Shown piece after piece: positions 1 to 33,425 of a DNA stretch of 33,425 nucleotides. Both the position numbers and the translations under genes were made by a program. This DNA is from Jannaschia donghaensis. GTDB lineage: Bacteria > Pseudomonadota > Alphaproteobacteria > Rhodobacterales > Rhodobacteraceae. The stretch covers positions 697,682-731,106 of the forward strand of contig NZ_CXSU01000005.1 in assembly GCF_001403795.1 (NCBI RefSeq). Direction: 5' to 3'. The notes beneath the pieces were generated by a model, which made no database searches, was not told the DNA's origin, and saw only the letters and a list, made by a program, of their open reading frames with translations. How positions within the stretch are numbered: the first letter of the stretch is position 1; every line of letters starts with the position of its first letter.

Positions 1-7
1 CGGTGGA

Positions 8-757
8 TCAGCCGGAGGCGAGGCCGGTCGCGGTGAAGTTGTCGATCGCAAAGAACTCGTTGTCGGACCCGGCGCTCGCATCCGACCCGAAGCCGATGTT
101 CACCGTTCCGATGTTGGTGGTGACGGGCTCATTGGTCGTCGGGTCAATTGTTACGGGGCGGCTCACGAAGATCTCGAAAGACGACAGCGCGTCGGCGTCG
201 GAGGTCGAGCCTCCAAGGTGCACGTTGGTGTCGACATCCGTATACCGGACCGTCACGTTCGGCGGCGCGCCTTCGGCCGCGGTGAAAGTAGGGATGCCGT
301 TGTCGACAGTCACCGATCCGACTGCATCGCCGTTGACATAGACGGTGCCCGTGTCGCCGTCGAAATTGTCCATCGAGTAGAGATCGAAGCTGAAGGTCGC
401 GGTGTCAGTAGCGTCGCTGACAGCAAAGTCGCGGCTGACGCCAGGCCCGCCGCCCGTGTTTTCGATCGGGCCCAGAACGTGACCGATGCCAGCGATTTCT
501 GTGCTCTCGGCCCCGACCCATCCTTGCGCACCGTTGTCGTAGCCGTCCGAATAGGTCAGGCCATTTCCGCTGCCGACCGCTTCGCCGCGCAATTCCGTAT
601 CGACCGTTCCGGCCAGTGACCGCATACCTGCCTGAATGATGTCCGTTGACAGAAGACCAACCATCGTGACGGCGGCGGCAAGGACCACGTAATCGACGGT
701 GACGGCACCTTGGCTGTCACGAAGGAAGTGGCGAAGATGATCGGCATTGAGGCGCAT
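8..757 (-). CDS. Flp-type pilin-like protein with a large beta-rich C-terminal domain
   Basis: The protein has 249 residues. Residues 1-45 resemble the N-terminus of type IVb (Flp/TadE-class) pilins of Rhodobacterales: a short basic leader, then an SQGAVTVDYVVLAAAV motif (G17, E/D-type residue D22) running into one hydrophobic helix (about 19-42). Residues 65-249 are rich in Gly, Asp, Thr and Val, with no Cys, and read like an extracellular beta-sandwich or lectin-like domain. Ordinary Flp pilins are only 50-80 residues, so this is a pilin-like anchor carrying an exported passenger, possibly a minor pilin or surface adhesin. No tad/cpa genes are in view. The ATG at 757 has no obvious Shine-Dalgarno sequence. 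The pilin-like N-terminus is seen in the sequence; the adhesin role is inference. Confidence 0.7.
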   Translation of the reverse strand: MRLNADHLRHFLRDSQGAVTVDYVVLAAAVTMVGLLSTDIIQAGMRSLAGTVDTELRGEAVGSGNGLTYSDGYDNGAQGWVGAESTEIAGIGHVLGPIENTGGGPGVSRDFAVSDATDTATFSFDLYSMDNFDGDTGTVYVNGDAVGSVTVDNGIPTFTAAEGAPPNVTVRYTDVDTNVHLGGSTSDADALSSFEIFVSRPVTIDPTTNEPVTTNIGTVNIGFGSDASAGSDNEFFAIDNFTATGLASG

Positions 758-871
758 GACAGAGACTCGGTAAGAAAAAGTTGATCTATTTCTATCGATC
801 TTCTGCGGCGCAGCTGGGCAGATCCTGCGACAAAATTGAGGCCATGAGGCCCCTGTTTCCGAACAATTGGA

Positions 872-901
872 GGGACTGCCGTCGATCGTTTCGACAGTCC
901 C
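872..901 (-). terminator. Hairpin downstream of pyc
   Basis: A bulged inverted repeat starts 13 bp after the pyc stop. GGGACT (872-877) pairs with AGTCCC (896-901), and GTCGA (881-885) pairs with TCGAC (891-895), leaving a 5-nt loop and a GCC bulge. On the minus strand it is not followed by a good T-run, so it may be a weak or Rho-assisted terminator or an mRNA 3'-end stabiliser. Confidence 0.4.
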
Positions 902-914
902 CGGTTTTCAACCT

Positions 915-3900
915 TCAGGAAAGCTCCACCAGCAAATCCTTGGCATCGATCTGCGCGCCGGGCGTGACGTGGATAGCGCTTATGATCGCATCGCGGTCCG
1001 CGTGAAGGCCGGTTTCCATCTTCATCGCCTCGATCGTCAGCAGCAGATCGCCCTTTTTGACCGCACTGCCGACCGTCGCGGCCACGCTGGCCACGACGCC
1101 GGGCATGGGCGCACCGATGTGATCGGCATTGCCAAGTTCCGCCTTGGGGCGTTTCGCTGTCTTGCCCACGACGCGACGGTCGGGGACGCGGATGTTGCGC
1201 GGCTGACCGTTCAGTTCAAAGAAGACGCGCACTTCGCCGTCCTCATTCGTCTCTCCGCGCGCGACCATCCGGATCTCCAGCGTCTTGCCCGGATCGATTT
1301 CGGCAAAGGTCTCCTCGCCCGGCGTCATCCCATAGAAGAACACCGGCGTCGTCAGCGCGCGCACCGGCCCATAGGTCTGATGCCGTTCGACGTAATCCGT
1401 GAAGACCTTTGGATACATCAGATAGCCATTCAGATCCTCGTCATCGACGTCTTGCCCGATGTCCTTGGCGAGCGTCGCGCGCACAGCGTCCAGATCGACC
1501 GCCTTCAGATGCTTGCCGGGTCGGTCGGTCAGGGGCGTCTCCCCTTTCAACGCCTTTTTCTGAAGTACCTTGGGCCATCCTTCGGGCGGTTGCCCCAGGT
1601 TGCCGCGCAGCATGTCGATGACCGACTCCGGGAAGGACACGTCCGTCTTTGGATCCTCCACCTGCGCGGTGGTCAGGCCCTGAGCCACCATCATCAGCGC
1701 CATGTCGCCCACGACCTTGGAGGACGGGGTCACCTTCACGATATCGCCGAACATCGCGTTTACGTCCGAATACATCTGCGCCACTTCGTGCCAGCGCTCC
1801 TCCAGCCCCATGGACCGGGCCTGCGCCTTGAGGTTGGTAAACTGGCCGCCGGGCATTTCGTGCAGATAGACCTCGGACGACGGGGCCTGCATTCCGCTTT
1901 CGAAGGCCAGATACTGCGCGCGCACCGCTTCCCAGTAGTCGGACATGTGCCGCACCGCCGTGGCGTCCATCCCCGGATCGCGCGGGTCGTCCTTGAGCGC
2001 GGCCAGGATCGTGCCGAAGGTCGCTTGCGATGTATTCCCCGAAAACGCATCCATCGCGACGTCGGCGGCATCCACACCGGCGTCCGTCGCGGCCAGGATC
2101 GTGGCGCAGGCGATGCCCGCAGTGTCGTGGGTGTGGAAGTGGACGGGAATGCCGATCTCTTCCTTCAGCGCCTTGACCAGAACGCGGGCGGCGGCGGGTT
2201 TGAGCAATCCGGCCATGTCCTTGAGGCCCAGGACATGCGCGCCCGCGGCTTCCAGTGCCTTCGCCATGTCGACGTAATATTTCAGATCGTACTTCGCGCG
2301 CGCGGGGTCCAAGATGTCGCCGGTATAGCAGACGGTCCCTTCGCAGACCTTACCGCTCTCGATGACTGCATCCATGGCGACGCGCATATTCTCGACCCAG
2401 TTCAGACTGTCGAAGACGCGGAAGATGTCGATGCCGGTCTCTGCGGCCTGTGCCACGAAGCTTTGCACCACGTTGTCGGGATAGTTGGTGTAGCCCACTC
2501 CGTTCGACGCACGCAGCAGCATCTGCGTGCACAGGTTTGGCATCGCCGCGCGCAGGTCGCGCAGGCGCTGCCACGGGCATTCCTGCAAGAAGCGGTAGGC
2601 GACGTCGAACGTCGCCCCGCCCCAGCATTCGACGGACAGCAACTCGGGCAAATTCGTTGCGTAGGAAGGAGCGGCGCGCACCATGTCGATCGACCGCATC
2701 CGCGTGGCCAGCAGCGACTGGTGCCCGTCGCGCATCGTCGTGTCGGTCAGCAACAGACGGTCGCGCGACAGCATCCAATCGGCCAGACCCTTGGGCCCGT
2801 CCCGCTCCAGGATCTGACGCGTGCCCTCTGGGGCCTTCTCCACCAGCGGGGCGGGGGCCTTGGGCGCGCGAATGTCGTCGGCGGGGCGGGGGCGGCCTTC
2901 GGTTTCGGGATGCCCGTTGACCGAGATGTCGGCGATATAGGTCAGGATTTTCGTCGCCCGGTCGCGGCGCGCTTTGAAGTCGAACAGACCGGGCGTGTCA
3001 TCGATGAATTTCGTCGAATATTCGTTCGACAGGAACGTCGGATGTTTCAGCAGGTTCTCGACGAAGGCGATGTTGGTGCTGACCCCACGGATGCGGAATT
3101 CGCGCAATGCGCGGTCCATCCGGCTGATCGCCGCTTCGGGCGTGGGGGCCCAAGCCGTCACTTTGGTCAATAGACTGTCGTAGTATCGCGTGATGACCGC
3201 GCCCGAATAGGCTGTCCCCTCATCCAGGCGAATGCCCATGCCCGTCGCGGCGCGGTATGTCGTGATGCGACCGTAGTCGGGGATGAAGTTGTTGGTCGGA
3301 TCTTCGGTCGTCACGCGGGTCTGCAACGCGTGCCCGTCGAGCTTCACGTCGTATTGCGACGCGACACCCGTCGCCTCCATCAGCGACTTTCCCTCCGCGA
3401 TCAGGATCTGGGCGCGCACGATGTCGATGCCGGTGACTTCTTCGGTGACGGTATGCTCGACCTGCACGCGGGGGTTCACTTCGATGAAGTAGAATTCGCC
3501 CGAGTCCATATCCATCAGGAACTCGACCGTGCCCGCGCATTCGTAGCCGACGAATTCGCAGATTTTCTTGCCGAGCGCGCAGATGTGCTCCCGCTGCGTT
3601 TCTGACAGATAAGGGGCGGGCGCACGTTCCACGACCTTCTGGTTGCGCCGCTGGACCGAGCAGTCGCGCTCGTAGAGATGATAGGTATTGCCCATGGAAT
3701 CGCCCAGCACCTGAACTTCGACGTGGCGGGCGCGCTGGATCATCTTCTCCAGGTAGCCTTCGCCGTTGCCGAACGCCGCCTCCGCCTCGCGCCGGCCTTC
3801 CAGCACCTTCTCCTCCAGCTCGTCCTCGGACATGATGGGCCGCATTCCGCGCCCACCGCCGCCCCACGACGCTTTGAGCATCAGCGGATAGCCGACCTGT

Positions 3901-4355
3901 GCCGCCTGTTTCTTGGCATCGGCCATATCGTCGGTCAGCACGTCCGTCGCCGGCACTACGGGCACGCCCGCCCGGATCGCCACCTGTCGCGCACTGGCCT
4001 TGTCGCCCAGTTGCCGCATGGTTTCGGCCTTGGGACCGATGAACTTGATGCCGGCGGCTTCGCAGGCGTCCACGAATTTCGGGTTTTCCGACAGCAGGCC
4101 ATAGCCGGGGTGAATCGCATCCGCACCGCTGGCCTTGGCGACCCGGATGATCTCCTCGATCGAGAGGTAGGCGGCGACCGGACCCATGCCTTCGCCGATG
4201 CGGTAGGCTTCGTCAGCCTTGAAACGGTGCAGGCCCAGTTTGTCTTCCTCGGCATAGACGGCGACCGTCTTCTTCCCCATCTCGTTGGCGGCGCGCATCA
4301 CGCGGATGGCGATCTCACCGCGATTGGCGATCAGGATCTTGTTGAAGTCGGCCAT
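915..4355 (-). CDS. pyc: Pyruvate carboxylase
   Basis: Biotin-dependent cytosolic enzyme that carboxylates pyruvate to oxaloacetate, the anaplerotic feed of the TCA cycle. The 1146 residues match the usual single-chain alpha4 form (about 1150). Order: biotin carboxylase domain (from ADFNKILIANRGEIA at the N-terminus, with the ATP-grasp glycine loop SWGGGGRGMR), carboxyltransferase domain (TDTTMRDGHQSLLATR), and a C-terminal biotinyl domain with EAMKMET, the biotinylated lysine being K1112. The ATG at 4355 is chosen because the conserved protein begins there. An in-frame extension of 46 residues to 4493 has no family resemblance. A G-rich stretch (GGGGGA) precedes this start. It is divergent from the EF-hand gene with about 190 bp between. 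Family and reaction are certain from the motifs. Confidence 0.97.
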   Translation of the reverse strand: MADFNKILIANRGEIAIRVMRAANEMGKKTVAVYAEEDKLGLHRFKADEAYRIGEGMGPVAAYLSIEEIIRVAKASGADAIHPGYGLLSENPKFVDACEAAGIKFIGPKAETMRQLGDKASARQVAIRAGVPVVPATDVLTDDMADAKKQAAQVGYPLMLKASWGGGGRGMRPIMSEDELEEKVLEGRREAEAAFGNGEGYLEKMIQRARHVEVQVLGDSMGNTYHLYERDCSVQRRNQKVVERAPAPYLSETQREHICALGKKICEFVGYECAGTVEFLMDMDSGEFYFIEVNPRVQVEHTVTEEVTGIDIVRAQILIAEGKSLMEATGVASQYDVKLDGHALQTRVTTEDPTNNFIPDYGRITTYRAATGMGIRLDEGTAYSGAVITRYYDSLLTKVTAWAPTPEAAISRMDRALREFRIRGVSTNIAFVENLLKHPTFLSNEYSTKFIDDTPGLFDFKARRDRATKILTYIADISVNGHPETEGRPRPADDIRAPKAPAPLVEKAPEGTRQILERDGPKGLADWMLSRDRLLLTDTTMRDGHQSLLATRMRSIDMVRAAPSYATNLPELLSVECWGGATFDVAYRFLQECPWQRLRDLRAAMPNLCTQMLLRASNGVGYTNYPDNVVQSFVAQAAETGIDIFRVFDSLNWVENMRVAMDAVIESGKVCEGTVCYTGDILDPARAKYDLKYYVDMAKALEAAGAHVLGLKDMAGLLKPAAARVLVKALKEEIGIPVHFHTHDTAGIACATILAATDAGVDAADVAMDAFSGNTSQATFGTILAALKDDPRDPGMDATAVRHMSDYWEAVRAQYLAFESGMQAPSSEVYLHEMPGGQFTNLKAQARSMGLEERWHEVAQMYSDVNAMFGDIVKVTPSSKVVGDMALMMVAQGLTTAQVEDPKTDVSFPESVIDMLRGNLGQPPEGWPKVLQKKALKGETPLTDRPGKHLKAVDLDAVRATLAKDIGQDVDDEDLNGYLMYPKVFTDYVERHQTYGPVRALTTPVFFYGMTPGEETFAEIDPGKTLEIRMVARGETNEDGEVRVFFELNGQPRNIRVPDRRVVGKTAKRPKAELGNADHIGAPMPGVVASVAATVGSAVKKGDLLLTIEAMKMETGLHADRDAIISAIHVTPGAQIDAKDLLVELS

Positions 4356-4546
4356 TGGGGTCCCCCGGAACTGTCGGTAGGAATTTGGTAGCGGCTTCGC
4401 CGCGGCGCGGCAACTGCGGGGGAATGGGTAGCCGCCGGCCGTCACGCCGGACAAATCCGGTGCCATGCCTGCCGGACCGGCGGGAACCCCCACGCGCCCG
4501 CAGCCGTTCCCTCCCCATCAACCAACCTGCAATCAGGAGACATCCA

Positions 4547-4882
4547 ATGACTCGCACCTTCACCCTTCTCGCGGCGACCCTGTTCGCCGTCACGCCCGTC
4601 CTGGCCGACATGGAAGACTACGACGGCGATGGCGACGCGATGCTGAATGATGCCGAGTTCGGCGAAGCGGACGGCGGCAAACGCTTTATGGCCTACGACA
4701 GCGATGGCAGCGGCGACATCTCGGAGGCGGAGTTCGCAGCCGGCGAATTCTCCCGCTACGACCGCAACCGCGACGGCGGCGTCGATGCCGAGGAATACGG
4801 CCGCTACGAAAGCGACGACGATGACGGCGAAATGGAATCCGAAAGCGAGATGGAATCCGAGGAAGAGGGCGAAGAAGACTGA
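4547..4882 (+). CDS. Secreted EF-hand calcium-binding protein with acidic tail
   Basis: The product has 111 residues, with a signal peptide of about 20 (basic start, LLAATLFAVTPVLA, likely cut after A20). Three consecutive EF-hand loops follow: D26-E37 (position 6 is Ala instead of Gly), D51-E62 (canonical) and D72-E83 (canonical). The tail from about residue 89 is nearly all Asp, Glu and Ser. It is probably a periplasmic or secreted Ca2+ buffer or sensor; its partner is unknown. AGGAGA at 4535-4540 lies 6 nt before the ATG, which fixes this start over an upstream in-frame one. Divergent from pyc. Confidence 0.85.
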   Translation: MTRTFTLLAATLFAVTPVLADMEDYDGDGDAMLNDAEFGEADGGKRFMAYDSDGSGDISEAEFAAGEFSRYDRNRDGGVDAEEYGRYESDDDDGEMESESEMESEEEGEED

Positions 4883-5255
4883 GCCTAAGGCTTGTCCGAG
4901 ACTTGAAGTGACGGTCCGGGACGGAATTTCTCTGCCCCGGACCCCACCAATTGCATCTGCCATGGCAGTGGTTGGCTGTCCCAACCTGTCCTGTCTTCGG
5001 GTGTTTCGCGGCCGCATCGAATGGGTGGCGGCTCAGGATGAAAGGCCGCAAAAAATGTGCTCCGAGCCATGACTTCCCGCCGACGATATCGATAATTTTC
5101 GACAATGAACGAGAACCTGGCCGCCGGTGCACCGACCCTCAACGCGATGACCAAAGAGTTTATTCGGAAGCCTGGTTGGTGGGAATTCGGGTCGGCGCAG
5201 AACGGACCGGGAACACCGTCTTTCCAATCCGGCGCGTCGGGCGTAGTCTGCCCAC
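4883..5255. other. Intergenic region, no gene seen
   Basis: These 373 bp lie between the EF-hand gene and the helicase gene. An imperfect terminator candidate sits just after the EF-hand stop: GGTCCGGG (4913-4920) and CCCGGACC (4936-4943) with a 15-nt loop but no T-run. Open frames here lack ribosome sites and recognisable products. No tRNA, repeat or clear promoter was found. Confidence 0.5.
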
Positions 5256-7691
5256 ATGATGGATTTTGACGATTCCGACGCTTTCGAGGCGGCCAGCCTG
5301 TCCTCTCGCGCGATGGGTGTTCGCCCGACGCCGTATCTCGACGGGCTGAACCCCGCGCAATTGCAGGCTGTCCATACGCTCGACGGGCCGGTTCTGATGC
5401 TGGCGGGGGCGGGGACCGGCAAGACGCGGGCGCTGACGGCCCGCATCGCCCACCTTATGAGCCAGGGCAAGGCCCGCCCGAACGAAATTCTGGCCGTCAC
5501 CTTCACCAACAAGGCCGCGCGCGAGATGCGCAACCGCATCGGTGCGATGATGGGCGAGGTGGCCGAGGGCATGCCATGGCTCGGCACCTTCCATTCGGTC
5601 TGCGTCAAGCTGCTGCGCCGCCATGCGGAATTGGTCGGACGGACCGTTTCGGACCCCCTGCTGGAGTCGGGCACGCGCGAATTGTTCCTGAAGTCCAACT
5701 TTACCATCCTGGACACCGACGATCAGAACCGCCTTCTCAAACAGCTCATCCTCGCCGCCGAGATCGACGAGAAGAAGTGGCCGCCCCGGATGCTGGCCGG
5801 CATCATCGACCATTGGAAGAACCGCGCCTGGACCCCGGACAAGGTGCCCGCGTCCGAGGCGCAGGCGTTCAATGGCAAGGGGGTCGCGCTCTACCGTGAG
5901 TATCAGGATCGCCTTCTGACGCTGAATGCCGTCGATTTCGGGGACCTGCTGCTGCACGTCATTAGCATCTTTCAGGCGCACGACGACATCTTGGGCAAAT
6001 ACCGTCGCTGGTTCAAATACATCCTGGTGGACGAATATCAGGACACGAACGTTGCGCAGTACATGTGGCTGCGTCTGCTGGCGGGTGGCCATCGCAACAT
6101 CTGCTGCGTGGGCGATGACGATCAGTCGATCTATGGCTGGCGCGGGGCCGAGGTGGGCAATATCCTGCGGTTCGAGAAGGATTTCGAAGGGGCGGAGATC
6201 ATCCGGCTGGAGCAGAATTATCGCTCCACCCCCCATATCCTGGCCGCCGCGTCCGCCGTCATCGCGGGCAACAAGGGGCGGCTTGGCAAGACGCTCTTCA
6301 CCGACCTAACCGAAGGCGAAAAGGTCCGTCTGATCGGTCATTGGGATGGCGACGAGGAGGCCCGCTGGATCGGGGAGGAAGCGGAGTCGCTTCAACGCGG
6401 CACCCGCAACCTCGACCCTTTCTCGCTCGATGACATGGCAATCCTGCTGCGGGCATCCCACCAGATGCGCGCGTTCGAGGATCGGTTTTTGACGATCGGC
6501 CTGCCTTACCGCGTCATCGGCGGTCCGCGCTTTTACGAACGCCTCGAAATCCGCGATGCCATGGCCTATTTCCGCGTCACCGTTTCCCCAGACGACGATT
6601 TGGCGTTCGAACGGATCGTCAATACGCCCAAACGTGGCCTGGGCGAGAAGGCGCAGCAGACGATCCAGCGCATGGCCCGGTCCAACGGCGTGTCCTTGTT
6701 GGAGGGTGCCAAGCTTTGCGTGCGCACCAAGACCATCGGCGGCAAGGGCGGCGCGGCCCTCAAGGAATTGTGCGACGGCTTCGACCGCTGGCGCGAACAA
6801 CTCCTGGACGGGCGTGACCACATTCACCTCGCTGAGGAAATTCTGGACGAGAGCGGCTACACCACATTCTGGCAGAACGAGAAGACGCCCGAAGCGCCGG
6901 GGCGTCTCGAAAACCTCAAGGAACTCGTCAAGGCGCTGGAGGGGTTCGAGAACCTGCAGGGGTTTCTCGAACACGTTTCCCTGATCATGGATATGGAGGC
7001 GGGGGACGAGCAGGAGCCGATGATCACCCTGATGACGCTGCACGGTGCCAAAGGTCTCGAATTTCCCGTCGTGTTCCTGCCTGGATGGGAAGACGGTCTA
7101 TTCCCGTCCCAGCGTTCCATGGACGAGACGGGTGTGAAGGGGCTGGAGGAGGAGCGGCGGCTGGCCTACGTCGGCATCACGCGGGCGGAACGCATCTGCA
7201 CCATCAGTTTCGCCGCGAACCGCCGCGTCTATGGTCAGTGGCAAAGCGCATTGCCCAGCCGTTTCATCGACGAATTGCCCGAGGAACACGTGGAGATCCT
7301 CACGCCTCCGGGCCTTTACGGTGGCGGTTTCGGCGCGACCGGCATGGCCGCCGCGCAGCACGCGGCGATGTCGGGCGGCGTGGAATCGGATATGCCCGCC
7401 AAAGCCGCCAAGGCCGACGTCTATAATTCGCCCGGATGGAAGCGCCTGCAATCGCGGTCGCAGCAGCGACCCGTCAGCCAACCGTCCGAGGCCAAGAATC
7501 TGACCATCGACGCGACGGCCGTATCGGCCTTCACCACCGGCGACCGCGTGTTCCACACAAAGTTTGGCTACGGGCTGGTCGAGGGGATCGAGGGTGACAA
7601 GCTGGACGTGGCATTTGAAAAAGCGGGCACGAAAAAGATCGTCGGGCGTTTCGTCGTGCCAGCGGATCAGGCCGGCGAGGTGCCATTCTGA
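5256..7691 (+). CDS. uvrD: ATP-dependent DNA helicase UvrD/PcrA (Rep superfamily 1A)
   Basis: A 3'-5' DNA helicase of 811 residues for nucleotide-excision and mismatch repair and for clearing polymerase or recombinase complexes. Visible motifs: Q-motif region LNPAQLQAV (31-39), Walker A GAGTGKT (51-57), motif Ia [10 protein letters not shown], Walker B DEYQDTN (from D259), motif [16 protein letters not shown], motif IV QNYRST, motif [14 protein letters not shown] and motif [15 protein letters not shown] Pro/Gln-rich linker leads to a C-terminal Tudor-like module (about 750-811, [15 protein letters not shown]), as in PcrA/UvrD. The start is ATGATG with little Shine-Dalgarno signal; either Met is possible. 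uvrD and pcrA cannot be told apart by sequence alone here. Confidence 0.93.
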
Positions 7692-7701
7692 AAGGCCAAG
7701 G

Positions 7702-8496
7702 ATGACGCGACTGACCGGCAAGATCGCCCTGGTAACCGGAGCCGCGCGGGGGATTGGGGCCGCCATTGCGCGGGCCTTCGCCAACGAAGGGGCGCAGGTG
7801 ATCGTGACGGACGTCGACGTGGCCGGCGGCACCGCGCTGGCCAGGGAAATCGGCGGGGTGTTTCATCACCTCGACGTCGCATCCGAAGCTGACTGGGACA
7901 GGATCGCAAAGGCCGTTCCCGCTCTCGACATCGTCGTGAACAACGCGGGTATCACCGGCTTCGAAGGGCCATTCGACGGCCCGCCGCCACCGCAGGATCC
8001 GGAAAATGCCAGTCTTGCCGATTGGCGCAGGGTCCATGCGGTGAACCTCGACGGAACGTTCCTCGGCTGCCGCTATGCCATCGGCGCGATGCGCGACCGC
8101 GACGCCGGGTCCATCGTCAACATCTCCTCACGCTCCGGCCTTGTCGGCATCCCGGCCGCCGCGGCCTACGCATCGTCCAAAGCCGCCGTGCGAAACCACA
8201 CCAAAAGCGTCGCCCTCTATTGCGCAGGGCAGGGGTTGAACATCCGTTGTAACTCGATCCACCCGGCCGCCGTCATGACCCCGATGTGGGAACCGATGCT
8301 GGGTGACGGCCCGGATCGCGCCAAGCGGGAGGCGGCAATGGTCGCTGACACGCCGATGCGCCGCTTTGGGCGACCCGAGGAAGTTGCAGCGCTCGCCGTC
8401 CTTCTGGCCTCGGACGAGGCTGCGTATATGACCGGGGCCGAGCTGACGATCGACGGTGGGATCCTTGCCGGGTCGGCGGCGACGCCGGGTGGCTGA
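7702..8496 (+). CDS. Short-chain dehydrogenase/reductase (SDR), classical type
   Basis: NAD(P)-dependent oxidoreductase of 264 residues. Cofactor motif TGAARGIG (12-19); D37 near the end of beta2 suggests NAD preference. NNAG at 80-83. The catalytic set is a serine in NISSRSG (142/143), Y156 and K160 (YASSK). The C-terminus carries the usual [11 protein letters not shown] segment. The substrate is unknown; the family includes 3-oxoacyl-ACP reductase-like and sugar or steroid dehydrogenases. The ATG at 7702 (AAGG 4-5 nt upstream) is preferred because the Rossmann fold begins immediately; upstream in-frame codons overlap uvrD. The gene starts 10 bp after uvrD and is probably co-transcribed with it. 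It converges on the small-RNA array. Confidence 0.9.
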
Positions 8497-8554
8497 GCCG
8501 TTTTTGGAAGACCTGCAAGATTTGGATCGAGGGCTTCGAAACCAGGCCCTAAAT

Positions 8555-8598
8555 GCGAAAAAGCCGCGATGTCCAAGGGAGGAAGGACATCGCGGCTT
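8555..8598 (-). terminator. Terminal Cuckoo stem-loop and intrinsic terminator
   Basis: A perfect 14-bp stem, AAGCCGCGATGTCC (8561-8574) with its complement at 8585-8598, closes a 10-nt loop UUCCUCCCUU. On the minus strand it is followed by five U residues. It serves both as last motif-bearing hairpin and as a Rho-independent terminator for the DUF1127-sRNA transcript. Confidence 0.9.
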
Positions 8599-8610
8599 CT
8601 TGCGTTTGGC

Positions 8611-8634
8611 GTGATCCGAGGGAGGGCGGATCAC
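8611..8634 (-). ncRNA. Cuckoo stem-loop 7 (variant loop)
   Basis: A perfect 8-bp stem GTGATCCG (8611-8618) with CGGATCAC (8627-8634) presents CCCUCCCU as the whole 8-nt loop. Confidence 0.75.
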
Positions 8635-8648
8635 ACCGTACCGGCGTC

Positions 8649-8674
8649 CGGACCAAAAGGGAGGAGACGGTCCG
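8649..8674 (-). ncRNA. Cuckoo stem-loop 6
   Basis: CGGACC (8649-8654) pairs with GGTCCG (8669-8674) around a 14-nt loop with UCCUCCCUU. Between this unit and the next one upstream (8675-8739) the motif is missing; only a 5-bp hairpin (8693-8697 with 8716-8720) remains, perhaps a decayed unit. Confidence 0.7.
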
Positions 8675-8739
8675 TCGTCGAATTCTGAAAAGGGAACATC
8701 CCCAAGTGACGTCCGGTTCCATGATATTCTCGAGAGGTT

Positions 8740-8776
8740 CCGACGGTGCCCTAAAGGGAGGAGAGAGCACCGTCGG
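8740..8776 (-). ncRNA. Cuckoo stem-loop 5
   Basis: A perfect 10-bp stem, CCGACGGTGC (8740-8749) with GCACCGTCGG (8767-8776), closes a 17-nt loop containing UCCUCCCUU in RNA sense. Confidence 0.75.
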
Positions 8777-8796
8777 TTCCTTCGTGAACGCCCGTT

Positions 8797-8850
8797 CCCC
8801 AAGGGAGGAGGAGAGGTCGGGGCGCAGTCCCGACCCAAGGGAGGAGAGGG
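8797..8850 (-). ncRNA. Two Cuckoo motifs flanking a central hairpin
   Basis: Two motif copies (8801-8809 and 8837-8845) flank a perfect 7-bp hairpin, GGTCGGG (8815-8821) with CCCGACC (8829-8835). Here the motifs are largely single-stranded around the stem, or in weak alternative loops closed by CCCC (8797-8800) with GGGG (8819-8822). The right-hand copy holds the exact CCUCCUCCC. Confidence 0.65.
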
Positions 8851-8866
8851 CCGGTATAGGTGCGAC

Positions 8867-8892
8867 GGCGGATCGAGGGAGGGTCGATCGCC
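8867..8892 (-). ncRNA. Cuckoo stem-loop 2 (variant loop)
   Basis: GATCGA (8871-8876) pairs with TCGATC (8884-8889). GGC (8867-8869) and GCC (8890-8892) extend the stem past one bulged G. The loop is the CCCUCCC variant. Confidence 0.7.
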
Positions 8893-8901
8893 ATCGCGGT
8901 C

Positions 8902-8936
8902 CCCCTGCCGCTTCAAGGGAGGATCAGCGGCTGGGG
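8902..8936 (-). ncRNA. Cuckoo stem-loop 1 (first after DUF1127 gene)
   Basis: GCCGCT (8907-8912) pairs with AGCGGC (8926-8931). The stem extends past a T-T mismatch by CCCC (8902-8905) with GGGG (8933-8936). The loop carries UCCUCCCUU (RNA sense). It begins 5 nt after the DUF1127 stop codon. Confidence 0.75.
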
Positions 8937-8941
8937 TATTC

Positions 8942-9163
8942 TCAGTTGCCGTAGGCGGCTTCGATCGCGACGCTGCGGATCATCCCACGGGCCAGGCCCA
9001 GGTCGGCCAGGTCACGGTTGGACAGCGCCTCAAGCTCGTTGACGGTGCGGCGGTAGACGCGCCATTTGGCATAATCGGCACGGGCGGTCTGGATACGCGT
9101 GGTGATGCGATCGCGAAGGGTGTTGGTTCCGGCGGCCGAATTGCCGTAAGTGGTGTAAGCCAT
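8942..9163 (-). CDS. DUF1127 small protein, CcaF1-like
   Basis: A 73-residue basic protein. The C-terminal half (about 40-70) has the DUF1127 pattern: TVNELEALSNRDLADLGLAR, then an Ile-rich helix. The ATG at 9163 is chosen because AGAGGAAG (plus-strand 9169-9176) sits 5 nt upstream; a longer in-frame start at 9217 lacks this. In Rhodobacter sphaeroides the equivalent protein, CcaF1, binds RNA and influences processing of the CcsR RNAs encoded just behind it; the same layout here supports that assignment. The gene lies between a RpoH-like promoter and the sRNA array and shares its terminator, so it is likely stress-induced. The role is inferred from family and synteny. Confidence 0.88.
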   Translation of the reverse strand: MAYTTYGNSAAGTNTLRDRITTRIQTARADYAKWRVYRRTVNELEALSNRDLADLGLARGMIRSVAIEAAYGN

Positions 9164-9168
9164 GATAT

Positions 9169-9199
9169 CTTCCTCTGTAGTAAGAGGCGTTTTGCCTCT
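9169..9199 (-). promoter_or_regulatory. Alternative hairpins over the DUF1127 ribosome-binding site
   Basis: In the leader RNA the segment GCCUCU (plus-strand 9183-9188) can pair with AGAGGC upstream (9194-9199; 6 bp, 5-nt loop) or, through CCUCU, with AGAGG of the Shine-Dalgarno region (9172-9176; 5 bp, 6-nt loop). The two pairings exclude each other, so the site could be opened or closed by temperature or a ligand. Seen in sequence; function unproven. Confidence 0.35.
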
Positions 9200-9248
9200 G
9201 TTGCGTCCCGGCCCCATTGCCGGTCGGCGTCTTGTTTCGTTGTTGAAT

Positions 9249-9277
9249 AGATGGCGCTATCGCTGCACCTGCACAAC
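9249..9277 (-). promoter_or_regulatory. Heat-shock (RpoH-type) promoter candidate for the DUF1127/Cuckoo operon
   Basis: On the minus strand, GTTGTGC (9277-9271) is followed after 14 nt by CGCCATCT (9256-9249). The -10 matches the sigma-32 consensus CCCCATNT at all but one position, the spacing is canonical, and the -35 keeps only TTG of CTTGAAA. It predicts a start near 9242 and a leader of about 80 nt. RpoHI/RpoHII control is established for the R. sphaeroides counterpart. Confidence 0.5.
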
Positions 9278-9322
9278 TGTCAGAACTCTCAATGCCGCTA
9301 TGCAGCATTTGCATGGCGGCGG

Positions 9323-9343
9323 GAGTGCCGTGGCGCGGCACTC
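9323..9343. repeat. Perfect inverted repeat upstream of the MFS gene
   Basis: GAGTGCCG (9323-9330) and CGGCACTC (9336-9343) form an 8-bp stem with a 5-nt loop, 45 bp before the MFS start. There is no T-run on either side, so it could be an operator or a leader hairpin rather than a terminator. Confidence 0.4.
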
Positions 9344-9388
9344 GCCCCTAGGTAAACTAGCTCTGCTCCTCCTGCTGGCCCCCACGCG

Positions 9389-10579
9389 ATGAGCGCGCTG
9401 CGCCACACGGGGTTCCGGGCCTACTTCCTGGCCGCCGTTCCTCTGGTACAGGCGCTTTGGGCGCAACGCGTGACAATCGGCTGGTTGGCGTGGGACCTTT
9501 CGGGCTCGGCGGCATTCGTCGGGCTGATCGCGGCGCTCAGCCTGGCTCCTTCAATCCTGGCGGGTCCGGTCTTCGGTGTGCTGGTCGATCGCACCGATAT
9601 CCGCCGCGCGCTGCGCCTGACGTCCGGGTCGATGTGCGCGCTGCTGGTCGTCGCGGCCGTTGTCGCGGGTGGTCCGGGGCTTGGCCGTGGCGGGCTGATC
9701 CTGCTGGCGCTGGCCATCGGCCTGATTACGGCCGCCCATCATCCGGTGCGCATGTCCCTCGGACCCCGCCTGGTGCCCCACGCCGACGTGCCCAATGTGG
9801 TGGCGCTTTCGGCCCTCAACTTCAATCTGGGCCGGATGATCGGGCCGATCCTGACCGGCTTTGCCATCGCCGCCTTCGGTGCGGTCGCCACACTGTGGCT
9901 GTCGGCGGCGCTGTATGTGCCGATGCTGATCGCCGTGCGCTGGATGGACCCCCGCGATCTTCCCGATGGGCCGCAAACCTCGATGCTCGATGGGATACGG
10001 GAAGGCGTCGTCTATATCGCCGCGACCCCTGTGGCGCGTCAGGCGATGATCCTGACCTTCGCCGTCGCCGTTTTGGTGCGCGGATATCTGGAACTGTTGC
10101 CCGTGATGGCCGAAGGCGTCCACGGTCGCGGGGCACAGGGCCTTGGCTTGCTGACGGCCGCCGCCGGGGCCGGTGCCCTGATTGCCGCCGTCGCCAAGAC
10201 GGTCGGCGTGGGGCAGGGCGGCATCCCGCCGATCACACGTCTTGTCCTGGTCGGTGGCATCTTTGCACTGACGGCGCTGGGCCTGTCGCAGAGTTGGTGG
10301 GCGGCGTTGGCCTGGACCGCCGTGGCCGGGTTTTCGTCCACCTTTTGCGGTGTGGGGCTTCAGGCCGCGGTGCAGGAGGCGCTGCCGGACGGGCTGCGCG
10401 GTCGGGTCATGTCGCTTTGGGTCGTGGTGGGGATCGGTGCCGTCGCGCTGGGTTCGGGCGCGCAGGGTTGGCTGGCCAGTCTGTTCGGCGTGATGCCCGT
10501 GCTGGTCTGGTCGGGGTTGATCGGCGGCATTCTCGCCGCCGGGATGGTCTTGCCAAGACGGGCCCGGGCCGTCACCTAA
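9389..10579 (+). CDS. Major facilitator superfamily exporter
   Basis: Inner-membrane secondary transporter of 396 residues with about 10-12 hydrophobic helices. The loop GVLVDRTDIRRALRL after helix 2 is the MFS signature A region (usual G-x-L-x-D-R-x-G-R-R). It resembles the EntS/MFS_3 branch of drug, siderophore or metabolite exporters; the substrate is unknown. The start is ATG with poor Shine-Dalgarno. Mrp begins 24 bp downstream on the same strand and may be co-transcribed. It is divergent from the DUF1127 gene. Confidence 0.85.
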   Translation: MSALRHTGFRAYFLAAVPLVQALWAQRVTIGWLAWDLSGSAAFVGLIAALSLAPSILAGPVFGVLVDRTDIRRALRLTSGSMCALLVVAAVVAGGPGLGRGGLILLALAIGLITAAHHPVRMSLGPRLVPHADVPNVVALSALNFNLGRMIGPILTGFAIAAFGAVATLWLSAALYVPMLIAVRWMDPRDLPDGPQTSMLDGIREGVVYIAATPVARQAMILTFAVAVLVRGYLELLPVMAEGVHGRGAQGLGLLTAAAGAGALIAAVAKTVGVGQGGIPPITRLVLVGGIFALTALGLSQSWWAALAWTAVAGFSSTFCGVGLQAAVQEALPDGLRGRVMSLWVVVGIGAVALGSGAQGWLASLFGVMPVLVWSGLIGGILAAGMVLPRRARAVT

Positions 10580-10603
10580 CAGGCACAGTCGAAAGGACAC
10601 GAC

Positions 10604-11680
10604 ATGCCCCTCAGCCGTGACGACGTGACCCGCGCCCTGTCTTCCATCGAATTGCCGGACGGCGGCAATCTGGTGGCCAACGACATGATCCGCGCCCTGA
10701 TCGTCGACGGCGATGCGGTCCGGTTCGTGATCGAGGTGCCGTCCGCCGAGATCGCCAAGGTATCGGAGCCGATGCGCGCCGCCGCCGAAGCCGCCGTTGC
10801 CGGTCTGCCCGGTGCGGGCCGTGTGCAGGCCGTGCTGACGGCCCCGACCGCCGACACCGCGCCACCGCAGCTCAAGGTCGGGGGGCATCCGAAGCCGCAG
10901 GACGGGCCGATGCGCATTCCCGGCGTCCGCCAGGTGATCGCCATCGCATCCGGCAAGGGCGGCGTCGGCAAGTCGACCGTCAGTTCCAACTTGGCCGTCG
11001 CCCTCGTGCGCGCGGGCCATAAGGTCGGCCTGCTGGACGGGGACATTCATGGGCCCAGTCAGCCGCGCATGATGGGGGCCACGCAGCGGCCTGCGTCGCC
11101 CGACGGCAAGTCGATCATCCCGCTGCGCGCCCATGGCGTGACGCTCATGTCCATCGGTCTGATGCTGGCCGAGGACAAGGCGGTCGTCTGGCGCGGACCG
11201 ATGCTGATGGGCGCATTGCAGCAGATGATGGGACAGGTGCAGTGGGATTATCACGATGGGGAGCTGGACTATTTGATCGTGGATCTGCCGCCCGGCACCG
11301 GCGATGTGCAACTGACGCTGTGCACCAAGGCCGTGGTCGCGGGGGCCATCGTTGTGTCCACGCCGCAAGACGTGGCCCTTCTGGATGCGCGCAAGGCGCT
11401 GGATATGTTCGCCACGATGAAGACGCCGGTTCTGGGGCTGATCGAGAACATGTCGCTGTTCCATTGTCCGAATTGCGGGCACGAAGCGCAGATTTTCGGC
11501 CATGGCGGCGTCGCGGCGGAAGCCGGGCGTCTTGGTCTGCCCTTTCTGGGCGCGCTTCCCATCGATCTTGAAACACGGGTGTCGGGGGACAGCGGAACGC
11601 CGGTCGCCCTGGGGGAGGGGACGATGGCCCGCGCCTTCTCCGATCTGGCCGCACAAGTCGTGACGGTCGTTCCCGCCTGA
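10604..11680 (+). CDS. apbC: Mrp/ApbC family iron-sulfur cluster carrier ATPase
   Basis: A P-loop protein of 358 residues that carries and transfers 4Fe-4S clusters to apo-enzymes in the cytosol. It has an N-terminal MIP18/DUF59-like domain (about 1-80), a short Pro-rich linker, then the deviant Walker [11 protein letters not shown] (G117-T125, signature K118) and a DLPPGTGD segment (from about 227). The CxxC motif C288-P-N-C291, which binds the bridging cluster, is intact. GAAAGGA lies about 7 nt before the ATG. It precedes the long mraZ leader. Symbol mrp is equally used. Confidence 0.93.
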
Positions 11681-11741
11681 CCCCTCTGTCCGGCGCGGGG
11701 CACGCGTTGGGTTTGCATGCCACGGCCTTCAAATTCGCAAC

Positions 11742-11809
11742 CGGACGCGCGCGGTCCAGCGTCCGCCTCGGTTTTGCGTGGCGACGATTCGCTTCAACCG
11801 CGCAAAACC
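11742..11809. repeat. Two inverted repeats downstream of the Mrp gene
   Basis: CGGACGC (11742-11748) with GCGTCCG (11759-11765) forms a 7-bp hairpin, a possible terminator for the Mrp gene, although only GGTTTT follows. Next to it, GGTTTTGCG (11770-11778) and CGCAAAACC (11801-11809) form a perfect 9-bp inverted repeat with a 22-bp spacer. The arms are too far apart for a typical terminator; it might be a protein-binding site. Confidence 0.4.
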
Positions 11810-11830
11810 ATCCGGGTGACGGGGTCCGAC

Positions 11831-11846
11831 TCTGCAAAAATGCAGA
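11831..11846. repeat. Small perfect hairpin in the mraZ upstream region
   Basis: TCTGCA (11831-11836) and TGCAGA (11841-11846) flank AAAA. It is short and may be an operator half-site pair or chance. Confidence 0.3.
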
Positions 11847-11953
11847 TAGGCGGGCCCTTGAAAATTATCCTTAAAGTTGAGTTGGTGCTTTGTTGTGCGG
11901 AATCTGCAACGCCGCAAAAGCACGAGAGCCAATCCGCCGATCCGATTTAAGTC

Positions 11954-12034
11954 CCACAAATTCGATTCTATTGTGTCATCGGCACAACATATTGTGGCTG
12001 CAGCTTCTATTCACAGGCTTAACCACACCCTGTG
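11954..12034. promoter_or_regulatory. Cluster of CACAA/TTGTG repeats upstream of the dcw cluster
   Basis: CACAA occurs at 11954 and 11983, TTGTG at 11971 and 11992. The pair at 11983-11996 forms CACAA-N4-TTGTG. A further inverted repeat, CACAGG (12012-12017) with CCTGTG (12029-12034), follows. The stretch is AT-richer than its surroundings. It is likely the control region for the mraZ leader, but the actual -35/-10 could not be assigned. Confidence 0.4.
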
Positions 12035-12039
12035 GATAA
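12031..12039 (-). promoter_or_regulatory. Consensus DnaA box
   Basis: The minus strand reads TTATCCACA, a perfect match to the E. coli-type DnaA box. It is a single site, overlapping the arm of an inverted repeat, about 350 bp upstream of mraZ. It may tie dcw expression to DnaA level; a single 9-mer can also occur by chance. Confidence 0.45.
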
Positions 12040-12112
12040 CTAAAGGGGCACGAAGTGGCATGAATGGGCTTCCCTGACCGTGCCGGACGTGGCATCACCA
12101 TTTCACAGAGCA

Positions 12113-12127
12113 TGGGGAGGCAAGGGA
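12113..12127 (+). promoter_or_regulatory. Possible MraZ operator repeats
   Basis: TGGGG (12113-12117) and AGGGA (12123-12127) are direct repeats with 10-nt periodicity, like the TGGG-N6 repeats bound by MraZ in other bacteria. Only two copies are visible and the second is imperfect, so autoregulation here is tentative. Confidence 0.3.
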
Positions 12128-12292
12128 CGAAGATCCCAAACCCCTAAACTAGAGGTAGGTTCATACAGGCACCCCCCATTTCCGTCTCTGGACGACGACA
12201 GATCCGAAGCGCGCTGGAAGCAGACATCCCCCAGGTGGCCGCGCGCTGACGACGCCCGAAACGTGTCCGAGCAGGCACAGATCGGGAGCATA

Positions 12293-12339
12293 GGGCGGAT
12301 CGGGTTTTGGCAGACTCCCGATCCGCCCGTTTCCGTTTT
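12293..12339 (+). terminator. Strong intrinsic terminator inside the mraZ leader
   Basis: A perfect 12-bp stem, GGGCGGATCGGG (12293-12304) with CCCGATCCGCCC (12317-12328), has a 12-nt loop and is followed by a U-rich tail (GTTTCCGTTTT). Its place directly before mraZ means most leader transcripts should stop here, with read-through or antitermination feeding the dcw operon. Confidence 0.85.
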
Positions 12340-12384
12340 GGGGGGTGAGATTTCACGGCGGACACGCCAGGGCAGGGCATAGGG

Positions 12385-12891
12385 TTGGAACATCGTTTCC
12401 GAGGCACGAGCACCCATAAGGTGGACGCGAAGGGCAGGGTTTCGATCCCCGCCGACTTCCGCCGCGTGCTCGATGCCTGTGATCCCAATCGGGGCGATGG
12501 TGTGAACCCACGCCTTGTCCTGTGCTACGGCGATCATCGGATGCCCTACTTCACTGCCTATACCATGGACGCCATCTCCGAGATTACGGCGATGATCGAC
12601 GACATGGACGAAGGCGATCCACACCGCGACGGGTTGGAGGCCTATTTCTACGGCCAGTCCGACACGCTTTGCATCGACGACAGCGGACGTCTTATCCTGA
12701 CGGCGGCCTTGCGGGATCGCGTCGGAATTACCGATCTCGCGACCTTCGCGGCACGCGGCAAGACCTTCCGCATTCATTCCCCCGAGGCGCCGGAAGACGC
12801 GACAAGCCGTCTCAACAAGGTTTTGGCCGAGTTGCCGGAAGGCGTGGCGATCACGTCGCTGCTGCCCAAAAAGCGCCGCGGGCCGGAGTAG
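12385..12891 (+). CDS. mraZ: Transcriptional regulator MraZ
   Basis: The product has 168 residues and two AbrB-like swapped-hairpin repeats, each with the MraZ D-x-K-G/R-R motif region: HKVDAKGRVSIPADFR near residue 11, and CIDDSGRLILTAALR at about 96-110. MraZ binds TGGG-type repeats upstream of its own operon and controls the division/cell-wall cluster. The start is TTG at 12385; no ATG lies near the conserved N-terminus, and a purine-rich GGCAGGG is 7 nt upstream. The stop is 3 bp before rsmH. The gene follows a terminator-containing leader. Confidence 0.93.
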   Translation: MEHRFRGTSTHKVDAKGRVSIPADFRRVLDACDPNRGDGVNPRLVLCYGDHRMPYFTAYTMDAISEITAMIDDMDEGDPHRDGLEAYFYGQSDTLCIDDSGRLILTAALRDRVGITDLATFAARGKTFRIHSPEAPEDATSRLNKVLAELPEGVAITSLLPKKRRGPE

Positions 12892-12894
12892 CCG

Positions 12895-13875
12895 ATGAGT
12901 GACGAGAGTGAGTCCGCCGCGCCACATGTCCCGGTTCTTCTGACGGCGATTCTGGAAAACGTGGCCCCCGTCCGGGGGCTGTGGTTGGATGGCACCATGG
13001 GCGCCGGGGGATACACCCGGGGGCTGTTGGACGCAGGCGCGGACCGGGTGATCGGTCTGGACCGCGATCCGCTGGCCCACCAGATGGCGCGCGACTGGGC
13101 AGACGAGCGGGTAACATTGGTGAAGAGCGTTTTCTCGAAGATGGACGAGGTCGGCGAAGCCGTGGACGGTGTCGTGCTGGATCTCGGCGTCTCCTCGATG
13201 CAGCTCGACCAGGCGGACAGGGGGTTTTCTTTCATGCGCGACGGACCGCTGGACATGCGGATGGGCGACGAGGGACCGACCGCCGCCGATCTGGTCAATG
13301 ACCTGGCCGAAGGCGATCTGGCCGATATCCTGCACCGCTATGGCGAGGAACGGGCGGCCCGCCGCATCGCCCGCGCCATCGTGACGAAACGCGCGGAGGC
13401 CCCGTTTCAGACGACGGCACAACTGGCCGAGACCGTCGCCGCGAACCTGCCCCGTTCCAAGCCGGGTCAGAGCCATCCCGCCACACGCAGTTTTCAGGCG
13501 ATCCGCATCGCGGTGAACGACGAATTCGGCGAATTAGCCGAAGGGTTGCAAGCAGCCGAGCGCACGCTGAGACCCGGTGGCTGGCTGGCGGTCGTGTCGT
13601 TCCATTCGACCGAAGATCGCGCGGTGAAGCGGTTCCTGACCGACCGCGCCGATACCGGCGGCGGCGGAAGTCGCTATGCCCCGGAACGCGAAGCGCGCAC
13701 CCCCGCGTTCGAGATTACGCATAAGGCCATCGCCCCCACCAAAGAGGAGGTCGCGAACAACCCGCGCGCCCGCTCGGCCCGCCTGCGTCTTGCGCGCCGC
13801 ACCGATGCGCCCGCGGGCCGGGTCGAACGGCGTGCCCTGGGCCTGCCCGCGGCCGTGAAGATCGGGGGCAGCTGA
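12895..13875 (+). CDS. rsmH: 16S rRNA (cytosine(1402)-N4)-methyltransferase RsmH
   Basis: SAM-dependent methyltransferase of 326 residues (formerly MraW) that N4-methylates C1402 of 16S rRNA in the decoding centre. The N-terminal HVPVLL (11-16) and the SAM loop [11 protein letters not shown] (31-41) are typical, as are [11 protein letters not shown], the DGPLDMRM segment and the C-terminal [10 protein letters not shown] motif. Length is normal. It starts with ATG 3 bp after mraZ, and its TGA overlaps the ftsL ATG by one base, indicating coupled translation. Confidence 0.96.
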
Positions 13876-14312
13876 TGCGCAGCTTGCTTTATGCGCTGTC
13901 GATCGCGGCCGTCGTTGGATTGGCGTTCTGGGCCTACGGCGAAGGCTATGAGACCCGCCAGACCGAGCGCGAGGTTGCCCGTCTGGAGCGCGAAATCGGG
14001 ACCCGTCATCAGGAATTGTCGATGCTGCGCGCCGAATGGGCTTATCTGAACCGACCCGACCGGCTGCACGAGCTCGCGGAGATGAATTTCGAGAGCCTGG
14101 GCCTGATCCCGCTGGCCCCCGACCATTTCGCCTTGGCCGATCAGGTTGGCTATCCGCCGCCCGCGGCCGAAATCGTGGCGGTCGAACCCGCCGCCCCCCT
14201 GGACGAGGCGGTGGGCGACATCGTCATCATGACCCACAGGTTCGGGGCCGACGCGGAGCCGCGCCTGATCGCGCCGCCGACCCTTGCCGACGACGGAGAG
14301 CAATTGCCATGA
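13875..14312 (+). CDS. ftsL: Cell division protein FtsL
   Basis: A bitopic inner-membrane protein of 145 residues. A short cytoplasmic start is followed by a membrane helix at about 3-20 and a coiled-coil segment (about 30-60, ETRQTEREVARLEREIGTRH) with a typical LNRPDRLHELA motif. FtsL forms the FtsQLB complex that activates septal FtsWI. The tail beyond about residue 90 is longer than in E. coli FtsL (121 aa) and is Pro/Ala-rich. Identification rests on topology, motif and position between rsmH and ftsI. The stop overlaps the ftsI start as ATGA. Confidence 0.88.
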   Translation: MRSLLYALSIAAVVGLAFWAYGEGYETRQTEREVARLEREIGTRHQELSMLRAEWAYLNRPDRLHELAEMNFESLGLIPLAPDHFALADQVGYPPPAAEIVAVEPAAPLDEAVGDIVIMTHRFGADAEPRLIAPPTLADDGEQLP

Positions 14313-16108
14313 TCTTCCGCCGCAAGGCCCGCGCCCTGGTTGCCGACCCATTCGTGCCCGTCACACCGACCATCCCGCGCCCGCGCCCCCCGGAGTCGGT
14401 GATGGTGCGCGAAAATCCCGAACGCGCGCGCGTCCGGTCCGAGCGGCGGCTGAAGTTCACCGCCGGCTGCTTCCTTGTCGGCTTTGCCGTCATCGGGATG
14501 AAGATGGGCGCGATTTCCGCATCCGAAGCGCGGGAGCCGCGGACCGGCGGTCTGGCCGGTGCCGGCATCGTATCGGCCCGCGCAGACGTCACCGACCGGC
14601 ATGGCCGGGTTCTGGCGACCAACGTCAACGCCGTCGCGCTGTATGCGCAACCGCATCTGATGGTCGACCCCGAGCAGGCCGCCGAAGGGCTGGCGGCGAT
14701 CTTCCCCGACATGAGCGTCGAGACGTGGACGCGGCGTTTCACCTCCGGGTCCAAATTTTACTGGCTCAAGGGCAACATCTCGCCCGAGCAGCAGCAGGCC
14801 GTGCACGACATGGGCGAACCCGGTCTTCTGTTCGGCAGCCGCGAAATGCGCGTCTTTCCGAACGGACCCCTGGCAAGCCATATCCTTGGCGGCGCGCGCT
14901 ACGGCGCGCAGGACGTCCGGGCCGCCGAGATCAAGGGAATCGCCGGGGTCGAGGCGGTGTTCGACGATTATCTGAGCGATCCGACCCGCGAAGGCGCGCC
15001 GCTGCGTTTGTCGATCGATCTGTCGGTGCAGGCCGCGTTGGAGCGGGTGCTGCATTCGGGCATGAACCTGATGAATGCCAAGGGTGCCTCGGCGATCCTG
15101 ATGGACGTCCACACCGGCGAAATCGTCTCCATGGCGTCGATGCCTGATTTCGATCCGAACGATCGACCCATGGTGCTGACGACCGGTGACCGGGGCGACG
15201 ACCCGCTGTTCAATCGCGCCGTGCAGGGCGTGTACGAACTGGGTTCGACCTTCAAGATCTTCACGGTCGCGCAGTCGCTGGAACTGGGTCTGACCAACGC
15301 GGGCACGATGATCGATACCAAAGGTCCGCTGCGGCAGGGACGGTTCCGCATCCGCGACTTCCACAATTACGGCCCGCGCCTGTCGGTCACCGATGTCATC
15401 GTCAAATCGTCCAACATCGGCACCGCGCGCATGGCGCTGGCCATCGGGGCCGAGCGGCAGCAGGATTTCCTGCGCTCGCTCGGCTTTTTCGAGGCGACGC
15501 CGGTCGAGTTGACCGAGGCACCTGGCGCGCGTCCCATCGTGCCGCAGCGCTGGCCCGACATTTCCACCATGACGATCAGTTATGGGCACGGGCTTTCGGC
15601 CTCCCCGCTGCATCTGGCGACGGCCTATGCTTCGGTTCTCAACGGCGGCACCCGCGTGACGCCGACGCTGCTGGCGCAGGACGGCGCGCCGACGCCGGGG
15701 CCGCGCATCGTCAGTTCGCGCGTGTCCGCCGAAGCGCGTCACATGCTGCGGCAGGTGGTGACACGGGGCACGGCATCGCTGATGGAGGTCGAAGGGTATC
15801 AGGTGGGCGGAAAGACCGGCACGGCAGACAAGCCCAGCCCGACGGGCGGATATTACGACGACAAGACGATCACGACGTTCGCAGGGATGTTCCCCGCGCA
15901 AAACCCGAAATACGTGATCGTTGTCACGTTGGACGAGCCGGAGATCAATGCCGCCGGGGAACAGCGTCGGACCGCCGGATGGACGGCTGTGCCCGTCGCG
16001 TCCGAAATCGTGCGCCGCGCCGCGCCGCTTCTGGGGTTGCGGCCCGATTTCGATGCGGGGGTGGACGCCTTCGGTGCATATCTGACACAGGCGGCGGTCA
16101 CCGACTGA
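14309..16108 (+). CDS. ftsI: Peptidoglycan D,D-transpeptidase FtsI (PBP3)
   Basis: Septal class B penicillin-binding protein of 599 residues. It has a cytoplasmic basic N-terminus, one membrane helix (about 50-70), a dimerisation/pedestal domain, and the transpeptidase domain. Catalytic motifs are intact: S313-T-F-K316 (nucleophile Ser), S367-S-N369 and K502-T-G504. It cross-links septal murein with FtsW and is activated by FtsQLB. The ATG at 14309 overlaps the ftsL stop by 4 bp. No partner ftsW lies in the window. A 60-bp gap follows before murE. Confidence 0.96.
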   Translation: MIFRRKARALVADPFVPVTPTIPRPRPPESVMVRENPERARVRSERRLKFTAGCFLVGFAVIGMKMGAISASEAREPRTGGLAGAGIVSARADVTDRHGRVLATNVNAVALYAQPHLMVDPEQAAEGLAAIFPDMSVETWTRRFTSGSKFYWLKGNISPEQQQAVHDMGEPGLLFGSREMRVFPNGPLASHILGGARYGAQDVRAAEIKGIAGVEAVFDDYLSDPTREGAPLRLSIDLSVQAALERVLHSGMNLMNAKGASAILMDVHTGEIVSMASMPDFDPNDRPMVLTTGDRGDDPLFNRAVQGVYELGSTFKIFTVAQSLELGLTNAGTMIDTKGPLRQGRFRIRDFHNYGPRLSVTDVIVKSSNIGTARMALAIGAERQQDFLRSLGFFEATPVELTEAPGARPIVPQRWPDISTMTISYGHGLSASPLHLATAYASVLNGGTRVTPTLLAQDGAPTPGPRIVSSRVSAEARHMLRQVVTRGTASLMEVEGYQVGGKTGTADKPSPTGGYYDDKTITTFAGMFPAQNPKYVIVVTLDEPEINAAGEQRRTAGWTAVPVASEIVRRAAPLLGLRPDFDAGVDAFGAYLTQAAVTD

Positions 16109-16168
16109 CCCGCCGCGATAGACGCCACCGTCCGCGCGCGGTAGGGCACCTTGGTCGGGGGACGATGG

Positions 16169-17623
16169 ATGCGACACACACTTTCCGAATTGGGTCTGAC
16201 GGGGCCATCCGACATCCGGGTCGGTGGCCTGGCGGTCGACAATCGCAAGGTGGTGCCCGGTGATCTGTTCGCGGCCCTTCCGGGGACTGAAACCCATGGC
16301 GCGCGTTTCGGGGCAGATGCGGTCGAACGTGGCGCAGTTGCCGTTTTGACCGACCCCGCCGGGGCCGCGATGCTGCCCGACGGCATCCCATCGATCGTGG
16401 TCGAGGACCCCCGCGCTGCCCTTGCTTTCGCCGCCGCCCTGATGGCCGGGGCACAGCCCGGCGTGATGGTCGCGGTGACGGGCACCAACGGCAAGACCAG
16501 CGTGGCCAGCTTCACCCGCCAACTGTGGGAGGCGATGGACATCGCCGGTGCCAACATCGGCACCACCGGCGTCGAAGGGGCGTTCCACGCGCCGTCGGCC
16601 CACACGACGCCCGAACCCATCACCCTGCATCGTCTTCTGGCCGACATGGCTGCGGCCGGTGTTACCCATGCGGCGATGGAGGCGTCGTCGCACGGGCTGG
16701 ATCAGCGGCGGCTGGAGGCGGTGCGCCTGGCTGCTGCCGGCTTTACCAACCTGACGCAGGATCACCTCGATTACCACGGTACGATGGAAGCCTATCTTGC
16801 GGCAAAGGCGGGGCTGTTCGACCGCTTGCTGCCGGGCGACGGCGTGGCGGTCATAAATCTGGACGATCCGTACGGGCCCGACCTGGCCGCGAATTGCGAA
16901 GCCCGCGCGCAGGAGGTTATCGGCGTGGGCCGCAACGAAGCCGCGCGCATCCGCCTGACCGGGCAGCGGTTCGACGCGACGGGGCAAGAGGTGCTGTTCC
17001 GCTGGCAGGACCGCGGCCATTCGGTCCGGCTTAATCTGATCGGCGGGTTTCAGGCGGCGAACGCTCTGCTTGCGGCGGGTCTTGTCATCGGCGCGGGGGA
17101 AGACGCCGCGGCGACCTTCGCCGCCTTGCCGAAACTGGCCGGTGTGCGCGGACGGATGGAATTGGCCGCGACCAAGGCCGACGGTGCCGCGGTCTTTGTC
17201 GACTACGCCCATACGCCCGATGCCGTCGCGACCGCGCTGACCGCCCTGCGCCCGCATGTCATGGGGCGCATCGTCGCCATCGTGGGTGCGGGCGGCGACC
17301 GGGACACGACCAAGCGCCCTTTGATGGGGACCGCCGCGGCGGACCACGCCGACGTGGTGATCGTGACAGACGACAACCCCCGGTCCGAAGACCCTGCGAC
17401 GATCCGTGCCGCGGTGATGGAGGGCGCGCCCGACGCGATCGAAGTGGGCGACCGTGCGCGTGCAATTCTGGAAGGGGCCGCGATGTTGGAGCCGGGCGAC
17501 GCACTCCTCATCATGGGAAAAGGCCACGAGAGTGGGCAGACCGTTGGCGACATGGTCCTGCCCTTCGACGATGTGGAGCAGGCGTCGATCTCGGTCGCCG
17601 CGCTGGAAGGGCGGGACGCATGA
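16169..17623 (+). CDS. murE: UDP-MurNAc-L-Ala-D-Glu:meso-diaminopimelate ligase MurE
   Basis: Cytosolic ATP-dependent Mur ligase of 484 residues that adds the third stem-peptide residue. It has an N-terminal UDP-binding domain, the P-loop TGTNGKT (104-110) and a C-terminal domain carrying D402-N-P-R405, the signature for meso-diaminopimelate instead of lysine. The ATG at 16169 is preferred because GGGGGA lies about 7 nt upstream and the conserved start follows; a TTG at 16151 would add six residues. The last 4 bp overlap the start of murF. Confidence 0.96.
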   Translation: MRHTLSELGLTGPSDIRVGGLAVDNRKVVPGDLFAALPGTETHGARFGADAVERGAVAVLTDPAGAAMLPDGIPSIVVEDPRAALAFAAALMAGAQPGVMVAVTGTNGKTSVASFTRQLWEAMDIAGANIGTTGVEGAFHAPSAHTTPEPITLHRLLADMAAAGVTHAAMEASSHGLDQRRLEAVRLAAAGFTNLTQDHLDYHGTMEAYLAAKAGLFDRLLPGDGVAVINLDDPYGPDLAANCEARAQEVIGVGRNEAARIRLTGQRFDATGQEVLFRWQDRGHSVRLNLIGGFQAANALLAAGLVIGAGEDAAATFAALPKLAGVRGRMELAATKADGAAVFVDYAHTPDAVATALTALRPHVMGRIVAIVGAGGDRDTTKRPLMGTAAADHADVVIVTDDNPRSEDPATIRAAVMEGAPDAIEVGDRARAILEGAAMLEPGDALLIMGKGHESGQTVGDMVLPFDDVEQASISVAALEGRDA

Positions 17624-19026
17624 CGCTCTGGACGGCCTCCGACGCGGCAATGGCCACGGGCGGGCGGGCCATCGGCGATTGGTCGGTGACCGGCTTCGGC
17701 ATCGACAGCCGCGCGATGCAGCCGGGCGCGATGTTCGTCGCGTTGAACGCGGCCCGCGATGGGCACGACTTCGTCCACGCGGCACTCGATGCCGGGGCCG
17801 CAGCCGCTTTGGTCAGTCGCATTCCCGGGGGCTGCGAAAACGCCCCGCTTTTGCTGGTCGAAGATGTCCAGGCCGCGTTGGAGGCGTTGGGCCGCGCCGG
17901 TCGCGCGCGGACGCGGGCGCGGGTGATCGCGGTGACGGGCAGTGTGGGCAAAACGTCGACCAAGGAGATGCTGCGCCATTGTCTTGGCGCGCAGGGGACC
18001 ACCCATGCCGCCATCAAATCCTACAACAACCATTGGGGCGTGCCGCTGACGCTGGCCGCCATTCCCCCGGACGCGGACTTTGCCGTGATCGAGATCGGCA
18101 TGAACCACCCCGGAGAGATCGCGCCGCTGTCGGCGCTGGCCCGGCCCCATGTGGCTGCGGTCATCAACGTGGCACCCGTGCATTTGGAGGCTTTCGACGA
18201 TGGCGTGGCCGGGATCGCACGTGAAAAGGCGGCGATCTTTGCGGGGTTGGAACCGGATGGCGTGGCGATCTGGAACGCGGATGTGGCGGAGGCCAATATC
18301 CTGCGTGACGCAGGCGGCACCGTGTCGTTCGGCGCGGTGGCGACGGCGGATTGGCGGTTGACCCAGGTCCTGCCCGGATCCGACAGCACGACCTGCGCGG
18401 CCGGGACACCGGTGGGCGATGTGATGTTCCGCATCGGGGCACCGGGGGCCCATTTTGCGATGAACGCACTTGCTGCGCTGGCCGCCGTTTATGCCGCAGG
18501 CGGTGATGTGGCGCGCGCGGCGCTATCGCTGGCGGGCTGGACACCGCCCGACGGGCGTGGGGCGCGGCACGCGATCGTCTTGCACCCCGATCATCCGTCC
18601 GTCGATTTGATCGACGATGCCTACAACGCCAACCCGGCCAGTGTCGGGGCCGCGCTGGACCTCCTTGCGGCGGCCGAGGTGCCGGGACGTGCCCGTCGGA
18701 TCGCGTTGCTGGGCGATATGAAGGAACTGGGACCGACCGGCCCCGATCTGCACGCCGATCTGGCGGACCACCGCGCGATGGCGCGGATCGACACCGTCCA
18801 TACCGTCGGACCCCTGATGCGCCACCTGCACGACGCATTGCCCGCCGATCGGCGCGGCATCCATGCGGAGGATACGGCCGCCTTTGGCCCTTCGCTTCGC
18901 GATCTGGTCGGTCCGGGTGACGCGGTGCTGGTCAAGGGATCGCTTTCGATGAACATGGCCCAATTGGTCGACGGGCTGCGTGCCCTGGGCGACGGGCCGA
19001 CCGGCACCACGCCCCAGAACGGATAG
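17620..19026 (+). CDS. murF: UDP-MurNAc-tripeptide:D-Ala-D-Ala ligase MurF
   Basis: Cytosolic Mur ligase of 468 residues that adds D-Ala-D-Ala to finish the UDP-MurNAc-pentapeptide. P-loop TGSVGKTS (106-113), followed by the MurF segment [11 protein letters not shown] and [13 protein letters not shown], then HLEAF and DAYNANPAS in the C-terminal part. Length is normal. It overlaps murE by ATGA at its 5' end and ends 7 bp before mraY. Confidence 0.96.
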
Positions 19027-19033
19027 GACGACA

Positions 19034-20116
19034 ATGCTTTACTGGCTCACCACATTCTCGGACGGCGGCGGTGTCTTCAACCTGTTCAACTACATCACCG
19101 TGCGCGCGGGGGGCGCGTTCTTCAGCGCGCTGATATTCGGGTTTCTGTTTGGACCGCCGTTGATCAATTTGCTGCGCCGCCGTCAGGGCAAGGGTCAGCC
19201 GATCCGCGAAGACGGCCCCGAAAGCCATTTCATCAAGGCCGGCACCCCGACGATGGGCGGCGTTTTGATTCTGGGGGCGGTCACGGTCGCCACGCTTTTG
19301 TTCGGACGGCTCGACAATTCCTACGTCTGGCTGGTGCTGGGCGTTACGATCAGTTTCGGGGCCATCGGCTTTGTCGATGATTACGCCAAGGTGTCGGCTG
19401 GCAACACCAAGGGCGTGCCGGGACGCGTGCGCCTGGCCCTTGGGTTCGTCATCGCCATCGTTGCCGCGCTCGTGGCGATGTGGGCCCACCCGGAGGAGTT
19501 GCAGGGCCAATTGGCGATGCCCGTCTTCAAGGATGTGCTGGTCAACATGTCCTATTTCTACATCCCCTTCGTGATGATCGTGATCGTGGGATCCGCCAAC
19601 GCGGTGAACCTGACCGACGGTCTGGACGGGTTGGCCATCATGCCGGTGATGATCGCCGCCGGAACGCTGGGCGTTATTTCCTATGCGGTCGGGCGTGTGG
19701 ACTTTACCGAATATCTCGACGTGCACTACGTGCCCGGCACCGGGGAACTTCTGATCTTCGCTGCCGGGCTGATCGGCGGGGGCCTGGGCTTTCTCTGGTA
19801 TAACGCGCCGCCGGCGGCCGTTTTCATGGGCGACACCGGGTCGCTGGCCCTGGGCGGGGCGCTGGGCACCATTGCGGTGATCACGAAGCATGAACTGGTC
19901 TGGGCCGTAATCGGCGGGCTGTTCGTCGTCGAGGCGCTGAGCGTCATAATCCAGGTCCTGTATTTCAAGTCGACCGGCAAGCGCGTCTTTCTGATGGCCC
20001 CGATCCACCACCATTTCGAGAAGAAGGGCTGGGCCGAACCGCAGGTCGTCATCCGGTTCTGGATCATCGCCCTGATCCTGGCCTTGATCGGGCTGGCGAC
20101 GTTGAAGGTGCGCTGA
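19034..20116 (+). CDS. mraY: Phospho-MurNAc-pentapeptide transferase MraY
   Basis: Integral membrane enzyme of 360 residues, about ten helices, that transfers phospho-MurNAc-pentapeptide to undecaprenyl phosphate to make lipid I. Signature residues: D115-D116 in FVDDYAK, N192-x-x-D195 to D198 in NLTDGLDG, D268 in FMGDTGS, and the H326-H-H328 histidine motif in APIHHHFE. The numbering closely matches E. coli MraY. The ATG at 19034 is used; an earlier in-frame start would lie within murF. Its TGA overlaps the next ATG by one base. Confidence 0.97.
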
Positions 20117-20808
20117 TGCGCAATCCGCTGATCCAGCGCGGCGGCCCGCCTGTGTCGCTCAACGTCAGGGCGGCGCGGTGGGGGGCGTTGGCGGTTGCGA
20201 TCGGTGCCCTCATCTTCGCGTGGCCGCTTGCGACGGGCTATCTCGAGGGACGGGGGGCGGCGCAGGATCTTGCGGCCCGTGCCGACCGGGCAATCGCGGC
20301 CGGACAGGGGGCCGACGCGTTGGGTGCCGGACGGGCCGCACTGCTTTTGCAAGTGCAGGACCCCGGTTTCCACGACCATTCGGGCGTCGATGTCTCGACG
20401 CCGGGTGCCGGGATCACCACGGTCACGCAAAGCCTTGCCAAGCGGATCGGATTTGACGACTTCCAGCCCGGCTGGGCCAAACTGCGTCAGACGGGTTTGG
20501 CCCTGGGATACGAGAGCGGGATGACCAAGGATCAGATCTTCGCCCTCTGGCTGGAAACGGTCGAGATGGGCCGCATCGACGGGGCCTGGCGGATTGGTTT
20601 CTTCGACGCGTCCGAGCGGCTGTTCGGGCGGCCGCCGTCGGCTTTGAACGACAGCGAATTCGCCGACCTTGTCGCGCGTCTGATTGCGCCGGCCCGCATG
20701 TCAGACGCTGCCGCCCGCGCCGTGCGGTCCGACCGCATTCGGAGGCTTTGGGCAGGCGGATGTGCGCCGCTGGATCATTCGGACGTCTGGCTGGAGGGAT
20801 GTGCATGA
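20116..20808 (+). CDS. GT51-like transglycosylase homologue with substituted catalytic residues
   Basis: A 230-residue protein with one N-terminal membrane helix (about 22-43) and a periplasmic domain that lines up with peptidoglycan glycosyltransferases of family 51. Motif 1 is QDPGFHDH (81-88) where active enzymes have EDxxFxxH; motif 2 is [11 protein letters not shown] against GGSTLTQQLxK; motif 3 is [11 protein letters not shown] against WRKxxEAxxAL; then a TKDQI[12 protein letters not shown] segment and LFGRP. Both catalytic glutamates are Gln (Q81 and Q125), so it is probably inactive as a polymerase and may be a scaffold or regulator binding lipid II or partner synthases. It is coupled to mraY (1-bp overlap) and murD (ATGA overlap). 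Confidence 0.8.
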
Positions 20809-22181
20809 TTCCCGTCGATGGCTTCAAAGGAGAGACCGTCGCCGTTCTGGGCCTTGGGCGTAGCGGTCTGACGGCGGCGCGCGCGTTGCAGGCGGGCGGC
20901 GCGAAGGTGATCGTCTGGGACGACGGCGCGCAGGGGCGTGCGGCGGCGGAGGCCGAGGGGTTCGACGTGCGCGACCTGACGAAGCCCGGCGCGCTGGAGG
21001 GGGCCGTCACGCTAGTCACGTCGCCCGGCATCCCGCATCTGTATCCCGCTCCGCACCTTGCGATCCGGGCCGCTTGGGATGCGGGCGTGGCGGTCGATAA
21101 CGACATCGGGCTCTTCTTCCGCTCCCTCGGGCATGACGCGCCGCGCACGGTCTGCATCACTGGATCGAACGGCAAATCCACCACATCGGCGCTCCTGCAT
21201 CATGTCCTGACCAGTGCGGGCCGGACGGCGCACCTTGCGGGCAACATCGGGCGCGGTGTGCTGGACCTCGACATGCCGGGACCCGACGACGTGGTCGTGC
21301 TGGAACTCAGCAGCTACCAGACCGAACTGGCGCGCAGCCTGACGCCGGACATCTGCGTCTTTACCAACCTGTCGCCCGATCATCTGGACCGTCACGGCGG
21401 CCACGGCGGGTATTTCGCTGCGAAACGCCGTCTGTTCGCCGAAGGCGGACCGGACCGTGCAGTCATCGGTGTGGACGAAGATGAAGGGCGGTTCCTGGCC
21501 GGCCAGTTGCAGGAGGCCCCGGTGGACGACCGGGTGATCCGTGTTTCCACCGCCAAGCTGGACGGGCCGGGGTGGAATGTTACGGCCAAGAAGGGCTGGC
21601 TGGCCGAGACACGCAAGGGACGGCAGGTGGCCAGTGTCGATCTGCGCGATATCGCGGGCCTGCCTGGCCGGCACAACCACCAGAACGCCTGCGCGGCCTG
21701 GGGCGCGGCGCGTGCCCTGGGTCTGAGCCCCCGCGACATCGAGTCGGGGCTGCGCAGCTATCCGGGGCTGCCCCACCGCAGCCAGTTGATCGCGGAGCGG
21801 GGCGGCGTGCGGTTCGTCAACGACAGCAAGGCGACGAACGTCGATGCGGCCGCGCAGGCGCTTCAGGCCTTTACCGGCATCCGCTGGATCTGCGGCGGGT
21901 TGCAGAAGGAGGGCGGGCTTGACGGGCTGAAGCCGCATCTGGGCCATGTCGCCCGCGCCTACGTCATCGGCCGGGAGGCGGCGGCCTTTGCCCTTGATCT
22001 GGGCGGGGCGGTCGAGACGGAGATCTGCACCGACATGGCGACAGCCGTGGCCCGCGCCGCCGAAGATGCGCAGCCCGGAGAGGTCGTGCTGCTGGCACCG
22101 GCGGCGGCCAGTTTCGACCAATACGACAGCTTCGAGAAACGGGGTGATGATTTTGCCGCGCGGATCGCGGCCCTCGACTGA
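20805..22181 (+). CDS. murD: UDP-MurNAc-L-alanine:D-glutamate ligase MurD
   Basis: Cytosolic Mur ligase of 458 residues that adds D-Glu to UDP-MurNAc-L-Ala. N-terminal Rossmann-like [10 protein letters not shown] (12-21), P-loop TGSNGKST (119-126), then [20 protein letters not shown], and [11 protein letters not shown] in the C-terminal domain. The ATG at 20805 is chosen over 20799 because GGAGG (20793-20797) is 7 nt upstream of it and only 1 nt from the alternative. It is the last gene of the cluster in this window; its stop lies 2 bp from a convergent gene. Confidence 0.96.
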
Positions 22182-22183
22182 GA

Positions 22184-22684
22184 TCAGAGGACCGGAGCGA
22201 CCCCGCCCATGTACGCCGCGTGCTGCGCATCGTAGAGCCAGGTCCATACCGCGGGCAGGCGATAGGCCAGTTCGCCCTCGTACCACATCATCAGTGTGAA
22301 CCCTGCCGTTGTTGCAGCCTGACCGATCATTCCCGCCGCAAGTAGATTGTCGGCGATGAAGCCCAGCACGACAGCCAGGATGAGCGGCACCCAATATACC
22401 GAAATCACAGCCTCGATCTGGGTCACGAGGTCAGCATTTGGAACGATGAAATGAAAAACCGTCACACGTGAAATCAAAACGCAAAGCAATCCGACGGCGA
22501 AACAGATCGGCAGGGCGATGATTGGCCATGCTTCGTTGTCTCTAATGCCGTTGCCGGCGGTCTGGGCTTTAGCATGCCGGCTCTGGCGGCGCGGTCGGTT
22601 CGCCCGTTCTTCGGCGGTGATGGCGGCACGCTCGGCCGCTATGGCTTCGACGCGGGCGACACGGTCGGCGAAAGTCTGGTCCAT
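22184..22684 (-). CDS. Unrecognised small membrane protein
   Basis: A product of 166 residues not assigned to a family. Residues 1-45 are charged and likely a cytoplasmic amphipathic helix (many Arg, Ala, Glu). Two to three membrane helices follow (about 53-72, 95-118 and possibly 120-136), then an aromatic-rich end. AGGAG stands 8 nt before the ATG, which supports expression. It is convergent with murD with only 2 bp between the stops and occupies the place where ftsW would follow murD in many dcw clusters. Confidence 0.7.
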   Translation of the reverse strand: MDQTFADRVARVEAIAAERAAITAEERANRPRRQSRHAKAQTAGNGIRDNEAWPIIALPICFAVGLLCVLISRVTVFHFIVPNADLVTQIEAVISVYWVPLILAVVLGFIADNLLAAGMIGQAATTAGFTLMMWYEGELAYRLPAVWTWLYDAQHAAYMGGVAPVL

Positions 22685-22854
22685 CTGTCTGCTCCTGCGG
22701 CCAATTCTTCATTTTTGCTCTCGGACGGAGGCAGGATTGGGCCGGACCGGAGGAAAAATCGAGGCAGCGCAGTTGCGCGCATCGGTGCGACGGAACTGGA
22801 CAGAGAGCCCGCATCCGTAATTCATGGGATATACCCCGGCCGAGGAGATTCATC

Positions 22855-23115
22855 ATGCCCCTGTCCGAAATCAAGATCGACGACGAGGTCTTCGTGTCCG
22901 AAGGCACGGTTGGCGTCGGTGCCGTGCGGCAGGTTACGCCGCGCGAATTGACGATCTATATCGAAGGTTACGGCGATATCGCCATCGGTCCCGACCACAT
23001 CGCCTCGGCCCACGACGGCAAGGTGGTCGTCAAACCCGAAACCTTGCCGGGCGCGATCCAGGCCCATCTGGAGCATGTCCACGATGGCGAATACCGCCGT
23101 CCGTCCGATACGTGA
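22855..23115 (+). CDS. Uncharacterised 86-residue protein
   Basis: A small acidic protein of alternating hydrophobic and charged residues, beta-rich in appearance (EVFVSEGTVGVGAVRQV, ELTIYIEGYGDIAI), with no signal peptide or membrane helix. GAGGAG lies upstream of the ATG. Its TGA overlaps the GTG start of the zinc-finger gene (GTGA), so the two are probably translated together and may work together. Family not recognised. Confidence 0.7.
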   Translation: MPLSEIKIDDEVFVSEGTVGVGAVRQVTPRELTIYIEGYGDIAIGPDHIASAHDGKVVVKPETLPGAIQAHLEHVHDGEYRRPSDT

Positions 23116-23390
23116 GCCCCTGTCCGCACCGGGACCGCATTGCCGTACCGGCGTTGAAAGAAGACGCCAAGCGCGGGCTGGTCTGTGCGGAATGTGCGAA
23201 GATCGGCGGCGAATGGGTCCACCTGCGCCAGTGCCGGACCTGCGACGCGGTGCTGTGCTGTGACGACAGCCCCAATCGCCACGCGCGCGCCCATGCGGAG
23301 GGCCAGGATCACCCGATCATCACCTCGGCCGAGCCTGGCGAGATATGGACCTATTGCTATGTCGACGACGCGGTCATCGGACGGCGATGA
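23112..23390 (+). CDS. UBP-type zinc finger protein
   Basis: A protein of 92 residues, essentially all zinc finger. Ligand spacing matches the ZnF-UBP domain known from eukaryotic deubiquitinases and HDAC6: C4/H6, C25/C28, C41/C44, C49 (or C50), H57, H61 and H67. No other domain is attached. Eukaryotic versions bind the ubiquitin C-terminal Gly-Gly; the ligand of stand-alone bacterial versions is not known to me. The start is GTG at 23112, overlapping the previous stop; no ATG is available near the first Cys. Confidence 0.82.
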   Translation: MSPCPHRDRIAVPALKEDAKRGLVCAECAKIGGEWVHLRQCRTCDAVLCCDDSPNRHARAHAEGQDHPIITSAEPGEIWTYCYVDDAVIGRR

Positions 23391-23420
23391 GCGGATACGG
23401 CCCAACCATCTGTCGCGCTT

Positions 23421-23446
23421 GGGCTAGGTCGGTGGGGCTAGGTCGG
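23421..23446. repeat. 14-bp tandem duplication at the DUF502 stop
   Basis: GGGCTAGGTCGG occurs at 23421-23432 and 23435-23446, in a 14-bp period. Because 14 is not a multiple of three, the second copy read on the minus strand supplies the TAG stop. Confidence 0.8.
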
Positions 23447-24140
23447 GGATGACCGGCGCGCCATTGGCATCCTTGGACCCCGGATAGACGAGACCGGCCG
23501 AGATCACGAGCTTGGCGGCGTCTTCCACCGACATATCCAGTTCGATCAGATCGGCCGCGGGCACGAACAGAAGGAAGCCGGAGGTCGGATTCGGTGTCGT
23601 GGGCAGGAAAACTGACACCATCGGATCGGCCGCGCGGGCAGCGATTTCGCCCTTCGCCGACGTCGAGACGAAGCCAATGGCCCAGATGCCCTTGCGCGGA
23701 TACTCGACCAGGCAGGCCTTTTCGAAGCTGCTTTGGTCCTGCGCCAGGATCGTCTCGGCGATCTGCTTGAGGCCCGAATAGACCGACCGGACGACCGGCA
23801 TGGTCTGCACCAGATTTTCCGCCCATCGCAGGATTGAGCGCCCGATCAGACCCTTGGCCAGCATTCCGGTCAGCATCGTGAAGATCAGGAAGATGCCGAC
23901 CCCGATGCCGCGGATGTCGAAGTCGATGCCGAACCGTTGCAGCAGCCAGATATCGGGGCGGTAGCCGAGGGGAATGAACGGCAGCACCCAGCCGTCGAAC
24001 CAGCCGATCACCGACCAGATCAGCCAGAATGTCAGTCCGATCGGCGCGATCACGATCAGGCCGGTCAGGAAATTGTTCCTGAGCCGCGTGATCAGTCCGG
24101 GGCGCGACGGGCGCGGCGCTGTCTCGTCACCAAGTTGCAT
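23424..24140 (-). CDS. DUF502 family membrane protein
   Basis: A 238-residue protein with two membrane helices (about 26-46 and 78-98), the first preceded by the DUF502-typical FLTGLIVIAPIGLT. A soluble domain follows (VRSVYSGLKQI, FLPTTPNPTSGFLLFVP). The family is widespread and uncharacterised. The final residues and stop lie inside a 14-bp tandem duplication (23421-23446), so the C-terminus may vary between strains. Same strand as VOC, PfkB and M48 genes, 72 bp behind the VOC gene. Confidence 0.88.
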   Translation of the reverse strand: MQLGDETAPRPSRPGLITRLRNNFLTGLIVIAPIGLTFWLIWSVIGWFDGWVLPFIPLGYRPDIWLLQRFGIDFDIRGIGVGIFLIFTMLTGMLAKGLIGRSILRWAENLVQTMPVVRSVYSGLKQIAETILAQDQSSFEKACLVEYPRKGIWAIGFVSTSAKGEIAARAADPMVSVFLPTTPNPTSGFLLFVPAADLIELDMSVEDAAKLVISAGLVYPGSKDANGAPVIPDLAPPT

Positions 24141-24212
24141 GGGGCCGTTTCTTGCAGTTCCGCAAACGACATAAGCGCCGCGCCCGCTGGGGACAAGCGT
24201 GGGCAGGCGCGT

Positions 24213-24602
24213 TCAGACGGACCAGCCGGCGTTCTGCAACACGACGCGCCAGCCTTCGGGGTCGGCGAATGTGTGGCCGCGCATGTTCCAATACGGGTTC
24301 AGGGCGGGAACCGGATCGAACCCCGCGCCTGTCATTCGGGCGACCGCGGCGCGCCATGCCGACGGATCGGGCAGGTAGAGAACGAGAAGGCTCTCGGGTC
24401 CGGGCGGGGGTGGCGCGACGTGATCGGGATGGCGGGTGAATTCAAGATGCCAAGGCCCGTTTGGGTGGCCGAGGATGAGCCCGTCGAAGCCGTCGTGATC
24501 CGCGAACCGCGCCAGGACATCGAACCCGAGGCCCCGTTCGTAGAAGCGAAGCACCCCTTCGAAATCGTCGGATGCCCGCGCGATACGCAGCACCGGCGTC
24601 AA
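24213..24602 (-). CDS. VOC (glyoxalase/bleomycin-resistance fold) family protein
   Basis: A protein of 129 residues with the paired beta-alpha-beta-beta-beta layout: an N-terminal FYERGLGFDVLARF repeat, central WHLEFTRHPD, and the C-terminal HTFADPEGWRVVLQ typical of VOC proteins. Function could be a lyase, dioxygenase or antibiotic-binding protein; there is not enough to choose. Its ATG overlaps the PfkB stop by 4 bp, so it is translated with that kinase. Confidence 0.85.
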   Translation of the reverse strand: MTPVLRIARASDDFEGVLRFYERGLGFDVLARFADHDGFDGLILGHPNGPWHLEFTRHPDHVAPPPPGPESLLVLYLPDPSAWRAAVARMTGAGFDPVPALNPYWNMRGHTFADPEGWRVVLQNAGWSV

Positions 24603-25462
24603 TAGGTGTCGCCAGAAACGTAGGTTGCCGCCGCCTCCAGCGCGCGGGCGAGGGCGGTGTCGTGGTCCGCGCCCTGCGCTTCGGCGGCGATGTGGGCGGC
24701 CATGAAGGTGTCGCCTGCGCCGGTAACGCGCGTGACCATCACGTTGCGCGGCTGGCTGGACACCACGCCGCCGGGATGGGCGCAGGCGGCAAGGTTCGGG
24801 CCATCTGTGACCAATGCGCGGTACAGCCCCCGTGCGCGCAAAGCGACGGCGGCGGTTGGCGCGTCGGGTTGGGGGCCGTGTAGGAGAAGCCCCGCTTCTT
24901 CGAGATTGACGTACAGCGTGGCGGAACCGTGGGTCAGGAACGGCAGCAGACGTTCGGCCTTGCCGGGTGATGCGGGGGCGATGCGCAGGTCGGTACCGTC
25001 GAATTCGGGGTCCGACGCGATACCGGCCAGCAGGTCTTGCGTCAGGTTACCATCGACGACGATCGGGCCGGTGAAATCGAGGTCTTCGAGAGGACGCAGC
25101 ACCTTGTCGCCCGCCGCCTCCAGAGAATGGGCGTCGGCGATTGCGGCGATCAGGCCGTTGCCCCCTTCGACGGCCATATAGACGTCGGTCGGCAGATCTT
25201 CGGAGCGGTAGAGCGTATGCGTCAGCAGCCCAAGGCGTTCGACGGCGGCGATCAGTTCATCGCCCTCCGCGTCGCGGCCCACAACGGACAGGAGTGCGGG
25301 CGTCATCCCATAGGCCTTGGCGGCCATCGCAATGTTCAGGGCGACGCCACCTGGGATGCGCGTGATGCGCCCCGGCACGTCGGAGCCCTTGCCCATATGC
25401 GCGTTGGAGCGGCCGATGATGTCCCAAAGGACCGAACCGATGCAGAGGATATCCGGTGTCAT
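24599..25462 (-). CDS. PfkB family carbohydrate/nucleoside kinase
   Basis: A 287-residue ribokinase-type sugar kinase. The N-terminal PGGVALNIAMAAKAYG glycine motif and the C-terminal TGAGDTF signature (G248-A-G-D251, catalytic base Asp) are present. The N-terminal LCIGSVLWDIIGRS resembles kinases annotated as pseudouridine kinase in this bacterial family, but no pseudouridine-5'-phosphate glycosidase gene is adjacent, so the substrate is left open. Lies between the M48 peptidase (46 bp upstream) and the VOC gene (4-bp overlap). Confidence 0.9.
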   Translation of the reverse strand: MTPDILCIGSVLWDIIGRSNAHMGKGSDVPGRITRIPGGVALNIAMAAKAYGMTPALLSVVGRDAEGDELIAAVERLGLLTHTLYRSEDLPTDVYMAVEGGNGLIAAIADAHSLEAAGDKVLRPLEDLDFTGPIVVDGNLTQDLLAGIASDPEFDGTDLRIAPASPGKAERLLPFLTHGSATLYVNLEEAGLLLHGPQPDAPTAAVALRARGLYRALVTDGPNLAACAHPGGVVSSQPRNVMVTRVTGAGDTFMAAHIAAEAQGADHDTALARALEAAATYVSGDTY

Positions 25463-25508
25463 GGGCGTCGGTCTGCCCGATGGTGTAGGGCGCGTAAAGA
25501 CCGATGGA

Positions 25509-26207
25509 TCAGGGGGTGGGGGGCAAGGTGCCCCACTTGGCCTCGTTCACTTCGATGGCGGCGATGCGGTCTTCGGCCCTGGGGTGGCTCATCATCCAGG
25601 CGGGAACGCCGTTGCCACCCATGCCGGTCAGCTTGCCCAGCTTGGTGAACAGCGTCTTCTGCGGCGCGGTGCCGATGCCCGCCTTGACCAGAAGGGCGCT
25701 GGCGTAGGCGTCGGCTTCGTATTCGTCGCGGCGCGACAGGCGTGCGGCCACGAGAGAGGTCAGCGCGTTCACGACCATTGGGCCGATACCCGGAAGGAAC
25801 CGGCCAAGAATGCCGGAGAGAACGACGCGCATCGCATTCTGGCCCGAGAAGTCGATCAAGCGACGCCGCGAATGACCCAAGGCGACATGGCCCAATTCGT
25901 GCGCGACGACGCTGGCGAGTTCGGGGGCCGTCACCTCCCCCTTGTCGTATTTGTTCAGGAATCCACGGGTCAGGAAGATACGGCCGTCGGGGGCGGCAAG
26001 GCCGTTGACCGGCTCCACCTCGTGAATGTTCACGCGGATGCGTTCCACTTCCAGCACGTCGGCCAGATGCCGCAGCTCCGCCTCCAGCGCGGGGTGTTTG
26101 AGCGGCGTGGATGTCGCGTCCATCTGCGCCTTGAGCCGCCACGCGGAGAAGAGCCACATGACGAGACCATAGAGAACGGCGAGGAGAAGAGCGGGCGTTT
26201 TGATCAT
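25509..26207 (-). CDS. M48 family membrane-associated zinc metallopeptidase
   Basis: A 232-residue HtpX/Ste24-like peptidase. N-terminal hydrophobic anchor at about 5-22, zinc site H103-E-L-G-H107 with likely third ligand E162 in RRDEYEADA, and a C-terminal SHPRAEDRI motif. Likely a membrane quality-control protease. The ATG at 26207 puts the anchor at the start; an in-frame ATG at 26285 would add 26 unconserved residues overlapping the divergent promoter region. No good Shine-Dalgarno is visible. Divergent from the DUF421 gene. Confidence 0.9.
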   Translation of the reverse strand: MIKTPALLLAVLYGLVMWLFSAWRLKAQMDATSTPLKHPALEAELRHLADVLEVERIRVNIHEVEPVNGLAAPDGRIFLTRGFLNKYDKGEVTAPELASVVAHELGHVALGHSRRRLIDFSGQNAMRVVLSGILGRFLPGIGPMVVNALTSLVAARLSRRDEYEADAYASALLVKAGIGTAPQKTLFTKLGKLTGMGGNGVPAWMMSHPRAEDRIAAIEVNEAKWGTLPPTP

Positions 26208-26285
26208 GGAGACAATATGGGGGCGGTGTGGATGGAATGGAACTGCGACCCGGTGCCCGCGTTCGCTTGCTGAAAAGGGGAACAT

Positions 26286-26774
26286 ATGCCTGATTGGATG
26301 ACGTACTTCGTGGACGCCGCAGTGCTGGTGCCAATCATGGTCCTATTCGTTCGGATGGCTGGCCTGCGCGCTTTCTCCAAGATGTCGTCCTATGACTTCG
26401 CGGTGACCGTTTCATTCGGGTCGATCCTTGCCGCGACGGTGGTGGCCCCGACGACAACGCTGACGCAAGGTATCTTGGGAATGGGCGCGCTTTTTGGCGT
26501 GCAGTGGATCTTCGGTTACCTGCGATCGCGGTTCGAGCAGGTCGAGGAGTTGTCGGACAATTGTCCAATGGTCCTGATGCGGGATGGCGAGGTTCTTGAG
26601 AAGAATCTGGCGCAGACCCGGGTCACGATGGCGGATTTGCGTGCGAAGCTTCGTGAGGCGAACGTCATGCACTTTGGCCAGGTGCGCGCAGTCGTGCTCG
26701 AAACTACGGGGGATGTCAGCGTCCTTCATGGGGACGAACTGGACGACGCACTGCTGGAAGGGGTCGGACGCTAG
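26286..26774 (+). CDS. DUF421 (YetF-like) membrane protein
   Basis: A product of 162 residues with about three N-terminal membrane helices (about 6-24, 40-56, 60-80). It carries the DUF421 hallmark RMAGLRAFSKMSSYDFAVTV with SFGSILA, then a small cytoplasmic alpha/beta domain (NCPMVLMRDGEVLEKNL). Function unknown. AAAAGGGGAA precedes the ATG. It converges on the VWA gene: the two stop codons share the palindrome CTAG at 26771-26774. Confidence 0.88.
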   Translation: MPDWMTYFVDAAVLVPIMVLFVRMAGLRAFSKMSSYDFAVTVSFGSILAATVVAPTTTLTQGILGMGALFGVQWIFGYLRSRFEQVEELSDNCPMVLMRDGEVLEKNLAQTRVTMADLRAKLREANVMHFGQVRAVVLETTGDVSVLHGDELDDALLEGVGR

Positions 26775-27955
26775 CGCGTCAGCAGCTTCATACCGGCCGA
26801 CAGCCCCTCCAGCGTCATCGGCACCATCCGATCGTCAAAAATTTCTCGGATCATGCGGACGGAATGGGTGTGATCCCAATGGGCGCGGGGCAGGGGGTTG
26901 ATCCAGAGGTGCGAGGCCCATTTGTCGCGCGCGCGCTCCAGCCAGACCTGCCCCGGTTCCTCGTTCCAATGTTCGTTGGCCCCGCCCGCGTAAGCGATTT
27001 CGTAGGGTGACATGGAGGCGTCGCCGACGAAGATGCAACGGTAGTCGGGACCGTAGGTGTTCAGAAGATCCATGGTCGGTGTGACGGCGTTCCAGCGGCG
27101 GCGGTTGTCCTTCCAGACGCCTTCGTAAAGGCAGTTGTGGAAGTAGAAATGTTCCAGCGTGCGAAACTCGGACCGCGCGGCTGAAAACAGCTCCTCCACC
27201 ACCTTGATGTGCGGGTCCATGGAGCCGCCGACGTCGAGGAAGAGCAGGACCTTGACCGCGTTGCGCCGCTCGGGCCGGACCTTTACGTCGAGATAGCCTG
27301 CCTTGGCCGTCGACAGAATTGTGTCGTCGAGGTCCAGTTCGTCGTGCGCCCCGTCGCGGGCCCAGGCGCGCAAGCGTTTGAGGGCCACTTTGATGTTGCG
27401 GGTGCCCAATTCGACACCGTCGTCGAGGTTGCGGAATTCGCGCTTGTCCCAGACCTTCACAGCGCGTTGGTGGCGGGATTTGTCCTGCCCGATGCGAACG
27501 CCTTCGGGGTTGTAGCCGTGGGCCCCGAAGGGCGAGGTGCCTGCCGTCCCGATCCATTTCGAGCCGCCTTGGTGCCGGCCCTGCTGTTCTTTCAGACGTT
27601 CTTTGAGGGTTTCCATCAATTTGTCGAAGCCGCCCAAGGCTTCGATTTCGGCGCGTTCTTCGGGTGTCAGGTGCTTCTCGGCCTGTTTTTCCAACCAGTC
27701 GTCGGGCAGATCCATCGCGTTCAGGATGTCCTGCGTCGAGATGTTCTCCAACCCTTCGAAGGTTGCGGCGAAGGCACGGTCGAACTTGTCGATGTGGCGT
27801 TCGTCCTTCACCAGCGCGGCGCGGGCGAGATAGTAGAAGCCTTCGACATCGTAGGTCACCAGACCGGCGGCGAGGCCATCGAGAAAGGCGAGGTGTTCGC
27901 GCATCGACACCGGGACGCCCGCGGCGCGCAGGGTCTCGAAGAAGCGCAGGAACAT
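26771..27955 (-). CDS. VWA domain protein (CoxE-like), putative MoxR partner
   Basis: A 394-residue protein. The N-terminal helical part (about 1-130) has a charged segment; a von Willebrand A domain starts near 235 with a MIDAS motif D241-V-G-G-S245 in which the middle Ser of DxSxS is Gly. HxH and HWDHTHSVR motifs lie near the C-terminus. VWA proteins of this kind usually act with MoxR AAA ATPases as metal-insertion or maturation chaperones. A MoxR gene lies 2.3 kb upstream on the same strand. Its ATG overlaps the stop of the preceding 53-codon gene by one base. Confidence 0.88.
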   Translation of the reverse strand: MFLRFFETLRAAGVPVSMREHLAFLDGLAAGLVTYDVEGFYYLARAALVKDERHIDKFDRAFAATFEGLENISTQDILNAMDLPDDWLEKQAEKHLTPEERAEIEALGGFDKLMETLKERLKEQQGRHQGGSKWIGTAGTSPFGAHGYNPEGVRIGQDKSRHQRAVKVWDKREFRNLDDGVELGTRNIKVALKRLRAWARDGAHDELDLDDTILSTAKAGYLDVKVRPERRNAVKVLLFLDVGGSMDPHIKVVEELFSAARSEFRTLEHFYFHNCLYEGVWKDNRRRWNAVTPTMDLLNTYGPDYRCIFVGDASMSPYEIAYAGGANEHWNEEPGQVWLERARDKWASHLWINPLPRAHWDHTHSVRMIREIFDDRMVPMTLEGLSAGMKLLTR

Positions 27956-28116
27956 CAGATGCGCGTCAGCACGATGATGCCGATTATTCCGATGATGAAG
28001 CCGATGACGGCCCAGACGGCGGCATATTGCGCGATGTCGAAGCCGTTGCCCTTGCGGCGGACGGCGACAAGGGCCCCAAGCGCGGCCCCGGCGATGGCTG
28101 TGAGAAGTGGTAACAT
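27955..28116 (-). CDS. 53-residue membrane peptide
   Basis: Very small protein with two hydrophobic segments (about 3-18 and 30-51, Gly/Ile-rich) separated by a basic RRKGNG turn; likely a hairpin inner-membrane peptide. The TGATG junction with the VWA gene and close spacing (10 bp) to the lipoprotein gene suggest it belongs to the operon. No clear Shine-Dalgarno; ATG at 28116 chosen because hydrophobicity begins there. Family unknown. Confidence 0.6.
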   Translation of the reverse strand: MLPLLTAIAGAALGALVAVRRKGNGFDIAQYAAVWAVIGFIIGIIGIIVLTRI

Positions 28117-28126
28117 GTGCCCGGCT

Positions 28127-29524
28127 TTACGCGCCCGGACGCAAGCTCGCAACCTGCGCCGCGCGGATGCCCAGCGACCTGTCGCCCCAGGCATAGCGCC
28201 CCCAGGCGAGGCCCTCGCGGCGGATGCGCGCGGCCTCGTCCGGAGCACCTTGAAGGGCGGCCGCTTCGGCGCGGAGCAGGAGGAGCGTGGCAAGAAGCGA
28301 CGCGTTCTGCGCATCCCTTGCCGCCGGGATGGCCCCGTCGAGTATCCCGAGCGCGGCTTCGACCTGGCCGGAGGTCAGCGCGAAGGCCCCCAGTTGCAAT
28401 GCGACCTGTGCCGCGTGGATCGCGGTGCCGGGCAGACGTTCGTACACGGCCTGCGATTGCAGGAATGCCGCGATGGCAACGTCGCTGTCCGACGACAAGG
28501 CAGCCCGGCCCAGGGCGAGGTGGGAAAATGCGAGGCGTTCGTCGGTCCAGCCTTGCGACTGCGCCAGGGTGACTGCGTTCTTGGCGTGGGTCAGACGCGC
28601 GTGGGCGGATCCCGTGGGGCGCAGCGCGCCGCGTATCGAATTGGCCCATGCCGGATTGCCGTCGTCGATCGCGCCGCCATCGGCCAGGCGCCCGCGCGGA
28701 TTCACGTTGGCAAGGATCGCAGGAAGGCGCGCGGCGACCTGCTGCTGCGTCATGCCTGACGTCAGGCCGGCATCATAGGTTGCCCGCAGGATCATCATGT
28801 CGAAAGACGTCAGCACGACGTGCATGTTGTCGTCGTTGAAGACCGAATGGGGCAGGCGGTAGAGATCGTTGAGCGGCCCGAGCGCCTGCGCCACCTCTTC
28901 GTGCAGGCAGTCGCGGATTTCCTGTGGAGAGACGTCGGTGGGAAGGAACACGGTCGCGCGGGTGCGCGTCTTCAGGGTCGTCCAATCGGTGTCGGGGCCG
29001 AACCGCTTTCTGAGATAATCGGTCCACCCGGCGACCCGTGGCACCACGAAGCAGGCGGCACCGGGGACGACGCGCTGCAGCGTGTCGCGGGGCAGGGCGG
29101 AAATGGTGATCGAGCCCATCTTGCCGGCGGCTGCGGGGCGGATGTCGATCTTGGCTTCGGACCGCAGTCGATCCAACAGATCGGTCAGGTCGGGCTGCAG
29201 CGTCGGCGGCAGCGGTTCACCGCTGGCGTTTTCAAGCGCGACGGTGATCGGACCCTCGAACCGGGTGAAGGTGTCGATCTGACGGCCGGTCTCCAGTTGA
29301 AACGTCAGCGCCATGAAATCGCGGGCCAATTGGCCGTTGGGCTGCACAGGCAGACGGTCGACCGGAGCGCCGGAAAACCTTTGCGGTGCCGGAAGGGCAT
29401 GACCCGCGGTTGCGATTGTCGCCCGCGTCGTCTGCGGTGACAGGGTGCCGCCCTTTTGGGTCAGGCCCGACGGCGCACAGGCCGCGAGTGTCATGACAGC
29501 CAGCGTGGCGAAGGGTCGAAGCAT
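28127..29524 (-). CDS. DUF2927 family lipoprotein
   Basis: A product of 465 residues. It begins with a lipoprotein signal, MTLAAC lipobox with lipidated C16, so it should be membrane-anchored on the periplasmic side. Residues about 65-270 match a DUF2927-like domain (FMALTFQLETG, TVFLPTDVSPQEIRDCLHEEVAQALGPLNDLY). The C-terminal half is Ala-rich helical and may be a tetratricopeptide-like solenoid. The ATG at 29524 overlaps the GNAT stop by one base (TGATG). Function unknown. Confidence 0.85.
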   Translation of the reverse strand: MLRPFATLAVMTLAACAPSGLTQKGGTLSPQTTRATIATAGHALPAPQRFSGAPVDRLPVQPNGQLARDFMALTFQLETGRQIDTFTRFEGPITVALENASGEPLPPTLQPDLTDLLDRLRSEAKIDIRPAAAGKMGSITISALPRDTLQRVVPGAACFVVPRVAGWTDYLRKRFGPDTDWTTLKTRTRATVFLPTDVSPQEIRDCLHEEVAQALGPLNDLYRLPHSVFNDDNMHVVLTSFDMMILRATYDAGLTSGMTQQQVAARLPAILANVNPRGRLADGGAIDDGNPAWANSIRGALRPTGSAHARLTHAKNAVTLAQSQGWTDERLAFSHLALGRAALSSDSDVAIAAFLQSQAVYERLPGTAIHAAQVALQLGAFALTSGQVEAALGILDGAIPAARDAQNASLLATLLLLRAEAAALQGAPDEAARIRREGLAWGRYAWGDRSLGIRAAQVASLRPGA

Positions 29525-29979
29525 CAGGCCGCGCGCTCGTATTTGATGAACGGCGTAAGGCGGCCGATGCGGTCGTAAAGGATCCGACCCTGGTAGTTCG
29601 TCTCGGCCGTCATCCAGTAGACGTGGGGTGCGCCGCGCGCATCGGCGTCGGCATAGACGGCTTCGATCATCTTGCGAGCCACCCCTTTGCCTCGGGCCTG
29701 CGGCACGGTGAACAGATCCTGCAGGTAAACAACGCCTTCGCGCCGCCACATGTGAGGATGATGCACCCAATGGACGAGGCCGAGGGCATCGTCGCCATCC
29801 CAAGCGATCAGACCGTTGAAGACGGTGGGGTCGGTGGCCAGAAGCTGGGCAAAGCCCGCGTCGAAGGCATCGGGCGGAAGAGTGGTGCCGTAAAATTCGA
29901 GATAGGCCGACCACAGCCTTTCCCATGTGTCACGGTCGTGTTCCGTGACAGGCGCCAGCCTGATTGTTTCCGAATCCAT
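29524..29979 (-). CDS. GNAT family N-acetyltransferase
   Basis: A 151-residue acetyl-CoA-dependent acetyltransferase. Motif A is seen as DLFTVPQARGKGVARKM with Q94-x-x-G97-x-G99 binding the pyrophosphate of CoA, followed by MTAETNYQGRILYDRIG. The acceptor is unknown. It heads the tightly coupled string GNAT, DUF2927 lipoprotein, small membrane peptide, VWA protein. Confidence 0.9.
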   Translation of the reverse strand: MDSETIRLAPVTEHDRDTWERLWSAYLEFYGTTLPPDAFDAGFAQLLATDPTVFNGLIAWDGDDALGLVHWVHHPHMWRREGVVYLQDLFTVPQARGKGVARKMIEAVYADADARGAPHVYWMTAETNYQGRILYDRIGRLTPFIKYERAA

Positions 29980-30301
29980 GTCTCACCGCCCGCATCTTCG
30001 TGCTTTGTGGTTAACCTAGGCACGCAATGTGGCGCATATGGGGCAGACCGCTGAAAACCCGCCATGTCCGTGCAACATTCAAACGGGGCGCGGGCCAGCC
30101 GTCTTGTCGGCCGCGGGCAGGTTATCAGCCGACGCAGGGGAGCGGGCGTTTGGCGGGTTGCACTGGTCGTTTCAAGCTGACGGGTCGGAACCGCGATCAT
30201 GGTCAAGCCGGGGAGGAAGCAGACGAGAATGCCAATTCACAAGATCATGCCGGCCAGTTGAGGGCGTTCGACCGCCCGGAACGTCGCGTCGGTGGACAGC
30301 G
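29980..30301. other. Intergenic region between MoxR and GNAT genes, no gene seen
   Basis: These 322 bp have open frames on both strands but none with a ribosome site or recognisable product. A small hairpin GGGCG (30262-30266) with CGCCC (30273-30277) lies 25 bp after the MoxR stop without a T-run. The promoter for the GNAT operon presumably lies near the start-proximal end. Confidence 0.45.
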
Positions 30302-31141
30302 CTACCGCCCGCCGCGCGCCATGAACGCCAAGCGCTCGAACAGATGAACGTCCTGTTCGTTCTTGAGAAGCGCGCCGTGAAGACGGGGGAGGGCGGATGA
30401 AGGGTCCGACTTGAGATCCTCAGCGCTCAGATCTTCGGCCAGCAGCAGTTTGAGCCAGTCGAGCATCTCGGACGTCGACGGTTTTTTCTTGAGGCCCTGC
30501 TGGTCGCGAACGGAGAAGAACTGCGTCAGCGCGGTTGTGAGGAGGGCGGGTTTGATACCCGGATGATGAACCTCGACGATCTTGGCCAGCGTCTCGGCGT
30601 CCGGAAACTTGATGTAGTGGAAGAAGCAGCGGCGCAGGAAGGCGTCTGGCAGCTCCTTTTCGTTGTTGGACGTGATGATGACGATGGGCCGATGTTTGGC
30701 CGCGATGGTCTCTCCCGTCTCGTAGACGTGGAATTCCATCTTATCGAGTTCTTGCAACAGGTCGTTGGGGAACTCGATGTCGGCCTTGTCGATCTCGTCG
30801 ATCAGCAGAACGACCCGCTCATCAGCGTCGAACGCCTGCCAGAGTTTGCCTTTGCGGATATAGTTGGAGATGTCGTGGACCCGATCATCGCCAAGCTGAC
30901 TGTCGCGCAGACGGCTAACGGCATCGTATTCGTACAGCCCCTGCTGCGCGCGGGTCGTGGATTTCACCGCCCATTCGAGCATCGGCACCTTCAGGGCGGC
31001 TGCGACCTGACGGGCCAGCTCTGTCTTGCCGGTGCCAGGCTCTCCTTTGACCAGAAGGGGGCGTTGCAGGGTGATGGCCGCATTGACCGCGACGGTCAGG
31101 TCATCGGTCGCGACGTAGTCCTCGGTGCCGGTGAACCGCAT
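30302..31141 (-). CDS. MoxR family AAA+ ATPase
   Basis: A 279-residue AAA+ chaperone-like ATPase. Walker A GEPGTGKT (33-40), Walker B LLIDEID (112-118), sensor 1 IITSNNEKELPDAFLRRC with the arginine finger pair. MoxR proteins act with VWA proteins in enzyme maturation, often cofactor insertion; the likely partner is the VWA protein at 26771-27955. GGGAAGGA lies upstream of the ATG. Divergent from dksA. The enzyme it matures is not evident here. Confidence 0.92.
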   Translation of the reverse strand: MRFTGTEDYVATDDLTVAVNAAITLQRPLLVKGEPGTGKTELARQVAAALKVPMLEWAVKSTTRAQQGLYEYDAVSRLRDSQLGDDRVHDISNYIRKGKLWQAFDADERVVLLIDEIDKADIEFPNDLLQELDKMEFHVYETGETIAAKHRPIVIITSNNEKELPDAFLRRCFFHYIKFPDAETLAKIVEVHHPGIKPALLTTALTQFFSVRDQQGLKKKPSTSEMLDWLKLLLAEDLSAEDLKSDPSSALPRLHGALLKNEQDVHLFERLAFMARGGR

Positions 31142-31324
31142 TTCGTATCCTTCCCGTGATCAATCCGCCGGGCACCCTAGCAGTCGTTCACGACTCCGCA
31201 ACCGACGCATGTTGGGGGCGTGACAAGGCGTACGACCTGCTGTAAGCGCGGCGTAATCAGGGGCCGGACCGGGCCGTGCGAAGGGAGCAAACACCTTCGG
31301 GACCGGGATAAGGGAGCGACCACA

Positions 31325-31747
31325 ATGAAAGCCGAGACTTTTCTTCCATCCGATTACAAGCCAGCCGAAGACGAGCCTTTCATGAACGAGCGGCAGACAG
31401 AATATTTCCGCCGCAAGTTGAATGGCTGGAAGACCGACCTGCTCGAAGAGACCGAGCGCACGCTTGAAGGTCTGCAGGACGCGGCGCGCAGCATTCCCGA
31501 CATCGCTGACCGCGCCTCCGAGGAGACGGACCGAGCGTTGGAGCTTCGGACCCGGGACCGGCAGCGCAAGCTGATTTCCAAGATCGACTCGGCCCTGCGC
31601 CGCATCGACGAAGGTGAATACGGCTATTGCGAGAAGACGGGCGAGCCGATCTCGCTCAAGCGTCTCGACGCGCGCCCCATCGCCACGATGACGGTCGAAG
31701 CCCAAGAGAAGCACGAGCGCCGCGAGAAGGTCCATCGCGACGACTGA
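31325..31747 (+). CDS. dksA: RNA polymerase-binding transcription factor DksA
   Basis: A 140-residue protein that enters the RNA polymerase secondary channel and, with ppGpp, represses rRNA promoters and activates amino-acid genes. It has a long coiled-coil (about 30-95) with the tip motif D59-x-x-D62-x-A64. The globular zinc-finger domain has kept only C102; the other three cysteine positions are T105, T123 and A126, as in zinc-independent alphaproteobacterial relatives. AAGGGAG (31310-31316) lies 8 nt before the ATG, choosing it over upstream codons. The FAD monooxygenase follows after 4 bp. Confidence 0.93.
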   Translation: MKAETFLPSDYKPAEDEPFMNERQTEYFRRKLNGWKTDLLEETERTLEGLQDAARSIPDIADRASEETDRALELRTRDRQRKLISKIDSALRRIDEGEYGYCEKTGEPISLKRLDARPIATMTVEAQEKHERREKVHRDD

Positions 31748-31751
31748 CGAT

Positions 31752-32894
31752 TTGACCGACCCCCCGGACGTCACGGTTCTGGGGGCCGGTATCGCCGGGC
31801 TGGCCTGCGCCATCGCCTGCGCGTCAAAAGGCCAGTCGGTCGAGGTGATCGAACAGGCCCCCGCGTTGACGGAGGTCGGTGCCGGATTGCAGATCGCGCC
31901 AAATGGCGGTCGCGTCCTGGACGCATTGGGTGTGACTCCCCTTTCCCTGAACAGCGAAGCGGTCCACCTGATCGACGGCACCCGTGGCAGATCCGTCATC
32001 CGGATGCCGGTCGGCCCGGGGTTCCGAATGGTGCACCGGGCCGATCTGATCGAAGCGTTGGCCAGTCGGGCCGCATCCCTTGGCATCAGAATCCGATTGA
32101 ATTGTCAGGTCGTCGAAATCGGGGCAGGGGCGCGGACTGTCGTTCTGAGGGACGGGACAGTCCGGTCGGTGAATCGCCTGGTCGGGGCCGATGGGGCCCG
32201 CGGGATTGCGCGCGCCTTCGTCGTGCCGGACCACGCGCCGCGTTTCACAGGTCAGGTTGCCTGGCGTGCACTTGTGCCCGTCGCCGATGCGCCCACGGAA
32301 GCGCAGGTGCATATGGGGCCCGGACGCCATTTGGTGTGCTATCCGTTGAGGGATGGCACCGTGATGAACATCGTGGCAGTCGAGGAGCGGGAGGATTGGG
32401 TCCCCGCCGGTTGGTCGCATGCCGACGATCCCGATAATCTGCGCGCGGCCTTCGCGGGCTACGCCCGTCCGATCCGTGCGTTGCTGGACCGGGTCGAGCA
32501 AACGCATCTTTGGGGGCTGATGGATCATGGCGTGACGGCACGGTGGACGCGCGATGCCTGTACTTTGATCGGCGATGCGGCCCACCCGACCTTACCGTTT
32601 CTGGCGCAGGGGGCGAACTTGGCATTGGAGGATGCGTGGACTGTCGCGCACTACTGGGCCGATCCGGTAGAGTGGGAGCGGCGACGGCGGCCGCGCGTGA
32701 CCCGGGCCCTTGCGGCGGCGCAGGGCAATGCGGATCGTTATCATCTGTCGGGGACGAAACGAGAGGTCGCACACGCTGGACTTCGCCTGATCGCGCGGAT
32801 CGCACCCGGCTTGCCGCTCCGAGGATACGATTGGCTCTACGGTGCCGATGCGACCCGCAACTTACCGAGCGATTCCAAAAACGGTAAGCAATAG
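31752..32894 (+). CDS. FAD-dependent aromatic-ring monooxygenase
   Basis: Flavoprotein hydroxylase of 380 residues in the UbiH/salicylate-hydroxylase family. Rossmann motif GAGIAG (11-16), the DG motif at D147-G148, and the GD motif LIGDAAHP with G274-D275 binding the FAD ribityl chain; then QGANLALEDA. The substrate could be an aromatic acid or quinone precursor. The start is TTG at 31752, 4 bp after dksA; the conserved fold begins within seven residues, so no better start exists. Probably an operon partner of dksA by spacing. Confidence 0.88.
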   Translation: MTDPPDVTVLGAGIAGLACAIACASKGQSVEVIEQAPALTEVGAGLQIAPNGGRVLDALGVTPLSLNSEAVHLIDGTRGRSVIRMPVGPGFRMVHRADLIEALASRAASLGIRIRLNCQVVEIGAGARTVVLRDGTVRSVNRLVGADGARGIARAFVVPDHAPRFTGQVAWRALVPVADAPTEAQVHMGPGRHLVCYPLRDGTVMNIVAVEEREDWVPAGWSHADDPDNLRAAFAGYARPIRALLDRVEQTHLWGLMDHGVTARWTRDACTLIGDAAHPTLPFLAQGANLALEDAWTVAHYWADPVEWERRRRPRVTRALAAAQGNADRYHLSGTKREVAHAGLRLIARIAPGLPLRGYDWLYGADATRNLPSDSKNGKQ

Positions 32895-33094
32895 TGCCGC
32901 GCGATCCCCTCACCGCAACATTCTGTGTCTGTGGCTGCTGCATGCGTTACGGAGTTGCTTTGAAATTCAGCGCGGACGCTGGGCCTAGGGGCGGGCAGAG
33001 GTGGCGGCCGTAGTTTTTGAGTCCCTTAAGATTTTGGTATTATTTAATTTTTCCTGAAGTTCCAAAAAAAGTGCGTTGGGTCGTAAAAAACTGC
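32895..33094. other. Intergenic, becoming AT-rich toward the rRNA-type promoter
   Basis: No gene is seen. A small hairpin CAGCG (32968-32972) with CGCTG (32977-32981) is present. From about 33011 the sequence is rich in A/T tracts, unlike the rest of the window, and would suit an UP element or Fis-like binding sites before an rRNA promoter. Confidence 0.5.
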
Positions 33095-33123
33095 TTGCGG
33101 CCCTCCGACGGTCTCCGTAGAAG
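33095..33123 (+). promoter_or_regulatory. Probable rRNA operon promoter
   Basis: TTGCGG (33095-33100), a 17-bp spacer and TAGAAG (33118-33123) form a vegetative-sigma promoter with ideal spacing, preceded by A-tracts. Downstream there is no protein gene, an inverted repeat TTCACCG (33128-33134) with CGGTGAA (33152-33158), then a boxA-like site. Together these fit an rrn promoter and leader. Confidence 0.65.
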
Positions 33124-33270
33124 CCTTTTCACCGGCGGCGCTCAGGTGTCACGGTGAAGCAGACGGAACGATGAGGCGCTGCCTTGGAGGTCTGGATGCT
33201 GAAGGAATACCGAGGTTGAGAAGTCGGGTTGCATCGTAGGTTTGATGCGGTCCGAGATTTTTTGCCTCTA

Positions 33271-33284
33271 GCTCTTTTACATTG
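33271..33284 (+). promoter_or_regulatory. boxA-like antitermination element in rRNA leader
   Basis: GCTCTTTTACATTG resembles the Nus-factor boxA consensus TGCTCTTTAACA. It is followed by AGAGATATGTGGGCGG-type sequence that I recognise as typical of rRNA operon spacer/leader DNA in this bacterial family. The 16S gene would lie beyond 33425. Confidence 0.6.
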
Positions 33285-33425
33285 CTAATATCTGAAGAGA
33301 TATGTGGGCGGTTTGGTTCAGTTCGATGGATCAGGACGTTTGTATATCGCGCCAATAGGGTTTCGGTCCGATGATTTGGTGTCAGCTTCACTGTTTGGAG
33401 GGTTTCGGTTTCTTTTGAAACTGAA

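Follow-up and report, generated by a model that had tools for sequence, protein, structure and literature searches.

A DUF1127 gene followed by eight anti-Shine-Dalgarno hairpins in Jannaschia donghaensis, a probable counterpart of the ccaF1-CcsR operon

Among the described systems closest to the locus studied here is the ccaF1-CcsR1-4 operon of Rhodobacter (Cereibacter) sphaeroides. Published accounts present it as ccaF1 and four CcsR RNAs, with an RpoHI/RpoHII promoter, a terminator and processing by RNase E, and they report that the CcsR RNAs depend on Hfq, are cleaved by RNase E and lose stability through PNPase. A report of 2011 (PMC3927594) describes the R. sphaeroides RNA RS0680a as two stem-loops with an anti-Shine-Dalgarno (aSD) motif in each, so that, by arithmetic from RS0680a alone, four CcsR RNAs would amount to eight loops. 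RNA binding is reported for the DUF1127 protein of R. sphaeroides, and the same source (PMC12501420) describes the small DUF1127 proteins of Agrobacterium as working through protein contacts and as replaceable by CcaF1. CIN1 is the name given to DUF1127 in association with CcsR-like RNAs.

A second relevant family is alpha-r14 of Sinorhizobium (NfeR1, SmelA075-SmelA099; RF02344, 'Cuckoo'). According to the published descriptions, S. meliloti NfeR1 lowers the expression of an ntrB reporter, an effect that is lost when its three aSD loops are all mutated; the RNA is activated by LsrB, whose site, TGCA-N6-GCAT, lies at -72 to -60. In Rhizobiales the LysR regulator VtlR/LsrB is reported to control DUF1127 genes and small RNAs through a GCAT-type box, for which a VtlR motif, CAATGCAGCCATGCA, and another form, GCAT-N3-TG-N3-T, have been published. 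One account limits LsrB to the Rhizobiales (PMC11975290), and another places VtlR/LsrB in many Alphaproteobacteria (PMC7486931).

Here we analyze a stretch of 33,425 nt of J. donghaensis DNA (contig NZ_CXSU01000005.1), called the window below, in which an earlier note had pointed out an array of CCUCCC motifs behind a DUF1127 gene. Our results make it very probable that this locus is the ccaF1-CcsR (Cuckoo/CIN1) operon of Jannaschia, processed into RNAs that pair through their loops, and they place the array in a known type of regulatory operon. The features of the locus, together with two others elsewhere in the genome, are collected in Table 1.

Table 1. Positions of the features of the Jannaschia donghaensis locus and of two further loci of the same genome (positions are those of the window unless a contig is given)
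Feature	Position	Strand	Remarks
Upstream box TGCAAATGCTGCATAGCGGCATTG	9290-9313	-	TGCA-N6-GCAT at 9300-9313 overlapping GCAT-N4-GCATTG at 9290-9303; LsrB/VtlR-like
Putative promoter	9249-9276	-	TTGTGC at 9271-9276; CCATCT at 9249-9254, RpoH -10-like; sigma type assumed by comparison with R. sphaeroides
Second box, half-sites TGCAGGTGCAGC	9262-9273	-	within the promoter; from the alignment of upstream regions
DUF1127 protein gene, ccaF1 counterpart	8942-9163	-	73 aa; PF06568, E 2.2e-13
CCTCCC motif starts	8922, 8882, 8844, 8808, 8761, 8664, 8625, 8582	-	
Hairpin 1	8902-8936	-	loop GAUCCUCCCUUGA; local folding
Hairpin 2	8858-8903	-	loop CCCUCCC; local folding
Hairpin 3	8823-8864	-	loop UCUCCUCCCUU; local folding
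Hairpin 4	8788-8825	-	loop UCCUCCCUU; CCUCCUCCC motif partly in stem; local folding
Hairpin 5	8735-8781	-	loop CUCCUCCCUUU; 16 pairs; strong covariation
Spacer lacking the motif, between hairpin 5 and hairpin 6	8682-8734	-	motif-to-motif gap of 80-97 in 16 of 18 genus loci
Hairpin 6	8641-8681	-	loop UCUCCUCCCUUU; local folding
Hairpin 7	8602-8645	-	loop CCCUCCCU; local folding
Hairpin 8, Rho-independent terminator	8558-8596	-	loop UUCCUCCCUU; 12-bp core stem, then UUUUU
Second Cuckoo-like locus (L132/L172)	G000:C12:1286340-1286431	+	two hairpins with UUCCUCCUCCCUGA loops
LsrB-like LysR gene L153 (= L167)	G000:C12:973282-974178	+	best PDB match 9hh1_A

The clustering of the motif, given in the note as eight in about 350 nt of the minus strand, was confirmed as a genuine observation. 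Eight CCTCCC (CCUCCC in RNA) lie within 346 nt of that strand, which has 17 copies in the whole window, compared with 3 on the plus strand. The richest 400-nt stretch contains 8 motifs; in 200 dinucleotide shuffles of the window its counterpart held 2.2 on average and never more than 4, and when the array alone was shuffled 500 times the average was 1.0 and the highest count 6. The placement of the motifs in the loops of stems also held for all eight when each was folded in its own 50-nt stretch (unconstrained MFE), with 10-19 pairs enclosing each motif. These hairpins seem longer than the 6-14 bp first given because pairs beyond internal loops were counted, and the ends of neighbouring hairpins can overlap because each was folded separately. 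Several of the other nine minus-strand CCTCCC of the window are placed in loops too, mostly with weaker energies, so that loop position alone is weak evidence. Hairpin 8, whose loop has 10 nt, was missed by a simple terminator scan that allowed loops of up to 8 nt.

The first pair of hairpin 1 is separated by 5 nt from the stop codon of the DUF1127 gene, on the same strand. Since the neighbours on the terminator side (a UvrD-type helicase and a short-chain dehydrogenase) and on the opposite side (an MFS transporter and an Mrp-type ATPase) are all on the plus strand, the DUF1127 gene and the array form a unit alone on the minus strand. The dehydrogenase gene (7702-8496, plus strand) lies between the helicase gene and the array; by eye, the end of the helicase gene appears to adjoin the array directly in several relatives. 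The DUF1127 protein is 47-81% identical to 18 other aligned Jannaschia proteins and has a single match in each of 20 Jannaschia genomes (J. donghaensis included), and no second relative of it was found in the J. donghaensis genome at E <= 0.001.

Of 506 relatives matched by a search with the DUF1127 alignment, the best 80, Rhodobacteraceae loci that form a sample biased to close relatives, were compared. Arrays of at least two motifs stand behind DUF1127 at 79 of these 80 loci, L054 being the only one without, and the link between array and gene made in the earlier note is supported. At least four motifs are present at 76 loci and at least eight at 34, the range is 2-16 with a median of 7, and 580 of the 588 motifs sit in hairpin loops. 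An array of eight loops is therefore of ordinary size, and the description of it as expanded, about twice that of R. sphaeroides, has to be given up, the more so as four CcsR RNAs of two loops each would also make eight. The ten loci with CcsR1 (RF02791) matches above the cut-off carry 6-14 copies of CCUCCUCCC, the full loop motif, in stretches of 2.2-3.1 kb. Larger arrays, with 14-16 CCTCCC, were seen in other Rhodobacteraceae (L030, L056, L095, L116 and L123), and the 3.1-kb stretch of L032 contains 14 CCTCCC together with four DUF1127 matches.

Evolution of the stems was followed within the genus in two ways. In an arm-swap test, all eight hairpins were used from the 10 loci, of 20 in the genus, that have eight hairpins in a 5+3 layout (J. 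donghaensis included); where motifs lay within 10 nt of each other (L007 and L012), the later one was taken. Native hairpins averaged -21.6 kcal/mol (n=80) and mixed-species chimaeras -16.3 kcal/mol (n=720), and 556 of the 720 chimaeras paired worse than both of their natives, most clearly for hairpin 6 (83 of 90) and least clearly for hairpin 2 (41 of 90). Covariation was counted in an alignment of 12 of 18 Jannaschia arrays, L010, L015, L018, L020, L022 and L024 being omitted for their layout. In the RNAalifold consensus of the complete array, hairpins 1, 3, 6 and 7 were wrongly paired or absent and hairpin 4 was recovered partially, and the count was consequently restricted to the three well paired helices, where 99.0% of the cells are paired in the 12 arrays. 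Double-sided changes were found in 16 of 35 pairs, a level reached by none of 500 shuffles and compared with at most 4 in slid versions, in a test that is favoured by a structure taken from the same alignment and whose shuffle comparison can be inflated by relatedness; for further pair types, 2 of the 500 shuffles reached the observed level. These results are clear evidence that in Jannaschia it is the pairing, and not the sequence of the stems, that is under selection, as the covariation-like pattern had suggested. Alignment with related genomes, proposed at the time as a check, revealed compensatory stem changes, and loss of stems with drift of loops was not seen.

The layout is shared as well. 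In the ten 5+3 loci the motif pitch is 35-42, 37-41, 33-37 and 44-47, then a gap of 88-97, then 36-42 and 43-45. Of the 18 Jannaschia loci whose spacing was compared, a set without L019 and L031, two (L018 and L024) have no gap at that place, and L020 and L022 have fewer than eight hairpins. The motif of hairpin 4 is lost in L011 and L016, so that single loops are dispensable. The spacer of several loci has a fold in which GGAAC is paired with GTTCC or GTTC. Hairpins repeated in this manner might be expected of a selfish palindromic family of the REP kind, an explanation to which we give next to no probability, since CTCCTCCCTT occurs just five times in the J. donghaensis genome, four of them inside the array, arrays recur behind DUF1127 in the relatives compared above, and their spacing is common to the ten loci of the genus.

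A more serious alternative is that the array serves chiefly as a structured 3' UTR which protects and ends the DUF1127 mRNA, or a platform for DUF1127 autoregulation, with loops that do not act in trans. Its position right after the stop codon with a terminator at its end would agree with this, as would the RNA binding reported for the R. sphaeroides protein and hairpin 4 of L016, which by eye keeps its stem without the motif. We nevertheless consider it improbable, because the stems drift while CCUCCC stays across genera, because the loops of the related S. meliloti NfeR1 are reported to act in trans on the ntrB reporter, and because the same loops are present at a separate second locus (Table 1), with no DUF1127-like motif detected by a motif scan of the surrounding 5 kb. 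DNA searches matched this second Cuckoo-like locus in 14 of 20 Jannaschia genomes (J. donghaensis included), and a conserved block containing TTGACC lies upstream of it.

Membership of the array in the CcsR type was also approached through its loops and through covariance models. The presence of CCUCCUCCC in every loop serves as a criterion for the Cuckoo family, and in the window the full motif was found in one hairpin of eight, hairpin 4. It accounts for 30 of 70 motifs at nine Jannaschia loci versus 433 of 518 at the other 71 loci of the best 80 of 506 relatives, a difference that its p value of 1.5e-12 overstates because the loci are related. The genus illustrates that the full motif can shrink to CUCCUCCC or UCCUCCC. 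Two loop classes had been proposed to define subsets of targets, an idea that the comparison of species does not support, as the class at one position varies between them: the loop of hairpin 2 is CCCUCCC in the window, UCCUCCUCCCUU in L007 and L009, and UCUUCCUCCCUU in L008. The Jannaschia form, with its 5+3 layout and shortened motif, is a genus-level variant.

No Rfam family matched in the window at its gathering score. The CcsR1 model scored 26.4 bits on the array and ar14 (RF02344) 42.0 bits, below gathering scores of 65.3 and 58.8, respectively; a covariance-model search had been suggested as a check of the CcsR assignment, and it gave a CcsR1 match that stays below threshold. Under strict filters, by which weak matches are lost, RF02791 had no match in the J. 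donghaensis genome at E <= 0.001, and at the same E value it matched in 242 of 295 Rhodobacteraceae genera, with 10 loci above the cut-off. In a simple motif search, nine of these ten loci have a DUF1127-like frame (the exception is L040), all ten a TGCR-N6-GCAT box and nine GCAT-N4-GCATT; below the cut-off, L047 has a DUF1127-like frame and the box, and L046 has neither. Searches of 142 genomes of the class with ar14 gave matches in 7 (J. donghaensis included), none above the cut-off, and with ar15 no match, which does not show absence.

The locus resembles ccaF1-CcsR1-4 in its DUF1127 gene, its C/U-rich aSD hairpins in the 3' UTR and its terminator, and also in having eight loops if the four R. 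sphaeroides RNAs have two each; its putative promoter, with a CCATCT that looks like an RpoH -10, resembles those of CcsR1-positive genomes. To this extent the analogy with the CcsR/Cuckoo RNAs made in the earlier note is upheld. It differs from ccaF1-CcsR1-4 in the rarity of CCUCCUCCC, with a score below the RF02791 gathering score, and in its 5+3 layout, where R. sphaeroides has repeated two-hairpin units with spacers. With the alpha-r14 family it shares runs of aSD loops in which the loops are conserved and the stems variable, and with NfeR1 a TGCA-N6-GCAT box, which in NfeR1 serves activation by LsrB; unlike the Jannaschia array, members of that family are described with 3-4 hairpins, and NfeR1 with an RpoD-type promoter signature.

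The anatomy of the locus, the compensatory evolution of its stems, and the layout and promoter that it shares with its relatives are directly visible in the DNA. In the mechanism that we propose, one stress-type promoter would yield a precursor made of the DUF1127 mRNA and eight 3'-UTR hairpins, the terminator being the last, and, on the model of R. sphaeroides, RNase E and the DUF1127 protein would cut this precursor into short RNAs with aSD loops. The C/U-rich loops could then base-pair with ribosome-binding sites rich in purines and reduce the translation of a set of mRNAs; transcription, processing and targets of the array RNAs are here surmised from the known systems. The pattern AGGGAGG-N3-10-ATG has 54 matches in the J. 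donghaensis genome (two at one site) versus 6 for the reversed pattern, an excess that fits masking, though any SD-like pattern would be enriched. Given that the transcript holds many similar loops, which we take to resemble the tail of 16S rRNA, they might instead act as a sponge that takes up a protein or ribosomes and not mask single mRNAs. We think this less probable still than the structured 3' UTR, as direct pairing fits the loop-dependent mRNA silencing described for NfeR1, and we retain the masking of ribosome-binding sites by processed RNAs as the preferred reading.

The upstream region points to a candidate regulator of this operon. Two strongly conserved blocks stand out in the alignment of 18 Jannaschia upstream regions with that of L038, one of the ten loci above the RF02791 cut-off, and TTGTGC-N16-CCATCT of the window aligns with L038. 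TGCA-N6-GCAT, exact in the window, is present in 72 of 80 upstream regions (260 nt; best 80 of 506 relatives) and absent from 8, and it occurs in none of 78 control stretches farther upstream. Successive boxes in these 80 regions are spaced by 40 bp (31 pairs), 39 bp (11 pairs) or 208 bp (one pair), a pair 39-40 bp apart being found in 42 regions, and GCATNGCNGCATTG is present in 56. At the 30 loci of a DUF1127 protein search, a set that overlaps the 80, GCAT-N4-GCA[AT]T was found in 29. The long box, TGCANNTGCNGCATNGCNGCATTG, has one site in the J. donghaensis genome at 0 mismatches, and at 3 mismatches two more versus one for the reversed pattern. By homology, transcription would be expected to start near 9242; if it starts 7 nt past CCATCT, the first box of the window would start near -71.

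The agreement with the published VtlR forms is partial. TGCATGGCTGCATTG, the reverse complement of CAATGCAGCCATGCA, differs from TGCATAGCGGCATTG of the window at two places. The form GCAT-N3-TG-N3-T fits just 11 of the 80 upstream regions (best 80 of 506 relatives), and the window box departs from it with GG where it has TG. Upstream of the two ar14 genes of S. meliloti pSymA, GCAT-N3-TG-N3-T was found for one and TGCA-N6-GCAT for neither. The likeness to the VtlR/LsrB regulon of the Rhizobiales, which includes AbcR small RNAs, consists in DUF1127 genes and small RNAs under a LysR regulator with a GCAT-type box; the differences are that the present operon belongs to Rhodobacteraceae and that its box departs from the published Rhizobiales form.

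In the proposed mechanism an LsrB-like LysR regulator would activate the promoter through the two boxes about 40 bp apart, and we infer from the sequence of the putative boxes that such a regulator may control the Jannaschia operon. For the family as a whole, the proposal that an LsrB/VtlR-like LysR protein acts directly on the ccaF1-CcsR (CIN1) operons of Rhodobacteraceae by binding TGCA-N6-GCAT boxes, typically a pair spaced by 39-40 bp whose second member overlaps the -35, stands in our judgment evenly balanced between right and wrong. We found no report of LysR or LsrB control of CcaF1, CcsR or Rhodobacter DUF1127 in the parts of the literature consulted. If the proposal is true, one ancient regulator runs DUF1127 genes and anti-SD RNAs in both Rhizobiales and Rhodobacterales, which contradicts the published view of LsrB as limited to Rhizobiales. 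Thanks to the promoter boxes and the conserved LsrB-like gene, the way in which a widespread operon is switched on can be tested directly.

The J. donghaensis genome has 19 LysR matches, and the best LsrB match among these proteins, L149 included, is L153. Against the PDB it gave 9hh1_A, described as Agrobacterium LsrB, at E 3.4e-71, the next best match being at 4.1e-29. The identity of L153 to Agrobacterium LsrB is 40% along the whole alignment and 76% in its first 62 residues, and the next J. donghaensis LysR proteins reach 30% and 52-53%, respectively. NCBIfam searches of 18 of the 19 proteins (L149 set aside) gave no LsrB model among the matches listed. L153 does not adjoin trxB, around which a 6-kb stretch contained no LysR match and, by eye, an Lrp-like ORF, and none of four box patterns was found in the region upstream of L153. 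Matches of the L153 type at E <= 1e-20 were found in 294 of 295 Rhodobacteraceae genera, although other LysR proteins are admitted by this limit as well, with 4 matches in the J. donghaensis genome. The best E value was below 1e-90 in all but about nine of the genera, as judged by eye, with 74-80% identity among the best matches listed.
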